From contig JAPKDQ010000002.1 of NCBI GenBank assembly GCA_028822445.1, positions 186,001-250,000 on the forward strand: DNA of 64,000 bases. The letters run 5' to 3'. This stretch comes from Rhodospirillaceae bacterium. Its GTDB lineage: Bacteria > Pseudomonadota > Alphaproteobacteria > Rhodospirillales > Rhodospirillaceae. Shown here one piece after another: positions 1-64,000 of the stretch. The notes under the pieces were generated by a model. The model saw nothing but the letters and a program-made list of their open reading frames with translations. It searched no databases and was not told the origin of the DNA. The position numbers and the translations under genes were made by a program. Numbering within the stretch: position 1 is the first letter of the stretch; every line of letters begins with the position of its first letter.

Positions 1-372
1 ACCATCTACTGGTATTTTTACAATCCGCCCCCTGCTCTTCTGAGGAATGACAGGCGGGATAAAGGCTGAACTGCTTGTTGACCCACCGAGCGCTCCCGGA
101 CCCATGATGCCTTCAAAACAAAAGCTTGCCCTTATCCGCGCATTGAGAATGGTTAAGGCTGCGAGGGCCCCAGCCTGACCTATGAATAAAACAACCAAAA
201 CAATAGCTGTCCTAGGCCCCGCCATTGCATATACATCATTGACCCAGGGGTAACCGAAGAATGCCAACGCAACGCTAAACGCACAGCCGATGATGCTGAT
301 ACAACACATAAAGTTCAGAATGCGGGCGGTGGCTGGGGGGCTCATACGGTCTTCATTAAAGGCAAAGGCCAT
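1..372 (-). CDS. Partial small membrane protein, unrecognised
   Basis: The reading frame is open from an ATG at 372 to the window edge, giving 124 codons with no stop, so the C-terminus is missing. Two hydrophobic stretches, at about residues 17-42 and 50-77, look like membrane segments; between them is a short loop with Gly-Tyr-Pro-Trp. The part after residue 80 is Gly/Ser/Pro-rich and ends in a basic stretch. A purine-rich AGGGGC lies about 8 bases before the ATG. It follows mutS on the same strand after 66 bases. I do not recognise a family, and a later Met (residue 10) could be the start. Confidence 0.5.
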   Translation of the reverse strand, partial: MAFAFNEDRMSPPATARILNFMCCISIIGCAFSVALAFFGYPWVNDVYAMAGPRTAIVLVVLFIGQAGALAALTILNARIRASFCFEGIMGPGALGGSTSSSAFIPPVIPQKSRGRIVKIPVDG

Positions 373-438
373 GATGGAGCCCCTATAATGGTTCAAAAAT
401 CAGGAATACATTTGCATAAACTATAGCATTAATGAGGG

Positions 439-3234
439 TTAAGTGTCCCTATCAGCTAACAAGCCTCTTACACGATACAACGCGTCTAAAGCTTCTTTTG
501 GCGTCATCTCATCCGGCGCGAGTGCCGCTAACGCCTCCTCTACTTGAGATGCACCTACATGCGGGGAATGCGACGCCGTACTGCGAGAAGTAAGCGCAAA
601 AAGCGGCAAGTCTTCTGCAAGCCTGCCTGCATTTCCGGCCGCCTCCCCGCTCTCAAGTTGTTCAAGAACCTGTTGTGCTCGCGTAATCACTTGTCCGGGC
701 AACCCAGCAAGTTTGGCAACATGGATTCCATAGGACCGGTCGGCTGCTCCTGGAGCAACTTCATGAAGAAATACAATATCACCATGCCAATCCTGAACCT
801 TCATATGGTGTGGCTCGAGACGGTCCATATTCTCAGCTAATGCTGTCAATTCATGGTAATGCGTCGCGAACAAGGCACGACAGGCGTTGCTATCATGAAG
901 GTATTCGAGCGTTGCCCAAGCAATAGAGAGGCCGTCAAAAGTCGCGGTTCCCCTGCCTATCTCGTCCAGTATGACGAGAGAGCGAGATGTTGCTTGATTT
1001 AGAATAGCCGCTGTTTCAACCATCTCTACCATGAACGTCGATCGGCCGCGGGCTAGGTCATCTGCCGCTCCAACGCGAGAAAATAGGCGATCCACCACAC
1101 CAATCGTCGCCGCACCTGCAGGAACGAAAGATCCGATTTGGGCTAAAATTGCGATCAGCGCATTCTGACGCAGGAAGGTAGACTTGCCAGCCATATTTGG
1201 CCCGGTTACGAGCCAAACATGGCCATCATTAGCGCCCCCCTTACTTCCGAGCTCACATCCATTGGGCACAAATGCCGCATCGGATGTTCGAGACAAAGCA
1301 GCCTCAACAACGGGGTGGCGGCCGTCATCAATTGCAAAAGCCGTTCCAGTGTCTACGACAGGGCGAGTGTAGCGCCTTTCCACGGCAACTTGCGCCAGGC
1401 CTGCGGCCACATCTATTTCGGCGAGCGCCTCTGCCGTGGCAGCAATCAGGTCGACCCGTTCTAGGGCTTCTTGAATAAGAGCTTTAAACAGCTCAAGTTC
1501 AAGAGCCAGAACCTTATCGGCAGCAGATCGGATTCGGCCCTCAAGGTCACCTAACTCTATCGTTGAAAAGCGCATGGCGCTGGCCATTGTCTGACGATGG
1601 ATGAAGGTGGTCTGAATAACCACTGCTTCAGTGCCATCGGCCATTCTACTGGTAGAAAGTAAGCCATCGCCATGGCGAGCGGGCACTTCAACGTAATAAC
1701 CCAAAACATTGTTGTGGCGGACCTTTAAGGCCTGAATACCAGTTTCTTCACTATACCGGGCTTGTAAGCCGGCAATATTTTTACGGCTATTATCACGGAG
1801 GTCGCGGAGATCATCGAGTGTTTCGTCGTATCCCGACCGTATAAACCCGCCATCCCTGACGAACATCGGTATATCATCCGCTAAGGCACAAGAAAGTCGA
1901 TTAACCAACACACTATGTTCACCGAGCTTGTTCTTGACCGCTTCAAAGGGATCTGTCGTCTCTGGATTGGTTGAGGCGGATACAGCAACTTCTATTGTTT
2001 CTTTAAGGCCCGGGGTTTTTGCCAGCGCATCACGGATGGCGGCCAAATCACGCGGCCCGCCGCGATCTAAAGTAATGCGGCTTAAAGCCCGCTCAATATC
2101 TGGTGTTGTTTTGAGGGCATCACGGATGGCAATACGGCCAGAGGGAGAACCCACCATAACATCCACTTGGTCTAAGCGCTTAGCAATTTCAGTAGGGTCC
2201 GTTAGGGGAGCCGCAAGTCTCGATGATAAGAGCCGTGCGCCAGCGCCGGTGCGCGTCGCATCAATCACACCAAGAAGGCTACCCTGACGCTCACCAGTGA
2301 GCGTGCGCGTTAGTTCTAAATTTCGTCGTGTTGCAGCGTCAATTTCCATGGCGGCCCCATCGCCAAGATGGCGTGGTGTCTTGAGTCTGGGCATGCGACC
2401 CTTCTGGGTCAGGTCAATGTAGTCTACTAACGCCCCAGCAGCCGCAACCTCCGCGCGGCCAAAGGAACCGAACGCTTCTAAACTTTTTACTGCGTAAAGA
2501 GACTCCATTCGTCGGCGCGCGTTGTCGGAATCAAACCGAACAGAAGGCAGTTCCGTCAAAAGTTCATCCCAGTCTTCAATCATTAAGGACACAGCGGCGT
2601 CAGCCCGAAGGGCGTCAGACAAGAGAATTTCTCCTGGATCGATGCGAGCCAACGCCGCCCCAAGACGGTCAACCGAGGTCTCCTGTAACTCTACGTCACC
2701 CGTGGAGACGTCAACCCAGGCGAGGCCGAAGCCGCCACCAACGCGGGCTATGGCGACCAGTGCATTATGTGACCGAGCATCCAAAAGAGCATCTTCGGTA
2801 ATAGTGCCCGGCGTAATAAGACGAACGACATCGCGCTTCACAACCGATTTAGGCCCTCGTTTCTTGGCCTCTGCCGCGCTCTCCATTTGCTCACAAACGG
2901 CGACTTTGAAACCTTTTCGAATCAACTTAGACAAATAGCTCTCGTGCGAGTGGGCGGGCACACCACACATGGGGATATCTTTACCAGCGTGCTGGCCGCG
3001 CTTCGTTAACGTAATATCGAGCGCTTCAGAAGCCTTTTCGGCGTCATCAAAGAAAAGTTCATAGAAGTCGCCCATGCGATAAAACAAGAGGGCTTCCGGA
3101 TAGCCTTCCTTGATAGATAGGTATTGCGCCATCATAGGAGTGATGGTGGTCTTTCTAGGCGCTTTCGACGAAGCTGCTTTGACGGCAGGCGTCACTGGGT
3201 CTACGTCAGGAATGGGGTGGGTTTCATCTTGCAC
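439..3234 (-). CDS. mutS: DNA mismatch repair protein MutS
   Basis: ATPase that recognises base mismatches and small loops and recruits MutL for strand-directed repair. The mismatch-binding Phe-x-Glu lies in GDFYELF at residues 55-61, the Walker A loop GPNMAGKST near 678, and Walker [11 protein letters not shown] near 753, followed by the conserved THYHEL. At 931 residues it is slightly long for the family because of a weakly conserved N-terminal extension of about 33 residues. The extension starts with GTG at 3234 and has no clear ribosome binding site; a start at the internal MMAQYL (residue 34) is an alternative. Identity is secure, the start is not. Confidence 0.97.
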
Positions 3235-3608
3235 AGTGGGAACACACTACCCCAGACCAGGGACGCAGAAAAAGCTTTGCTTACCCATAATCTTGCGGCC
3301 CTTAGTGCGGATGAGGTTTATAGGGGGTTGCCGCCGTAAATAAGGTGTAGAAAGGTTTTATGAATGACCCAACGTCGCGCACCCTAAGTCTCAATTTTCT
3401 GAAAATGCACGCCCCCAATATAGATTAGGGGCCACGATCGAGCCGATTCTAATGGGGCTCACAGAGCCTGTTCAGGTGGGTTCTATGAACGCGCAGCCGT
3501 CTCGGATTTTATTCAAGTGGCGTCATGTGTTTACGCGGCGGCGCCAAAGCGGACACTCTTGTATAGACGTTTTGCAAAAGACGCTGAATTTAGGGCCTGG
3601 AAGCAATC
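3235..3608. other. Intergenic region between mutS and DUF3891 gene
   Basis: The 374 bases separate two divergent genes and should hold both promoters. I see no conserved coding frame, RNA gene or strong terminator. A 22-codon frame after an AAAGG motif near 3360 is too short to support. Confidence 0.4.
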
Positions 3609-4397
3609 ATGATCGTGCAAGACAACCCCACGGGCACCGAACGCTTTGTCATGACAATGGATCAACACACAGCATTCGCGAGCCGACTAGCAGAAGAGTT
3701 CGGAAACGATAAGTTTGCATCTATAGAAAACGAGCCCTTGCGGTACGTGATCGCAAACCACGACGCAGGGTGGAAACAGGTCGACCCAGATGTGCATATA
3801 AACCCCGCGTCAGGATTTCCGTATCACCTTTCTGAAACACCCTTTGAATACGCCTCCCTAACCATGCGCGGGTCGCCGGATTTTAATGCAAAACATGGCG
3901 CGCTTTCAGGACTTTTATCCAGTATGCACACGACCGGTTTGTTAAATGGTCGCTATGGATTGGCACCGCCTGGGATCATGGCGCGCCTCGAAGGCGACAA
4001 GAAACCGTTCGCTGAGAGCGTGCTTGCAGGTGAACTTGCGCGGCAGAACAAATTAAAAACCGTAATCAGTGTCGACGAAACGTTCGTGTGGAACGCATAC
4101 AAGCACCTTCAGTTCTTTGACATGCTGTCTCTTTACTTTCACAGCAGAGCTGAAGGGTCACGCGGCACCGAGCGCTTTCCTGATGTGCCAACTCATAACG
4201 GTGATGATGTCACCGTAACAATTTCAGAAGGGATACACAGAACCTACGCTTTGGACCCCTTCCCGTTTAAAAAAAGCGGTGTGAAAATTTCTTTTTTCGG
4301 GCGGTGGGTGTCGCCTGTAGCAGCAACTGAAAATGGGCGAACGGCCTTTGAAGCAGCAGTTATTGCAAGCCAAACAACAACCCTTTTGGCTGGTTAG
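3609..4397 (+). CDS. DUF3891 family protein
   Basis: This 262-residue protein resembles the DUF3891 family, whose biochemical role I do not know. The N-terminus (MIVQDNPTGTERFVMT) leads into a helical region with the conserved-looking ANHDAGW motif near residue 50, and a His/Asp-rich character suggests possible metal binding, which is inference only. There is no signal peptide or membrane segment, so it is probably cytoplasmic. The ATG at 3609 follows GGAAGC. It is divergent from mutS and its last 4 bases overlap the end of the convergent AmpG-type gene. No operon partner is visible. Confidence 0.75.
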   Translation: MIVQDNPTGTERFVMTMDQHTAFASRLAEEFGNDKFASIENEPLRYVIANHDAGWKQVDPDVHINPASGFPYHLSETPFEYASLTMRGSPDFNAKHGALSGLLSSMHTTGLLNGRYGLAPPGIMARLEGDKKPFAESVLAGELARQNKLKTVISVDETFVWNAYKHLQFFDMLSLYFHSRAEGSRGTERFPDVPTHNGDDVTVTISEGIHRTYALDPFPFKKSGVKISFFGRWVSPVAATENGRTAFEAAVIASQTTTLLAG

Positions 4398-5713
4398 CTA
4401 GGCTCAGGTTGCCGTGCAGTCTCTGTGTGGGTTGGAAAACGCTTCATCAGATAGAGCAGAAGTACCACGCCAGGAATGCCGGCAATCGTCGTGATCACAA
4501 AGAATGTCACCCAATCAACTTGGTCAGCAAGCCAACCGCCGCCGGATGCGAGGAACGTACGCGCCACATTCATAAAGGAGCTCAGCAATGCATACTGAGT
4601 TGCCGTATAAGCAAGGTTACAAAGGCTCGACAGATAGGCGATGAACGCCGTGCCACCAATTCCATTGGCAAGGTTTTCAATCGAGATCACAGCCATCAAC
4701 ACAGGAATCGAGGGACCCGAGAGCGCAAGGGCGGCATAGAGTAGGTTGGTCAACGCCATCGATACAGCGCCAAATAAGACTGACTTCAGTATACCTAGTC
4801 GTAAGACCATAACGCCACCAAGGACGCTGCCAATGATGGTCATCACCACACCATAGGTTTTTGAAACCACTCCTATTTCAGTTAGGGTAAAACCGAGTTC
4901 CAGATAGAAAGGATTCGCCATTGCCGCCCAAATACCATCTGCGTACTTGTAAAAGACAACGAACAAAAGAATAACCAAGGCGCCAGGCCGACTAAAAAAC
5001 TCTGAAAATGGGGCAACAACGGAGTTTTTGAGCCATTCATTATAGCGCGTTAATCGGTTTCCTTGGCTGCTGTCTTTTTGTGCGGGGCGCTTTGGTTCAG
5101 GGCTGAGGAGCGTCGTCAGTAAGCCAAGTGTCATCAACCCCGCCATGATGATATAAGTCGTTTTCCAACCCAGTGTATCTGCAAGAATTAGCGCTCCCGC
5201 ACCAGCAGAAATAAGAGCTAGCCTATAACCAAGTTGGTACGTGGCGGCACCAGCGCCCTGTTCGTTCTCATGGAGTGTTTCAATTCGATAGGCATCGATG
5301 ACTATATCTTGGGTGGCCGATGCAAACGCCAGAACGACGGTCCACAAAACAGTTACCCTGAGGCCGGTCGTCGGGTCGGACAAGCCAATCCCCACAAGGC
5401 TTGCGATGCAAACCAACTGAGCAAGCGCGAGCCAACTACGCCTTTGGCCAAGCAAGCGTGCCACGAATGGAAGCGGCAAGCGGTCAACCAAAGGCGCCCA
5501 TAGAAATTTCAAAGTGAATGCCGTGCCCGTCAAAACAAATAGGCCGATCGACGTTTTATCAATGCCAGATTGAGCCAGCCATGCCGTTAGCGTGCCGAAC
5601 ATCAACAGAAACGGAAGCCCCGCAGAGAAGCCGAGCAGAAAAACAATAATGATACGGCGTTCAAAGTAAACGCTGCTAGCGGCAAACCAATTACGTGATG
5701 TTTTTCCGGTCAT
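4394..5713 (-). CDS. ampG: AmpG-family muropeptide permease (MFS)
   Basis: Inner-membrane major facilitator of 439 residues with about 12 hydrophobic segments. The opening FLLGFSAGLPFLLMFGTL, the following WLAQSGIDKTSIGLF and the segment ATQDIVIDAYRIE are typical of AmpG, which imports anhydro-muropeptides for cell-wall recycling. The ATG lies 9 bases after the typA stop on the same strand, so it is probably co-transcribed. The same window holds mltA, which makes anhydro-muropeptides in the periplasm, so a recycling link is plausible. AmpG-like acetyl-CoA transporters share the fold, so the exact substrate is inferred. Confidence 0.88.
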   Translation of the reverse strand: MTGKTSRNWFAASSVYFERRIIIVFLLGFSAGLPFLLMFGTLTAWLAQSGIDKTSIGLFVLTGTAFTLKFLWAPLVDRLPLPFVARLLGQRRSWLALAQLVCIASLVGIGLSDPTTGLRVTVLWTVVLAFASATQDIVIDAYRIETLHENEQGAGAATYQLGYRLALISAGAGALILADTLGWKTTYIIMAGLMTLGLLTTLLSPEPKRPAQKDSSQGNRLTRYNEWLKNSVVAPFSEFFSRPGALVILLFVVFYKYADGIWAAMANPFYLELGFTLTEIGVVSKTYGVVMTIIGSVLGGVMVLRLGILKSVLFGAVSMALTNLLYAALALSGPSIPVLMAVISIENLANGIGGTAFIAYLSSLCNLAYTATQYALLSSFMNVARTFLASGGGWLADQVDWVTFFVITTIAGIPGVVLLLYLMKRFPTHTETARQPEPS

Positions 5714-5722
5714 GCAGCGAGA

Positions 5723-7546
5723 TTACGCTGCGGCAGCTTTTCTGGCCATCTTCTTGCGATCATTCGGGTCGAGGTGCATTTTGCGCAAGCGGATGCTCGA
5801 CGGCGTGACCTCAACCAACTCATCATCTTGGATGTACGCTAAGGCTTCTTCCAGTGACATCATGCGGGGTGGCGATAGCTTAATAGCGTCATCCTTACCG
5901 GACGCACGAATGTTGGTCAGCTGCTTACCCTTAATCGGATTAACCTCAAGGTCATTATCACGCGTATGCTCGCCAATAATCATACCGCGATACACTTTAA
6001 CTCCAGAAGGAATGAACTGCGGGCCACGGTCCAGCAAGTTAAACAAAGCATAGGCAACCGACTCACCATCTGAATTTGAGATCAGCACGCCTTCACGGCG
6101 GGTCGCAATAGGGCCCTTATGTGGAGCGTAACCATGATACAGCCTATTCATGATCCCGGTTCCACGCGTGTCCGTTAGAAATTGGCCGTGATACCCGATT
6201 AACCCACGTGATGGTGCTAGAAAACTGATCCGGACTTTGCCACTGCCGGACGGCTTAAGGCCCTGCATTTCCGCTTTACGCCCTGACATCGCCTCAACGA
6301 CAGCGCCGGCGAATTCTTCATCAACATCGATCACAACGTCTTCGATCGGTTCTTCTCGCTTTCCGTCCTCACCCGTTTGGTACAAAACGCGTGGTCGAGA
6401 AACCGACAGCTCAAACCCTTCTCGGCGCATAATTTCAATAAGAACGCCAAGTTGTAGCTCGCCACGTCCAGCGACCTCAAAAGCATCCTTGCCGTCAGAT
6501 TCGCTAACTTTAATCGCTACGTTTCCTTCAGCCTCGCTGAAAAGCCGTTCTCCAATTTGGCGACTTGTAACCTTTTTTCCTTCACGACCCGCGAGCGGAG
6601 AATCGTTCACAGAGAACGTCATAGCTAACGTTGGTGGGTCAACCGGGCGTGAGAATATAGGCTCGGAGACCTCTGGTGCACAAATTGTGTGGGCGACGGT
6701 TGCGTCTGCCAGGCCAGCAACGGCAACAATATCTCCAGCATCTGCGCTGTCGACTGGAACCCGCTCCAAACCGCGGAACGCTAGAAGCTTGGTCACACGG
6801 CCGTCTTCCAGTTTTTTGCCATCAATATCTAAAACTTTGATGCGCATATTCACTTTGGCCCGGCCCGTAGAAATGCGGCCCGTAAGAACGCGCCCGAGAT
6901 ATGGGTCTGCCTCTAAGGTGGTCGCCAACATGGCAAAGGGCGCTTCCGTATCATGCTTGGGCGACGGAACATGTGACACGATAAGATTAAATAAGGGCGT
7001 AAGATTAACCCCCGTGTCCTTTTCTAAATCCTCAACAGCCCAACCATCACGGCCAACAGCGTAAAGCACAGGAAAATCAAGCTGATGTTCATCGGCGCCC
7101 AGCGCATCAAACATATCAAAGACTTCATCGAGCACTTCTTGCGGACGGGCGTCACCACGATCAACTTTGTTGATAATCACAATAGGTCGGAGACCAAGTT
7201 CGAGCGCCTTGGATACAACGAACTTGGTTTGAGGAAGAGGGCCTTCCGCAGCATCGACGAGCAACACAGCGCCGTCGACCATCGACAGAATACGTTCGAC
7301 TTCGCCACCGAAATCGGCGTGCCCCGGCGTATCGACAATATTAATCTTAGTATTGCGCCACGTGACAGATGTGCACTTAGCCAAAATCGTGATGCCGCGC
7401 TCGCGTTCAAGTTCGCCAGAGTCCATCGCTCGCTCTTCGATGCGTTGATTGTCCCGAACCATTCCAGATTGGCGGAATAAAGCGTCCACCAGAGTTGTTT
7501 TACCGTGGTCGACGTGAGCGATAATCGCAATGTTGCGAAGCGACAT
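5723..7546 (-). CDS. typA: Ribosome-associated GTPase TypA/BipA
   Basis: Translational GTPase related to EF-G that acts in ribosome assembly and stress adaptation. The G1 loop AHVDHGKTT is at residues 10-18, the switch-II motif DTPGHADF near 72, and the G4 motif NKVD near 127. The 607-residue length and the TypA-type C-terminal half ([17 protein letters not shown]) fit the family. It lies between the adenosine-kinase-like gene and ampG on the same strand, with short spacing on both sides. Confidence 0.97.
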
Positions 7547-7582
7547 AAGTTTGATCCAAGTTAAAACGACTGGGTTGATATT

Positions 7583-8578
7583 TTAGTAGCCGTGTTCAGC
7601 TACAAGGCCTTTCAAGGAAACCTCCGGGCGGGCGCCAAGATGAGAAATAACCTCACCCGCAGCAAGCGCACCTATATTGGCACAAGTTTCTAAATCATCA
7701 CCGCGAGTATATCCGAACAGGAACCCGGCAGCATAAAGATCGCCAGCGCCCGTCGTATCGATAATTTTACCCATAGGTGAGGCCGGTGTTTGTATGAGCT
7801 TATCTTTCGTAACCGTCACCGCGCCTTCAGCGCCCCTAGTTAGGGCGGCTATCTCAACGCGACCTTCAATGGCTTCTACAGCCTCATCAAAACTGTTCAA
7901 GCGGAACAATGTTTTGATCTCTATCTCATTGGCAAAAATGATATCTACGTGCTGGTTCACAAGGTCGAACAAATCATTGCGGTGGCGCTCCACAACAAAC
8001 GGGTCTGAAAGCGTGAGGGCGACCTTACCTCCTGAGCGTTTCGCAGTTTCGCAGGCAGAAACAATCGCCTTCTTTGTCTCGGGAAGGTCCCACTGATAAC
8101 CTTCGATGTATAGAATCTTCGACGCGGCAATAAGGTCTTTGTTCATATCCGTCGCGGAGAGAGCCCCACTGGCACCGAGATAAGTAAACATTGTGCGCTG
8201 AGCATCCGGCGTTACCAAAATAATACACCGCGCCGTTGCTGGGCCTTCGGAAAGAGGCTCAGTTTCATAATGAACACCGATGGACTGGATATCGCGCGCA
8301 AAAATACGGCCCAACTGATCTGCTTTCGTTTTCCCAATAAACGCTGGTTTTCCGCCCAACGACGCTACGCCAGCCATGGTGTTGGCCGCAGAGCCTCCAG
8401 AAGCCTCAACAGCCGGACCAATATCTTTGTACAAAGCGTCAGGCTGGGATTCCTCAGACCAAAGATGCATGGTGCCTTTTGAAACATCATGTTTGGATAG
8501 GAACGAATCTTCAGCGTGGGCTATGACATCGACAATCGCGCTGCCGATTCCAACCACATCAAAACGGGCTTCGGACAT
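7583..8578 (-). CDS. PfkB-family sugar/nucleoside kinase, adenosine kinase-like
   Basis: Predicted cytoplasmic ribokinase-family enzyme of 331 residues that phosphorylates a nucleoside or sugar. GGSAANT near residue 61 is the first PfkB signature, and DTTGAGDLYAAGF near 274 holds the anion hole and the catalytic Asp. The opening FDVVGIGSAIVDVIA and GASGALSATDM resemble alphaproteobacterial proteins annotated as adenosine kinase, which would place it in purine salvage. The substrate cannot be settled from sequence. typA begins 36 bases downstream on the same strand. Confidence 0.9.
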   Translation of the reverse strand: MSEARFDVVGIGSAIVDVIAHAEDSFLSKHDVSKGTMHLWSEESQPDALYKDIGPAVEASGGSAANTMAGVASLGGKPAFIGKTKADQLGRIFARDIQSIGVHYETEPLSEGPATARCIILVTPDAQRTMFTYLGASGALSATDMNKDLIAASKILYIEGYQWDLPETKKAIVSACETAKRSGGKVALTLSDPFVVERHRNDLFDLVNQHVDIIFANEIEIKTLFRLNSFDEAVEAIEGRVEIAALTRGAEGAVTVTKDKLIQTPASPMGKIIDTTGAGDLYAAGFLFGYTRGDDLETCANIGALAAGEVISHLGARPEVSLKGLVAEHGY

Positions 8579-8679
8579 GGGAACTCCAGGTCTTATGTTG
8601 GACGGCTAAACGGGCGGTGGCGCAGTATAGCGGCGACTTCTATGGACACAAGAAGCCAAGCGCTGGAGGCCTAATACAC

Positions 8680-9003
8680 GTGATTACCGCCTTTGCCAAA
8701 GCCTTTGCGCAATTATCAGACCCCTGGGTCCACGCGGTTATCAGGAAAAGTGTCGCTGGAAAGGTTTTCGTCTTTTTTTCGACGCTTATAAGTATCGGTT
8801 GAGCGCTCGAGAATGCCTCTGTTTTTAGATTAGTTGGATTGAAACGGCCGTCGACGGCCTTGGGTTCCGGTCACTCTAGGACTGACGCTTGCCGTATTCT
8901 CAGGAATTGTGAGTGCCTTTGCGCCCATATTCCTTGAATCAGTCTTAGAAGCCTTTGAAAAACGCCGTTTTCCGGCCCTTAGACCAGAAAAGACCGTAGA
9001 GTG
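8680..9003 (+). pseudogene. Decayed EI24-domain (CysZ-like) membrane protein gene
   Basis: A GTG at 8680 preceded by GGAGG opens a 40-codon frame (ITAFAKAFAQLSDPWV...) that stops at 8800-8802. A second frame near 8832-8870 reads ISWIETAVDGLG, and a third from about 8858 reads TLGLTLAVFSGIVSAF, then FLESVLEAFEKRRFP, and stops at 9001-9003. In this order the pieces match the start and first membrane hairpin of EI24-domain proteins as I remember them from alphaproteobacteria, where the gene often lies near nth. The rest of the protein is missing. Frameshifts, a stop and C-terminal truncation make this a remnant. The family assignment is from memory. Confidence 0.6.
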
Positions 9004-9070
9004 AAGCGCAAGGATCCAGCGACGCAATCGATAAGGTCGAGTGGAAGTAGCTGCCTAGAACGCGAGCGGC

Positions 9071-9766
9071 CTAAATTCCCTTTTTCTTGCTCTGTTTCGC
9101 TTTTGTCACCTTCTTGGCGGGCCGTGAGTCCGGCGACGATGTCTTAGGCTTAAACTTGCATAAGTCTGCAACAGGACAACGCCAACAATCTGGCTTTCGA
9201 GCTTTACACAGATAACGGCCATGCAGAATCAACCAGTGATGCGCATGCTGCATAAACTCTGGCGGTGTTCTTTTTTCTAGCTTCTTCTCAACTTCTAACG
9301 GTGTCTTTCCAGGCGCAATGCCCGTTCTGTTTCCAATCCGGAATAGATGCGTGTCGACAGCTATGGTTGGGTGGCCAAATGCAATGTTGAGCACAACGTT
9401 AGCGGTCTTGCGGCCTACACCCGGCAGCGTTTCTAACGTTTCACGGTCTTCCGGAACTTTACTGCTGTGGTCTGCAATAAGCATTTTAGAAAGCGCGATG
9501 ACATTCTTAGCTTTGGAATTAAAGAGGCCGACCGTCTTAATAAAATCTTTCAACTTCGCTTCACCGAGCGCGACCATTTTCTTAGGCGTGTCGACGATTT
9601 CGAATAATGGGCCCGTCGCTTTGTTAACGCCAATGTCCGTGGCTTGCGCAGAAAGAACAACAGCGACCAGTAGCGTGTAATCGTTCACATAATTGAGCTC
9701 GCCCTTTGGCTCTGGATCGAGCGCCTGGAGGCGGGTATAGAATTCTGGGATGTCTTTAACGCGCAT
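9071..9766 (-). CDS. nth: Endonuclease III
   Basis: Base-excision repair DNA glycosylase/AP lyase that removes oxidised pyrimidines. The helix-hairpin-helix LPGVGRKTANVVLN carries Lys120, AVDTHLFRI carries Asp138, and four cysteines at 187, 194, 197 and 203 form the [4Fe-4S] ligand set; these numbers coincide with the E. coli enzyme. A Lys-rich tail follows. The ATG at 9766 lies just after the dapB stop (9777) with GAGGGG upstream, so dapB and nth form a two-gene unit. Confidence 0.97.
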   Translation of the reverse strand: MRVKDIPEFYTRLQALDPEPKGELNYVNDYTLLVAVVLSAQATDIGVNKATGPLFEIVDTPKKMVALGEAKLKDFIKTVGLFNSKAKNVIALSKMLIADHSSKVPEDRETLETLPGVGRKTANVVLNIAFGHPTIAVDTHLFRIGNRTGIAPGKTPLEVEKKLEKRTPPEFMQHAHHWLILHGRYLCKARKPDCWRCPVADLCKFKPKTSSPDSRPAKKVTKAKQSKKKGI

Positions 9767-9776
9767 TTATCGCCCC

Positions 9777-10580
9777 TCAGTTGAGGCCCAGAACATCAAC
9801 CATGCCATACAAGCCTGGTTTTTTGTCTTGCAGCCATAGGGCTGAGCGGACGGCACCACCGGCATAAATTTCCCGCGAACCGGCCTTATGCGTAAGCTCC
9901 AAACGCTCGACTTCATTAGCAAATAAAACCGTGTGATCACCGATGACCCCGCCACCCCTAAGCGCAGCAAAGCCGATTTCACCCGTTGGGCGCGCACCTG
10001 TCTGGCCTTCACGGGAATAACGGGCGACATCTTCAAACAAAATATTCCGTCCGGACGCTGCGGCCTTACCTAATTCAATCGCGGTGCCAGATGGTGCGTC
10101 GACTTTGTGCCTATGATGCATCTCAAGAATATCGACGTCGTAATCCGTATCAAGTGTCGCTGCCACTTGCTTGGTGAGTGCAAACAAAAGGTTCACTCCA
10201 ATAGAAAAATTAGCCGCCTGCACGACGGGGGCTTTTTGTGCAGCCTCGTTGATCCCTTCCTGGTCCTCGTCTGACAGTCCTGTTGTTCCCACAACATAGG
10301 CCGTGCCCGTTTGGGCCGCTGCCTCGGCGTGTATTCGTGTCGCTGCTGGAACCGTAAAATCAATGACCGCATCAGAAGTCGAAAATAACGCAACAGCGTC
10401 TTCGGTCACTGTAACACCCAGTTTGTCGCCACCAACCAGAACCCCTAAATCTTTACCCACGGCCTGACCTGGCGGCTCCGTACCACCGGATAAAACATAC
10501 CCGTCCGTCGCTAACACTTCTTTCAGAAGCATACGTCCCATACGTCCGGCACAGCCAACAATTCCTATGGCGATAGTCAT
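9777..10580 (-). CDS. dapB: 4-hydroxy-tetrahydrodipicolinate reductase
   Basis: NAD(P)H-dependent reductase of the diaminopimelate/lysine pathway, which feeds peptidoglycan synthesis. The Rossmann motif GIVGCAGRMGRM is at residues 5-16, and HHRHKVDAPSGTA holds the conserved His and Lys of the active site. I chose the ATG at 10580 (MTIAIGIVG, 267 residues) because a GGAG lies about 11 bases upstream; the frame stays open for 17 more codons upstream without family similarity. nth follows at once. Confidence 0.97.
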   Translation of the reverse strand: MTIAIGIVGCAGRMGRMLLKEVLATDGYVLSGGTEPPGQAVGKDLGVLVGGDKLGVTVTEDAVALFSTSDAVIDFTVPAATRIHAEAAAQTGTAYVVGTTGLSDEDQEGINEAAQKAPVVQAANFSIGVNLLFALTKQVAATLDTDYDVDILEMHHRHKVDAPSGTAIELGKAAASGRNILFEDVARYSREGQTGARPTGEIGFAALRGGGVIGDHTVLFANEVERLELTHKAGSREIYAGGAVRSALWLQDKKPGLYGMVDVLGLN

Positions 10581-11108
10581 GTATAAAAACACTCCGGGAA
10601 TGACAAAAAGAACTGGAACACTATAGCACAAGTCTAAAAGGTTTTATCTGCAACTCAGGTGTCTATACTGAACAGATGCCGCCATTTCTAAAGCGGTCGC
10701 GGAATATGCGTCGCGGCCCCCTCTGTTATGGGGACACCTAGAATCTAGTCGCTTTGAATGCCGTTGCCCTCATATTGAGCGAGTTGGTGCGGGCTAGGTA
10801 TTCAAACAGCATACAGATAATGCTGGGGTGGGTTCCATAAAACGTACGTTCGCATGCCTATTGTGCCTGTCTGAAATTAAAGACGACAGTGAAAAGAAAT
10901 TTGCACATAACGGCCTTAAAATTAGGTCTAAGGCGGGCAAGGTCGACGTGTTTCCATTATACTGGATGCATTTACACCAAGGTATCAGTCCGACAAACGA
11001 GGCGACGTGTGCAATATTATTTTTCTGGGCGCAGCCGGCCGGGGAAGAAAGCACGCGTCGAAAGTTAACTTAGTCACGGCACTTAACTGAAAAGTTCTAG
11101 TTATCCCG
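10581..11108. other. Unexplained intergenic region, dnaJ to dapB
   Basis: These 528 bases lie between the end of dnaJ and the start of dapB, both on the minus strand, and should contain the dapB promoter. Short frames on both strands near 10794-11073 have no recognisable similarity, no good ribosome binding site and overlap each other. I see no tRNA and no SRP or 6S RNA core motif. Confidence 0.3.
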
Positions 11109-12236
11109 TCAGGTCTTCAAGAAGTCTTTAATCTTGTCAAAGAAACCCTGGGCCTCTGGGCTGTAGGTTTTCTGATCGCTATCTTTTTCAAACTCACGCA
11201 AAAGTTCTTTTTGCTTCGACGTCAGGTTGACTGGAACTTCGACGGCGGCCTCTAAGAACATGTCGCCACGAGAAGTCGATCGTAGAACGTTCATTCCCTT
11301 TGCACGCAAGCGGAACTGGTGCACGTTCTGACACCCCTGCGGAATCGACACACGGACCTTACCACCCTCAATTGTCGGGACCTCGACATCGCCGCCAAGG
11401 GCAGCAATCGTCATTGATATTGGGACGCGCATGTGCAAATTTGCGCCGTCACGCTGGAATAATCGGTGTGCCTTTAAGCCAAGAAAAATATAGAGGTCAC
11501 CTGACGGAGCGCCATTCAAGCCCGCCTCGCCCTCGCCCGTCAAACGGATACGCGTACCGTCTTCAACGCCTGGTGGGATGGTAACTTCTAGGGTTTTATC
11601 TTTACGTGTTCGGCCGGCGCCGCGGCACTCACCACATGGGTTTTTGATAACTCGGCCAGCTCCACTACACGTTGGGCAAGTGCGCTCTACAGTAAAGAAA
11701 CCCTGTTGGGTCCGCACCTTTCCAGCGCCACCGCAAGACGAGCAAGTGTCTGGCGCGGCTCCATCTTTACCGCCGGTACCCTCGCAGGACGCGCACGAGC
11801 TGGATGACGGAATCGTGATGGTGGCCTTCTTGCCATTAAAGGCATCCTCGAGGCTGACCTCCATATTATACCGGAGGTCTTGACCACGGGACTGGCCACC
11901 GCCTTGACCGGCGCGGCGCCCACCCATGGCATCGCCAAACATTTCATCAAAGATATCCGAAAATCCGCCGCTAAATCCACCGGGGCCGCCGCCACGGGAG
12001 CCGCCACCTTGTTCAAAGGCCGCGTGTCCGTATTGATCATAGGCAGCCCGCTTCTGCTCGTCCTTGAGTACTTCATAAGCTTCATTTAGCTCTTTAAAAT
12101 TTTGCTCGGCTTTTTGATCACCCGGATTCCGGTCTGGGTGAAATTTCATCGCCAGCTTACGGTAGGACTTTTTTAGCTCATCACCAGACGCGCTTTTAGT
12201 AGCACCAAGCACGCCATAATAATCGCGCTTCGACAT
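11109..12236 (-). CDS. dnaJ: Chaperone DnaJ (Hsp40)
   Basis: Co-chaperone that delivers substrates to DnaK and stimulates its ATPase. The J domain has HPD at residues 33-35, followed by a Gly/Phe-rich region at about 75-115. Four zinc-binding CxxCxGxG repeats follow ([32 protein letters not shown]), then the substrate-binding C-terminal domain. The 375-residue length is typical of class I DnaJ. It lies 120 bases after dnaK on the same strand in the usual dnaK-dnaJ order. Confidence 0.98.
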
Positions 12237-12356
12237 CCTGAGGATTCCTACTTACTGGCTCGCAGCACCATCTGGCCACGACTTGGCCGTACGGTGTGCG
12301 TCAATGCGGGTGAACACGTCATAGAATGATCACGATCTGATTAAGCGATAAACGCG

Positions 12357-14270
12357 TCAGCTCTTATCTTTTTCATCAACTTCTTCAAAGTCAGCGTCGA
12401 CAACTTCAGCATCATCCGGGGATGCGTCGCCAGCGTCAGAACCGTCAGCTTCGCCTGCAGACGCCTGCTCAGCTTCATACATCGCCTGGCCAAGTTTCAT
12501 TGACGCCTGCATTAGAGCTTCACTCTTCGCCTTAATGTCATCCACGTCTTCTGATTCTAGAACATCCTTGACGTCTTGCATCTTCGCTTCAATTTCTGTC
12601 TTCTCTTCGGCATCCACTTTGTCGCCATGTTCACTTAGGGTTTTTTCGGTGGAGTGAACTAAACCGTCCGCCTGATTGCGTGCATCGACGAGTTCCCGCT
12701 TCTTCTTATCTTCGTCAGCATGAGCTTCAGCATCCTGGACCATCTGATCAATATCTTCATCCGACAAACCACCAGATGCCTGAATACGGACCTGCTGTTC
12801 TTTACCCGTGGCTTTATCTTTCGCAGATACGTTCACGATACCATTGGCATCAATATCGAATGTGACTTCAATCTGGGGGACGCCGCGCGGTGCAGGCGGA
12901 ATACCCATAAGATCAAACTGACCCAATAACTTATTGTCGGCTGCCATTTCGCGCTCCCCTTGGAAGACACGTATAGTCACGGCTAGCTGGCTATCTTCTG
13001 CTGTAGAGAACGTTTGGCTTTTGCGGGTTGGCACAGTGGTGTTGCGATCAATCAAGCGTGTGAAAACACCACCAAGTGTTTCGATACCCAATGACAAGGG
13101 TGTGACATCTAAAAGTAAGACGTCTTTCACATCGCCCTTAAGCACACCGGCCTGGATTGCAGCACCAAGCGCAACAACTTCGTCAGGATTCACGCCCTTA
13201 TGGGGCTCGCGACCAAAGATTTCTTTCACTGTTGCCTGGACTTTGGGCATCCGGGTCATACCGCCAACCAAGATCACTTCATTAATCTCGTTTGCCTTTA
13301 GGCCAGCATCCTTGAGTGCTTTCTTGCAGGGATCAACGGTACGTTGAATAAGGTCATCAACCAACGCTTCAAGTTTAGCCTGAGTCAATTTGATATTTAG
13401 ATGCTGTGGCCCAGAGGCATCGGCAGTGATGAAGGGAAGGTTGACTTCAGTCTGACCGGAACTGGAAAGTTCTATTTTGGCTTTCTCAGCCCCTTCCTTG
13501 AGACGCTGCAGCGCAATCTTGTCTTGGCGCAGATCAATGCCGGTCTCTTTCTTAAATTCGTCGGCAAGGTAATCCATGATACGGGCATCGAAATCTTCAC
13601 CGCCCAGGAATGTATCCCCGTTAGTGGATTTTACTTCGAACACGCCATCACCAATTTCCAGAATGGAAACGTCAAACGTACCGCCACCAAGATCATAGAC
13701 CGCAATGATGCCAGTTGCTTCTTTATCCATCCCGTAAGCAAGGGCGGCAGCTGTTGGTTCGTTAATAATGCGCAGGACATCAAGGCCAGCAATCTTCCCG
13801 GCGTCTTTAGTGGCCTGGCGCTGACTATCGTTGAAGTAGGCAGGAACTGTAATAACGGCTTCACTGACGCTCTCACCCAAATAGCTCTCAGCCGTTTCCT
13901 TCATCTTCTGAAGAATAAAGGCCGATAACTGCGACGGAGAATACTTATCTTTGTTCGCTTCAACCCACGCATCACCATTTTCACCTTTAATGATGGAGTA
14001 GGGAACGAGGCCTTGGTCTTGTTTGACGGTCGGGTCTTCGAAGCGACGACCTATAAGGCGCTTAATCGCAAAAAGTGTGTTTTCTGGGTTAGTCACGGCC
14101 TGGCGTTTTGCAGACTGGCCAACAAGGCGCTCACCCGATTCAGCAAATGCCACCATAGACGGCGTTGTCCTCACGCCTTCTGCATTTTCAATCACCCGCG
14201 GATCAGAGCCGTCCATGACAGCGACGCAGGAGTTGGTGGTTCCTAAATCAATTCCAATTACTTTGCCCAT
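12357..14270 (-). CDS. dnaK: Chaperone DnaK (Hsp70)
   Basis: ATP-dependent folding chaperone. The ATG at 14270 gives [18 protein letters not shown] and 637 residues, the normal family length; the frame stays open 30 codons further upstream but that part is not Hsp70-like. Visible motifs are the phosphate-1 loop [21 protein letters not shown], the interdomain linker [15 protein letters not shown], and an acidic C-terminus ending in [14 protein letters not shown] lies about 13 bases upstream. dnaJ follows, and grpE and hrcA lie a few kilobases away. Confidence 0.98.
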
Positions 14271-14407
14271 AGGTTTTTTATTCCTTCTTGTTAAGGCGGA
14301 CATCCCGAGCCCGGTTACGGCGCTGTGGGGTATCCCCCAAAGGTCTGTTAAAGCTTTCAAACCACCCCGTTTTTAAGAGTTTTGTTCGTCCACTATGGTC
14401 GAGGGGT

Positions 14408-14435
14408 ATATAGGGGGTGGCGGAAAGCCCCGCAA
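14408..14435 (-). promoter_or_regulatory. Possible heat-shock-type promoter of dnaK
   Basis: On the minus strand, CCCCCTATATA preceded 16 bases earlier by TTGCGG resembles alphaproteobacterial sigma-32 promoters, which have a C-rich -10 ending in TATAT. It lies about 140 bases before the dnaK ATG. No CIRCE inverted repeat is visible here. The match is by eye. Confidence 0.3.
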
Positions 14436-14476
14436 CAGGGGAAAAGACTCTTTTTTTAAGAGCTTAGGCGCATTTA

Positions 14477-15115
14477 ATGAGGCTAATGGACGATCTATTC
14501 CCAGTCGCGCTGCCCATGGGTACTTCTCACCTAAAAAACCGCATTAATAGCGCCCTCCAGTGTGAACTGTTTAACGCCACTCAATTGGTCGCAAAAAGCT
14601 CAGAATTTAGCCATCCAACGACGAAATCTGGAGGCGCCTACTCAGCAAAAATCACGAACTGTGGAGCGATGGGTTGGTGGAGTGACGCCGAAGGGTATCG
14701 TTACACCGAAAATGACCCTCGATCGGGGAACCCTTGGCCCGGAATGCCAAAACTCTTTTTGAAAAGTCTAAAACCTGCGCTGTACGGCACATCAGCAGAG
14801 GGATTTGAGCCTGATGCATGCCTAATCAATCACTATGCCAAAAGCGCGAGAATGGGCCTGCATCAAGATAAGGATGAGGCGGATTTTTCTCACCCAATCA
14901 TTACGATCAGCCTTGGGGCAACCGCTGACTTCCTCATCGGCGGCGAAAAACGATCGGATCCGCCTCAACTTATCATAGTGGAAAGTGGGGATATTGTGAT
15001 TATGGGGGGCAAAAGCCGCATGCGGTTTCATAGTATACGTAAAATATATCCCGGCAGCAGCCCGCTCGCTAATCTAGACGGGCGGATTAGCCTAACCTTT
15101 CGTAAGGCCCTTTAA
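14477..15115 (+). CDS. alkB: AlkB-family alkylated-DNA repair dioxygenase
   Basis: Fe(II)/2-oxoglutarate-dependent dioxygenase predicted to repair alkylated bases (1-methyladenine, 3-methylcytosine) by oxidative demethylation. The iron-binding HxD is in GLHQDKDEADFSHP near residue 135, and the 2-oxoglutarate-binding Arg is in DGRISLTFRKAL at the C-terminus. NHYAKSARMGLHQDKDE and SLGATADFLIGG are typical of bacterial AlkB. It is divergent from dnaK. ATG codons at 14477 and 14486 are both possible starts; the second has GAGG close upstream. The exact substrate range is inferred. Confidence 0.94.
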   Translation: MRLMDDLFPVALPMGTSHLKNRINSALQCELFNATQLVAKSSEFSHPTTKSGGAYSAKITNCGAMGWWSDAEGYRYTENDPRSGNPWPGMPKLFLKSLKPALYGTSAEGFEPDACLINHYAKSARMGLHQDKDEADFSHPIITISLGATADFLIGGEKRSDPPQLIIVESGDIVIMGGKSRMRFHSIRKIYPGSSPLANLDGRISLTFRKAL

Positions 15116-15181
15116 ATAATCAAGACTCATCAGGGACGCGAGGGTCAGCAATAACTTATCATCTCGCAATAACTAAGATGC

Positions 15182-15697
15182 TTAACCATCACACACCACT
15201 TTAAACTTCTCGACCGTAATAGGCATATCTTCAACAAACGTCTTGCCTATTTTTTCAAGCTCATTGCTAAAAAAAGTGACGTGGATAGGCTTCCAGATCT
15301 CGATCGGGCGCACCATTGGGCCGTCAATTGCAGTCTCTCTCTCCGTAATACGATTAAACGGCAACGTAAGGAGTTCTGTCGTCTGCAAGACCGCACGAGG
15401 AGTATTTTCTGCGTCGGTCAAAACCGAGTACGCCCCGATCTCAGGCGTTATAGATCTGTCGCCCTGAAACACCCAGGGAGACGTAAACGTACCGATTTTA
15501 TCGCCCTTCAGTATGAGTTTGGTTATCACGTCCGTGGTTTTCGGCGTGCCCCCAATGGACCGCACACGATAAAACCCATCGACGGACTTTGAAGTCAGTT
15601 TAGGCTCACAGCCTTGCCAAAACTCTGCAACAGAACCCGCGCTAACGGTAGGCGGTGATAAACTAAGAAGTAGGGCCGTGAAAAAAAGTTTACGCAT
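15182..15697 (-). CDS. Probably exported ASCH-domain protein (ASCH-1)
   Basis: The N-terminus MRKLFFTALLLSL followed by PPTVSA reads as a cleavable signal peptide. The remaining 150 residues align with the two neighbouring ASCH proteins: YRVRSIGG, GDKIGTFTSPW, the A-V-TT strand, the E-x-AIDGP segment, an aromatic His-containing segment and a final DMP-x5-F. ASCH domains are related to PUA domains and are predicted to bind RNA or nucleotides, so an exported copy is unusual. The mature part has only two cysteines, one near each end, which could form a disulfide. ATG 15697 is preferred over the GTG at 15700 that overlaps the stop of ASCH-2. Function unknown. Confidence 0.72.
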   Translation of the reverse strand: MRKLFFTALLLSLSPPTVSAGSVAEFWQGCEPKLTSKSVDGFYRVRSIGGTPKTTDVITKLILKGDKIGTFTSPWVFQGDRSITPEIGAYSVLTDAENTPRAVLQTTELLTLPFNRITERETAIDGPMVRPIEIWKPIHVTFFSNELEKIGKTFVEDMPITVEKFKVVCDG

Positions 15698-15699
15698 CA

Positions 15700-16203
15700 C
15701 TACGTATCCTTAAAATAGATTACATCAAAAGGCTCCACCAAGACTGGCATGTCGTCGGTACAACTCTTGCCATACTTCTCAAGGAGTCCATTCCAATAGT
15801 CACGGTGAAGCGGCACCCAAACTTCAGGGTCTTGAACAGGCGGGCCATCAAGCCCCGTCTCAGCAGGGCCAATCTCACCAAACGTCGTGCCGCGAATATC
15901 TGTGATGCGCACAACTGCGCGTGGTGCGCCGTCATAACCAGTCAAAATGACAGGCGTGCCAGGTTTTGTTTCAGGGTGCCCCTCTGCCCCCATGACCCAA
16001 GGCAAACTAAACGTGGCAACCTTCGTCTTGGCGTTAATAAAGTCCAAAATCATGCCCGTCGTTTCTTCATCAATCCCGAGTGATCGCACCTGATGGTCGC
16101 CACCAAGATCGGGAACCGCCGCACAGGCTTCCGACCAAAAAAGATCCAAATCAGAATCATTAGGAAGGGCTGGGCCACCACCAATCACAAGAGTTCGTGT
16201 CAT
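15700..16203 (-). CDS. ASCH-domain protein (ASCH-2)
   Basis: The ATG at 16203 was chosen because GGAGG lies 7 bases upstream; two earlier in-frame ATGs (16215, 16227) lack one. The 167-residue product starts TRTLVIGGGPALP and carries the ASCH core: QVRSLGIDEETT, KVATFSLPW, GTPVILTGYDGAPRAV, a Glu-rich GLDGPPVQDPEVW segment and DYW. It has no signal peptide and should be cytoplasmic. Its stop touches the start of ASCH-1, so the two are coupled. The family resembles YhfF-type ASCH proteins with unknown or predicted nucleic-acid-related roles. Confidence 0.75.
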   Translation of the reverse strand: MTRTLVIGGGPALPNDSDLDLFWSEACAAVPDLGGDHQVRSLGIDEETTGMILDFINAKTKVATFSLPWVMGAEGHPETKPGTPVILTGYDGAPRAVVRITDIRGTTFGEIGPAETGLDGPPVQDPEVWVPLHRDYWNGLLEKYGKSCTDDMPVLVEPFDVIYFKDT

Positions 16204-16322
16204 ATTTGCCTCCATTGTTTTGATCATGCCCGCTCGTCACGTGAGGCGGGAGCTAATTCCATCATACCATAATCACCGACCTGGGTCGCTCGCCCGGCCC
16301 AAGTCGTCGGATTGACGACATA

Positions 16323-16793
16323 TCAAGACGGGGTCTTCGAATAGACCAGCTCAAAGTGTTCAACCATCACCACCATGTCATCGCTTGGGTCAAGATCATG
16401 CCGATCTAATAGTGCCGACCAATAAGGCCAATGAATTTCTTGCCATCGATCAAGCTGCCGGGCTCCGGGGCCTTCGATAGTCAAATAATCTTCAGTAATA
16501 TCTTTGTATGCGACCGGCGTTAACTTCGATGTCCGGACGATGCCATGTGGAACACCATCCATATCAACAATAACCGCCTCACCGCCCATAGTTGGGAAGC
16601 TCCCCGGCTGCCGGTCCAGCAGGAGTTTTAAGCCAAATGTACCGCATTTTTTACCGCTAAGAATAAGGTCAAGAATACTATCAACGATCGGTTTATTAGC
16701 ACCGATACGGCGAACCCAATAACTCTCTCCAATCCATGTGCCCGAGGCCTTGGCCTCGTTCCAATACGCGTCCGTTTCTGCTGTTTTTTCCAT
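16323..16793 (-). CDS. ASCH-domain protein (ASCH-3)
   Basis: Predicted cytoplasmic protein of 156 residues with the clearest YhfF-like ASCH signature of the three: SYWVRRIGANK, LILSGKKCGTFGLKL, GEAVIVDMDGVPHGIV and RWQEIHWPYW. The GKKxGT motif sits where the family has its conserved Gly-Lys-Lys/Thr loop. Its ATG overlaps the stop of the sugar dehydrogenase gene in TAATG, so translation is probably coupled to it. Ninety-odd bases separate it from ASCH-2. Biological role unknown. Confidence 0.78.
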   Translation of the reverse strand: MEKTAETDAYWNEAKASGTWIGESYWVRRIGANKPIVDSILDLILSGKKCGTFGLKLLLDRQPGSFPTMGGEAVIVDMDGVPHGIVRTSKLTPVAYKDITEDYLTIEGPGARQLDRWQEIHWPYWSALLDRHDLDPSDDMVVMVEHFELVYSKTPS

Positions 16794-18055
16794 TAAGAAC
16801 CACCCTCATACGTGATTCTCCATACCGTCTGTCCAACATCATCGGACAACAAAAGGCTACCATCAGGTAAAGTCACGATCCCCGCTGGCCGCCCCCAAAC
16901 CTGACTGTTTTCTGTGTCGCCATTCCAAAACCCTGTGGCAAAAACTTCATAATCACCATTTGGCTTACCGTTCTTAAACGGTGCGTAAACGACCGTGTAC
17001 CCGCGAGGCTGATTAGCATTCCACGACCCATGCAACGTCACAAAGGCTCCGCCGCGGTATTTCTCAGGGAATTGGTCCGCCGTATAAAACGCGAAACTTA
17101 TGGGTGCTGAGTGCGAAAGAAACGGGACATCAGGCTTAATTGCTTTTGCAACCAAATCAGGGCGCTTATCCGCAAACCCTGGCTGCGGATTTGAACCCAT
17201 ATAACTGTACGGCCAGCCAAAAAACGCGCCTTCAGGAACGCGGGTGAAATAATCGGGAACCAGCTCGTCACCCTGACGGTCACGCTCGTTGACGACGGTG
17301 TAGAGGTCCGTCGTGCCCGGATAGAATAAGACCCCCGTCGGCACACGCATTCCAGATGCAAAGGCGCGTCCGACACCGCCTTCAATGGGAAATTCTTGAA
17401 TCGTTCCGTGGGGCAGGGGATTTTCTCCAATATTACTGGCAGACCCCACCCCCACATAAAATTTTAAGCCATCTGGATGCACAACAACATTACGTGCCCA
17501 ATGGAACCTCATGTCTGGAGGGCCCAAAGCGCCAAGCGGCGTCAACAAAACGCTTGAGAACGGCGTCACCTTACCATCATCACTGTAGGGATATTTATGG
17601 ACGCCGACTTTGTCGCCGATGAGAACAGCGCCATCGATAAACGCAATGCCATGAGGCATGTTCAAGTTGTCGATATATGTGAATACCTCGTCGGCCACGC
17701 CATCACTATCTGTATCACGCATAACGGTGATCTGGCCGGCGGTTGGTTCAGCGATGAACACATCGCCATTAGGTGCAACCGCCATGTTCCGAGCATGCTC
17801 AAGGCCATCGGCAAAAATATCAATTGAAAACCCCTCAGGTACGTTCGGAATATCATCGGCTGTGCGAGGGCGGGGACGCGAAAAATTCATTTCACGAGGA
17901 CGGCGTTCAGTATCTGGGTCTGGTTCTGCAAGCCTGTCGAGATCTATGCGCAGTTTCTGGCCCACAGTTTGATCCAGAGGCGCGGCAATAACCGTCATCG
18001 ATAAACCGCACAAGGCAATAAACCCGCCAATAACTGATCTCTGTACAACGCGCAT
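16793..18055 (-). CDS. Exported PQQ-type sugar (sorbosone) dehydrogenase family protein
   Basis: Six-bladed beta-propeller protein of the glucose/sorbosone dehydrogenase family (COG2133-like), normally periplasmic and PQQ-dependent. The ATG at 18055 is preceded by AGGAG and opens a signal peptide (MRVVQRSVIGGFIALCGLS ending in IAA); the frame stays open 21 codons further upstream without support. Propeller motifs include GDVFIAEPTAG, MPHGIAFIDG, FHWARNVVVHPDG, GVLFYPGTTDLY and GRPAGIVTLPDGSLLLSDD. The product is 420 residues. The substrate is not predictable, and PQQ dependence is a family inference. ASCH-3 follows with a one-base overlap. Confidence 0.85.
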   Translation of the reverse strand: MRVVQRSVIGGFIALCGLSMTVIAAPLDQTVGQKLRIDLDRLAEPDPDTERRPREMNFSRPRPRTADDIPNVPEGFSIDIFADGLEHARNMAVAPNGDVFIAEPTAGQITVMRDTDSDGVADEVFTYIDNLNMPHGIAFIDGAVLIGDKVGVHKYPYSDDGKVTPFSSVLLTPLGALGPPDMRFHWARNVVVHPDGLKFYVGVGSASNIGENPLPHGTIQEFPIEGGVGRAFASGMRVPTGVLFYPGTTDLYTVVNERDRQGDELVPDYFTRVPEGAFFGWPYSYMGSNPQPGFADKRPDLVAKAIKPDVPFLSHSAPISFAFYTADQFPEKYRGGAFVTLHGSWNANQPRGYTVVYAPFKNGKPNGDYEVFATGFWNGDTENSQVWGRPAGIVTLPDGSLLLSDDVGQTVWRITYEGGS

Positions 18056-18139
18056 ATAGTTTCTCCTATCCAACACAGGATAAGAATCGTGGCACGGCCC
18101 CGAAGTCAGTTCAAGCAAACCAGGCGCAAGGCCTCTAAA

Positions 18140-18151
18140 ATGTGATCACAT
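18140..18151. promoter_or_regulatory. Perfect 12-bp palindrome upstream of the dehydrogenase gene
   Basis: ATGTGATCACAT lies between grpE and the sugar dehydrogenase start, 85 bases before the ATG. It contains CRP-like half sites TGTGA and TCACA without the usual 6-base gap, so it is not a normal CRP/FNR site. It could be an operator; there is no further support. Confidence 0.2.
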
Positions 18152-18176
18152 GTGTTTGGTTTTATGCCGCCGCGCG

Positions 18177-18833
18177 CTAGGCTGACGTATCGACCCCAGG
18201 GTCTCCGTCCGTTTCTGCCTGTACCCCACGCTTTGGCCCGCCCTTAGCAATAAGCACCATCGCTGGCCGAAGAAGGCGTTCCGCCATCATATAGCCTTCT
18301 TGCATAACCTGAACGACCGTGCCGGATGGCACATCTGTGCGCTCGACCTCCTGCATGGCCTGGTGGAGATTGGCATCAAAAGGTTGATCAAGAGACGCGA
18401 ACCTCTTAACACCCTGATTTTCCAGAACCGTGCTGAGCTCTTTGCCTGTCATTTCAACGCCGACCGCCAGGTTTTTTACGAGATCATTATCTACACGCAG
18501 GTCTTCAGGCGCAGCCAGCAGGGCGCGGTCTAGGTTGTCGGCAACCTGGAGAATCGCTTTGCAAATATTAGATGTCGCATATTTCGCGTTATCAGAAATT
18601 CTTTTATCAGCACGCTTTCCAGCATTCTCCGCCTCGGCAAGGGCCAGAAGGCGCTTTCTTTGCGCGTCGGCCAATGCCGCTTCTAATTGCACGATCCGTT
18701 CTTCAGGCGTCGGCGGTGCGATTTCCACTTCAACCGCCTCAGCTGTAGAGTCCTCGACCCCTGACGCATCGCCCGGAAGTGTTTGATCTGCCGCCACCTC
18801 GGGCTGAAGCTCTTCGTTTTCGGTGTCTGACAT
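18177..18833 (-). CDS. grpE: Nucleotide exchange factor GrpE
   Basis: Releases ADP from DnaK in the Hsp70 cycle. An acidic, low-complexity N-terminal stretch (residues 1-45) is followed by a long coiled coil (ERIVQLEAALADAQRKRLLA) and the GrpE head with NLDRAL, GVKRF, FDANLHQAMQEVE and VVQVMQEGYMMAERLLRPAMV. The 218 residues fit the family. It lies 26 bases after hrcA on the same strand, the common hrcA-grpE order. Confidence 0.97.
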   Translation of the reverse strand: MSDTENEELQPEVAADQTLPGDASGVEDSTAEAVEVEIAPPTPEERIVQLEAALADAQRKRLLALAEAENAGKRADKRISDNAKYATSNICKAILQVADNLDRALLAAPEDLRVDNDLVKNLAVGVEMTGKELSTVLENQGVKRFASLDQPFDANLHQAMQEVERTDVPSGTVVQVMQEGYMMAERLLRPAMVLIAKGGPKRGVQAETDGDPGVDTSA

Positions 18834-18859
18834 GCTAGTTTTATCCTGTGTTTTCTTGT

Positions 18860-19945
18860 TTACGTTTGTCCGAGCATGCGACCAACGACTTGCGCCGTGT
18901 AATCAACCATCGGAATGATTCGGGCATAGTTAATGCGCGTTGGGCCAATGACACCAACAGCGCCTACAATTTGTTCTCTGCCGTTCTTAAATGGTGCAAC
19001 GACCATTGAACAGCCCGCCAAATTGAAGAGTTCGTTTTGAGCACCAATAAAAATCTGAACGCCTTCTGCATCGCCGACAAGATCGACCAAACGGATTATT
19101 TGCTCGCGTGTTTCTAGGGCTTCGAACAGATGACGGACGCGCTCAAGGTCTTCGAGCGCTGTCACATCATTTAGGAGATTAGCCTGACCCCGAATAATCA
19201 ACGAACTGCCAGCAGATTGATCACCAGACCATGTCGCAAGCCCGGTAGCGACCAACCGGGTTGTAATCTCATCAAGCTGCGCTCTGCGCTGTTCGAGCTC
19301 AGTTAGAATGCCACCCTTCGCCTCGCTAAGAGTTTGACCCCGTAGCCGTGAGGAAAGATAATTTCCGGCTTCAATAAGCGCAGAGGGTGGAAGGCCATTG
19401 GGCACTTCAATCACCCTGTTTTCAACCAGCCCCGATTCCGAAACCATAACGACCAGCGCGCGGCCCGGCCCAAGGCTAACGAACTCAATGTGCTTGAGGG
19501 CATCCTCTGCTTTCGGTGCCATAACAAGACCCGCCTGGCTGGTCAGCCCAGACAGCGTCGTCGACGCCCCCTCAAGAACCTCTTGCACGGTTCTGCCAGC
19601 CGCTGCGCACTGAGCCTCAATTTCTTGGCGCTCGCCTGAATCAAGTCCACCAACCTGGAGTAATCCAGAAACAAACAATCTCATTCCCGCTTCGGTGGGT
19701 AACCGCCCAGAAGACGTGTGGGGGGCAAAAAGTAAGCCCGAGAGCTCTAGATCAGACATGACATTGCGAATTGTCGCAGGAGATAAATTGCCATCCAGTC
19801 TGCGCGCAATCGTCCGTGAGCCAATGGGTTCACCAGTATCGAGGTAAGCATCAACAATCTGACGAAAAACCGCGCGCGACCGCTCATTGAGCTCAACGAC
19901 GGGATCCGCACCAGGGCTGCGGTGGTGGACATGATCTGTTGTCAT
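18860..19945 (-). CDS. hrcA: Heat-inducible transcription repressor HrcA
   Basis: Repressor that binds CIRCE inverted repeats upstream of groE-type operons. The N-terminal winged helix reads [32 protein letters not shown], shown here only by its ends (LNERSR at 19 and TIARRL at about 44), followed by [14 protein letters not shown]. The GAF-like C-terminal half ends in [13 protein letters not shown]. The 361-residue length is normal. It is divergent from rph. I see no CIRCE element in this intergenic region or before dnaK, so its target is probably elsewhere, for example groESL. Confidence 0.96.
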
Positions 19946-20107
19946 ATCGGCTATGTAGTGAAGGGGCGAGCAACCGTCAATGAATGGTCAAATATCTTTC
20001 CCTGGTTCATGGGGATTGCTAACTCAAATCATAAGGCTTGTTCGGGGGGCCTTGGACCGGGTAAGGAGAACCGCGCCGGATCATCGGCGCCAAAAAGGAG
20101 ACTGTTT

Positions 20108-20839
20108 ATGCGCCCTTCCGGCCGTGCGCCCACTGACCTGAGACCTGTATCTTTCGAGCTTGGCTTTGCCAAGCACGCTGAAGGGTCTTGCCTGGTAAAA
20201 TTCGGCGACACCCATGTTCTCTGCGTCGCAAGCGTAGAAGAAAATGTGCCGGGATGGATGAGGGGGACAGGAAAAGGTTGGATTACTGCAGAATACGGCA
20301 TGCTACCGCGTGCGACCAACACCCGGATGGCCCGAGAAGCTGCTAAGGGGCGCCAATCTGGCCGAACACAAGAAATTCAACGGTTGATCGGCCGGGCTTT
20401 ACGCTCTGTCACACGCATGGATGGATTTGGTGAAGTTCAAGTCCGAATTGATTGCGACGTGCTTCAAGCTGACGGCGGCACCAGAACGGCCTCCATTACT
20501 GGCGCCTATCTCGCTTTGCACCAGGCCTTCGCCAGGATGATCGATTTAGGTGTGATGACTGAGATGCCCTTTTCAGAGCCAGTCGCCGCCATATCTTGCG
20601 GGCTCTATAAAGGCACACCCGTTCTGGATTTGGATTACGCCGAGGATTCCAACGCCCAGGCAGATGCTAACTTTGTGCTCACTGGTTCTGGAAAAATTGT
20701 TGAAATCCAAGGGACTGCAGAAGAAGACCCGTTCACAACTGAAGAATTCCAGAGCCTCCTAAACCTGGCCCAATCCGGTTGCGCCGACCTCATCCAAATG
20801 CAGCAAGCGGCCCTTGATGCGTTAACGGCGAAGGCCTAA
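20108..20839 (+). CDS. rph: Ribonuclease PH
   Basis: Phosphate-dependent 3'-5' exoribonuclease that trims tRNA precursors. The ATG at 20108 follows AAGGAG by 8 bases and gives [17 protein letters not shown], the normal start; the frame is open upstream but overlaps hrcA. Motifs include [30 protein letters not shown] and the phosphate-binding [18 protein letters not shown] region. The 243 residues fit. It begins the cluster rph-rdgB-hemW. Confidence 0.97.
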
Positions 20840-20854
20840 GTCCAGGTTGAAATT

Positions 20855-21454
20855 ATGAGCCACCGACATTTCAAAGGCGGCCGCCTTATAGTTGCCAGCC
20901 ACAATGCCGGCAAGGTGTATGAAATCAGTAGTCTCCTGGCACCTTTTAGCACTGAGATTATTTCTGCTGGCGACCTCGGTCTTCCTGAACCAGAGGAAAC
21001 AGGCACGACGTTTGTCGCCAATGCGGAACTAAAAGCATTGGCGGCAGCGCGCGCTGCAAACGCGGTCGCATTAGCAGACGATTCTGGGTTGGCTGTCGCC
21101 GCGTTGAATGGTGCACCGGGAATTTATTCTGCACGGTGGGCTGGTCCTGAAAAGGACTTCGATATGGCTATGCGTAAAATCGAAGCGGAAATCGGTCATG
21201 CGACAGATAACTCTGCAAAATTTGTGTGTGCCTTGACGCTCGCTTGGCCAGACGGTCATTGCGAATCCTTCGAAGGTACGGTTTCTGGAACACTCACGTT
21301 TCCTCAGCGTGGTGATAAAGGGTTTGGATATGACCCCATATTTATTCCCGACAGCTTTGACATTACGTTCGCCGAAATGAGCCCCGCCAAAAAACACAGC
21401 CTGAGTCATCGGGCAGATGCCTTTTCAAAATTAGTCGCGGCTTGTTTTGCATGA
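20855..21454 (+). CDS. rdgB: dITP/XTP pyrophosphatase (RdgB/HAM1)
   Basis: House-cleaning enzyme that hydrolyses inosine and xanthosine triphosphates to monophosphates, keeping them out of DNA and [13 protein letters not shown] near residue 14 binds the triphosphate, [22 protein letters not shown] holds the catalytic Asp, and the C-terminal GFGYDPIF and SHRADAF segments complete the signature. The 199 residues fit. It starts 15 bases after rph and its stop overlaps the hemW start. Confidence 0.97.
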
Positions 21455-22623
21455 CCGCATCGAAAACCGACCTCGCGCTTTATGTGCATTGGCCATTCTG
21501 TGTTTCCAAGTGCCCCTATTGTGACTTTAATAGCCATGTTGTTGACCATGTTGATCACGGCATCTGGCGCGACGCACTACTGAAGGAACTCGCGTTCGAA
21601 GCAGCGCGTAACCCTGGCGCGGCCCTTCAATCCATTTTCTTTGGTGGCGGCACGCCATCTCTTATGGATGCAACAACGACGAAGGCGGTTATCGATGCAG
21701 CTAAGATGCACTGGGCGCCCATCGATGATCTAGAAATTACTCTTGAGGCTAACCCCGGCACAGTAGACCTAGAACGCTTCTCAGCATTCCATGATGCGGG
21801 GGTGAACCGCCTATCTCTCGGTGTACAAAGCCTGGACGATGAGCAGTTGAAATTTCTAGGTCGGCGTCACTCCGCTACTGAAGCGCGCACGGCAATCAAA
21901 GAAGCGGGGCAAACATTTAACCGCTTGTCCTTCGACCTTATATACGCGCGCCCCAATCAAACCACCGCGCAGTGGGAAAGGGAATTATCTAACGCACTTG
22001 AACTCTTAAGCAGCGCGAACGGCGGCCATTTGTCTTGTTATCAATTGACGATCGAAGAGCACACCCCGTTCAAGAGGGATCATGACCGAGGGGTCTTTAT
22101 ATTGCCTGATGAAAACGGTGGGTCAGACCTTTTTGATTTGACACAGGATATTCTGGTCGCTGCGGGTCTCCCCGCCTATGAAGTATCGAACCACGCGAAA
22201 GAGGGCGATGCCTGCAGACACAATCTTCATGTCTGGCAAGGTGGTTCTTATACAGGAATCGGGCCTGGGGCTCACGGACGGATTCGCCAAGGCGAGACAA
22301 TACACGCAACCCAGCGCCTTAAACCGCCCGCGCAATGGCTGAAACGGGTTACTCAGGAGGGGCACGGCAGTCAAAGTGAAGCTGCCCTTACAGCGGAACA
22401 ACGGGGTCAAGAGCTTGTGATGCTGTCGATGCGCCTGACCCAAGGTCTCGACCTCAGCCGACTAGAAGACCTAACGGGTTTGCCGCGGTACGACATCATG
22501 TCGCAAGAAAATTTAGCGCTCCTAGAAATCGAAGGCCTTATCAACATTACGTCTGATAGGGTAAAAGCCACGTCGCGCGGACGTCTTGTTCTAAACGCGG
22601 TTATCCAGACTGCCCTTCGATAG
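21451..22623 (+). CDS. hemW: Heme chaperone HemW (radical SAM)
   Basis: Radical SAM protein related to oxygen-independent coproporphyrinogen oxidase but acting as a heme chaperone. The cluster motif [10 protein letters not shown] (CxxxCxxC) and FFGGGTPSL are typical, and the HemW-type C-terminal domain follows. I chose the ATG at 21451, whose ATGA overlaps the rdgB stop; a TTG nine bases earlier is less likely. The 390 residues and the position after rdgB fit alphaproteobacterial hemW. Confidence 0.95.
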
Positions 22624-22629
22624 ACAAGT

Positions 22630-22824
22630 CTAGAAAAACATATAGCCAAATTTGTTGTCGGTGCTACCGGTTTTATTAGACCTCAAGTTGTTGTCACTCC
22701 ACTCGACCGCCGCCATATCGGCGCGGGCGAGCATTGAGGGAAGCAGCTCCATCCCTTGTTTTTTGCCTTGCCGCCCGGCCTTACTGATCTGGGACAGATT
22801 AGCTCGATTATTCGATATTAACAT
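22630..22824 (-). CDS. Hypothetical 64-residue protein
   Basis: A 64-codon frame from ATG 22824 to a stop 6 bases from the convergent hemW end. It has a polar, basic middle (KAGRQGKKQG), MLARADMAAVEW, and a C-terminus DNKFGYMFF. It has no membrane segment and only a weak ribosome binding site. The frame remains open upstream into the methyltransferase end. A frame of this length can arise by chance. Confidence 0.25.
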   Translation of the reverse strand: MLISNNRANLSQISKAGRQGKKQGMELLPSMLARADMAAVEWSDNNLRSNKTGSTDNKFGYMFF

Positions 22825-22853
22825 CGTGCATCCGCAGCTATGGCCGAGCCCGC

Positions 22854-24002
22854 CTACTTCACCCCTGAGATCATCAGCCAAGACCGGTGGACACCCTTAG
22901 ATGGTCCGCCAAACTGGGTGTTGCCCGGTTCCGCTTTTACAGTCGCATCCTGATAACCAACCGCGATATCGTTAAAGCCCGCATTTTTGCAAAGCTTGTC
23001 AAAATCAGCTGTTATTGCACCCTTCCAGAATGGCTCGTAATTATATTGGATTTCATAATCGCCACGGATTCTACTCCAGGTGTCCATTTCTTCATAGCGA
23101 CCCGGAACTTCCAAATGCACCATAGCACCGCCTGGCTTCAGTAAGCGGTGACATTCTTTGAAGATGTTCGGCAGCGCTTTTCCAGACGTCTCGTGTAACA
23201 TCGCGCTCGACGTAATGAGGTCAAAACTCTCGTCTTCAAAGTCTGTGCATTCCGCGTTCTGTTGTGAAAAATGCACGGGAATGTTTAGTCGCTCAGCCCG
23301 GGCATGAGCATAACGCATCATTCCCGCACCGACATCTAGTGCGTGTGTTTCTGCTTCCGGAAAATAACCAGCGATCGCAAGTGTTGAATGGCCGACTGTG
23401 CATCCCATGTCCAAAATACGAAGGGGCATGCCCTCAGGCCAGCGGGATAAAAAGTGCGAAATGATGGTATGGCCGCGAATATCATTCATGTAACCGCCGT
23501 TGCGGCCCATTTGATAAACGACTGCGCCACGATCAAAGACCGCCCCTTGGCGGACATCACGCTCCCCGTATGTGCCATGATAATTGCCGGGCATGCGGTG
23601 AATATCTTGCGCCGCAATATACCGTGGCACTTCAAAGTCTGGGTTTACGCGAACAGACCCTTTTGGGTTTTTAATTTCCGCCAAGTCCATTAAATCATCG
23701 AGCTGACGATCAACACAGGTGCCAACCGCATCCCACATCATGTCCTGCGACGTGGAGATCATCGTAAGGTATGCCTGATACGCTGTTTCTGGCTCCATCT
23801 CTTTACGCAGTTCCTGATGATTGCGGGGTTCGCGGCCATGTTTTTTCTGGAACTCTGGAAGAACCTTATTCTCCAAAAGTATCCGCTGACCTGCATCAAG
23901 CTTAGTCGCCAAAAACATTTTCATATCGACGATAGCGAGCTGCTCAGCAATCTCATCGTGGTTTGATGCTGGCATCATTGGGTGGGGGCGGTGAGCGTCC
24001 AT
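22854..24002 (-). CDS. SAM-dependent class I methyltransferase
   Basis: Predicted cytoplasmic methyltransferase of 382 residues. Motif I ILDMGCTVGHSTLAIA lies near residue 195, with HALDVGAGMM, ECTDFEDESFDLITSS and the post-II segment HRLLKPGGAMVHLEVPG downstream. About 190 residues of mainly helical N-terminal sequence come before it, more than in a minimal methyltransferase, and probably bind the substrate. ATG 24002 follows AAGGA and is preferred over GTG 24017. The upstream neighbour (24048-24413) is on the same strand 45 bases away, so the two probably form a unit. Substrate unknown. Confidence 0.85.
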   Translation of the reverse strand: MDAHRPHPMMPASNHDEIAEQLAIVDMKMFLATKLDAGQRILLENKVLPEFQKKHGREPRNHQELRKEMEPETAYQAYLTMISTSQDMMWDAVGTCVDRQLDDLMDLAEIKNPKGSVRVNPDFEVPRYIAAQDIHRMPGNYHGTYGERDVRQGAVFDRGAVVYQMGRNGGYMNDIRGHTIISHFLSRWPEGMPLRILDMGCTVGHSTLAIAGYFPEAETHALDVGAGMMRYAHARAERLNIPVHFSQQNAECTDFEDESFDLITSSAMLHETSGKALPNIFKECHRLLKPGGAMVHLEVPGRYEEMDTWSRIRGDYEIQYNYEPFWKGAITADFDKLCKNAGFNDIAVGYQDATVKAEPGNTQFGGPSKGVHRSWLMISGVK

Positions 24003-24047
24003 GTATATTTCCTTCACTTAAAAAAGTAGCGCGACACTTAAACGTGC

Positions 24048-24413
24048 TTAAACGTCGTCAAATTCTTTCATAATTTTATCGTAATCTTGATCTTCGTTTT
24101 CAAGCCGGGCCGTTTCTTGCCGCAGAATTCGAAAGACTTTGTGCATGATGCGGCTACGCAAACTAGAGCGCGCTGCATTGGCATCGTTATCCGCATTGTA
24201 GGCTTCAACGTCGGCCGCTCCAAAACCACCTTTGGTTTCAGACACACGCTCATGCGTATCAAGGCGCTCACGCAAGACAGAAACTTCGACGGTCAATGCC
24301 ATAACCATAGAGAGAAGCTGATCATTAGTTGGGCCATCGTGAAAGGGTGATGGGCGCCCTTTTGGGATCCAAACTTTTTCTTTCGCCCCAAAAAGGCCTG
24401 GTAGCGCAACCAT
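24048..24413 (-). CDS. Hypothetical coiled-coil protein
   Basis: A 121-residue protein with no family that I recognise. It has a basic N-terminus (GLFGAKEKVWIPKGRP), a helical stretch with coiled-coil character (DQLLSMVMALTVEVSVLRER), an Asp/Asn/Ala-rich linker, and an acidic helical C-terminus. There is no signal peptide. The ATG has AGGAG 7 bases upstream, a strong site. It precedes the methyltransferase gene, which suggests an accessory role, but this is inference. Confidence 0.65.
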   Translation of the reverse strand: MVALPGLFGAKEKVWIPKGRPSPFHDGPTNDQLLSMVMALTVEVSVLRERLDTHERVSETKGGFGAADVEAYNADNDANAARSSLRSRIMHKVFRILRQETARLENEDQDYDKIMKEFDDV

Positions 24414-24549
24414 GCGTATCTCCTATTATTTCTTATCTTTACGTTACAAACTTTAGTTCAGACTACGCTTGTACTGTTGTCTTTAGGATAGCCTGAATTA
24501 AAATTGTTCACGGTGTAACCCATAAAGGCGGGTTTAATTGGTATGCCTG

Positions 24550-25200
24550 TTACGACGAAATCTGCATCGCCTTATGAGTATAGTCGCCACTCTCGATGCA
24601 GCGAAGACCTTCCGCCGCAACGTCTTCACGTGGAACTTTCCATGCGATTTTATTGGGCGGCTTTTGGCCTTCCCAGACTGTGTACTCGCCCGTTGCTGGT
24701 TTTCTAACTAGCATAGGGGGACGTAAAATCGTCCACTCCAAGTCGGATGTCTTCAGCACAGATTCCTGTAGCGTTTTGTCTGGAATGATGTGCTTGAGAA
24801 TAACCTTAGCCACAAATCGCACCCAAAAAGGGCCAATGCCAGCGCTATCTGACGCCCCCATTGAACTCACAGAGACCAAGCGAGAAACTCCAGAAGCCGT
24901 CATGCCTTCAACAACTGCCTGTGTAACCCGTTCATGCTTGTTATCAGGTTTCTTGTTAGAGAACCCGTAAGCCGTAAACACGGCATCAAGGTCTGGCGTC
25001 AAGGCGCTTTTAACAGAGGGCTCATGAAACAAATCACCATCTATAATTGTTAAGTTTGGATCATCAACCGCGAGTTTTGATCGGTCACGAAGAAAAGCTG
25101 TCACCCTATGGCCTTTGGCAAGGGCCTGTTCGACGAACGCTTTCCCAACCCCCCCTGTCGAACCAAAAACTAAAATATTTTTTGAGTGGGGGTCTGTCAT
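24550..25200 (-). CDS. NAD(P)-binding atypical SDR-family protein
   Basis: Rossmann-fold oxidoreductase-like protein of 216 residues. The dinucleotide motif VFGSTGGVGKAFVEQAL lies near the N-terminus; AVFTAYGFSN, RLVSVSSMGASDS and EWTILRPPML follow the pattern of NmrA/atypical short-chain dehydrogenases. The ATG at 25200 lies 14 bases after the stop of the VOC gene, so the two are probably co-transcribed; the frame stays open upstream into that gene. Enzymatic activity is not proven by these motifs. Confidence 0.85.
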   Translation of the reverse strand: MTDPHSKNILVFGSTGGVGKAFVEQALAKGHRVTAFLRDRSKLAVDDPNLTIIDGDLFHEPSVKSALTPDLDAVFTAYGFSNKKPDNKHERVTQAVVEGMTASGVSRLVSVSSMGASDSAGIGPFWVRFVAKVILKHIIPDKTLQESVLKTSDLEWTILRPPMLVRKPATGEYTVWEGQKPPNKIAWKVPREDVAAEGLRCIESGDYTHKAMQISS

Positions 25201-25213
25201 AAGTGCTGAATTA

Positions 25214-26131
25214 CTAGGCTTTCGCGACCAGTTCCGTGCGTTCGCCAGCAGGCCCGATAAACGTTGCAGAGAGATAGCCCGCATAAAGCGCAGATGGGGC
25301 CGTTATGAAATCGACGGAGAGATCATCCAAAGAGTCCGCCTCAAATGTCGTCATCGCTACGCCAGGTGAAAGTTGGTTTTCCGGTCCAGGCCGCGCGCCA
25401 GTGGGCGCATCATATTGGTCCAATTCGAGTTTGTTACCACGCTCCGACGCGACGAGAACAGATAAGTCGAACTTATGATCTGAGGGCCGCCCCTGCGCAT
25501 CTGACAAGACTTTCACCGGAAACGCATAGTCTCCCTGGTCAGAAAGACTAAATGTCTCAAGATAGAATTTTTTCAACGCGCCACGGTCTGGGCCAGCCAA
25601 GACCATAATAAATACACGGTCAATCATGGTTTTTGGATCAGGGTGGTTTGAAGAGGCCCGGTCTCCCACATTACCGGTCAGGTAAATGACTTCATCTGCC
25701 GGCCCAAGCACCTGCATGGCACGAATAGGGGATTCGGGCGTCAATTCCCGTGGTAAACCTAAGACTTTGAAGGGTGACCCCTCAAGCTTTTTCAATACAT
25801 AATCAACATCTGCTACCGTAATTTCCACGGCTGCCCATCCCCATGTGGTTAACGTTTTAAAGTCTGGAACGGGGTCGATCTCAACGGCGCGGATATGAAC
25901 ATCTTCGCCACTTCCTGGGCAAAGAGTAATAAATCGACAACCGGCGCTGGCCGTTAAACCCCAGGATTCTGACAGTTTTTTAGAGACTGAGCCACGCTCC
26001 ACAACAGCATAATCCAGCCACGCGGTATACCAGGATTCCACATCGTCCAGGTTTGGTGCCCCCAGCGTTACCATCTTAATACGTTTTAGCCGTGAGCCAT
26101 TAGCGATCATATCTGATATTCCTTGGGCCAT
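25214..26131 (-). CDS. VOC (glyoxalase/dioxygenase) superfamily protein
   Basis: A 305-residue protein with two vicinal-oxygen-chelate modules, at about residues 17-130 and 145-300. KMVTLGAPNLDDVESWYTAW opens the first module, AAVEITVADVDYVLKKLEG continues it, and RVFIMVLAGPDRGALKKFYL opens the second. Metal ligands cannot be assigned safely by eye. The neighbouring NAD-binding protein suggests a small catabolic or detoxification unit, but the substrate is unknown. Confidence 0.78.
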   Translation of the reverse strand: MAQGISDMIANGSRLKRIKMVTLGAPNLDDVESWYTAWLDYAVVERGSVSKKLSESWGLTASAGCRFITLCPGSGEDVHIRAVEIDPVPDFKTLTTWGWAAVEITVADVDYVLKKLEGSPFKVLGLPRELTPESPIRAMQVLGPADEVIYLTGNVGDRASSNHPDPKTMIDRVFIMVLAGPDRGALKKFYLETFSLSDQGDYAFPVKVLSDAQGRPSDHKFDLSVLVASERGNKLELDQYDAPTGARPGPENQLSPGVAMTTFEADSLDDLSVDFITAPSALYAGYLSATFIGPAGERTELVAKA

Positions 26132-26455
26132 GGCCTTCGGGTAACATAAGGTGTGTACCCCAATATATAGAAAAATAGCTTATTTACTGGGCTTTTTGAC
26201 GGATTTAACCATTTTTTTGGTCCCTCTAATCTCATCCAGTGTCATATTTAGGGAGTATGTTGATAAATTAGGCTCAACAGACTGAATCTTAACAGTAAAA
26301 TGCCATTTGTTAACGCCCCATTTACTTTTGCAGGCGACTCTGCGGTTGTGAAGGAGCTGCCAATTTTAAAGCCACTTAGTGCATCGATGTGAGACACGCT
26401 GGCAAAGCACATTGATTAAATGATACGAGCCAGCGCAAAAAGGACAACGGTACGG
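26132..26455. other. AT-rich intergenic region before the aminotransferase gene
   Basis: These 324 bases separate divergent genes and should contain both promoters. A minus-strand frame open from 26365 to 26180 has no start codon until its last 21 codons, and its complement carries a 30-codon frame. Neither has a recognised product. Confidence 0.35.
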
Positions 26456-27658
26456 ATGTATAACAGCCGCCTTGATGGGCTGACTGACTATCCATTTAAG
26501 CGTCTAAGCACACTTTTGGTGGACATATCCCCGCCAGAAGGCGTGGAACCGATTGCCATGTCCATCGGAGAACCTCAACACGCTGTACCAGATCTCATTC
26601 ATGCTGAATTGGCTCGCCACGCCAAAGACTGGAATAAATACCCACCAACACGCGGAACAAAATCATACCGCGTAGCCGTCACCGACTGGCTTTATCAACG
26701 CTACGGCCTTTCAGCCGGTTTAATCGATCCGGATAAAAATATTCTCCCGGTTGCAGGAACACGCGAGGCCTTGTTCATGGCGGGTGAGCTTATAGTTCCA
26801 CCCTTAAAAAACGGTCAGATCCCGGCTGTTCTGATGCCTAATCCATTCTACCAGGTCTACTTAGGGTCTGCGGTGATGGCTGGGGCAGATCCAATTTTTG
26901 TCCCAGCGACGAACGAAAATGGATTTATCCCAAACTTCACTGAGCTTGACGCCGGGCTCCTAAACCGCACTGCGCTTGCTTACTTATGCAGCCCCGCGAA
27001 CCCTCAAGGCTCTGTCGCAACACTCGACCAACTCAAGGCCACCATTGCATTAGCGCGCAAACATGATTTTGTGGTTATTGGCGACGAGTGCTATTCGGAA
27101 ATTTATGGCGTCGATCCACCTCCAGGGTTGTTAGAGGCTTGTGATGATATCGGGGACGGACTGGCCAACGTCTTAGTTTTCAATTCTCTTTCGAAGAGAT
27201 CAAACGCACCTGGCCTAAGGGCTGGTTTTGTCGCTGGTGATCCAGACCTAATCGAAAAGTTTCAACGTCTACGGTCTCATGCAAGTGCCGTTCAGCCATT
27301 GCCAGTCATGGCTGCCGCAACAGCCCTATGGCAGGATGAAAGACACGTTAATGAAAATCGTTCTCTCTATCGCCAGAAATTTCAAGACGCAGAAGAGATA
27401 TTCGGAACCCACTTTGGTTTTTCTAAACCAGCTGGTGGGTTTTTCCTGTGGCTTGATGTCGGTGACAGCAGAGATGCAACCATAGCCCTATGGCGTGATG
27501 GCGGCATAAAGGTTTTGCCAGGCGCGTATTTAAGTCGACCAGGAACAGACGGCGTAAGTCCAGGTGATCAATATATTCGCGTCGCTTTGGTTCATAACCG
27601 AGTGACAACCGAAAGTGGGCTAGCCCGCATGTTTGAAATTCTATCCAAAGAGGTATGA
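26456..27658 (+). CDS. Class I/II aminotransferase, DapC-like
   Basis: PLP-dependent aminotransferase of about 400 residues. The PLP-lysine motif SLSKRSNAPGLRAGF lies near residue 230, after GDECYSEIY and YLCSPANPQGS, which contact the cofactor. The opening of the protein and NKYPPTRGTKSYR resemble alphaproteobacterial aminotransferases annotated as succinyldiaminopimelate transaminase (DapC), which would link it to dapB in this window, but alanine/aspartate-type activity cannot be excluded. ATG 26456 has AAGGA about 13 bases upstream; the frame starts 12 codons earlier. ftsK overlaps its stop codon. Confidence 0.88.
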   Translation: MYNSRLDGLTDYPFKRLSTLLVDISPPEGVEPIAMSIGEPQHAVPDLIHAELARHAKDWNKYPPTRGTKSYRVAVTDWLYQRYGLSAGLIDPDKNILPVAGTREALFMAGELIVPPLKNGQIPAVLMPNPFYQVYLGSAVMAGADPIFVPATNENGFIPNFTELDAGLLNRTALAYLCSPANPQGSVATLDQLKATIALARKHDFVVIGDECYSEIYGVDPPPGLLEACDDIGDGLANVLVFNSLSKRSNAPGLRAGFVAGDPDLIEKFQRLRSHASAVQPLPVMAAATALWQDERHVNENRSLYRQKFQDAEEIFGTHFGFSKPAGGFFLWLDVGDSRDATIALWRDGGIKVLPGAYLSRPGTDGVSPGDQYIRVALVHNRVTTESGLARMFEILSKEV

Positions 27659-27663
27659 GCATC

Positions 27664-30108
27664 ATGGCAACGTCAGCAAAAAAAGTCGCAACAGGGACAT
27701 TTTTGCCGCCATCTGTGGTCGCCGCTTTAAAGCGTGGGCTTTGGGCAGTTGCGGGATTTGGTATCCTGGGCGTCGTGCTCGCCGCAACCATCGCTCTGGT
27801 GACGTATTCTTATAGCGACCCCTCTCTCAATACAGCAACAGACTCGACTGTTCAGAATTGGCTCGCGGCACCCGGAGCTATTTTTGCAGACGCTACGTTG
27901 CAAGCTCTCGGATTAGCGGTGACCGTGCCTATTTTCATCATTGCCTCATGGGGGGTGCGCGTGATGCGTGCTGAGACAGTGTCGTGGCTATGGTTGCGCA
28001 CCGCATCCATTCCAGTCGCCGCGCTTTTATTATCGATTGGTCTTTCCGGATTCTCTCAACCAACAGAATGGTCGTTGCCTGCAGGTTTGGGTGGTTTTTC
28101 TGGGCATATTCTCATGGATCTATTCGCTATTTCGCTTAGTGGTATCGGGGATATAGAAAGCCTTCGTTGGCTTGCCGTGCTGTTTGGGTTGCTCGGTGGA
28201 ATTTCGTTGAGCCATTGGATTGCAACCGTCCCATTGTCAACCTATGTCACCGTCATCTTGTGGACGCAGCGCAAAATCATACGTACGATATTTTGGCTCA
28301 GAGAAATTGTCGGGCGTATCCATGGCGGGCACATTGAACGTAAGGCGGCGCGTGGCGCTAGAAAACAATTCAAGGCGCCTATACAACGCAGAGAACGTGC
28401 TGAACCAAAACTCAAAGACGACGAGTTTAACATAGAAGAGCCAAATAACGCAGAAGGCGTCTTTACGAGGCCTGCGCCCACCCCTTCCCGTGACACCGAT
28501 ATTGTCGTTGCACGAAAACAGGTAACTAAGCCTTCCAAGAAAGAGCTCGCTGCCCGCCAAGGGTCACTCTTGCCTGCAACACCTGAAGGCTTCGAGCTCC
28601 CGCCGCTGGATATTCTGAGTATGCCCCGCGTGCAAACTACAGCTCAAGTTGATACGCAAGCGCTCGAAAGTAACGCCAAGATGCTTGAGGGTGTGCTCCA
28701 AGATTTTGGAGTTAAGGGCGAGATCATCAAAGTCCGCCCGGGGCCGGTGGTCACACTTTATGAGCTTGACCCGGCACCTGGAACAAAAACAGCGCGCGTT
28801 GTTTCTCTAGCAGACGATATTGCACGTTCAATGAGCGCCATTGCAGTGCGCATTGCTGTTGTTCCAGGACGTAGCGTTATCGGAATTGAACTTCCAAACG
28901 AACGGCGTGAAACCGTATTTTTCCGTGATATGCTGTCATCTGAAGCATGCGATAAATTTAGCGGAAAGCTCACCCTCGCCCTTGGTAAGGATATCAGTGG
29001 CGCACCGGTATATGCAGACCTTGCGCGTATGCCTCACTTGCTAATTGCAGGCACGACAGGCTCGGGTAAATCAGTAGCCATCAATACAATGATCATGTCG
29101 TTGTTGTACCGGCATACACCGGACGATGTGCGTATCTTAATGATCGATCCAAAAATGTTGGAGCTGTCCATCTACGATGGCATTCCACATTTGCTATCAC
29201 CCGTTGTGACAGAACCTGGTAAAGCCGTTGTCGCTTTGAAATGGGTCGTGCGCGAAATGGAAGACCGGTATCGCGCCATGAGCCAGTTAAGTGTGCGTAA
29301 TATTGCGGGCTACAATCAACGCCTCAAAGAGGCATCTAAGAACGGTAAAATACTAACCAAAACTATTCAGACTGGTTTTGACCCGAACACGGGGAAACCA
29401 ATTTACGAAGAACAGGAGCTGGATCTAACTCCACTGCCTTATATCGTCGTAGTTATAGACGAAATGGCCGACCTTATGCTTGTCGCAGGCAAAGATGTGG
29501 AGGCTGCCGTTCAACGACTAGCACAAATGGCTCGGGCAGCAGGCATTCATGTGATTATGGCGACACAGCGCCCATCCGTGGACGTCATCACCGGCACCAT
29601 TAAAGCAAACTTTCCCACACGAATTTCATTCCAAGTGACATCCAAAATCGACAGCCGAACCATTCTTGGCGAACAAGGGGCCGAGCAACTTCTTGGGCAA
29701 GGCGACATGTTGTACATGGCGGCGGGTGGGCGCGTGACGCGTGTCCATGGACCTTTTGTGACTGATGAGGAAGTTGAAGAGATTGTTGCGCACCTTAAAG
29801 ATCAGGGCAGGCCGGCCTACTTAGAGGCAGTAACAGATGAAGAGGCGACTGATGTCTCAGATGTTCCAGGCTTCACTGGTACAACAGGCGGAAACACCGA
29901 TACCGGCGACCGTCTTTTTGATCAAGCCGTAGCCTTGGTTGCTCGTGAGCGCAAAGCGTCGACCAGTTTCGTTCAACGCCACCTACAGATCGGCTACAAT
30001 CGGGCTGCACGGATCATTGAAGATATGGAAGCGCAAGGCATGATCGGAAAACCAAATCATGTGGGTAAACGTGAGGTCTTACTTCCAGATATGGCTGAAA
30101 TGCGTTGA
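27664..30108 (+). CDS. ftsK: DNA translocase FtsK
   Basis: Membrane-anchored motor that pumps chromosome ends across the division septum and activates dimer resolution. Four hydrophobic segments span about residues 20-190, followed by a short linker, the RecA-like motor with Walker A AGTTGSGKSVAIN and the DEMADLML Walker B, and a C-terminal gamma winged helix (RKASTSFVQRHLQIGYNRAAR). The ATG at 27664 has AGAGG 10 bases upstream; the ATG at 27655 overlaps the aminotransferase stop and is the alternative. About 815 residues is short-linker FtsK. Confidence 0.96.
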   Translation: MATSAKKVATGTFLPPSVVAALKRGLWAVAGFGILGVVLAATIALVTYSYSDPSLNTATDSTVQNWLAAPGAIFADATLQALGLAVTVPIFIIASWGVRVMRAETVSWLWLRTASIPVAALLLSIGLSGFSQPTEWSLPAGLGGFSGHILMDLFAISLSGIGDIESLRWLAVLFGLLGGISLSHWIATVPLSTYVTVILWTQRKIIRTIFWLREIVGRIHGGHIERKAARGARKQFKAPIQRRERAEPKLKDDEFNIEEPNNAEGVFTRPAPTPSRDTDIVVARKQVTKPSKKELAARQGSLLPATPEGFELPPLDILSMPRVQTTAQVDTQALESNAKMLEGVLQDFGVKGEIIKVRPGPVVTLYELDPAPGTKTARVVSLADDIARSMSAIAVRIAVVPGRSVIGIELPNERRETVFFRDMLSSEACDKFSGKLTLALGKDISGAPVYADLARMPHLLIAGTTGSGKSVAINTMIMSLLYRHTPDDVRILMIDPKMLELSIYDGIPHLLSPVVTEPGKAVVALKWVVREMEDRYRAMSQLSVRNIAGYNQRLKEASKNGKILTKTIQTGFDPNTGKPIYEEQELDLTPLPYIVVVIDEMADLMLVAGKDVEAAVQRLAQMARAAGIHVIMATQRPSVDVITGTIKANFPTRISFQVTSKIDSRTILGEQGAEQLLGQGDMLYMAAGGRVTRVHGPFVTDEEVEEIVAHLKDQGRPAYLEAVTDEEATDVSDVPGFTGTTGGNTDTGDRLFDQAVALVARERKASTSFVQRHLQIGYNRAARIIEDMEAQGMIGKPNHVGKREVLLPDMAEMR

Positions 30109-30157
30109 GCCATAGCCTTGTGTATCTGCCGCATTCCGGCCATAAGTTGTGGCAATC

Positions 30158-30781
30158 ATGCACAGTATGAAAACGTTTCTAGCACTCGCAATCGCAGTTA
30201 TCAGTTTAAGTGAGCCTTTGGCAAATGACGCTGTATCGGATTCCGACACAGCGTTACTCCAGAAAGCATCCTCCTATCTCAACGCTATTGATACTTTGCA
30301 GGCACGGTTTCTTCAGGTTGATGGCCGCGGCGGTGTTGCGGAGGGAGACCTCTATGTCGACCGGCCTGGAAAAATGCGGCTGGTTTACGATCCCCCGACG
30401 CCTGTTCTTATAGTCGCGGATGGGGCCTACGTTATCTATGTAGACTTAGAGCTCGGGGAACCAAGCTACTTAGACATTGACGACACGCCGGCCGGCTTTT
30501 TACTCAAACCTAATTGGGCTTTTTCCGACGATGGCGTAGACGTTAAGGAGATTGTCCGGCAGCCCGGAATTATTGAAATTACTGCAGCCCAAAGCGGCGG
30601 CGCAACGTCAGGTGAGCTGACGTTTATATTCTCTGAAGGGCCCTTCGAGTTGCGGCAATGGCGAGTCAAAGACGCCCAAAGCCAGGAAATCACCGTCACT
30701 CTTTTTGAAACCAGAACCGGTTTGAGCCTCGACCCCGGCCTTTTCATTTATGAAGAAAGCGACGTCTTTGACGATGATTAG
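30158..30781 (+). CDS. lolA: Outer-membrane lipoprotein carrier LolA
   Basis: Periplasmic chaperone that carries lipoproteins from LolCDE to the outer membrane. A signal peptide (MKTFLALAIAVISLSEPLA) opens it; the core LQARFLQ, GDLYVDRPGKMRLVYDPPTP and the final segments of the closed barrel match the family. Length is about 207 residues. ATG 30158 and 30167 are both possible. It follows ftsK after 49 bases, a known arrangement in alphaproteobacteria. Residues after FIYEE are acidic. Confidence 0.93.
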   Translation: MHSMKTFLALAIAVISLSEPLANDAVSDSDTALLQKASSYLNAIDTLQARFLQVDGRGGVAEGDLYVDRPGKMRLVYDPPTPVLIVADGAYVIYVDLELGEPSYLDIDDTPAGFLLKPNWAFSDDGVDVKEIVRQPGIIEITAAQSGGATSGELTFIFSEGPFELRQWRVKDAQSQEITVTLFETRTGLSLDPGLFIYEESDVFDDD

Positions 30782-30889
30782 GAATTTACTAAACAGTAAT
30801 ATTAACGGTCTCTGAAAATAAATATTACCCCAATTACTTGCCGTGCTTTTACTTCTAAGCCCACACAAAAATAGCAAAGTATCATTATA

Positions 30890-31090
30890 CAGCATTTCTG
30901 GGCAGGGTCTGCGTAACTGATATGCAGTTTCTGCACTTTGAAATAACCTCTTTGCGACCCCATGTTTATGATTATAAGCGCGGCAACTACAATGGTTCGT
31001 GGCGGGCCGGATCACCGAGTTTCCCTGCCTATCCAGCATAAAGCAAAGACGCCTGATATCCCCACAAACATCAGACGTCACTTTATTTTT
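30890..31090 (+). ncRNA. Candidate structured small RNA ending at a terminator
   Basis: GGCAGGG at 30901-30907 can pair with CCCTGCC at 31023-31029, extended by CTGG with CCAG (31033-31036). Inside, CTGCGTA (30909-30915) pairs with TATGCAG (30921-30927) around a 5-base loop. A terminator hairpin follows. The region is AT-rich and has no convincing coding frame. I do not recognise a 6S, SRP or tmRNA core, and no promoter is clear. The idea rests on base-pairing seen by eye. Confidence 0.3.
31048..31090 (+). terminator. Rho-independent terminator before hslV
   Basis: GACGCCTGAT (31048-31057) pairs with ATCAGACGTC (31070-31079) with one weak pair, leaving a 12-base loop; CTTTATTTTT follows. It lies about 270 bases after lolA, which leaves room for a separate transcript ahead of it. 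Confidence 0.65.
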
Positions 31091-31226
31091 AGTGCCTTTT
31101 TTACAGTAACCTTTTGACCTCCACCCGACTATGCGCTGGTGCTATCTGGTGACACTTGAACTCTTGATCGTAGGGCCCCATCCTTTAAATACACAGATCA
31201 CCGCCGCTTTTCAGAAAGAAAACATC

Positions 31227-31772
31227 ATGGCCTCTGATACTGCCATCTGGCATGGCACTACTATTTTATCCGTGCGTAAGGGCAATTCTGTCATCGTTGC
31301 CGGGGACGGGCAGGTGACATTGGGCCACCAGGTTATAAAATCTAACGCACGTAAGGTGCGCCGACTTTCTGGTGGCGCTGTAATCGCTGGATTTGCCGGG
31401 GCGACAGCGGACGCGTTCACCCTGTTTGAAAGATTGGAAGCCAAGCTTGAACAACATCCCGGTCAGTTAACAAGGGCGTGTGTAGAGTTGGCTAAAGATT
31501 GGCGAACAGATAGATACCTAAGGCGACTTGAAGCAATGATGGCAGTGGCAGACAAAGAGACTTCCCTTGTGCTGACAGGAACAGGCGATGTTTTAGAGCC
31601 TGAAGACGGATTGATCGGCATAGGCTCTGGTGGATCTTATGCGCTTTCGGCCGCTCGCGCGCTCATAGACCTCGAGGATATGGATGCCGAAACAATCGCA
31701 CGCAAAGCGATGGGCATTGCGGCAGATATCTGCGTTTACACTAACAACTCTCTGGTGATTGAAAGTCTTTAA
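31227..31772 (+). CDS. hslV: ATP-dependent protease subunit HslV
   Basis: Proteolytic subunit of the HslVU (ClpQY) complex, a two-ring Thr protease. ATG 31227 gives [19 protein letters not shown]; the active Thr is expected to be exposed by removal of the first ten residues, as in other alphaproteobacterial Hsl[12 protein letters not shown]-type sequence appears as [12 protein letters not shown], and [14 protein letters not shown] near 135 is characteristic. The 181 residues fit. hslU follows after 5 bases. Confidence 0.97.
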
Positions 31773-31777
31773 AGCTT

Positions 31778-33088
31778 ATGTCCTCGTTTTCCCCGCGTGA
31801 AATTGTTTCCGAACTCGATCGCTTCATAATCGGACAAGATGATGCAAAACGTGCCGTTGCTATCGCTTTACGTAATCGGTGGCGGCGACAACAGTTGCCC
31901 GATTCCCTCAAAGAAGAAGTGTTGCCTAAGAACATCCTCATGATTGGTCCCACTGGAGTCGGCAAAACAGAAATCGCGCGCCGCCTCGCAAAATTAGCCC
32001 GCGCCCCATTCATAAAGATTGAAGCAACAAAGTTCACCGAGGTTGGATACGTCGGCCGAGACGTAGAGAGTATTATTCGCGACCTCGTTGAGATAGCCAT
32101 TCAAATAAATCGCGAACGATTGCGCAAGCAGGTCACCGCTAAAGCAGAGATCGCAGCTGAAGAGCGTGTTCTAAATGCCTTAGTAGGGGACACAACAAGC
32201 GCGGCAACAAGGGAAATTTTTAGAACAAAGCTTAGAAATGGTGATCTAGACGATAAAGAAATTGAGGTTGAAATTAGTGACACTGGCACCGCCGGTATGC
32301 CAACAATGGACGTGCCCGGAATGCCGGGTGCTCAGGTTGGAATGCTTAATATAAATGACATACTTGGCGGTATGGTGGGCGGTCGAACCAAAACAAAAAT
32401 ACTCACCGTCCAAGAATCTCATGAAGTTCTTATTCGTGAGGAAAGTGACAAGTTACTCGACGAAGACACTGTCGTCCGCGAAGCGATAGACGCAGTTGAG
32501 AACAACGGTATCGTGTTTCTAGATGAAATAGATAAGATTAGCGCTCGAAGTGATGCGCATGGCGGTGACGTCTCCCGCGAAGGGGTGCAGCGAGATTTGC
32601 TTCCGTTGATTGAAGGCACCTCGGTCGCGACCAAGCATGGGACAGTTAAAACCGATCACATATTGTTTATTGCATCTGGGGCATTTCACTTAGCCAACCC
32701 GTCAGATCTCTTACCTGAGCTGCAAGGTCGCCTACCGATTCGCGTTGAGCTGAAAGCCTTAACGAAAGAGGACTTCATAAGAATACTAACAGAAACGGAA
32801 GCCAGCCTCATCACTCAATACAAGGCTCTTATAGGCACGGAAGACGTAACTTTAGAGTTTGGAGATGACACAGTCGACGCCATCGCTGGCATCGCCGCAG
32901 AGATTAATCAGAACGTAGAAAACATAGGCGCACGTCGACTACACACGGTGCTGGAAAAGCTGCTCGAAGACATCAGCTTTACAGCGACTGATCGCAGCGG
33001 AGAGACAATAAAAATCACACCGGACCTTGTCCAAAGCCAAGTCGGGGATCTAGCCAAGAAGGGTGATCTCAGTAAATTTATTCTTTGA
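31778..33088 (+). CDS. hslU: ATPase subunit HslU of the HslVU protease
   Basis: AAA+ unfoldase that feeds substrates to Hsl[21 protein letters not shown] opens it; Walker [19 protein letters not shown] and Walker [11 protein letters not shown] are clear. The I-domain between them and the C-terminal [16 protein letters not shown] tail, which docks into HslV, are intact. The 436 residues are typical. Translation is probably coupled to hslV. Confidence 0.98.
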
Positions 33089-33117
33089 GGGTCAACTTAC
33101 CAGCCAGGGGGAATGTG

Positions 33118-34983
33118 TCAGATAAGGGCTTTAGTAGTCCAATAGGTGGCGCCCGCAGCTATGTACGCTAGAACAAAAAGATAGCTAAACATAAAGACTG
33201 TCCATCCCCACGAATTCGTTTCACGTTTGGCAACAGCCAAAGTCGACAAACACTGCGGCGCAAAAATATACCAAGCCAAGAAAGCCAGCGCTGTCGGCAG
33301 TGACCACGCCGATTGAAGTGTGGTAGCAAGGCTAGAGGCTACGGCGTCTTCGGACCCGCTCAAAGCATACACCGTTCCTAAAGCACCGACGGCGACTTCG
33401 CGAGCCGCCATTCCCGGAACTAGCGCTACTGAAATTTCCCAATTAAACCCTATGGGCGCGAAAACGACCTCAAGAGCACGGCCAATTTTACCTGCGGCAC
33501 TATAGAATATATCTGGCTCGGTAGCGTCTGGCGGCGACGCCGGAAACGATGCGAGACCCCAAAGCAGAATCATACTAAATAGGATTATAGTTCCCGCTCG
33601 ACGAATAAACAGGCGCGCCCTTTCAAGTAAGCCAAGTATCAAATCTCTGAGGCGCGGAACCTGGTATTTTGGAAGCTCCATTAAGAGCCTCGGTGGCGCG
33701 CCTTTGGTTAGTGTTTTTTTTAAGACTGCCGCAACTATGAGCGCACTAATGATACCAATCATGTAGAGAGCAAACATGACCAAGCCTTGCAGGCCAATAC
33801 CGCCAAAGACGTCTGTATTCGGAATAAACGCGGCGATAATAAGGGTATACACGGGCAAGCGTGCCGCGCATGTCATCAATGGTGCAACCATAATGGTCGT
33901 TAATCGATCTCTTGGATTATCAATCGTGCGGGCTGCCATTATACCTGGAATCGCACAGGCGAAGCTGGATAAGAGAGGAATAAAAGCGCTCCCGTTTAAG
34001 CCTGCCATTGTCATCACGCGGTCCATAAGGAATGCAGCACGGGCCATATAGCCAGACGCTTCAAGGATAAGAATGAAGGCAAATAGAATTAGAATTTGTG
34101 GGAGGAATATAATAACACTCCCGACGCCAGCGAGCACACCGTCTACAATCAAGCTCTGGAGCAATCCTTCGGGGATAGAACTAAGCGAGAGCTGTTGAAG
34201 GGTAACTATACCCCCATCAATCCATTCCATCGGCGCTTCAGCCCAAGCGAACACAGCCTGGAACATTAAAAATAGAACACCCAAGAGAAACATAGGGCCA
34301 GCTAGGGGATTTAAGACAACAGCATCAATGCGTCGTGTAAGCGCATGCTCTACGCCTTCTCTGATTGTTGCCGCTTGCGCAATGCGGCGCGCCTCTTTTT
34401 GTAAATCCCGAACTGATAACTCTGGCTTGCTGGTATCAACTGCGGGTTCAAATCCCTTCCAGAGCTCAGTCCAATCCGAAACGCGGAGCATATTAACCAG
34501 TTTCTCAACCCCCGAGCGCCGGACAGCAACGGTCGTTACAACAGGTAGCCCGAGTTCTTCGGATAACCGGTCAGGGTCTAATTCGATCTGATCCCTTAAC
34601 GCTAAATCCATCATATTGAGCGCAACAAGAATTGGATGACCGAGGCGTTTAAGCTCAAGTACAAACTTGAGGTGTAATCTAAGACTGGTCGCATCGACAA
34701 CACAAACAACCGCGTCCGGTGTCTGTTCGAGGTGGCTCATTCCAACCAGCGCATCATGCGTTACGACTTCATCTGGGCTATTCGGCGTAAGGCTGTAGGT
34801 CCCCGGTAGGTCGATAATGCTAATAAGGCGGCCGTCAGGCGCTTCGATTGTGCCCGTTCGGCGCTCAACAGTAACGCCTGGGTAGTTGCCTACTTTTTGG
34901 CGGTTGCCCGTTAGAGCATTGAACAAAGAACTTTTTCCGCTATTCGGATTTCCGACCAGCGCGAGCCTTAGATCAGCCTGCAT
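33118..34983 (-). CDS. feoB: Ferrous iron transport protein B
   Basis: Inner-membrane Fe(II) transporter with an N-terminal G domain: G1 GNPNSGKSSLFNAL near residue 10, GNYPGVTVE, DLPGTYSL and NMMDLA. About ten hydrophobic segments follow, with the gate motif FACAIPGIMAARTI and a mirrored MTCAARLPVYTLI. The 621 residues fit, though the family is often longer. I prefer ATG 34983; GTG 34986 precedes it and touches the feoA stop. Operon with feoA under a Fur-box-like site. Confidence 0.96.
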   Translation of the reverse strand: MQADLRLALVGNPNSGKSSLFNALTGNRQKVGNYPGVTVERRTGTIEAPDGRLISIIDLPGTYSLTPNSPDEVVTHDALVGMSHLEQTPDAVVCVVDATSLRLHLKFVLELKRLGHPILVALNMMDLALRDQIELDPDRLSEELGLPVVTTVAVRRSGVEKLVNMLRVSDWTELWKGFEPAVDTSKPELSVRDLQKEARRIAQAATIREGVEHALTRRIDAVVLNPLAGPMFLLGVLFLMFQAVFAWAEAPMEWIDGGIVTLQQLSLSSIPEGLLQSLIVDGVLAGVGSVIIFLPQILILFAFILILEASGYMARAAFLMDRVMTMAGLNGSAFIPLLSSFACAIPGIMAARTIDNPRDRLTTIMVAPLMTCAARLPVYTLIIAAFIPNTDVFGGIGLQGLVMFALYMIGIISALIVAAVLKKTLTKGAPPRLLMELPKYQVPRLRDLILGLLERARLFIRRAGTIILFSMILLWGLASFPASPPDATEPDIFYSAAGKIGRALEVVFAPIGFNWEISVALVPGMAAREVAVGALGTVYALSGSEDAVASSLATTLQSAWSLPTALAFLAWYIFAPQCLSTLAVAKRETNSWGWTVFMFSYLFVLAYIAAGATYWTTKALI

Positions 34984-34986
34984 CAC

Positions 34987-35283
34987 CTAAGACCCCAGAA
35001 CAGAACCAGAAAAAGGATGTAACGTTTCGACAAGAACGGCAGCCGCATCCACTGGACGTAATGCGATCAATCGACCATCGACATTAACTGCCAGAGGTCC
35101 ACCAAGGGGGCCTTGATGGCGCACTTCGATCTCCGCTCCTTCCTCAAACCCGAGCCCTAAAAGGAGATCTTCTAGGTTTTGTTCCGATTTAGCCGTTTTC
35201 TCGGTTCCCGCGCTAATTTCAGTGATCTTAGCTTTCACCCGTTGCGGGAGGCGATCTAAAGGTAATGTTTGGGATGACATCAT
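34987..35283 (-). CDS. feoA: Ferrous iron transport protein A
   Basis: Small SH3-like cytoplasmic protein that supports FeoB. TLPLDRLPQRVKAKI and GLGFEEGAEIEVRHQGPLGGPLAV follow the FeoA pattern, and IALRPVDAAAVLVE ends the fold. It is 98 residues, slightly longer than the minimal domain. Its stop adjoins the feoB start, so the two are co-translated. The start codon has a weak ribosome binding site. Confidence 0.93.
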   Translation of the reverse strand: MMSSQTLPLDRLPQRVKAKITEISAGTEKTAKSEQNLEDLLLGLGFEEGAEIEVRHQGPLGGPLAVNVDGRLIALRPVDAAAVLVETLHPFSGSVLGS

Positions 35284-35309
35284 GTTTCAATCCAGGATGG
35301 AATAAAAAT

Positions 35310-35330
35310 CTTAATGAGAATGATTTGCAG
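35310..35330 (-). promoter_or_regulatory. Fur-box-like operator upstream of feoAB
   Basis: On the minus strand, TGCAAATCATTCTCATTAAG resembles the classical Fur box (two to three GATAAT-type hexamers around ATTCTCATT). It lies 27-47 bases before the feoA start, where a repressor could block transcription under iron-replete conditions. The regulator could be Fur or Mur; no regulator gene is in the window. Confidence 0.6.
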
Positions 35331-35468
35331 TCTTAATATTGACTGGTTGCACTAGTCCAGTTCTTTTTTGCGGATAATTCTTAATTCCGTGACAATGAAT
35401 AGCTTGCTCACGGCCCTTCAAGCTTTAATCAGTGTCAACGCGCACCTGATATGCGGTTTTCATCCGCC

Positions 35469-35834
35469 CTAAGAGTTTGTTTCCAGGCCTTTAAGGATCG
35501 CTATCAACCGATCAAGGTCTAAGTCTGACAAATCGGAAAGCCCGCGGTCTAATAAATTGACCAATTCGGTCGCACGCGGTGATAGCCCGCCCGTATTGAG
35601 GGTAACTTTTGGCTTTGAGTGTTCTGCTAGTCGTTTTAGTTCTTCAGCCTCGTCCCATATCAAATCAAAGTGGCCACAGATTTCCATAACAAGGCCGGGA
35701 CCAGGTCGACCACGACGGCCATGTTCCAGCGCTGAAAGGTAAGCGGAGGAAACATTAAGTCGCTCGGCCAGAGAGCTCTGGGTCATGCCCCGATTAGACC
35801 GTAGTTCACGGAGACGAGCACCGAATGGAGTCAT
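35469..35834 (-). CDS. XRE-family helix-turn-helix regulator
   Basis: A 121-residue DNA-binding protein with an N-terminal Cro/C1 helix-turn-helix (LRELRSNRGMTQSSLAERL, then SSAYLSALEHGRRGRPGP). The rest is helical, ending in a Leu/Asp-rich segment (LSDLDLDRLIAILKGLE). It overlaps the Smr gene in ATGA and is probably co-expressed with it. The target genes are unknown. Confidence 0.88.
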   Translation of the reverse strand: MTPFGARLRELRSNRGMTQSSLAERLNVSSAYLSALEHGRRGRPGPGLVMEICGHFDLIWDEAEELKRLAEHSKPKVTLNTGGLSPRATELVNLLDRGLSDLSDLDLDRLIAILKGLETNS

Positions 35835-36481
35835 CGAAGACCACCGCCACGATTGGCAGGCCGCGCGCGATCCCCCTTTCTTAGCAAGATATATAATGCG
35901 CCATCGCCACCATCGCGCTGTTGAGCATAGGTTACGGACAATACTGATGGTCGGAATTCAGGTTCGTTTAGCCAACGAGGAACGGCCGTCTTGAGTTTCC
36001 CAGGCTGCATATCCGTCTTGCGGCCTTTACCGGTAACAACAAGAATACAGCGCGCGCCTGATACACGGGCAGTCTGAATAAAACTAATAAGAAGTCTATA
36101 CGCTTGATCCTCGGTATATCCATGAAGATCTAAGCGTGCATCGATATCTAATTTGCCACGCTTAAGCTTGTTAGCTGTGCGGCGATCTGTGTCACCGACC
36201 TGACCAATTTCAACACGAGATAAATGTGTGTGAAGAGCCTTACTGACAGAAAGAAAGGGATCTGCAGTGCGCCGCATGGGCTTAATGAAGCCAGTCGGTA
36301 GGGTGCCAAAATCTCTGTGCACCTTTTTTGTATGAAGCTGCGCCACGACCTTGCCGTCAACGGTAGGGGTCAACATCGCCAAATCTTGAGGGCGCGCTGA
36401 AGGTAAAACAGAGGACATTGCACGAGACCACAAAGATCTTTCAGCCTGAGTCAGCATACGCTTTCGATGATTTTTTGCCAC
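35831..36481 (-). CDS. Smr/MutS2-domain protein
   Basis: A 216-residue protein with a C-terminal Smr domain: LDLHGYTEDQAYRLL near residue 117, VVTGKGRK near 147 and a final RDGGDGALYILLRK. Smr domains in bacteria are linked to nuclease activity on branched DNA or to ribosome rescue. The N-terminal 100 residues are a basic, poorly conserved helical region. Stop and start overlap with the XRE gene. Substrate unknown. Confidence 0.9.
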   Translation of the reverse strand: MAKNHRKRMLTQAERSLWSRAMSSVLPSARPQDLAMLTPTVDGKVVAQLHTKKVHRDFGTLPTGFIKPMRRTADPFLSVSKALHTHLSRVEIGQVGDTDRRTANKLKRGKLDIDARLDLHGYTEDQAYRLLISFIQTARVSGARCILVVTGKGRKTDMQPGKLKTAVPRWLNEPEFRPSVLSVTYAQQRDGGDGALYILLRKGDRARPANRGGGLR

Positions 36482-36642
36482 GCCTGAATCCGATGGGAGT
36501 GAGTCTCAAAATAGAGATAGCGCTCTACTGAGAGCATGTCGATGTTGTCTTCTCGTATCACGCCTCTAAAGATTGCTCTCCTAATTCACCCTTAAATTCC
36601 GAGTACATACCGCAAGAGAAAGCAGCACTTTAACTGAATTCA

Positions 36643-37947
36643 TTATAGAGACTTTTCTTCTATCTGTGAGGGCTGAGAAACACTACGAGGTAAAAAAAGA
36701 TAATAACTGCCCGGCGAATTCATGCGGCCCGCTTTATAAAACGCGGCTTCTCCAGACCCCCAGAAGAAATCCCCCCTCACAGCGCCCCGAATGGCAGACC
36801 CTGTATCAAGCGCTACAACGAGACCATCCAAAGGTTCGCCATCGGCATCATTGACGTCAAGCCAAAGTGGCGCGCCGTAAGGAATGTAGCGAGGGTCAAC
36901 AGCCAAGCTTCTCCGCGGTTCAAGTGGAACCCCTAGTGCACCAATAGGTCCCGGTCCTTCAATCCACCTGAAAAATATGAACCGCGGGTTATCTTCCATA
37001 AACTGTCGCGCCTGTTGAGGGTTTTCCCGCAACCAATCTGCCACCGATGGCATCGAGCCCTGTCCTCGGCCAATCACACCGGCACGGAGCAAAATCCCGC
37101 CTATGCCCCGAAACCCTCTCCCGTTGTTACCAGCATATCCAATACGTTTTTCTGTGCCATCCGGCATTTTGACCCGGCCAGACCCTTGGATGTGAAGAAG
37201 ATGTGCATCAACGGGATCGTCCACCCAGACCAAAACATCAGCGCGGTCTTTGAAGCCATTGTTTTGTTCTATTGATCGCCTAGCGTCGTATGGGATCAGT
37301 TGTCCACTTTCCACTTGACCGATCACCGCTGGTAAATCAGATGGTAGGCCAAATGCCCTTTTATCAAGCTCGATGAGATCTTTTGGCAGCGCGTAGAGCG
37401 GTACTGAGAACACATCTGTTCGCTTCATCGATCCACGCAGTGATGCTTCATAGTATCCTGTAAATTTACCCTCAGGTTTTTTTACAGACGAAACTTTGTA
37501 AGGGATAAAAAATTCATCCAGTGTTGCTCGTACAGTTTCGTCATCTTCAGAGTCAATTCGCTCAATAGCAGCGCAGGGAGCGCGCCAGTTTTCAACAAGC
37601 CCCCCAAGTCCGCCAGGACCAACAGGGGCCGCATCAGACTTACCATTAAAGGCAACACACGCGTTCTTGAGCGCTGGCAATGCCGAAGAAATATCGTCTT
37701 CTGCCCAACCGGGTAAATCATTCACCAATACGGGCGTATATGTGACGGATGGGTTAATAGGAACTTTTATACCGGGTGGAGAAACTAGAGCTTGAATTGG
37801 TTCAGACTTAACGATCTCAATACGCTCGACACGGGGCGGGAAAAAAACAGCCGCAACAAATAACCCAATCGAAAAGCCGAAAAAGGTGGCGACAGCATAC
37901 GCCGTCGTTTGGCTTTTTATAAACTTAGAAAATATTTTTTCTGACAC
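36643..37947 (-). CDS. mltA: Membrane-bound lytic murein transglycosylase A
   Basis: Peptidoglycan-cleaving enzyme that forms 1,6-anhydromuropeptides in the periplasm. A hydrophobic N-terminal segment (TAYAVATFFGFSIGLFVAAVF) acts as signal or membrane anchor and lacks an obvious lipobox. The MltA domain follows, with GYYEASLRGSM, HIQGSGRV and the C-terminal 3D motif ALDTGSAIRGAVRGDFFWGSG. The 434 residues fit. GTG 37947 is the only plausible start. tim44 lies 12 bases upstream on the same strand. Confidence 0.93.
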   Translation of the reverse strand: MSEKIFSKFIKSQTTAYAVATFFGFSIGLFVAAVFFPPRVERIEIVKSEPIQALVSPPGIKVPINPSVTYTPVLVNDLPGWAEDDISSALPALKNACVAFNGKSDAAPVGPGGLGGLVENWRAPCAAIERIDSEDDETVRATLDEFFIPYKVSSVKKPEGKFTGYYEASLRGSMKRTDVFSVPLYALPKDLIELDKRAFGLPSDLPAVIGQVESGQLIPYDARRSIEQNNGFKDRADVLVWVDDPVDAHLLHIQGSGRVKMPDGTEKRIGYAGNNGRGFRGIGGILLRAGVIGRGQGSMPSVADWLRENPQQARQFMEDNPRFIFFRWIEGPGPIGALGVPLEPRRSLAVDPRYIPYGAPLWLDVNDADGEPLDGLVVALDTGSAIRGAVRGDFFWGSGEAAFYKAGRMNSPGSYYLFLPRSVSQPSQIEEKSL

Positions 37948-37959
37948 CTTAGTCAGACA

Positions 37960-38628
37960 TCAGTCCACGCTACGCGTGGCAACAAGTTGCCAATTTAGAT
38001 CTGCATTGGCTAAATTTCTCTCGAAGGTCCAAATATCTGTAACATTCTCGACTTGTTTTGGGTCACCATCAACAATAGCGCCTTCTGCATCTTTGATAAC
38101 GTTAACCTGATCACTCTCAAAACGCACCGCAATCGTAGCCGTGCGATTTTGCACTGAAACTTCTTCAAGCTTAGAAGGCTTAATTACGACAAGCTCTGTT
38201 TGCAGGACTTCGTCGCGGTCTTCTCGGTCCTGCACAGCCGCAGCAAAATTAGAATAAACATCGTCTGATAATAGAGGTCTCAAGGTATCTGTATCGTGAT
38301 TAGCATAGGCGATCACGATCATTTCAAATGCTCTCCCCGCTCCAAAAAGAAAGTCTTCGACTGAAAAATTCGGGTCTGAAAGAGTTATCTGAGCAAGGCC
38401 TTCTTCAAAAGGTGTCCCGATATAAGCTGGATCAACATCAAGCGCTGCGGGCGCGTCTGGATCTAATGAATTACGCGCCGGTAGATTGACCACATTGTCA
38501 CTTTGGTCAAAGCCATCCTGACCCTGTTCATGGCCTGTGCGACGACCAAGTGAACTACGGAGCCTAAGGATTAGGAATCCCGCCACCATTGCAAGCAAGA
38601 TTACATCGACGAACTGAAAGCCTTCCAT
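37960..38628 (-). CDS. Tim44-domain protein (TimA-like)
   Basis: Membrane-attached protein with an N-terminal hydrophobic segment (VDVILLAMVAGFLILRLR, about residues 8-26), a polar linker rich in Asp/Asn/Gln, and a C-terminal Tim44/TIM44-like domain (FLFGAGRAFEMIVIAYANHD to FERNLANADLNWQLVATR). Such proteins occur across alphaproteobacteria beside mltA, and TimA was described as related to mitochondrial Tim44. ATG 38628 with AAGG upstream is chosen over an open frame extending 20 codons. The exact role is not certain. Confidence 0.9.
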   Translation of the reverse strand: MEGFQFVDVILLAMVAGFLILRLRSSLGRRTGHEQGQDGFDQSDNVVNLPARNSLDPDAPAALDVDPAYIGTPFEEGLAQITLSDPNFSVEDFLFGAGRAFEMIVIAYANHDTDTLRPLLSDDVYSNFAAAVQDREDRDEVLQTELVVIKPSKLEEVSVQNRTATIAVRFESDQVNVIKDAEGAIVDGDPKQVENVTDIWTFERNLANADLNWQLVATRSVD

Positions 38629-38795
38629 AAGCCGCCTTAACCGTTCTTGTTCTACGCTATTATTAGGTGAACCATTCCGACGCACCAAAAATAAAAATAT
38701 CTTTGAACACGTTGACCGAAAGCATAACGACCATTAAGTGATCATAGCGTCGGCACCTTTGCCGAACATAGGCATTTCACCGAACAAGGGCAAGC

Positions 38796-39269
38796 ATGCC
38801 CCTCATAATCCTTATTTTTTTCATTGCAATTCCCCTCCTGGAAATTGGTGTTTTTATCAGCATCAGCGGCGAGATTGGGGGGTTTGCAACGATCGGCATC
38901 ACTATTTTAACCGCGATCGTGGGAACGTTTCTCGTCCGCGCTCAAGGCCTCGCAACCCTCAACAAAGTAAGTGAGGGTATAAATCGAGGTGAAATGCCTG
39001 TTCGTCCAGTATTTGATGGCGCATGCCAACTGATTGCAGGCGCACTGCTGTTAACGCCGGGGTTTATTACCGATAGTATCGGTTTAGTGCTATTTGCACC
39101 TCCCTTTCGAACGCTTCTCCTTGCTTGGCTCATCTCAAAAACTTCACATATGGGCGTTTTCCACTCCAATTCCGCTCCTCAATCAAGATATGATGTAGAT
39201 GGAGATTACGAAGACATCACTGCGGCATATCCGCCTGTTTTGCCCGATAAAACGAAACCTGATGACTAA
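38796..39269 (+). CDS. FxsA family membrane protein
   Basis: A 157-residue inner-membrane protein. PLIILIFFIAIPLLEIGVFI and GGFATIGITILTAIVGTFLV are the first two hydrophobic segments, followed by GLATLNKVSEGINRGEMP and LLTPGFITDSIGLVLFAP, which define the FxsA family. Overexpression of E. coli FxsA affects phage T7 exclusion; the normal function is unknown. AAGGG lies 7 bases before the ATG. It is divergent from tim44. Confidence 0.92.
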   Translation: MPLIILIFFIAIPLLEIGVFISISGEIGGFATIGITILTAIVGTFLVRAQGLATLNKVSEGINRGEMPVRPVFDGACQLIAGALLLTPGFITDSIGLVLFAPPFRTLLLAWLISKTSHMGVFHSNSAPQSRYDVDGDYEDITAAYPPVLPDKTKPDD

Positions 39270-39371
39270 TACAATAGCAAATAATCAACCCTCAGAAACC
39301 TACACAGCTTGTCGCCCATGATTATCCATGCTAATTCGCGACGAATTCTAGCTTAAGCTTAAGGAGATTTT

Positions 39372-39917
39372 ATGAGCGACACGTCAACGGACGCTGGCGC
39401 CGCAGCAGCTGATGAACAACCAGTTGCTCCGATACAATTTATCGGCCAGTACATCAAAGACTTGTCTTTTGAAGCGCCCCATGCGCCAGAGATTTTCCAA
39501 GATCTCCGTCAAGCTGCTCCAGATATTCCCATATCAATCGACTGCAGTGTTCGAGAACTAAAAGAGCGGCAACACGAAGTCACACTTACAGTTCATATAG
39601 AGGCAACTGTCGGAGAAAAGCCGGCGTTCATTCTAGAAGTCGCCTATGGCTGTGTCGTCTTGCTTGGTGCGATCCCTGATGAACATATTAGACCTGTATT
39701 AATGATCGAAGTGCCCCGGCAAATATTCCCTTTTGTAAGGCAAATAGTTTCAGACGTAACCGTACAGGGGGGTTTTCCGCCTCTCATGTTGCAGTTGGTC
39801 GACTTCCAAGATTTATATCGTAAAAAATATGCGGGCGATGAAGAACTAAGACGCGAGGCAGAGGCTCAGAGTATGGCTGCCATGACCGGTGGCCCAGTCT
39901 CCGGACAGAATTTATAA
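39372..39917 (+). CDS. secB: Protein-export chaperone SecB
   Basis: Tetrameric cytoplasmic chaperone that keeps precursor proteins unfolded for SecA. QFIGQYIKDLSFEAPHAPEIF is the N-terminal family signature, and IFPFVRQIVSDVTVQGGFPPLM the C-terminal one. The 181 residues include an Ala/Asp-rich N-terminus. The ATG has AAGGAG about 8 bases upstream, right after a CTTAAGCTTAAG palindrome. It is convergent with dnaQ. Confidence 0.97.
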   Translation: MSDTSTDAGAAAADEQPVAPIQFIGQYIKDLSFEAPHAPEIFQDLRQAAPDIPISIDCSVRELKERQHEVTLTVHIEATVGEKPAFILEVAYGCVVLLGAIPDEHIRPVLMIEVPRQIFPFVRQIVSDVTVQGGFPPLMLQLVDFQDLYRKKYAGDEELRREAEAQSMAAMTGGPVSGQNL

Positions 39918-39921
39918 ACGT

Positions 39922-40599
39922 CTAAGCCTTCCAGATAGGATTCTTAATCGTCTCAAGAAATTGAGCGTGTGACGAGAGTTCTTGGGATGACGGAGTATGT
40001 GGTCTGGCTGGGTGAACAATTCGGTCTGTTTCTATCGTAACCTCTGCTTTTCCAACATTACCGTTCGCCGCTAAAACTAATCCTGGTTCTCGACCCCCAA
40101 CCAGCTCTAGGTAAACTTCAGCTAAGAGTTCTGAATCCAATAAGGCCCCGTGTTTTACTCGGGCAGACAGATCAACGTTGAACCTCCGACAAAGTGCATC
40201 GAGATTAACCTGGGCGCCTGGGAACTTTCGACGTGCAAGCGGCACTGTGTCTATGGATCTATCTTTTGGCAAAATAGGTCGCCCAGCCGCCTCCAGTTCA
40301 GCATTTAGAAAACCAAGATCAAACGGCGCGTTGTGAGCGATAACTGGCGACGAACTAACGAACGCTAGGAAATCATCAGCGATGTCTGCAAACAGTGGTT
40401 TGTCAGACAGAAACTCGATGCTTAATCCGTGAACAGCCTCAGCTTCAGCAGGCATATCACGCTCAGGGTTGACATATGTATGATATGTTTCGCCCGTCGC
40501 AATATGATTTAGAAGTTCTACACATCCAATTTCAACAACGCGGTCCCCTGTCTTAGGGTTCAAACCCGTTGTTTCTGTATCGAGCACAATTTCACGCAT
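39922..40599 (-). CDS. dnaQ: DNA polymerase III epsilon subunit (proofreading)
   Basis: 3'-5' proofreading exonuclease of the replicase. The DEDDh motifs are present: LDTETTGL (Exo I), HNAPFDLGFLNAEL (Exo II) and HGALLDSELLAEVYLEL (Exo III). The 225-residue length matches bacterial DnaQ with its short C-terminal tail that binds the alpha subunit. It starts 5 bases after coaE and ends the operon ppsR-maf-aroE-coaE-dnaQ. Confidence 0.96.
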   Translation of the reverse strand: MREIVLDTETTGLNPKTGDRVVEIGCVELLNHIATGETYHTYVNPERDMPAEAEAVHGLSIEFLSDKPLFADIADDFLAFVSSSPVIAHNAPFDLGFLNAELEAAGRPILPKDRSIDTVPLARRKFPGAQVNLDALCRRFNVDLSARVKHGALLDSELLAEVYLELVGGREPGLVLAANGNVGKAEVTIETDRIVHPARPHTPSSQELSSHAQFLETIKNPIWKA

Positions 40600-40604
40600 G
40601 TGCG

Positions 40605-41270
40605 TTAACCCACTTTCCCAATTACGCGCAAATCATTGACCAAAGCGTGTCTTAGTTTGCGCCAAGTCACGGACATCCCCAAACCACTTGTAACAATTGT
40701 CGTAGCGAGGCGGCACTTATGTTGATCTGGCATTTGATGAGACAGGATACTGGCCAGCTTTTCACTTGTCATTCCAACACGATCAAGAACCCGCTGTTTT
40801 TGCAAAAATTTTGGCGCTGTAACAACCAATACCGCATCACAGCGATTTTCGCCGCCGGTTTCAAATAACAGCGGGACGTCTAGAACTACGCGCCGGCATC
40901 GGCGCAACGCGTGCTGTCTTAGAAACAACTCCTTTTCTTTCCCTATCATGGGGTGAAGAATGTTCTCCAAATCATACAATGCCGTAGCATTTCTAAAGAC
41001 TATGTCGCCTAAACGTTCCCGATCAACGCCCTGTGAACTAACTATTCCAGGAAACCGCTCTTCAATAATTGAAAGGGCTTTTCCATTAGGGCCCATTAAC
41101 CGATGGGCCGTCGCATCTGCATCAAAAACAGCAACCCTCATAGATTTTATCATTCGGGCAGCGGTCGATTTTCCCATACCAATCGATCCTGTCAGACCAA
41201 TTATTTGAACAGCATATGGATGACGATTACGTCTACGTGTTTGTCTCAAACAAAGTGGCCTGTATTTCAT
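40605..41270 (-). CDS. coaE: Dephospho-CoA kinase
   Basis: Last enzyme of coenzyme A synthesis; phosphorylates the 3'-hydroxyl of dephospho-CoA. The P-loop GLTGSIGMGKST, DADATAHRLMG and VVLDVPLLFETG are diagnostic. The only in-frame start, ATG 41270, leaves a basic N-terminal extension of about 21 residues before IIGLTGS, which the usual family start lacks. It lies 8 bases after aroE, without a clear ribosome binding site, so it probably depends on coupling. Confidence 0.95.
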   Translation of the reverse strand: MKYRPLCLRQTRRRNRHPYAVQIIGLTGSIGMGKSTAARMIKSMRVAVFDADATAHRLMGPNGKALSIIEERFPGIVSSQGVDRERLGDIVFRNATALYDLENILHPMIGKEKELFLRQHALRRCRRVVLDVPLLFETGGENRCDAVLVVTAPKFLQKQRVLDRVGMTSEKLASILSHQMPDQHKCRLATTIVTSGLGMSVTWRKLRHALVNDLRVIGKVG

Positions 41271-41278
41271 TTTCTTAT

Positions 41279-42121
41279 CTACGGCGTTGATAAAACAGAA
41301 TCACGCAACCCGTCTGTTACGACAGGCTGAACACCAAACCATCCTTCAAAACCGGGCGCCGCTTGATAAAACAACATGCCAAGACCATCGACCGTAGACA
41401 AACCTAGACTGCGCGCTGTCGAAAGAAGCTCTGTTTCAAGGGGTGCATATACGAGATCATAAACTACTGCCATCTTGGTCAAAGCCGCCAAAGAAAGCTC
41501 TAGCCTAGGCTGACCTACCATCCCAAGGGTTGTAGTGTTTAAGAGCAATGTAGAGCCATCTAGAGCATCTTCTCTTTCACTCCAGTCTATTATGTTTATG
41601 GGTCCACCTAAAGATTCAGCCAGAGCGTCTGCTTTTTCTTTTGTCCTGTTTAGTAGTCGAATTTCTACAACATCTAAATCCAAAAGCGCTGCAACAACAG
41701 CACGGGCGGCACCGCCAGCTCCGAGGACGACAACAGGTCCTCTTGCTTCGTTCCATTGCGGTGCATTGCGTCTCAGGTTTTCCAAAAACCCAAAAGCATC
41801 CGTGTTCGTTCCAGATAAAGCTCCGTCTTGAGAAACAAAAACTGTGTTCACAGCCCCAATTCTAGCCGCAACATCTGAAACATAATCAAGAAATGAAAGG
41901 GCTCTTTCTTTGTGAGGAACTGTAAGGTTAACACCCCTGAACCCGAGCTTTGGCAAAGCCCTCAAGGCATGTTCAAGATTATCCGGGGAGACCGGCAACG
42001 GAACATAGGCTCCATCTAGCCCATTTTCTTTCAACCAATAACTATGCACCCTAGGAGACAGAGAATGAGAAATTGGCCATCCCATCACACCTGCCAATGG
42101 AGTATGGCTTGTCAGGGTCAT
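41279..42121 (-). CDS. aroE: Shikimate dehydrogenase
   Basis: NADP-dependent reduction of 3-dehydroshikimate in aromatic amino-acid synthesis. Substrate-binding residues lie in GVMGWPISHSLSPRVHSYWL, VTVPHKE and NTDAFGF; the dinucleotide loop is VLGAGGAARAVVAAL. The 280-residue length fits. Its ATG overlaps the maf stop in ATGA. Confidence 0.96.
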   Translation of the reverse strand: MTLTSHTPLAGVMGWPISHSLSPRVHSYWLKENGLDGAYVPLPVSPDNLEHALRALPKLGFRGVNLTVPHKERALSFLDYVSDVAARIGAVNTVFVSQDGALSGTNTDAFGFLENLRRNAPQWNEARGPVVVLGAGGAARAVVAALLDLDVVEIRLLNRTKEKADALAESLGGPINIIDWSEREDALDGSTLLLNTTTLGMVGQPRLELSLAALTKMAVVYDLVYAPLETELLSTARSLGLSTVDGLGMLFYQAAPGFEGWFGVQPVVTDGLRDSVLSTP

Positions 42122-42738
42122 GCTTGTGCCACATTGTGTTCTCGCAAAAAGGCAAGTAGAGGAAGCAACGGCAAACCAAGAATAGAAAAAAAGTCACCAT
42201 CAACTTCACTAAAGAGCTGAGCACCCCGCCCCTCAAGATGATATGCGCCGACAGATGACAATATATCCTCCCCAACAGAAGAAATGTAGCGATCCAAAAA
42301 ATCATCTGAGAAGTTACGCATTGTCATATTGGACCGGTTTCGATAATGCCAAATCCGCTTGCCTCCTAAAGCAACAACAGCCGCCGTTACCAAAGAATGC
42401 GTTTGTCCGCGTAGGGTCATAAGATGCGCCTTCGCATGATCAACGTCTGCCGGTTTATCAAACCAAACGCCCTGTAAATCGAGAATAGAATCTGCACCAA
42501 TAACAAGAGATAGCGGATTACCGAGAGAAATCTTCACGGCTTTTAATTCTGCCAACGTCTCTGCAGCTTGTATCGACTCAGCTCCTTCCAACCTTAGAGA
42601 CTGTTTAACCGCATCCTCATCAATATACGCCGGTTGAGCCGTGAATTTTATTCCAGAAGCACTAAGCATTCGAGCGCGGCTTTGACTTGCAGAAGCAAGA
42701 ATAAGAGGTGGGCGGGTTTGATCTTCCGACTGCGTCAC
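42118..42738 (-). CDS. maf: Maf-family nucleotide pyrophosphatase
   Basis: House-cleaning nucleoside-triphosphate pyrophosphatase of the Maf/YceF type. LILASASQSRARML near residue 13 and GADSILDLQGVWFDKP near 81 are signature segments. The 206 residues fit. The start is GTG overlapping the ppsR stop in GTGA, and its own stop overlaps aroE, so translation is coupled on both sides. The preferred base is not predictable. Confidence 0.94.
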   Translation of the reverse strand: MTQSEDQTRPPLILASASQSRARMLSASGIKFTAQPAYIDEDAVKQSLRLEGAESIQAAETLAELKAVKISLGNPLSLVIGADSILDLQGVWFDKPADVDHAKAHLMTLRGQTHSLVTAAVVALGGKRIWHYRNRSNMTMRNFSDDFLDRYISSVGEDILSSVGAYHLEGRGAQLFSEVDGDFFSILGLPLLPLLAFLREHNVAQA

Positions 42739-43553
42739 GAAGCGTGCCGTTTATTATAAAGCTGAATAATAGAGGCAGCTGTTTCTTCAATTGATTTCCG
42801 TGTGACATCAATAACAGGCCATCCATGTTTTCGGAACAAGCGCCTTGACCCCGCAACCTCTTCCTTAACAAGATCTACATCCGCGTAATCCATACTTCTA
42901 TCTTCGTTCATCAGACGAAGGCGAGATTGCCGAATGTCGGTTAAGCTCTTTGGCTCTCGAGTAAGGCCAACGAAAAGAGGTTTGCTAGCGGTAGCAACAT
43001 CATCAGGTAACACGGCCCCAGGAACGAGGGGGATATTTCCCGCCCTAAATCCACGATTAGCAAGATACATACAGGTTGGGGTTTTAGATGTGCGCGACAC
43101 GCCTATAAGAACGATATCGGCGTCTTTTAACCCATCAAGCGCTTGTCCATCATCATGGGCTAACGCAAAATGCATTGCTTCAATGCGATCAAAATAGTCG
43201 TCGTCAAGCATGTGCTGACGGCCAATTTCATGCCCTCCCTCCTTGTCAAGGACGTTGCTTAAAGCATCCATGACAGGGTCTAGCGCTGAAACGTACGGCA
43301 TTCCGAGTTCTCTACAGACTTGCTCCAGAGGCCCTCGTATCATGGGATCTAATAACGTAAATATGACGAGCCCCGGAGAGGCCTTGATGCCGTCAATAAC
43401 CCGGCTCATTTGTCCCTTCGTCCGAACCAACCACCAAAAATGTTCCGTGATCTCCTGGTCATCGTATTGAACGAGGCAAGCCCTGGCGATCCCGCTAACG
43501 GTCTCTCCAGAAGAATCAGACACGAGATGAAGATTAAGGGGTGTCTCTACCAC
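42735..43553 (-). CDS. ppsR: PEP synthase / pyruvate,phosphate dikinase regulatory protein
   Basis: DUF299 family bifunctional kinase/pyrophosphorylase that switches PEP synthase or PPDK by threonine phosphorylation. LHLVSDSSGETV is the N-terminal signature and IVLIGVSRTSKTPTCMYLAN holds the P-loop-like nucleotide site. The 272 residues start at GTG 43553. This is the family of Rickettsia RP001, the gene that borders the alphaproteobacterial origin. It heads a five-gene overlapping operon. Its dikinase partner is not in the window. Confidence 0.95.
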   Translation of the reverse strand: MVETPLNLHLVSDSSGETVSGIARACLVQYDDQEITEHFWWLVRTKGQMSRVIDGIKASPGLVIFTLLDPMIRGPLEQVCRELGMPYVSALDPVMDALSNVLDKEGGHEIGRQHMLDDDYFDRIEAMHFALAHDDGQALDGLKDADIVLIGVSRTSKTPTCMYLANRGFRAGNIPLVPGAVLPDDVATASKPLFVGLTREPKSLTDIRQSRLRLMNEDRSMDYADVDLVKEEVAGSRRLFRKHGWPVIDVTRKSIEETAASIIQLYNKRHAS

Positions 43554-44145
43554 CGCGCTAAACCCTTTTTTTTATGTCTAATAATGGGGACAACTCACCT
43601 TTATTAACCTGCAGGAACTTTTCTATCCTCACTATTAGTATTTCACCTAGTTAATTACAAACGGAGGATAAGTTTCTATTTATAAGTATAGATACTGTGA
43701 AGAACGTGGTTATACCCATAATTCATTATATTAAATTGAAAACAACCCACTCATCACTCGTTGATTACAGTAGCGCATTGTTCTCGTAAGCAGTCTTATA
43801 CCCAGCATTTCAACTATCTTGGGTCTCTTTAATTCTGAGGATTATTTAGGGCATTAAAAATAATCCCCGTTTTAAACAACCCCTACAACTACTACATATT
43901 TTTAAGATTCTTATTTTAAGTAGTAAGATAATTAGATGAGAGTTTTCGTAAGCTACTTTTAAATATTAATTGACAGGCTTACTGTAGTTACGGTAACGAT
44001 TTTATAGTTTACCCTCCTTTTAAATTCAAAACGACATTCCAGCTCATATCCAGCTTTCTATATAATTTGTCACTTTGAATTTTACCCTCAACGTCAACAA
44101 GCCTTCTTAACATCATGTTTGATTAGGTTTCGGAGCTTTTTCTCC
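43554..44145. other. Candidate chromosomal replication origin (oriC), AT-rich
   Basis: A gene-free, strikingly AT-rich stretch of 592 bases lies between the divergently oriented ppsR and rho. TTATACCCA occurs at 43710-43718 and again at 43796-43804; it differs from the DnaA box TTATNCACA at one position. GGAGGATAA at 43663-43671 is a weaker reverse match. Runs such as TTTAAATATTAATTGA near 43957 could unwind. ppsR is the RP001 family that flanks known alphaproteobacterial origins. Strand-biased gene direction changes here. No experiment or skew calculation supports it yet. Confidence 0.6.
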
Positions 44146-45402
44146 ATGCATCTTCAAGATCTTAAACGTAAAACACCCCCTGAGCTTTTAGCTTTTGCTG
44201 AAGAGCTTGGTATCGAAAATGCGTCAACTTTGCGCAAGCAAGACATGTTGTTTTCAATTCTTAAACAGCTTGCCGAGCAGGATCAGGCAATTTCTGGTGA
44301 AGGTGTTCTAGAGATTCTCCAAGATGGGTTCGGATTTCTTAGATCTGCTCAGTCAAACTACCTTGCCGGGCCAGATGATATTTATGTTTCGCCCAGTCAG
44401 GTTAGACGCTTTGGTTTACGAACAGGAGACACTGTAGAGGGGGAAATACGAGGGCCAAAAGATGGCGAGAGATATTTTGCCCTTTTGAAAGTTAATACGA
44501 TCAACTTTGAACAACCCGATGCAGTTCGTCACCGCATCAATTTTGATAACTTAACGCCGCTTTATCCTGATGAAAAACTAAATATGGAGATCGAGGATCC
44601 TACTGGTAAGGAGTTAACGGGGCGTGTTATCGAGATAGTGTCTCCGCTAGGAAAGGGACAGCGTGCCCTTTTAACGGCTCCTCCGCGTGCTGGTAAGACC
44701 GTGATGTTGCAAAATGTTGCTCAAGCGATCGCAGCTAATCATCCAGAAGTATATTTAATTGTATTATTGGTCGATGAGCGCCCTGAAGAAGTTACCGATA
44801 TGGATCGAACGGTAAAGGGAGAAGTTGTTAGCTCTACTTTTGATGAGCCAGCTCAGCGACACGTTCAAGTGGCTGAAATGGTTATTGAGAAGGCTAAACG
44901 GTTGGTCGAACACAAACGAGATGTAGTTATTCTTCTTGATTCGATTACTCGTTTGGCTCGGGCTTATAACACTGTAGTTCCATCATCAGGGAAAGTCTTA
45001 ACAGGCGGAGTTGATGCAAATGCATTGCAAAGACCAAAGCGGTTTTTTGGCGCGGCTCGTAATATTGAGGAAGGCGGGTCGCTGACAATTATTGCGACGG
45101 CGTTGATCGATACAGGCAGCCGTATGGATGAGGTAATCTTCGAAGAGTTCAAAGGTACCGGGAACGCTGAAATTGTTATGGACCGAAAGCTTTCAGATAA
45201 GCGTCTCTTCCCATCCATTGACATCACGAAGTCTGGCACACGTAAGGAAGAGCTTCTTGTTAGTAAGGAGGCGCTGTCCAAGATGTGGATGTTGCGCGGC
45301 ATTCTTGATCCAATGGGCACGCAAGACGGCATGAAGTTCTTGCTTGAGAGACTCCGTGAATCAAAGAATAACTATGATTTCTTTGATCGTATGAACACCT
45401 AA
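44146..45402 (+). CDS. rho: Transcription termination factor Rho
   Basis: Hexameric RNA-dependent helicase that ends transcription. The N-terminal helical domain ([20 protein letters not shown]), RNA-binding cold-shock fold ([15 protein letters not shown]) and ATPase core with [17 protein letters not shown] and [15 protein letters not shown] are intact. ATG 44146 has GGAG 11 bases upstream and gives 418 residues. It lies directly beyond the candidate origin; in many relatives heme genes sit between them. Confidence 0.98.
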
Positions 45403-45428
45403 ATACTGCGGAAAGCCTGAGGGTTGTA

Positions 45429-46406
45429 TTAAGTTTTTAAAATAGTTGAACCGCTTGTTTTCCTTGTTTCTAGATCGTTATGCGCGTGGGCGGCCTGGTC
45501 TAGTCCATAGGACTGCCCGACCTCTATTTTTACGGCGCCGGATTCTACGACTCTGAACAAGTCACGACATCCTTGTTCAAGCTGGTCCCGTGTTCCTGTG
45601 TAATCGAATAACGTTGGCCGTGTAACAAAGAGTGAACCTTTGGGTCCAAGGCTGCCAATATCAATGGCCGGCGGTGGCCCGGATGCATTTCCAAATGAAA
45701 CCATTAAGCCGTGTTTTTGAAGACAATCGAGAGATCCCATAAAGGTGTCTTTTCCGACGCCGTCATAGACGACAGAAACTTTTTTGCCGTCTGTAATATT
45801 GTTAACCTTGGCGACAAAGTCTTCGCTTTTATAAAGAACAGTATGGGTGCAGCCGTTTGCTCTTGCGAGGGCCGCTTTTTCTTCAGACCCAACAGTACCA
45901 ATCACAGTTGCACCGATCTGTTTTGCCCACTGGCAAAAAATTAACCCTACGCCTCCGGCTGCTGCATGAAATAAGACGGTCTCTCCAGCTTTCAGGTCGT
46001 GCAAACTGCGCAAGAGATACCACGCGGTTAAGCCGCGAAGCATCATTCCGGCAACTTGTTCATCGCGTAAGCCGTCGGGGACTTTGATTAACGTAGAGGT
46101 AGGCATAATGCGTTCGGATGCGTAGGAGCCTATTGGACCGTTGCCATAGCAAACACGATCGCCTTCTTTAAGGTCTGTTACACCCTCGCCAACTTGCTCA
46201 ATTTCACCCACAGCTTCCATCCCTGGAGTAAAGGGCAATGTTGCTACCGGGTACAATCCAGAGCGATGGTAGGTATCGATAAAGTTCACGCCAATAGCTG
46301 TTTGCCGTAAGCGCACCTCACCAGGCCCAGGATCGCTGATGTGAACATCAGCTGCTATGAGGACGGCTGGCCCGCCTGTTTCTGTTACTACTATCGCTCG
46401 TGCCAT
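45429..46406 (-). CDS. qor: Quinone oxidoreductase, zinc-independent MDR family
   Basis: NADPH-dependent medium-chain reductase of 325 residues. GVNFIDTYHRSGLYP, the loop HAAAGGVGLIFCQWAKQ and SFGNASGPP are typical of Qor-type quinone reductases. No zinc-binding cysteine set is visible. ATG 46406 is preferred over the frame's opening codon five residues earlier. It is convergent with rho, separated by 26 bases. Physiological substrate unknown. Confidence 0.93.
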   Translation of the reverse strand: MARAIVVTETGGPAVLIAADVHISDPGPGEVRLRQTAIGVNFIDTYHRSGLYPVATLPFTPGMEAVGEIEQVGEGVTDLKEGDRVCYGNGPIGSYASERIMPTSTLIKVPDGLRDEQVAGMMLRGLTAWYLLRSLHDLKAGETVLFHAAAGGVGLIFCQWAKQIGATVIGTVGSEEKAALARANGCTHTVLYKSEDFVAKVNNITDGKKVSVVYDGVGKDTFMGSLDCLQKHGLMVSFGNASGPPPAIDIGSLGPKGSLFVTRPTLFDYTGTRDQLEQGCRDLFRVVESGAVKIEVGQSYGLDQAAHAHNDLETRKTSGSTILKT

Positions 46407-46444
46407 AACTGCCCCGTTCACTCTGGATTGGTCTGAGAGGGTGT

Positions 46445-46897
46445 TTAGTTGTGACTACCCCACCCCTCATGATCTAATAATGTTTGCTTTGTAACCACTC
46501 CGCCGGCTCCCGAATAGCCCCCAAGGCCAGAAGCTGAGACTATTCGATGGCACGGAACAATAAGTGGAATAGGGTTTGCCCTGCAGGCCATTCCAATGGC
46601 GCGTGGCGCAGAGCCAATTTTTTTGGCTACGTAGCCATATGTAAGAACCGAGCCATACGGGATTGATTGCATCTCTAGCCAAACTCTTTTTTGAAACGGC
46701 GTTCCAGCAAGATGTAATTGAAGGGCAAAGGCCCGCCGCTTCCCATCGAAGTATTCAATGAGCTGATTTCTTGCCTCTATCAATAAAGGCGTTTTCTGTT
46801 GATCTTGCCCCCAACCCCAGTCCACCGAGACCAGAAACCCATCTTCTTCTGAGACCGTGATTTCACCGACTGGGGAGTGAAACGAAAGTTGGGGCAT
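46445..46897 (-). CDS. ogt: Methylated-DNA-protein cysteine methyltransferase
   Basis: Suicide repair protein that removes methyl groups from O6-methylguanine. The acceptor Cys is in IVPCHRIVSASGLGGYSG near residue 115, and the helix-turn-helix with the Arg finger is in YGYVAKKIGSAPRAIGMA. The 150-residue single-domain form is Ogt-like. It lies 8 bases after the thioredoxin-domain gene on the same strand. With alkB it gives the window two alkylation-repair enzymes. Confidence 0.95.
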   Translation of the reverse strand: MPQLSFHSPVGEITVSEEDGFLVSVDWGWGQDQQKTPLLIEARNQLIEYFDGKRRAFALQLHLAGTPFQKRVWLEMQSIPYGSVLTYGYVAKKIGSAPRAIGMACRANPIPLIVPCHRIVSASGLGGYSGAGGVVTKQTLLDHEGWGSHN

Positions 46898-46905
46898 TTT
46901 AAATC

Positions 46906-48978
46906 CTATGCAACAAGCGCAGCGCGCAAGTCATCAGGCGATGTTACGGGAGCTTGGCATAGCGGCCCCCGGCAAACGTAAGCTGTCACTTTTCCATCAA
47001 TGGTCGATTTTCCATAAGCCGCATGGTCTGCAGGAAGGGCATCTTTATCATTTACGGTCGATAAAATGAGGTTTGGATGCGAAGAGCTTAGGGCCGCGGA
47101 CAACAAAGCCTTGGCATTAGGGTCGGACCGATCCCCAATGACGATAACTTGTAATGAATCTGTGAATAGTTCGAAACCATTTAAGAATGAACAGGTGTGT
47201 GGGAAATCACGCATGGCATCGACATCAAAAGCTTCGATCAACGATTCTGCTCGGATACGAAACCGGTCATCGCCGGTTAAGAAAAATAATCTGGCAAGGT
47301 TATTGAGCATGACGCCGTTTCCAGAAGGTGTGGCCGCGTCAGTCACTTGGGTCGTTCGAACAATCAGGTTTTCTGCGTCGGAGGCTGTGAAAAAATACCC
47401 ATGGCTATCCTCATTCCAAAATAAGGCATGAACAAGATCAGACCACACTATGGCTTGGCTAAGAAACACAGAATTCCCAGTAGCGCTATGTAGGGCGATG
47501 CCACCTGCGATCATGTTTGCATAATCATCGAGCATGTCGACGGGCTGCAGGCGCCCACCACAAAGGGAATGTGAGAGACGGTCTCGACCTTCGGCATCTT
47601 GCCAAAGCATGGTCGACAAAATGGCCTCAAAGGCCGCTTGTCCAAGGGAGACCCATTCCGGCTGATCAAAAATAGCGCCCGCCTTCGCTAAGGCTTGGAT
47701 CAATAAACCATTCCAATCGGTTAAAACTTTATCGTCTCGACCGGGCCGTATCCGCGGCGTGCGAACATCAAAGAGCTTAGACCTCGCGTCTGCTAGGCGT
47801 TTGTTGTCTTGATCAGAGAGAATGCGTTCTCCGCTATTGATACGGTTCAGGATCGTCTTGCTTTCCCAATTACCGTGCTCAGAAACATCATAGATATCTT
47901 TGAACAGTGAAAGGGTTTCTCCGTCTAATACTGCATCGATTTCGGTTTCAGTCCAAACGTAGAATTTTCCCTCTTCACCTTCAGAGTCTGCATCAAGCGT
48001 TGCGGCAAAGGCTCCGTTCTCGCCAACCATTTCTCGTGTTAACCAACCGATGGTTTCTTCTATGCGCGTTTTGTAAAGGTCAGACTTTGTCTCCAACCAG
48101 ACCAAACTCATAATGTCGATCAGTTGTGCGTTGTCGTAGAGCATTTTTTCAAAGTGTGGTGCGAGCCACGTGCTGTCGGTAGAGTAGCGTGAGAAGCCGC
48201 CACCCAGATGATCATAAATTCCGCCCTGACAGATTCGATCGAGAGCCAGAGTGGCCGCCGTCTTGTACTTTGGTTCACTAGAGCGGCAAAAGGCACGCCA
48301 CATAAATTCAAATACATCGGTCATGGGAAACTTAGGCTGACCGTTTAGGCCGCCATCAACGAAATCAAAGTGATCGACGATGCGCGCCGCTGCATCGTCT
48401 AGCGATGCTAAGGAGAGGGGCTCATTTAGTTCACCGCCCTCTCTACGATTTAAATGATCCGTGATTTTTCCGGCCTGTTCCTCAATAGTTTTGCGATCGT
48501 TCTGATAAACTATGGCAACGCGCTCTAAGACTTCAGTAAACCCCGGACGTCCATAGCGTGGCTCTGGTGGAAAGTAGGTGCCGCCAAAAAAAGGTTTGCC
48601 GTCGGGCGTAATAAACATTGTCAACGGCCAGCCACCTTGTTCGCCTGTTGTTGCGAGTGCTTTTTGATAGATGGCGTCAACGTCAGGCCGTTCTTCGCGA
48701 TCAACTTTTATGTTGATGAATAGTCGATTCATAACACCCGCAATCGGCGACGCCTCGAAACTTTCGTGCGCCATGACGTGGCACCAATGGCAAGCCGCGT
48801 ATCCCACTGACAAGAGTATGGGTTTGTCTTCATTCTTTGCAGCAGCAAAAGCATCATCACCCCAAGCCCACCAGTGAACAGGATTGTCTTCGTGCTGGCG
48901 CAAATAGGGGCTGGTTTCCGCTCCAAGGCGATTTCTGCTTATCGAGCTTACTGTTGTCTTGTCTGGGTCGTCGGCCAT
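46906..48978 (-). CDS. Thioredoxin-domain protein, YyaL/DUF255 family
   Basis: A 690-residue protein with an N-terminal thioredoxin-like domain ([20 protein letters not shown], then the [12 protein letters not shown] CxxC motif near residue 63) and a C-terminal (alpha/alpha)6-barrel resembling N-acylglucosamine 2-epimerases, the layout of YyaL and mammalian SPATA20. [16 protein letters not shown] and [11 protein letters not shown] are conserved family stretches. The enzymatic role is not established. It shares a strand with ogt and qor. Confidence 0.9.
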
Positions 48979-49074
48979 AAGGGTTCTTTCTGAAGGCTTT
49001 TGTTTCTTTTGATCAGTTTCTACTGTAGGCGGGCTAAGCTCGGATTTAAATGAAACACCTGTCGGGAACTAACT

Positions 49075-49233
49075 ATGAATGCGAAGATCAATGCTGAATG
49101 TACGTCAGAGGAAGCTCAGGCGTTTTTGGGGGTGTCAGATGGCCCCCATACAAAAAGCATTTTGGTCGACGTTCTGTGGGCTGAATACGTCCGGCAAAAA
49201 GAAATAACGCTGTATATAATGCTTAACTTATGA
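49075..49233 (+). CDS. Short protein coupled to mnmE, DUF6489-like N-terminus
   Basis: A 52-codon frame whose TGA overlaps the mnmE ATG in ATGA. The N-terminus MNAKINAECTSEEAQAFLG resembles alphaproteobacterial small proteins (I recall DUF6489, with the pattern CTPEEARxFLGLPD) that lie upstream of mnmE. The C-terminal part (VLWAEYVRQKEIT) is shorter than the family I recall, so it may be truncated. No strong ribosome binding site. The assignment rests on memory and on the coupling. Confidence 0.45.
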   Translation: MNAKINAECTSEEAQAFLGVSDGPHTKSILVDVLWAEYVRQKEITLYIMLNL

Positions 49234-50573
49234 ATATAGACACCATTTTTGCTCCAGCGACTGCCTCAGGCCGAGCGGGTGTGGCGATGGTCCGAATCTC
49301 TGGTCCGATGGCCAATAAAGCCCTGGATTGCATGGGTGTAGCGGTTCCCAGTCCGCGCGTGATGACGCGAGCCAGGCTTCAGGACCCGACTTCACAAGAT
49401 GTGCTGGATGATTGTTTGGTTGCTTGGTTTGAGGGCCCCAATAGTTTTACCGGCGACAATGTTGTGGAGCTTCATGTTCATGGCGGCCGTGCCGTTGTTG
49501 AAAGTATTTTGGCCGTTCTAAATAGTATTGGTGGGTTGCGACCGGCAGAGCCTGGGGAATTTACACGACGCGCCTTTGACGCGGGTAAGCTTGATCTCAC
49601 TCAAGCGGAAGCGCTGGCTGATCTTGTTGATGCGGATACTCGTGCTCAGGCTCGTCAGGCGTTGCGACAAATGGGCGGCGCTTTGAAGACGCGGTACGAC
49701 GATTGGCGCGAACGGCTGATTAAGGCCTTAGCGCACCTAGAGGCGGTAATCGATTTCCCCGACGAAGATTTGCCAGGTGAAACAGCTGAGGTGTTATGGT
49801 CGACAGTGAATGTTTTAGAGGCGGAGATTGCAAACCATCTTGCAGACGATAGCCGTGGAGAACGAATGCGTAACGGGGTTCAGGTTGCCATCGTTGGCCC
49901 ACCTAACGCAGGAAAGTCGAGCTTGCTTAATCTATTGGCCAAACGAGATGCGGCCATTGTTTCAGAAATGGCCGGCACGACACGCGATGTTATAGACGTT
50001 CATCTCGACCTGGATGGCTATCCGGTTTTGGTAGCTGACACAGCGGGTTTGCGGGACGCTCAAGATGCAATTGAGAGTGAGGGCGTTCGGCGCGCAAAAA
50101 TATGTGCGAAAGATGCGGACCTCGTTATTGTTTTGTTTGATGGCGCAACGTACCCAGAGCGCGATGGTATGACGGAGTCTATGGTCAATGCTGGAGCTTT
50201 AGTCGCAGTCAACAAAGCAGACCTCTTAGACCAGGCGCGGGAGCTAGAGATTGATGTCGATGATGATTGGAAGGCAACGCATTTTATTTCCGTCAAAGAC
50301 GGATTTGGCATTGAAAGCTTCATTGCAAAACTGACGCAAAAGGTTGCCGACCTCTGTGACGTAGCGGATGACGCACCGATCACACGAGCACGTCATCGCC
50401 ATGCTTTGGAAGATTGTTGTAATTCAATGGCGCGCGCGCGCAACGTCGACCTTCCAGAACTCGCTGCAGAAGATCTGCGTTTAGCTACGCGTTCGTTGGG
50501 GCGCTTGACGGGCCACGTTGATGTGGAAGAGTTGTTGGACGTCGTCTTCCGTGATTTTTGTATAGGCAAGTAG
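49230..50573 (+). CDS. mnmE: tRNA modification GTPase MnmE
   Basis: With MnmG it installs the 5-carboxymethylaminomethyl group on wobble uridine. The N-terminal folate-binding domain (TIFAPATASGRAGVAMVRISG), the inserted G domain with GPPNAGKSSLLNLLAK, DTAGLRD and NKADLL, and the C-terminal CIGK are all present. The 447 residues fit. It overlaps the preceding short gene by four bases and is followed by 211 bases before the exporter. Confidence 0.97.
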   Translation: MNIDTIFAPATASGRAGVAMVRISGPMANKALDCMGVAVPSPRVMTRARLQDPTSQDVLDDCLVAWFEGPNSFTGDNVVELHVHGGRAVVESILAVLNSIGGLRPAEPGEFTRRAFDAGKLDLTQAEALADLVDADTRAQARQALRQMGGALKTRYDDWRERLIKALAHLEAVIDFPDEDLPGETAEVLWSTVNVLEAEIANHLADDSRGERMRNGVQVAIVGPPNAGKSSLLNLLAKRDAAIVSEMAGTTRDVIDVHLDLDGYPVLVADTAGLRDAQDAIESEGVRRAKICAKDADLVIVLFDGATYPERDGMTESMVNAGALVAVNKADLLDQARELEIDVDDDWKATHFISVKDGFGIESFIAKLTQKVADLCDVADDAPITRARHRHALEDCCNSMARARNVDLPELAAEDLRLATRSLGRLTGHVDVEELLDVVFRDFCIGK

Positions 50574-50613
50574 TGGTTTCGTGTTGGGCTGATTTAATAT
50601 TCTATACTGAGAG

Positions 50614-50630
50614 CTATTCCACTGGAATAG
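50614..50630. promoter_or_regulatory. Perfect inverted repeat before the exporter gene
   Basis: CTATTCC-act-GGAATAG is a perfect 7-bp inverted repeat. It follows a TATACT hexamer at 50602-50607 by few bases, where a transcript could begin, and lacks a T-run. It may be an operator for the downstream exporter; no repressor gene is adjacent. Confidence 0.25.
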
Positions 50631-50784
50631 TCCGACTTAAACATAGCGCACACGTTCTCTCTCGCCGGCATTGCAGCAAAGAATGTAGCATCTTGTTGTG
50701 CTAATGATCGCCTGTTATCACCAGCTTGATTTATCCGATCGTTTATAGTCTGAGAAGACATGGGGTGATGCCCGGGGAAGAAGA

Positions 50785-51987
50785 ATGACACGCACGATTT
50801 TCCTTTTGGCTCTCCCAGTTTTTCTCGCGACTGGTGTTTCTATGCTGGCGACAGATTTATATCTGCCGGCTATTCCCAGTTTGCCAGAGATGCTCAACGG
50901 TGATGCGGTCGGTGCGCAGTATACGTTGGCGATTTTCTTTGCGACTTTTGCTGTTGGACAGCTGGTGTTTGGCGCCCTTGCAGATTTGTATGATCGCCGC
51001 CTGATTTTGACTGGCTCGTTGGCTGCTTTTGTTGCAGCTTCAGTTGCCTGTGCTATGGCTGACAATATGGGAACGCTGATCTTGTTGCGTGCCGTTCAAG
51101 GGTTTGCAGCAAGTGCGGGCACCGCATTAGCGCCAGCGTTATTGCGCGAAGCGGGAGACGACAGTGTCGTCGTCAGGCTGACCTCTATTGTATCATCCAT
51201 GGAAGCGGCGTTGCCGGCAATGGCGCCAATCCTAGGTGCTTGGTTGATCGCGGCATTTGGGTGGCAATCAACATTTTGGTTCATGGCGCTTATTGCGCTT
51301 CTGACCATGCTGGCTTTTCAAAACTTAGCTTTCCCCCCTGCACCGCCTCCCGACCCAGACCGTCCGGCGGCGGCGGTAAGATATTGGCGGCTATTGAGGT
51401 CAAGGCGTTTTATGGGTCACCAAGTGAGCCACGCTTTTGCGTTTACGGGCCTGGTTGTTTTCATCATGGCAGCGCCGTATTTGTTGGTGACGTATCTTGG
51501 CCACACGACGATGGCCTTCATCGTTATGCAGATATGCCTCATTGTGCCCTTTGTGATCGTGGCAAACCTTGCTGGCAAACTGACCGATTGTTTTGGTATT
51601 GATGCTGTCATTACCGCCGGCGCGATCTGTCAGATGATTGGCGGCGTTGCGATGTTGTTGCTCGTCGTCTCCCGTCCTGATCTTCTCAGTGCCGTAAGCT
51701 TGACCCTCGTCATGTTGCCAGTGGCGATTGGTTTAGGGTTTCGCAGTGGGCCGGGTTTCGCGCGTGCCATGACGTTTTGTGGAAAGCATACGGGATCTGC
51801 CGGAGGCTTGATGATGTTCACAATGATGGGCATGGCAGCTTTAGGCACGCAGATTGTCGCGCCTTATTTGGTTGATGGGCCATTGGCCGTTGCAATCACC
51901 ATGGTGACATCGTGCACGATGTCACTTGCCGCGCTACTCTTTGCGCTGAGGCCGGACAGCTCAGAGCCGGTGACGGTTGAGGAATAG
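50785..51987 (+). CDS. MFS transporter, Bcr/CflA drug exporter family
   Basis: Inner-membrane major facilitator of 400 residues with about 12 hydrophobic segments. ATDLYLPAIPSLPEML in the first loop, GQLVFGALADLYDRR and RAVQGFAASAGTALAPALLR match the Bcr/CflA family of proton-driven drug exporters. GGGGAAG lies just before the ATG. It interrupts the usual mnmE-mnmG adjacency, so it was probably inserted. Substrate unknown. Confidence 0.93.
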   Translation: MTRTIFLLALPVFLATGVSMLATDLYLPAIPSLPEMLNGDAVGAQYTLAIFFATFAVGQLVFGALADLYDRRLILTGSLAAFVAASVACAMADNMGTLILLRAVQGFAASAGTALAPALLREAGDDSVVVRLTSIVSSMEAALPAMAPILGAWLIAAFGWQSTFWFMALIALLTMLAFQNLAFPPAPPPDPDRPAAAVRYWRLLRSRRFMGHQVSHAFAFTGLVVFIMAAPYLLVTYLGHTTMAFIVMQICLIVPFVIVANLAGKLTDCFGIDAVITAGAICQMIGGVAMLLLVVSRPDLLSAVSLTLVMLPVAIGLGFRSGPGFARAMTFCGKHTGSAGGLMMFTMMGMAALGTQIVAPYLVDGPLAVAITMVTSCTMSLAALLFALRPDSSEPVTVEE

Positions 51988-52029
51988 TCCGTTATATAGG
52001 TCGCAAATCTTCAGGAGATTGCGCGCTTT

Positions 52030-53922
52030 ATGTCGTCAGGCACCCTATCATATGATGTGATCGTCGTTGGAGGCGGACATGCTGGCACCGAGGCCGCCGC
52101 CGCCGCCGCGCGCGTTGGCGCGAAGACCTTGCTGCTCACGCATAAGCTTGAGACTGTTGGTGAAATGTCTTGCAATCCTGCCATTGGTGGGTTGGCAAAA
52201 GGACACCTGGTCCGTGAGATCGATGCGCTGGATGGCGTCATGGGTAAGGCAATTGATGCTGGCGGCATCCAATTCCGTATGCTGAACTTATCGAAAGGCC
52301 CTGCGGTGCGCGGGCCTCGCGCTCAGGCTGACCGAAAACTTTATCGCGAAGCAGTACAGTCTCTTCTCGCTGAACAATCCAATCTCACCAGCCGCGCAGG
52401 AGCGGCGGAAGACCTGGAGATTGACCCCGAGACCAAACACATCACGGCCGTAATCACCGGGGGCGGTGAACGCATCCCCTGCGGCGCCGTTGTGTTAACT
52501 ACAGGGACCTTCCTTAGTGGCATAATTCATCGTGGAGAAGAACGGATCCCGGCGGGGAGGATTGGGGAAAATGCGGCCTATGGCCTTTCTAATACACTGA
52601 AAACATTAGACTTTTCTCTTGGCCGCCTTAAAACAGGGACACCGCCCCGGCTGGATGGGCGGACTATCGCCTATGATCGCCTGACCGAGCAGCCCGGTGA
52701 TAACCCTGCTGTTCCATTCTCCTTTATGACGGACAAGATCACCACGCCGCAGATGTCATGCCATATCACTGCAACCACACGGGAGACGCATGCCTTAATC
52801 CTGGCGAATAAGGATCGGGCGCCCATTTACAACGGGCAAATTGAAAGCGTCGGCCCTCGTTATTGCCCGTCTATTGAGGACAAGGTGGTTCGGTTCTCAG
52901 GGCGAGATGCGCACCAGATCTTTCTCGAGCCTGAGGGCTTAGAGGACCACACGGTTTATCCCAATGGCATCTCGACCAGCCTTCCAGAGGATGTTCAGTT
53001 AGCCATGCTCAAAACAATACCAGGCCTTGAGCAGACGGAGATGATTCAGGCTGGTTATGCTATCGAATACGACTTCGTTGATCCACGTGAACTCCGGCCG
53101 ACGTTGGAAACCCGCAAGGTGGGCGGCCTTTATTTCGCCGGTCAGATTAATGGCACAACTGGATATGAAGAGGCCGGTGCCCAAGGCCTGTTAGCTGGGG
53201 TCAATGCTGCGAGGGCTGTTGGTGGCTCTGATGTCTTCACCGTCGATCGTGCGGAAGGCTATATGGGGGTCATGGTGGATGATCTGACCAGTCGCGGAAC
53301 CGTTGAACCCTATCGTATGTTTACCTCTCGCGCAGAGTACAGGCTTAAGCTTCGAGCCGATAACGCAGACCTCCGGCTAACGGATTTGGGGATCGCGGCG
53401 GATTGTGTTGGCTCCGAGCGGGCAGCAGCTTTTGCCGAAAAGAAGGACGCGCTCGCCAAGGCCAGGGCTCATTTGGATAGCCTAGTGGTGACGCCAACGT
53501 CCCTGGCGGCTCGGGGGTACAAGATTAATCAGGATGGCGTTCGCCGCTCAGGCTTTGACCTCCTTTCCTACAAAGATATTGGCTGGTGGCAGCTTCAAGA
53601 CCTATGGCCTGAGCTGGAGGGCATCCGGGCCGATGTCCGCGAACAGCTCGAGATTGAGGGTCGCTATGCTGGATATATGGAGCGCCAAGACGCGGATATT
53701 CGAGCCTTTCGGAAAGACGAAGCCTTAGCCCTACCCGAAGCCTTGGACTATGCAGACGTCGGGGGCCTTTCGAACGAAGTTCGTCAAAAACTTACAGATG
53801 CACGGCCCGCCACGCTGGGCGCGGCTGCCCGCATTCCTGGGATTACGCCCGCCGGGCTAACCACTCTGTTGCGCCATGTGCGTAAACCACCCTCACCCGG
53901 GGCGCTGGCTCAGGCAGGCTAA
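52030..53922 (+). CDS. mnmG: tRNA modification enzyme MnmG (GidA)
   Basis: FAD-dependent partner of MnmE in wobble-uridine modification. [20 protein letters not shown] near residue 13 is the FAD-binding loop; [20 protein letters not shown] and the [17 protein letters not shown] signature follow, and the C-terminal helical domain binds MnmE. The 630 residues fit. A run of GCC codons encodes the Ala stretch after the FAD loop. AGGAG lies about 12 bases upstream. Confidence 0.98.
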
Positions 53923-53934
53923 GCCCAGCCCAGC

Positions 53935-53950
53935 TGTTTCGTGTGAATTA
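53935..53950 (+). promoter_or_regulatory. Degenerate parS-like sequence after mnmG
   Basis: TGTTTCGTGTGAATTA matches the parS consensus TGTTTCACGTGAAACA at 12 of 16 positions. It lies 190 bases before the first perfect parS. It could be a decayed or weak site; ParB binding is doubtful. Confidence 0.25.
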
Positions 53951-53985
53951 TAGCCCGATGGACCTGGCAACCCTATTTTCTGTTT

Positions 53986-54135
53986 ATGGGGCCTTCGTTT
54001 TTTAGCCTCGTTATTAATTTAGAAAACCCGAAATTAGCCGCAGCTGTTGAGGGCTTGACGGCCACCCCCAACGACGCGATACCAGACCAACAAACCCTAA
54101 TCTTAAAATTTGTCGAACAGGATTGTTTCACGTGA
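53986..54135 (+). CDS. Possible 49-residue ORF ending in parS
   Basis: A frame from ATG 53986 (MGPSFFSLVINLENPK) to a TGA at 54133-54135 within parS, overlapping the rsmG GTG in GTGA. It has no clear ribosome binding site and no recognised family. Chance is a serious alternative. Confidence 0.18.
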   Translation: MGPSFFSLVINLENPKLAAAVEGLTATPNDAIPDQQTLILKFVEQDCFT

Positions 54136-54139
54136 AACA
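54124..54139 (+). promoter_or_regulatory. parS site 1 (ParB binding)
   Basis: TGTTTCACGTGAAACA is an exact copy of the bacterial parS consensus. It overlaps the GTG start of rsmG. ParB loads here to organise the origin region for segregation. Confidence 0.95.
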
Positions 54140-54767
54140 GAGGCTCTTCGCCGCCGCTGAATTTCAAACCGCCACCAATGTTTCACGTGAAACATTGGAT
54201 CGCTGCAAAATCTATGTGGACCTTCTCCATGAGTGGAGTGGGCGTATGAACTTGGTTGCGCGGTCGACCTTAGATGAGGTCTGGCACCGGCACATGTTGG
54301 ATTCAGCCCAGCTGTTTCCGTTGATCCCAGTGGGCACTAAAACACTGGTTGATCTGGGCTCGGGCGCTGGGTTTCCAGGCTTACTGATGTCCATTATGGG
54401 AATTTCTGGGGTGCATCTTGTCGAATCGACGGGCAAAAAGGCGTCGTTTCTGCAAACTGTTGTCAACGAAACAGGAATCTCCGCAAAAATTCATAATGAT
54501 CGCATTGAAGCCCTAAGGCCGTTTATAGCCGACGTGATAACTGCCAGGGCCTTGGCGCCGTTGGATAAATTGCTGAATTATGCCGCCCCTTTTTCGGGAC
54601 CAAACACCCTACACCTCTACCATAAGGGACAACATGTGGGGCATGAATTGACCAAGGCACACAAAATATGGAATATAAAGGTGGATCTGATACCCAGTAG
54701 TACTGATCCGCAAGGTAGTGTTTTGAGCGTGTGCGAGGTGTCCCGTGTCAAGCCAGATCGATTCTAA
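54132..54767 (+). CDS. rsmG: 16S rRNA (guanine-527-N7) methyltransferase RsmG
   Basis: Methylates G527 of 16S rRNA. The SAM-binding motif DLGSGAGFPGL near residue 75 and ARALAPLDKLLNYA are diagnostic. Start choice: GTG 54132 gives MKQRLFAAAEFQTATNVSRE; a TTG at 54123 would add three residues (FHV). Both lie within parS site 1, and parS site 2 encodes the NVSRET stretch. The 211-residue product overlaps parA by 23 bases. Confidence 0.95.
   Translation: MKQRLFAAAEFQTATNVSRETLDRCKIYVDLLHEWSGRMNLVARSTLDEVWHRHMLDSAQLFPLIPVGTKTLVDLGSGAGFPGLLMSIMGISGVHLVESTGKKASFLQTVVNETGISAKIHNDRIEALRPFIADVITARALAPLDKLLNYAAPFSGPNTLHLYHKGQHVGHELTKAHKIWNIKVDLIPSSTDPQGSVLSVCEVSRVKPDRF
54179..54194 (+). promoter_or_regulatory. 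parS site 2 (ParB binding)
   Basis: A second exact TGTTTCACGTGAAACA, extended to a 20-bp perfect palindrome by AA and TT. It is inside rsmG, 55 bases from site 1 centre to centre. Confidence 0.95.
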
Positions 54768-55578
54768 CCCCCCCCAAGCCTATCGATCTGATGGGGGGGT
54801 TTCGCCGCGCGTTCTTGCTATTTCTAATCAGAAAGGCGGTGTTGGTAAAACGACGACAGCAGTAAACTTGGCCACAGCGCTCGCGGCCGTTGATAAGCGG
54901 GTTCTGATTGTTGATCTCGATCCTCAGGGCAACGCATCTACCAGCCTAGGCATCCCTATTAATATGAGGGAAATCAACACGTATCATGTCTTGATGGGTG
55001 ATGCTGGCCTAGATCGGGCCTGTGTCGCCACGGACGTCCCCAACCTCAGTATTGTGCCATCCGGCGCTGACCTGGCCGGCGCGGAACTGGAGCTGGTTGA
55101 TGTGAATAACCGCGAGGGGCGCTTAAAGGCTGCCGTCAGCGGGGCTTCTGCCGACTACGACTACATTCTGATCGATTGTCCGCCCTCTCTGGGCCTGCTG
55201 ACCCTCAATGCTTGGGTTGCTGCCCAGGCAGTGCTGGTTCCACTCCAGGTCGAGTTTCTAGCCCTTGAGGGGGTCAGTCAACTGGTACGCACTATCGAGC
55301 GTGTTCGGCAGTCTTTCAATCCAGACCTCGTAATCCAGGGTATCGTTCTCACTATGGTTGACAAACGAAATAGCTTATCAGAAATGGTTGAATCAGACGT
55401 CCGTGGCTTCTTTGGCGATAAGGTCTACACTACTGTTATTCCCAGAAATGTGCGGGTTTCAGAGGCCCCGTCCCATGGCAAACCCGTTCTTCTCTATGAT
55501 TTTAAATCTAAAGGCGCCCAGGCCTATCTGAGCCTAGCTGGAGAAGTGCTGAAGCGCGAACGGGCTGTTGCAGCATGA
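54745..55578 (+). CDS. parA: Chromosome partitioning ATPase ParA
   Basis: Walker-type ATPase that drives movement of ParB-parS complexes. The deviant Walker A ISNQKGGVGKTTTAVNLATA lies at about residues 26-45, followed by LIVDLDPQGNASTSLG and DYILIDCPPSLGLLT. The start is GTG 54745 with GAGGT just upstream, inside the end of rsmG. A C8 tract (54768-54775) and a G7 tract (54793-54799) occur in codons 8-18. The 277 residues fit. parB overlaps the stop. Confidence 0.97.
   Translation: MSSQIDSNPPQAYRSDGGVSPRVLAISNQKGGVGKTTTAVNLATALAAVDKRVLIVDLDPQGNASTSLGIPINMREINTYHVLMGDAGLDRACVATDVPNLSIVPSGADLAGAELELVDVNNREGRLKAAVSGASADYDYILIDCPPSLGLLTLNAWVAAQAVLVPLQVEFLALEGVSQLVRTIERVRQSFNPDLVIQGIVLTMVDKRNSLSEMVESDVRGFFGDKVYTTVIPRNVRVSEAPSHGKPVLLYDFKSKGAQAYLSLAGEVLKRERAVAA
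54768..54799 (+). repeat. C8 and G7 homopolymer pair at start of parA
   Basis: Eight C at 54768-54775 directly after the rsmG stop and seven G at 54793-54799, separated by 17 bases. They can form a 7-bp G-C stem in the parA mRNA. Such tracts are prone to slippage, which would shift the parA frame. Confidence 0.85.
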
Positions 55579-56681
55579 GCGCCAATAAGCCACGTCAGAG
55601 CCTCGGCCGGGGCCTGGATGCCCTCTTTGGTGAAACTGCTGAGGTGGCGCCGGTAACCGTTGCACCGTATGGCCAACTTGACACCCCGCCCGCCTCACAG
55701 CCAAGTGTGGCTGTTTCTAAGGGCCTAGCGGAAATTCCCGTTGAGCACATGGCGCCATCGCGTTTTCAGCCCCGCCGCGTGTTTAATGAGACGCAGATAG
55801 ATGAGCTTGCGGCCTCTATTCGAGATAAGGGTGTACTCCAGCCCCTCCTGGTTCGGTCGGCGCCCGACGGCACATATGAGATCATTGCAGGTGAGCGGCG
55901 CTGGCGCGCTGCGCAACGGGCAAAAATACACCAAGTTCCTGTTATCATTAAAGAATTTACAGACACAGAGGTCCTTGAAGTGGCCTTGGTTGAGAACCTT
56001 CAGCGTGCTGATCTCACCCCACTTGAAGAGGCCGAGGGCTATCAACGCCTGTCAGATGAATTTGGTCATACGCAAGAAGCGCTGGCTAAAGTTCTGGGTA
56101 AAAGTCGCGGCCATGTAGCTAATATGATCCGTCTTCTGACCTTACCTGAGAGCGTTAAACACCTGCTTGATCGTGGCTCTCTGTCTATGGGGCAGGCCCG
56201 GGCGCTGATCGGCGTGGCAGACGCGGGCGACCTTGCCAAACAAATTTTGGCCCGGGGCCTATCGGTCCGCCAGGTTGAGAAACTGGTTAAAAAGCACGGA
56301 AAAGTAAGCCGTCCACGCGTTTCTAAGGTCGCTCAGGCTGCGGCCGAGAAGGATACGGATACACGTGACCTAGAAAACAGGCTCGAAGAGGCTCTCGGCT
56401 TGAAGGCCGAAGTCAGCTTTGACGGCAAGGGCGGCGTGCTGTCGCTTTCATATTCAGATTTGGAGCAACTCGACGAACTCGTGAGCCGTTTGACCCGGGC
56501 CAAGGCGACCCGCCCATTCGTGGCGGACCGTGATCCGAATGTGCTCGACATCGAAGAAGTGTTGGCTAAGCGTGGCGGAATCTTCAAGCTCGGTCATAGT
56601 GAAGAAGAGCGAGTGGCAAGGCCTCAATTAGACCCTCACCAAGACGGAACGGGTAGCGATGGATCAATAGGTCAAGAATAA
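55575..56681 (+). CDS. parB: Chromosome partitioning protein ParB
   Basis: parS-binding CTPase that spreads on DNA. The ParA-stimulating N-terminus SLGRGLDALFGE, the C-box region GERRWRAAQRA, the helix-turn-helix with VLGKSRGHVANMIRLLTLPE, and the C-terminal dimerisation part (VLSLSYSDLEQLDELVSRL) are present. The 368 residues exceed the usual length because of an acidic C-terminal tail. ATG overlaps the parA stop in ATGA. Two parS sites lie 1.4 kb upstream. Confidence 0.97.
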   Translation: MSANKPRQSLGRGLDALFGETAEVAPVTVAPYGQLDTPPASQPSVAVSKGLAEIPVEHMAPSRFQPRRVFNETQIDELAASIRDKGVLQPLLVRSAPDGTYEIIAGERRWRAAQRAKIHQVPVIIKEFTDTEVLEVALVENLQRADLTPLEEAEGYQRLSDEFGHTQEALAKVLGKSRGHVANMIRLLTLPESVKHLLDRGSLSMGQARALIGVADAGDLAKQILARGLSVRQVEKLVKKHGKVSRPRVSKVAQAAAEKDTDTRDLENRLEEALGLKAEVSFDGKGGVLSLSYSDLEQLDELVSRLTRAKATRPFVADRDPNVLDIEEVLAKRGGIFKLGHSEEERVARPQLDPHQDGTGSDGSIGQE

Positions 56682-56735
56682 ACTTACTTATAACACGTTG
56701 TTTTCATATAATTTTATATATTGATATACACCTAA

Positions 56736-57332
56736 ATGCCTGTTTTAATGGACCTTCAAGCGGTCGTTTCGGCGCTGCCTGCCAAACCCTTTTTCTTTAT
56801 GCGTCACGGGGAAACAGACTGGAATAAAAACCGCCTTACCCAAGGCCGCACGGACATCCCTCTTAATAATACTGGCCAAGATCAGGCGTCTTTAGCAATG
56901 TCGTTGCTCGTCGGCCATGGCATCACAAAACTAGTCTCAAGCCCCCTTAGGCGGGCCTATGAAACGGCAAAAATAGTTAATCGTGCTCTTGTTCTGCCCA
57001 TTGAGCTCCATTCCGGCCTAGTGGAGCGCGGGTTTGGAGCAGCGGAAGGTAAACCTTGGGCGCCCGGCTTTGTTGACAGTGACCTCGGTGAAGGATCCGA
57101 AGCTCTGTCCCCCTTTCATACTCGTGTCGTCTTAGCGTTATCAGATTCACTCACCCGTTACCCTGGGCCACTCTTATTCGTTAGTCATGGCGGCGTTTAT
57201 GGCGCATATGCAAAGTTTCTCGCGGCTATACCAGATGCAAGGGCACCAAATTCTGTGCCTTTTTTCTTCGATCCACCCAGAAAATATACTACTCGGTGGG
57301 GCATTACCCCGGTCGATCCAGCTCGGACGTAG
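56736..57332 (+). CDS. Histidine phosphatase (phosphoglycerate mutase-like)
   Basis: A 198-residue protein of the histidine phosphatase superfamily. FFMRHGETDWNKNRLTQGRT near residue 20 holds the catalytic His, and FVSHGGVYGA near 150 the second. It is more likely a phosphatase of small molecules (alpha-ribazole or others) than a glycolytic mutase. The ATG at 56736 and the one four codons later both work. Substrate unknown. Confidence 0.9.
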   Translation: MPVLMDLQAVVSALPAKPFFFMRHGETDWNKNRLTQGRTDIPLNNTGQDQASLAMSLLVGHGITKLVSSPLRRAYETAKIVNRALVLPIELHSGLVERGFGAAEGKPWAPGFVDSDLGEGSEALSPFHTRVVLALSDSLTRYPGPLLFVSHGGVYGAYAKFLAAIPDARAPNSVPFFFDPPRKYTTRWGITPVDPART

Positions 57333-57350
57333 TCATCGCAGAGCCGCACC

Positions 57351-57381
57351 TTGACCTTCCAGCTTCTGGAACCCCCATATA
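57351..57381 (+). promoter_or_regulatory. MerR/CueR-type promoter of copA
   Basis: TTGACC (57351-57356) and CATATA (57376-57381) are separated by exactly 19 bases, the long spacer of MerR-family promoters. The spacer contains TTCCAG-ctt-CTGGAA, a dyad like CueR operators. The ATG of copA begins 7 bases after CATATA, so the transcript should start at or next to the start codon. No cueR gene is nearby in the window. Confidence 0.7.
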
Positions 57382-57387
57382 GGCAGC

Positions 57388-59802
57388 ATGTCCGTTACTG
57401 TCCGCCCCGTTTTAAAAACACAACCTGTCCGTCTTCCTATTGAAGGTATGACCTGCCCGGCTTGTGCGACATATTTAGAAAAGGCGTTATTGTGCGTCCC
57501 GGGCATTGAATCGGTCTCCGTCAATTTTGCTTTGGAACAAGCAAGCGTTGACGTCGACCCAAACAAGGCATTGATTTCTGATGTTGTTGCCGCGGTTGGG
57601 CGAGCGGGATTTTTGGTTCCCGACGATGAATTTATTTTTATATTAGATGGGATGACCTGTGCGGCCTGCGCCGCACGGTCTGAAAAGGTTTTGTTCCGTG
57701 TTCCAGGTGTTTCGTCGGCGTCTGTGAATTTTGCCATCGAGCGGGCGACAGTGTCTGCGCCAAAGGGGACGGTTACGTTTGATGTGCTGGCCGATGCTAT
57801 TTCTAAGGCTGGCTTTCACGCGCGTAAACCTTCTAGTGACCTTAGCGTCGATGTTCTAAACAAAAAACAAAAAGCGCTCTCAAAAGAATTCTTAACCCTA
57901 ATTTTTGCCACCGTGCTGACGCTACCTCTTGTCTCGCAAATGGGAGCCCATGTTATGGGAATTGGGTTCCACCTCTCACCCTGGGGCGAACTTGCGCTTG
58001 CATTACCAGTGCAATTCTTTGCCGGTGCACGATTCTATCGTGGAGCGTGGAATGTTTTGCGCGCAAGCTCAGCCAACATGGATGTGCTTGTGGTAATGGG
58101 CACGACTGCTGCGTTTGGCTATAGCGTTTATCTTCTTGCCTTGCTCGGTAATGCCGCCACCGGGCAACTATACTTCGAGGCCTCGGCCGTTATCATTACG
58201 CTTGTCCTGTTTGGTAAATTTTTAGAATCGCGTGCGAAGCGTGGAACTACCGCTTCCATTAGGTCTCTTATGACGTTGCGTCCCGATGTCGCGCGGGTGA
58301 AGCGCGATAGAGATGTTATGGAAGTGCCTGTTGATCAAGTTCGTTTTGGAGACATGGTTCTAGTTCGTCCTGGTGAAAAGATCCCTGTCGATGGCTACAT
58401 TGAAGAGGGACAGATTGCTGTTGATGAGTCGCTTCTGACAGGAGAAAGCTTACCCGTTAAAAAAGCCCCGGGTGACAACGTGATCGGCGGCTCCATCAAC
58501 GGAACTGCTCTCTTGACTATTCGTGCGACGCGGGTAGGCGCAGACTCAACACTCTCGCGTATTATTAAACTGGTTGAGAATGCGCAAAGCGGTAAAGCGC
58601 CGGTACAGCGTTTAGTTGATAAAGTTTCTGCTGTATTTGTTCCCGTTGTCATCGTCATTGCAACGACTACTTTTGCAGGCTGGTTGTTTTCTGGTGGAAC
58701 GTTTGAACAAGCTCTGGTTTCAGCCGTTTCGGTTTTGGTTATTGCCTGTCCCTGCGCTCTCGGCCTTGCAACGCCAACGGCGATTGTGGTCGGCACCGGC
58801 GCTGCCGCGCGCGCGGGGATTCTAATAAAAGATGTTGAAGCTTTAGAGTGCGCCCATCGTGTCGACACGGTAATTTTTGACAAGACGGGAACCCTAACTA
58901 AAGGCCAACCCGCCGTTGTCGATTTTCAAATTCTGAGTGGAAGTGAGAACGATGTGATTGCTCTTGCATCTTCAGTACAGACGGGTAGCGAACACCCTCT
59001 CGCTAAAGCAATACTATCGCTTGCACACCAGAAAAATATTTCTGTTTTGCCTCTTAAAGAATTTCAAAGTGTCACCGGTCGTGGAGTTTCTGGTCGCGTT
59101 AAAGACCGGGGCATCCTTTTTGGTAATCGCGAGTTTCTAGATGAGTCCGGTATCAATACCGAGCCTGTTTTAGGTCGGGTGATGGAGTGGGAACAAAACG
59201 CCCATACCGTTATTTGGATGTCCGTTGATGGCACCCTCGCCGCTGTCTTTGCTTTGGCAGACCCTGTGCGCAAAGAAGCCAAAACTGCTGTGAGCATTCT
59301 GAAAAGACTCGGTATTCAATCGCTTCTTCTGTCTGGTGATGCACCGGCCGCCGCAATGGCTGCCGCAAAATTAGTTGGTATTGATCATGCGTATGGTGGG
59401 GTGTCTCCTGGAGACAAAGCCGCTGCAGTGAGCGAACTTCATGCTAAACACCATATCGTTGCCATGGTCGGCGATGGTGTCAACGACGCGCCTGCTTTAG
59501 CCATCGCTGATGTGGGGGTTGCTATGGGGAGCGGGACGGATGTGGCTATGGAAACAGCCGCAATTACACTTATGCGGTCAGACCCCCGTCTCGTCGCGGC
59601 GGCATTTGGTATCAGTCGCGCGACGTGGCGAAAGATCCAACAGAATTTATTCTGGGCATTTATCTATAACGTAATAGGCATTCCGCTTGCCGCGTTTGGT
59701 TATCTCAGTCCGGCTGTTGCCGGTGCAGCTATGGCCGCGTCTAGCGTGAGTGTTGTGGCTAATGCTTTGCTGTTGCGTCGTTGGCGCCCGGTTCTACACT
59801 AA
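57388..59802 (+). CDS. copA: Copper-exporting P1B-type ATPase
   Basis: Copper-transporting P-type ATPase of 804 residues. Two N-terminal metal-binding domains carry GMTCPAC (residue 20) and GMTCAAC (near 89). The membrane part has the CPC motif [19 protein letters not shown], followed by the phosphorylation site DKTGTLTKG, the HP dipeptide in SEHPLAKAI and the hinge [16 protein letters not shown]. Export of Cu(I) is expected. A CueR-type promoter with the predicted transcript start at the ATG precedes it. A broken HMA frame follows. Confidence 0.97.
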
Positions 59803-59834
59803 AATTATGGGGCTATTTTTTAGGGGCATCGTTC

Positions 59835-59920
59835 ATGACAAAGGCTCTTATTCCCGTTGAAAGCATGAGCTGTGGCGGGTGCAGGTCAACCGCATAGAGG
59901 TATTCCTTGGGGTGAACTAA
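59835..59920 (+). pseudogene. HMA (CopZ-like) copper chaperone remnant
   Basis: ATG 59835 opens MTKALIPVESMSCGGCRSTA and stops at 59895-59897. MSCGGC is the metal-binding loop of CopZ/HMA proteins. Shifting frame just after the second Cys, at 59885, gives VNRIEVFLGVN, the expected helix, ending in a stop at 59918-59920. A 2-base insertion (AG) explains the shift. The rest of the domain is missing. Confidence 0.55.
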
Positions 59921-59924
59921 AAAC

Positions 59925-60317
59925 TCAATCTAGAAATGTTTGTACAAGCGTTGCTTTTGCTATGACGCGCCCATCGGACTCTCTGGACAATGTCGCTTCT
60001 GCAAAGGCCTGTCGTTTACCGTGACTGGTTAACGTCGATTCTCCGATTATGGGTTCGTCGAGTTTAGCGCCCCGCAAAAAAGACGTCGACATCTGTGCCG
60101 TTGTGAACATTCGTCCGCCACCTGCGTACCAGGTCGCTAATCCGGCCACATCATCCAGCATGGCGGAGAGGTATCCGCCCAGCACTCTGCCAGCCGGATT
60201 CATTAGCTCTTTATCGGGAACGTAGCGGACTGAGCCAATACCCGTTGCTTTATCAAAGCCGATTGCTTCACCACCCAAGAGCGCACGCCCTTTGACGGGG
60301 GGCGTTTTCTCGATCAC
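59925..60317 (-). CDS. PaaI-family hotdog thioesterase
   Basis: A 130-residue hotdog-fold protein. GEAIGFDKATGIGSVRYVPDKELMNPAGRVLGGYLSAML is the thioesterase motif region, shown here by NPAGRVLGGYLSAMLDD near residue 45. The C-terminal strands (SFLRGAKLDEPIIGE) complete the fold. The start is GTG 60317 overlapping the nitronate monooxygenase stop in GTGA; the frame runs further upstream. It should hydrolyse an acyl-CoA; the substrate is unknown. Confidence 0.82.
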   Translation of the reverse strand: MIEKTPPVKGRALLGGEAIGFDKATGIGSVRYVPDKELMNPAGRVLGGYLSAMLDDVAGLATWYAGGGRMFTTAQMSTSFLRGAKLDEPIIGESTLTSHGKRQAFAEATLSRESDGRVIAKATLVQTFLD

Positions 60318-61300
60318 AATTTTGCTTTCGCTGCGTCGTACTCGACTTTGAGTTGGGCGATTAAGGTTGCGACCGGCTGCACTTTGTCGACGGCACGAAC
60401 GCCTTGGCCAGCAGACCAAATATCTTTCCAAGCTTTATTTTTCTCCGGCCCATCGTGGCGGCTTTCGAAACTTTTGTCTTTGCGAGGTTTGAGCGCGGCG
60501 GGGTCCATACCTGCTTTGATGATCGAGGACTTCAAGTAGTTGGCTGGAACACCGGTGAAGTGAGCGGTCAGCATGATGTCTTCTTCTGTCGCCTCGACCA
60601 GCATTTCGCGATAGCTCTCAGGTGCGAGGCTTTCCTCCGTCGCGATGAAGCGGGTTCCTAGGTATCCAAAATCTGCCCCCAGCACCTCTGCCGCACGCAC
60701 GCCAGCGCCGTCGACAATACCGCCACCGAGGATGATTGGGCCACCAAAGAAAGACCGGATGGCAGGAACGAAGGAGAAGCCGGTGACAAACCCTGTGTGG
60801 CCACCAGCGCCTGCTGAGACCAGCACTAAACCGTCGGCACCCGCGTCCACAGCTTTCTTGGCATAGGTCACGGAGTTCACATCAGCAAAAACCAGCCCGC
60901 CATAGTCGTGCACTTTTTCTACCACGCGCCTTGGTGATCCCAGCGCCGTGATAACGATCTCGGGCTTGTACTGCTGCAGTAGCGCAAAGTCCTTATCGAA
61001 ACGCTTGGAGGTGGAATGGCAGATGATGTTTGCCGCCCACGGCGCAATTGTTCCCGGGTTGTTTTTCTCCGCCTCAGCTAGTTCTTTGGTGATCCGCTCA
61101 AACCATTCTTCTAACGCCGAGATCGGCCGAGCATTCATGGTTGGAAATGACCCGATCACACCAGCTTTGCACGCTGCGATGACCAAATCTGGACCTGACA
61201 CGAGAAACATGGGCGCGGAAAAGGCGGGAATCGTCAGGCGTGATTTGATGGCTGCGACCTTGTCGGCGACGGTCGCCGCTGGAGAAGAACTATCCGGCAT
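60314..61300 (-). CDS. Nitronate monooxygenase (2-nitropropane dioxygenase family)
   Basis: FMN-dependent TIM-barrel enzyme of 328 residues. IPAFSAPMFLVSGPDLVIAA opens it; FADVNSVTYAKKAVDAGADG, SAGAGGHTGF and GGGIVDGAGVRAAEVLGADFGYLGTRFIA hold the FMN-binding loops. Members oxidise alkyl nitronates, and some act on other acids. It overlaps the ligase upstream by 11 bases and the thioesterase downstream by 4, a tight operon. Exact substrate unknown. Confidence 0.9.
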   Translation of the reverse strand: MPDSSSPAATVADKVAAIKSRLTIPAFSAPMFLVSGPDLVIAACKAGVIGSFPTMNARPISALEEWFERITKELAEAEKNNPGTIAPWAANIICHSTSKRFDKDFALLQQYKPEIVITALGSPRRVVEKVHDYGGLVFADVNSVTYAKKAVDAGADGLVLVSAGAGGHTGFVTGFSFVPAIRSFFGGPIILGGGIVDGAGVRAAEVLGADFGYLGTRFIATEESLAPESYREMLVEATEEDIMLTAHFTGVPANYLKSSIIKAGMDPAALKPRKDKSFESRHDGPEKNKAWKDIWSAGQGVRAVDKVQPVATLIAQLKVEYDAAKAKL

Positions 61301-62813
61301 AGGTGTCTCTCAATTCTGCTTTCTGAATTTTGCCTTGTGCACTACGCGGCAACTTATCTGTAAATGAAACGTGTTTCGGCACTTTGTACCGGGCCAGGTA
61401 TTCTGTACAACGTTTCTTCACAGTGGCTGCGTTAAGAGCGCCAGCATTTTTTAGTACGATGATCGCGTGTCCTACCTCTCCCCACTGTTCGTCTAAAACA
61501 CCGATAACGGCGGCTTCAGAGATCTCAGGAAGCAATGCTAGTGTGCTCTCAATTTCTGCTGGATAAACGTTTTCGCCGCCAGAAATGAACATGTCTTTCT
61601 TACGGTCAACCACGTAAAGCGCACCTTCCTCATCCAGGTGGCCGATATCTCCGGTCTTAAACCAGCCGTCCGCTGTGCGACTTGCCGCGGTTAGGTCGGG
61701 CGCGTTCCAATATCCAGGTGTGACACCTTCACTATTAATTTGAATTTCACCGTTCTCGCCTTGCGGCACAAGGGCATCGGTGTCATCCGCAATCCGAATT
61801 TCTGTGCCGATTACTGACCACCCAACGCACCCCAGTTTCTTTTGCGCTTGCTCTGGTGGAAGCGTTGCAACACCAAAGACCTCGGTCATACCGTATGAGT
61901 TACATAGCATGAGGCCTTTGCCTTGGTATTGCGTCAGTAATTCTTCTGTAACCGGTGCGCCGCCGACACCTGCCCGGACCAGGGATGGAAAAGTGGCATC
62001 ATCAAACCCTGCACATTGAGCCATCATCTGAAATTGGACTGGCACCCCTAAAGTATGGGTAATCCCCAGTTTAGGGTCAGATAAATAGGATAGGGCTTCT
62101 TCGGCATCCCAATGCCGCATGATGTGAACTGTGCCGCCGTAGTAAAACAATGGAAGTGCAAAGGAATTTAGCCCCGCAGTATGAAACATAGGGGCTGCTG
62201 TTAATGTCCGCGTTGCGCTTCCCAGAATTGTATGCGCTGCTTGATTAACGGCCATTGCCTGCATTCGCCATGTGCTGATGACACCCTTTGGCCGACCTGT
62301 CGTCCCTGAGGTGTAAAGAAGATTAGCGGTCATATTGAGATCGAGCTTGGCAAAGCCCTCCCATGTATCGGCGGTTACAATATCGGTTTCGAATGGGCTG
62401 TCATCTCTATCGTTTCTCCACCAACTCTGCAGATTGAGCTCGCGGACCGACGATTCAAAAGCTGTGTCGACAATCATCACTGTGGGCATGGCATCTTCAA
62501 CGATCGCCGCGAGTTCTGGCGGCGCAAGACGCCAGTTTACAGGCATGTAAATTGCCCCTAGCCGCCAGCAGGCGAAAAGAATCTCATAGAGATCAATTGA
62601 ATTGTAGGCCACCACCATCACTCTATCGCCCAAGCCAACGGAATACTGATGAGCGAGAATTGAGGCGATCTTTTGTGACCGGTCGAGCATGCCTTGATAG
62701 GTTGTGCGTCGCCCAGTCGCCAAGTCATGGAGCGCAAGTGCGTCTGGTGACGTTTCACATTGTCTCGTGAGCCAGTCACATAAAATTGGTTTTAGCGTTA
62801 GATCGTCATTCAC
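61290..62813 (-). CDS. Acyl-CoA synthetase (AMP-forming)
   Basis: A 507-residue ANL-superfamily ligase. The ATP-binding loop LLYTSGTTGRPKGVIS near residue 165, YGMTEVFG near 308, GWFKTGDIGHLDEEG near 385 and the final catalytic Lys in RSAQGKIQKAEL are present. The chain-length or aromatic specificity is not predictable. The start is GTG 62813; the nearby ATG is out of frame. It heads the ligase-monooxygenase-thioesterase operon and may activate the acid that the others process. Confidence 0.93.
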   Translation of the reverse strand: MNDDLTLKPILCDWLTRQCETSPDALALHDLATGRRTTYQGMLDRSQKIASILAHQYSVGLGDRVMVVAYNSIDLYEILFACWRLGAIYMPVNWRLAPPELAAIVEDAMPTVMIVDTAFESSVRELNLQSWWRNDRDDSPFETDIVTADTWEGFAKLDLNMTANLLYTSGTTGRPKGVISTWRMQAMAVNQAAHTILGSATRTLTAAPMFHTAGLNSFALPLFYYGGTVHIMRHWDAEEALSYLSDPKLGITHTLGVPVQFQMMAQCAGFDDATFPSLVRAGVGGAPVTEELLTQYQGKGLMLCNSYGMTEVFGVATLPPEQAQKKLGCVGWSVIGTEIRIADDTDALVPQGENGEIQINSEGVTPGYWNAPDLTAASRTADGWFKTGDIGHLDEEGALYVVDRKKDMFISGGENVYPAEIESTLALLPEISEAAVIGVLDEQWGEVGHAIIVLKNAGALNAATVKKRCTEYLARYKVPKHVSFTDKLPRSAQGKIQKAELRDTYAG

Positions 62814-62831
62814 GTTTGGCGCCCATACGAC

Positions 62832-63893
62832 TCAAAAGCGTAAAATTGCAGAGCTAATGAGTCCTATATCATCGAACTCAGGCCCTCCAGCGGGTTCTTG
62901 ACCAACCCAAAACCCGGTCATCCCAAGTTTGACGCCGCGGACAAGAATGTAAGACGCCTCCAGCTTGCCTTGATCGACCTTGTCTTTCACAGCAGCATTA
63001 TCAGTAGTACCGGCCCGCACTCGAAGGTAGGATGCGCCAATTCCCCACGGCCCAATTTCATAGGTCGTGGCAAGACCAAGAGTAGACGAGTTTAGTTTGT
63101 CATCCGGAGTTGACCGAATGAAACTTCCACCAACTGTAAAGCCGCCCAGTTCAGCCTGGGCGCTGACATTCCAGGCTGTCTCGCCGTCATTGCCAAGTGT
63201 TCTTGATTGGCTATCAAAATAACCGCCTACAAGACCTAACTTTCCGGCCTTAATTCGACCCTCCCAAGCGGCGCTGACCTCCCAAGCATTGTTGTCTCTG
63301 GTGCTTTTATCGAAGTATCCATCTTCCCCCTGGGTGGTCGTCGGGAAGTAATTGGCACCGACAGTGAGCCCACGAATTGTTGGTGACTCATAGCCAATCT
63401 GGAAGGCATCGCCCGTGAACCTTTCAAAGGTCATAATGTCTTTGACGCCAATCATCGTGCGCTGTGGAACGATCCGGCCAATAATTTCGTCGTCTTCATA
63501 AGCGACATACGGCGTTTCATAGCTGAAATTTTGGTTAAAACCCTCCTTTTCACCGATATTTAGTCTCCCAAACGCCGTTTTAACATCTAGGTACTGTTCG
63601 TCTACTTCGCCACTGTTCTTATTTTCGGCGCGCATTTCGATCTTGGCAGAAATCTCAACGCCGTTGTCGAGCACGGTTTTTCCGGAGAAATAGACTTCAA
63701 CGTCGGACAGAGCCCCGGATGAGTTGAGTGATTCACCCGGTAATTGGTCCACATCCGCAAAGAAGAAGTACTGCTCCATCTTTCCGCCTAAGGAGAGCTT
63801 AATTTGTTCCGCGGCACCGGCTTTCTGGGCCAAGGGGGCGCCCAGACCTATAAAAAGAACGCAAATGGGGATGAGATAAAGTCGTGTGACCAT
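62832..63893 (-). CDS. Outer-membrane porin
   Basis: A 353-residue predicted beta-barrel porin of the general bacterial type common in Rhodospirillales. ATG 63893 opens a signal peptide (MVTRLYLIPICVLFIGLGA to GAAEQ). The mature part has alternating short strands and loops (SLGGKMEQYFFFAD, GEKEGFNQNFSYETPYVA) and ends in Phe (SSAILRF), the usual BAM signal. GGAG lies about 11 bases before the ATG. The pore's selectivity is unknown. Confidence 0.92.
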   Translation of the reverse strand: MVTRLYLIPICVLFIGLGAPLAQKAGAAEQIKLSLGGKMEQYFFFADVDQLPGESLNSSGALSDVEVYFSGKTVLDNGVEISAKIEMRAENKNSGEVDEQYLDVKTAFGRLNIGEKEGFNQNFSYETPYVAYEDDEIIGRIVPQRTMIGVKDIMTFERFTGDAFQIGYESPTIRGLTVGANYFPTTTQGEDGYFDKSTRDNNAWEVSAAWEGRIKAGKLGLVGGYFDSQSRTLGNDGETAWNVSAQAELGGFTVGGSFIRSTPDDKLNSSTLGLATTYEIGPWGIGASYLRVRAGTTDNAAVKDKVDQGKLEASYILVRGVKLGMTGFWVGQEPAGGPEFDDIGLISSAILRF

Positions 63894-64000
63894 TGGACCA
63901 AAGCTCCACACAGTTAATTTTGTATTTATAATATTCGCTAAAAATAGGTCATATCTGTATCAGTGCAATATGATTTACACTCCGATCCTGGATCAACCTC
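63894..64000. other. AT-rich porin upstream region
   Basis: The last 107 bases precede the porin start on the minus strand and should carry its promoter. TTGATC and TCATAT with 17-base spacing are a weak match; no gene is visible. Confidence 0.3.

Follow-up and report, generated by a model that had tools for sequence, protein, structure and literature searches.

The 64,000-nucleotide stretch of Rhodospirillaceae DNA analysed here (the window) corresponds to positions 186,001 to 250,000 of a 564,474-bp contig, from a genome of 2.85 Mb in 41 contigs that is 98.9% complete. Two divergently oriented genes, ppsR and rho, enclose an intergenic region referred to below as the gap, and partitioning genes lie further to the right:

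42735–43553, minus strand: ppsR (COG1806/RP001), PEP synthase/PPDK regulator, left flank of the predicted origin (NCBIfam PRK05339.1, 313.9 bits)
43554–44145, no strand: ppsR–rho intergenic region (skew minima and AT maximum on the contig; synteny in relatives)
44146–45402, plus strand: rho, transcription termination factor, right flank of the predicted origin (TIGR00767, 700.6 bits)
54124–54139 (contig 240124), no strand: parS TGTTTCACGTGAAACA, a perfect palindrome (motif scan)
54179–54194 (contig 240179), no strand: second perfect parS (motif scan)
54745–55578, plus strand: parA-like chromosome partition ATPase (best match NF041546, 108 bits, under the cut-off of 180)
55575–56681, plus strand: parB (TIGR00180, 194.2 bits)

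A first-pass annotation, made from the sequence alone, described the gap as a gene-free, AT-rich stretch between divergent genes, and this description holds: its composition is 66.9% AT, and the most AT-rich 592-bp stretch of the whole contig begins at contig position 229566 (window position 43566), 12 bp into it. The assignment of ppsR to the RP001 family likewise agrees with the account in PMC1914354, in which RP_001 is COG1806 and flanks the Rickettsia origin. The likely start of rho is the ATG at 44146 (plus strand) rather than the upstream TTG (44119) with which the open reading frame listing begins, because the protein matches of relatives begin at or adjoining the residue of this ATG. 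The parA-like gene is named from a match below cut-off together with its place before parB. A scan of positions 43000–45000 against Rfam at gathering thresholds gave no matches. We predict that the left two thirds of the gap form the chromosome origin and that the right third holds the promoter and leader of rho.

Position of the predicted origin

Skew analysis of the 564-kb contig, one of 41 and part of a 2.85-Mb genome, places the cumulative GC-skew minimum at window position 44180 (35 bp outside the gap), the TA-skew minimum at 43533 (21 bp outside) and the keto-skew minimum at 43896, inside the gap. The cumulative GC-skew check proposed with the first-pass annotation thus finds its minimum at the gap and not elsewhere, on the contig rather than on the whole genome. 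Comparable analyses of two genomes of the same genus, based on 300 kb of G001 (from a contig of 894 kb) and 320 kb of G005 (from one of 700 kb), place the skew minima 4.0–4.3 kb and 2.7–5.8 kb, respectively, away from the orthologous gap; the AT maximum overlaps that gap in both.

The two parS sites, about 10 kb from the gap, are the only perfect copies on the contig. Gene directions were said to diverge from the gap, and a bias of this kind is present: among open frames of at least 180 codons, 26 of 37 in the left 50 kb lie on the minus strand and 25 of 39 in the right 50 kb on the plus strand, which is a moderate bias only.

The marks of an origin found at the gap are its place at the skew minimum, on one contig of 41, and its character as an AT-rich intergenic region. 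On computational grounds we predict that the ppsR–rho gap is the chromosome replication origin, with a probability of roughly 0.9. The earlier proposal that the origin lies here, with rho at the place expected for hemE or another gene, is supported by the skew, the AT maximum, synteny and a protein tree, the last two of which are described below.

Neighbors of ppsR and heme genes in relatives

A scan of named genomes with an alignment of ppsR found 279 relatives, of which the best 80 were used. Beside ppsR, 47 of these 80 carry hemE (hemE-type) and 30 carry rho in a flank lacking hemE (rho-type); in the other three (L105, L108, and L118) the sequence ends early. Among the 47 hemE-type loci of this set, 40 have rho beyond hemE in the same orientation, starting 2.7–4.0 kb from the ppsR start, and the other seven show no rho in the flank examined. 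We rejected rho as a universal neighbor of hemE: besides these seven loci, rho is separated from ppsR by about 22 kb in genome G025 and is on another contig in G020, so the order ppsR–hemE–rho is common but not universal. By match coordinates, hemH (ferrochelatase) adjoins hemE in many relatives, between hemE and rho, and in L125 a hemJ-like frame, identified by eye from its likeness to a TIGR00701 protein, lies between the same two genes. Extrapolation from protein matches gives gaps of 272–617 bp at hemE-type and 407–687 bp at rho-type loci.

In a tree of combined ppsR and rho proteins with 69 rows, built by a quick method from loci with a sufficiently long rho match (10 of the 80 had no rho match in the flank, and rho was too short in L152 and L163), the 31 rho-type rows, the window included, form one side of a branch with an SH-aLRT value of 100. 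Ten records titled "Candidatus Marinimicrobia" (L095, L097, L099–L102, L104, L109, L114, and L127) fall inside the Rhodospirillaceae-like clade of the tree, and L132, titled Stygiobacter, groups with Magnetospirillum; given their placement on the tree, these titles look wrong. L121 and L123 represent a very AT-rich lineage of the clade, with gaps of 407 and 414 bp and a GC content of 19–21%; their ppsR–rho gap is shorter, and a TTGACA...TAACGG motif precedes rho.

Heme genes were surveyed in a genome sample in which 30 of 55 ppsR matches in relatives were taken as loci, 15 of the 30 having rho beside ppsR. No match to hemE (PF01208) was found in 12 of these 15 genomes, the window's own among them, and in the other three (G007, G024, and G029) hemE is on a different contig from ppsR. 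The copy in G024, away from the origin (L174, G024:C10, 4442–13276), is clustered with hemC, hemJ, and hemH, together with a glutamyl-tRNA reductase that narrowly exceeds its cut-off and a hemL-like frame that scores below its own cut-offs. This is a C5-type heme gene set, which is unusual for alphaproteobacteria, and a foreign origin of the cluster is therefore likely. In G007, contig C25 holds hemE, hemF, and hemH together.

Matches to hemB and ferrochelatase occur in all seven genomes of the window's genus, and in G001 the genes for 5-aminolevulinate synthase, hemC, and hemB are grouped with a siroheme synthase domain. HemF (PF01218) has no match in any of the seven, which says little, since it exceeds the cut-off in just 14 of all 61 genomes and many hemE-carrying genomes are among the misses. 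At the right end of G000:C12 (L172, 8493–9041), in the window's own genome, the contig stops inside a gene that by eye resembles uroporphyrinogen-III synthase and adjoins hemB, so part of a tetrapyrrole cluster is cut in the assembly. These genomes probably retain tetrapyrrole synthesis to supply siroheme and take up heme or porphyrin.

DnaA boxes, a conserved element, and the likely rho promoter

The following features were located within the gap:

43585–43593, minus strand: weak DnaA-box-like TTGTCCCCA, which contains TCCCCA; TTATCCCCA in some relatives (scan and alignment)
43663–43671, minus strand: weak DnaA-box-like TTATCCTCC, within a block conserved in close relatives (scan and alignment)
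43710–43718, plus strand: TTATACCCA, copy 1, weak DnaA-box-like; faces TTTTCCCC in five of seven close relatives
43796–43804, plus strand: TTATACCCA, copy 2; of the seven close relatives, kept in G004 only
43858–43903, plus strand: predicted unwinding element, resembling a DnaA box, a GC spacer, and DnaA-trios (conservation, matrices)
43861–43869: element part TAATCCCCG
43870–43878: element part, decayed proximal DnaA box TTTTAAACA
43880–43883: element part, CCCC
43883–43897: element part, DnaA-trio-like CTA-CAA-CTA-CTA-CAT, trios read on the minus strand
43904–43923, no strand: conserved AT-rich block beside the element (alignment)
43970–43999, plus strand: likely rho promoter, TTGACA (43970–43975), 18 bp, TAACGA (43994–43999), conserved in close relatives

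The two copies of TTATACCCA lie exactly where the first-pass annotation put them. Its statement that they are one mismatch from the DnaA box is right for the looser TTATNCACA but not for TTATCCACA, from which they differ at two positions. Two copies occurred in none of 2000 randomised gaps of like composition (first-order Markov). The suggested DnaA-box scan returned a mixed answer: the gap contains no TTATCCACA site that is exact or within one mismatch, but eight weak sites with two mismatches, compared with a randomised mean of 2.4 (SD 1.5), and at least eight such sites were seen in 0.4% of 500 randomised gaps. No site fitting TTATNCACA, the consensus given in PMC1914354, is present either, the looser TTWTNCACA being absent from the gap.

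Exact boxes are scarce in rho-type gaps generally. Among the gaps of the best 80 of 279 relatives plus the window, 25 of the 47 hemE-type gaps contain an exact TTATCCACA, versus one of 31 rho-type gaps, and a site within one mismatch is present in 45 of 47 versus 23 of 31. Exact boxes are enriched 190-fold over randomised gaps in the hemE type and 2.5-fold, on one site, in the rho type; for sites with at most two mismatches the values are 7.9-fold and 3.1-fold. In six rows from the window's genus exact boxes are absent, and sites with at most two mismatches average 9.2, against 2.35 in randomised gaps. The usual strong DnaA boxes have faded in rho-type gaps. Weak boxes do not exclude an origin, since the Caulobacter origin Cori is described as working with weak G- and W-boxes, where higher affinity can lower replication (PMC4468827). 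The CtrA motif TTAA-N7-TTAA is absent from the window's gap and from all 78 gaps (47 hemE-type and 31 rho-type), and the IHF motif WATCAN5WTR is absent from the window's gap and present in 20 of the 78.

The emphasis that had been placed on the TTATACCCA sites shifts with an alignment of eight rows (the window, six other genomes of its genus, and G009), in which the best-conserved part of the gap is instead 43858–43923. The highest-scoring 20-bp segments are 43881–43900 (0.90) and 43958–43977 (0.89, at the rho promoter), followed by 43904–43923 (0.88) and 43577–43596 (0.87), the mean being 0.71. The first of these is the CCC-TACAACTACTACAT block, opposite which other rho-type genera, in an alignment that excluded L121 and L123, show ACTCACAGG-CC-AAC. 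At the corresponding place, the end adjoining hemE, hemE-type gaps typically carry ATCCCCG-N-TATCCACAGG-CC; (C/T)CACAGG occurs in the last 120 bp beside hemE in 27 of the 47 hemE-type gaps among the best 80 of 279. A single GANTC (CcrM-type) site occurs in the gap, at 43906–43910, within the conserved AT-rich block that adjoins the predicted unwinding element.

A 46-column ungapped matrix from 22 rows of other genera, with columns taken from an alignment that included the window, ranks position 43858 first of 1,128,858 contig positions. A second matrix, built from 16 of 24 rho-type rows of other genera, each anchored on its own CACAGG-type motif and containing no letters of the window, ranks the element second on the contig and first in the gap, 18 bits over any other place there. 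Profile HMMs built from the relatives' elements and rho promoters gave no significant or correctly placed match, and a hemE-type matrix, non-specific on the contig, scored best in the gap near the element (43855) at one of three widths.

The Bacillus-type basal unwinding system is described as a DnaA box, a spacer, and a DnaA-trio, with a published search rule of a box with at most two mismatches, a spacer of at most 16 bp, and at least three NAN trios (PMC8287927). The window's element falls outside this rule: both of its boxes have three mismatches, no box within two mismatches is found at the conserved element, and just two CTA trios are consecutive. In a simplified form (a single box, without the tandem clause), the rule is satisfied at the same place in L093, of the same genus, and is matched four times in the window's gap, two of the matches being at gap positions 70 and 157. 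It is matched anywhere in 20 of 31 rho-type and 17 of 47 hemE-type gaps (randomised, 39% and 10%), and with at least one CTA trio in eight of 31 and five of 47 (randomised, 5% and 1%); because randomised gaps also often satisfy it, the simplified rule carries little weight.

The right third of the gap (about 43960–44145) looks like the promoter and leader of rho itself. A motif of the form TTGAC(A/T)...TA lies 170–271 bp upstream of rho in 35 of the 40 hemE-type loci with rho, a raw count without chance control.

Such a promoter raises the question of whether the gap merely combines divergent ppsR and rho promoters with an AT-rich rho leader, the true origin being elsewhere nearby. The conserved sigma-70-like promoter does fill the right third together with a leader some 150 bp long, and the skew minima of two relatives lie 2.7–5.8 kb off the gap; promoters would leave unexplained, however, the coincidence of three skew minima with the AT maximum of the contig. 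The most conserved block (43881–43900) is moreover to the left of the rho promoter, and the 190-fold excess of exact DnaA boxes in the orthologous hemE gaps also argues against this reading, which we regard as improbable. We give next to no credence to an origin at dnaA, the arrangement of many bacteria: although dnaA is on the same contig (354.5 kb), about 124 kb from the gap, the skew is still climbing through it and has no minimum there, and PMC8116508 describes dnaA as not conserved near the origin in Rhodospirillales.

How rho came to lie beside the predicted origin allows two histories that look alike in the window alone. That rho was inserted there, rather than hemE–hemH–hemJ being lost, seems very improbable to us: 40 of 47 hemE-type loci already have rho beyond hemE within the stated distance and in the same orientation, 35 of these 40 have a similar promoter motif, and 12 of 15 rho-type genomes have no hemE at all, even if the seven loci lacking rho and its separate position in G025 and G020 lend insertion some room. 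Since rho commonly lies beyond hemE in hemE-type loci and the rho-type rows form one side of a branch of the tree, rho probably adjoins the origin through loss of the hem block. The simplest history would be loss of this block between the origin and the rho promoter, with the join somewhere in 43924–43969; we infer a single deletion.

Proposed working of the origin and comparison with known systems

Position, skew, AT content, synteny, the conserved element, and box decay are computed properties of the gap, from which we infer DnaA binding, melting, and helicase loading as follows. The left two thirds of the gap would be a DnaA-dependent origin inherited in place from the hemE–ppsR origin of Rhodospirillaceae; with the loss of the hemE–hemH–hemJ block in the ancestor of the clade, the ancestral rho promoter and leader would have come to abut it. 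DnaA would sit cooperatively on the weak boxes lined up along the left arm and on the half-decayed tandem site at 43861–43878, would be guided onto the trio-like strand at 43883–43897, and would open the adjacent AT-rich DNA at 43898–43923. Helicase would then be loaded and forks depart both ways, the left one past ppsR–maf–aroE–coaE–dnaQ and the right one past rho–mnmE–mnmG–parAB, with parS 10 kb off.

The DnaA protein itself differs in the clade. In domain IV (loci L210–L238) the GGRDHTTV signature is kept, and the residues just before it read GRAF in 14 of 14 clade rows (13 rho-type genomes plus G013, in which ppsR was not found) and GRKF in all 15 others; one of the 30 DnaA loci (L239) has no row. 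G008 and G059 are among the GRKF rows, yet have no hemE match. Alanine at this place should be compatible with DNA binding, because E. coli DnaA reads GDAF there. The trio-like element lies about 70 bp from the rho promoter. It is conceivable, if doubtful, that loss of heme genes, loss of boxes, and the change from lysine to alanine beside the recognition helix of DnaA together amount to a rebuilt initiation switch, in which weak boxes and a trio-like element could respond to rho transcription; the link among these changes is a correlation, and, as they map to one clade, they may be a single event.

For the location of origins, hemE is one of the flanking genes in use in alphaproteobacteria (PMC1914354). 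This landmark fails in the rho-type clade, where ppsR (COG1806) and the pair of parS sites still serve. A search of the open-access literature by title and abstract, in which "hemE" also retrieves "heme" and which is thus weak evidence of absence, brought no description that we recognised of a rho-flanked or hemE-less origin in Rhodospirillales. The clade offers a natural series from exact to weak-only DnaA boxes at one orthologous place, and with it the question of how little affinity suffices. Most of the genomes checked have lost hemE and a few carry a heme cluster that looks foreign, which would tie the layout of the origin to a nutritional change.

With the hemE–COG1806 type of origin the gap shares the COG1806 (ppsR) flank and, by synteny, tree, and element matrices, an orthologous position and descent. 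In place of the hemE flank it has rho, and PF01208 is without a match across the genome. Because it lacks not only the hemE flank but also the TTATNCACA box and the sites for CtrA and IHF, we do not class it as a member of that type; it most likely works like one.

The Bacillus-type basal unwinding system (PMC8287927) and the window's element have the same order of box, GC spacer, CTA repeats, and AT-rich DNA, the latter with a decayed box and interrupted trios that the search rule does not accept. Cori of Caulobacter crescentus resembles the gap in its COG1806/ppsR left flank and AT-rich gap (404 bp there according to PMC1914354, 592 bp here), in a parS within about 10 kb (8 kb in Caulobacter; PMC4468827), and in weak DnaA sites, the G- and W-boxes of the same account; unlike Cori, the gap lacks a hemE flank as well as CtrA and IHF consensus sites, and it has a rho promoter on the right. 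The hemE–ppsR gaps of Magnetospirillum, Telmatospirillum, and Caenispirillum, themselves only putative origins, occupy the same locus with the same left flank, but keep hemE, and exact DnaA boxes are found in 25 of the 47 hemE-type gaps. A further parallel is with the hemE–COG1253 origins described for Wolbachia and Ehrlichia (PMC1914354), where the origin is likewise kept and one classical flanking gene changed: COG1806 is replaced and hemE kept there, whereas here hemE is lost and COG1806 kept. We regard the window's predicted origin as a derived form of the COG1806-flanked alphaproteobacterial origin, from which one classical flank has been lost.
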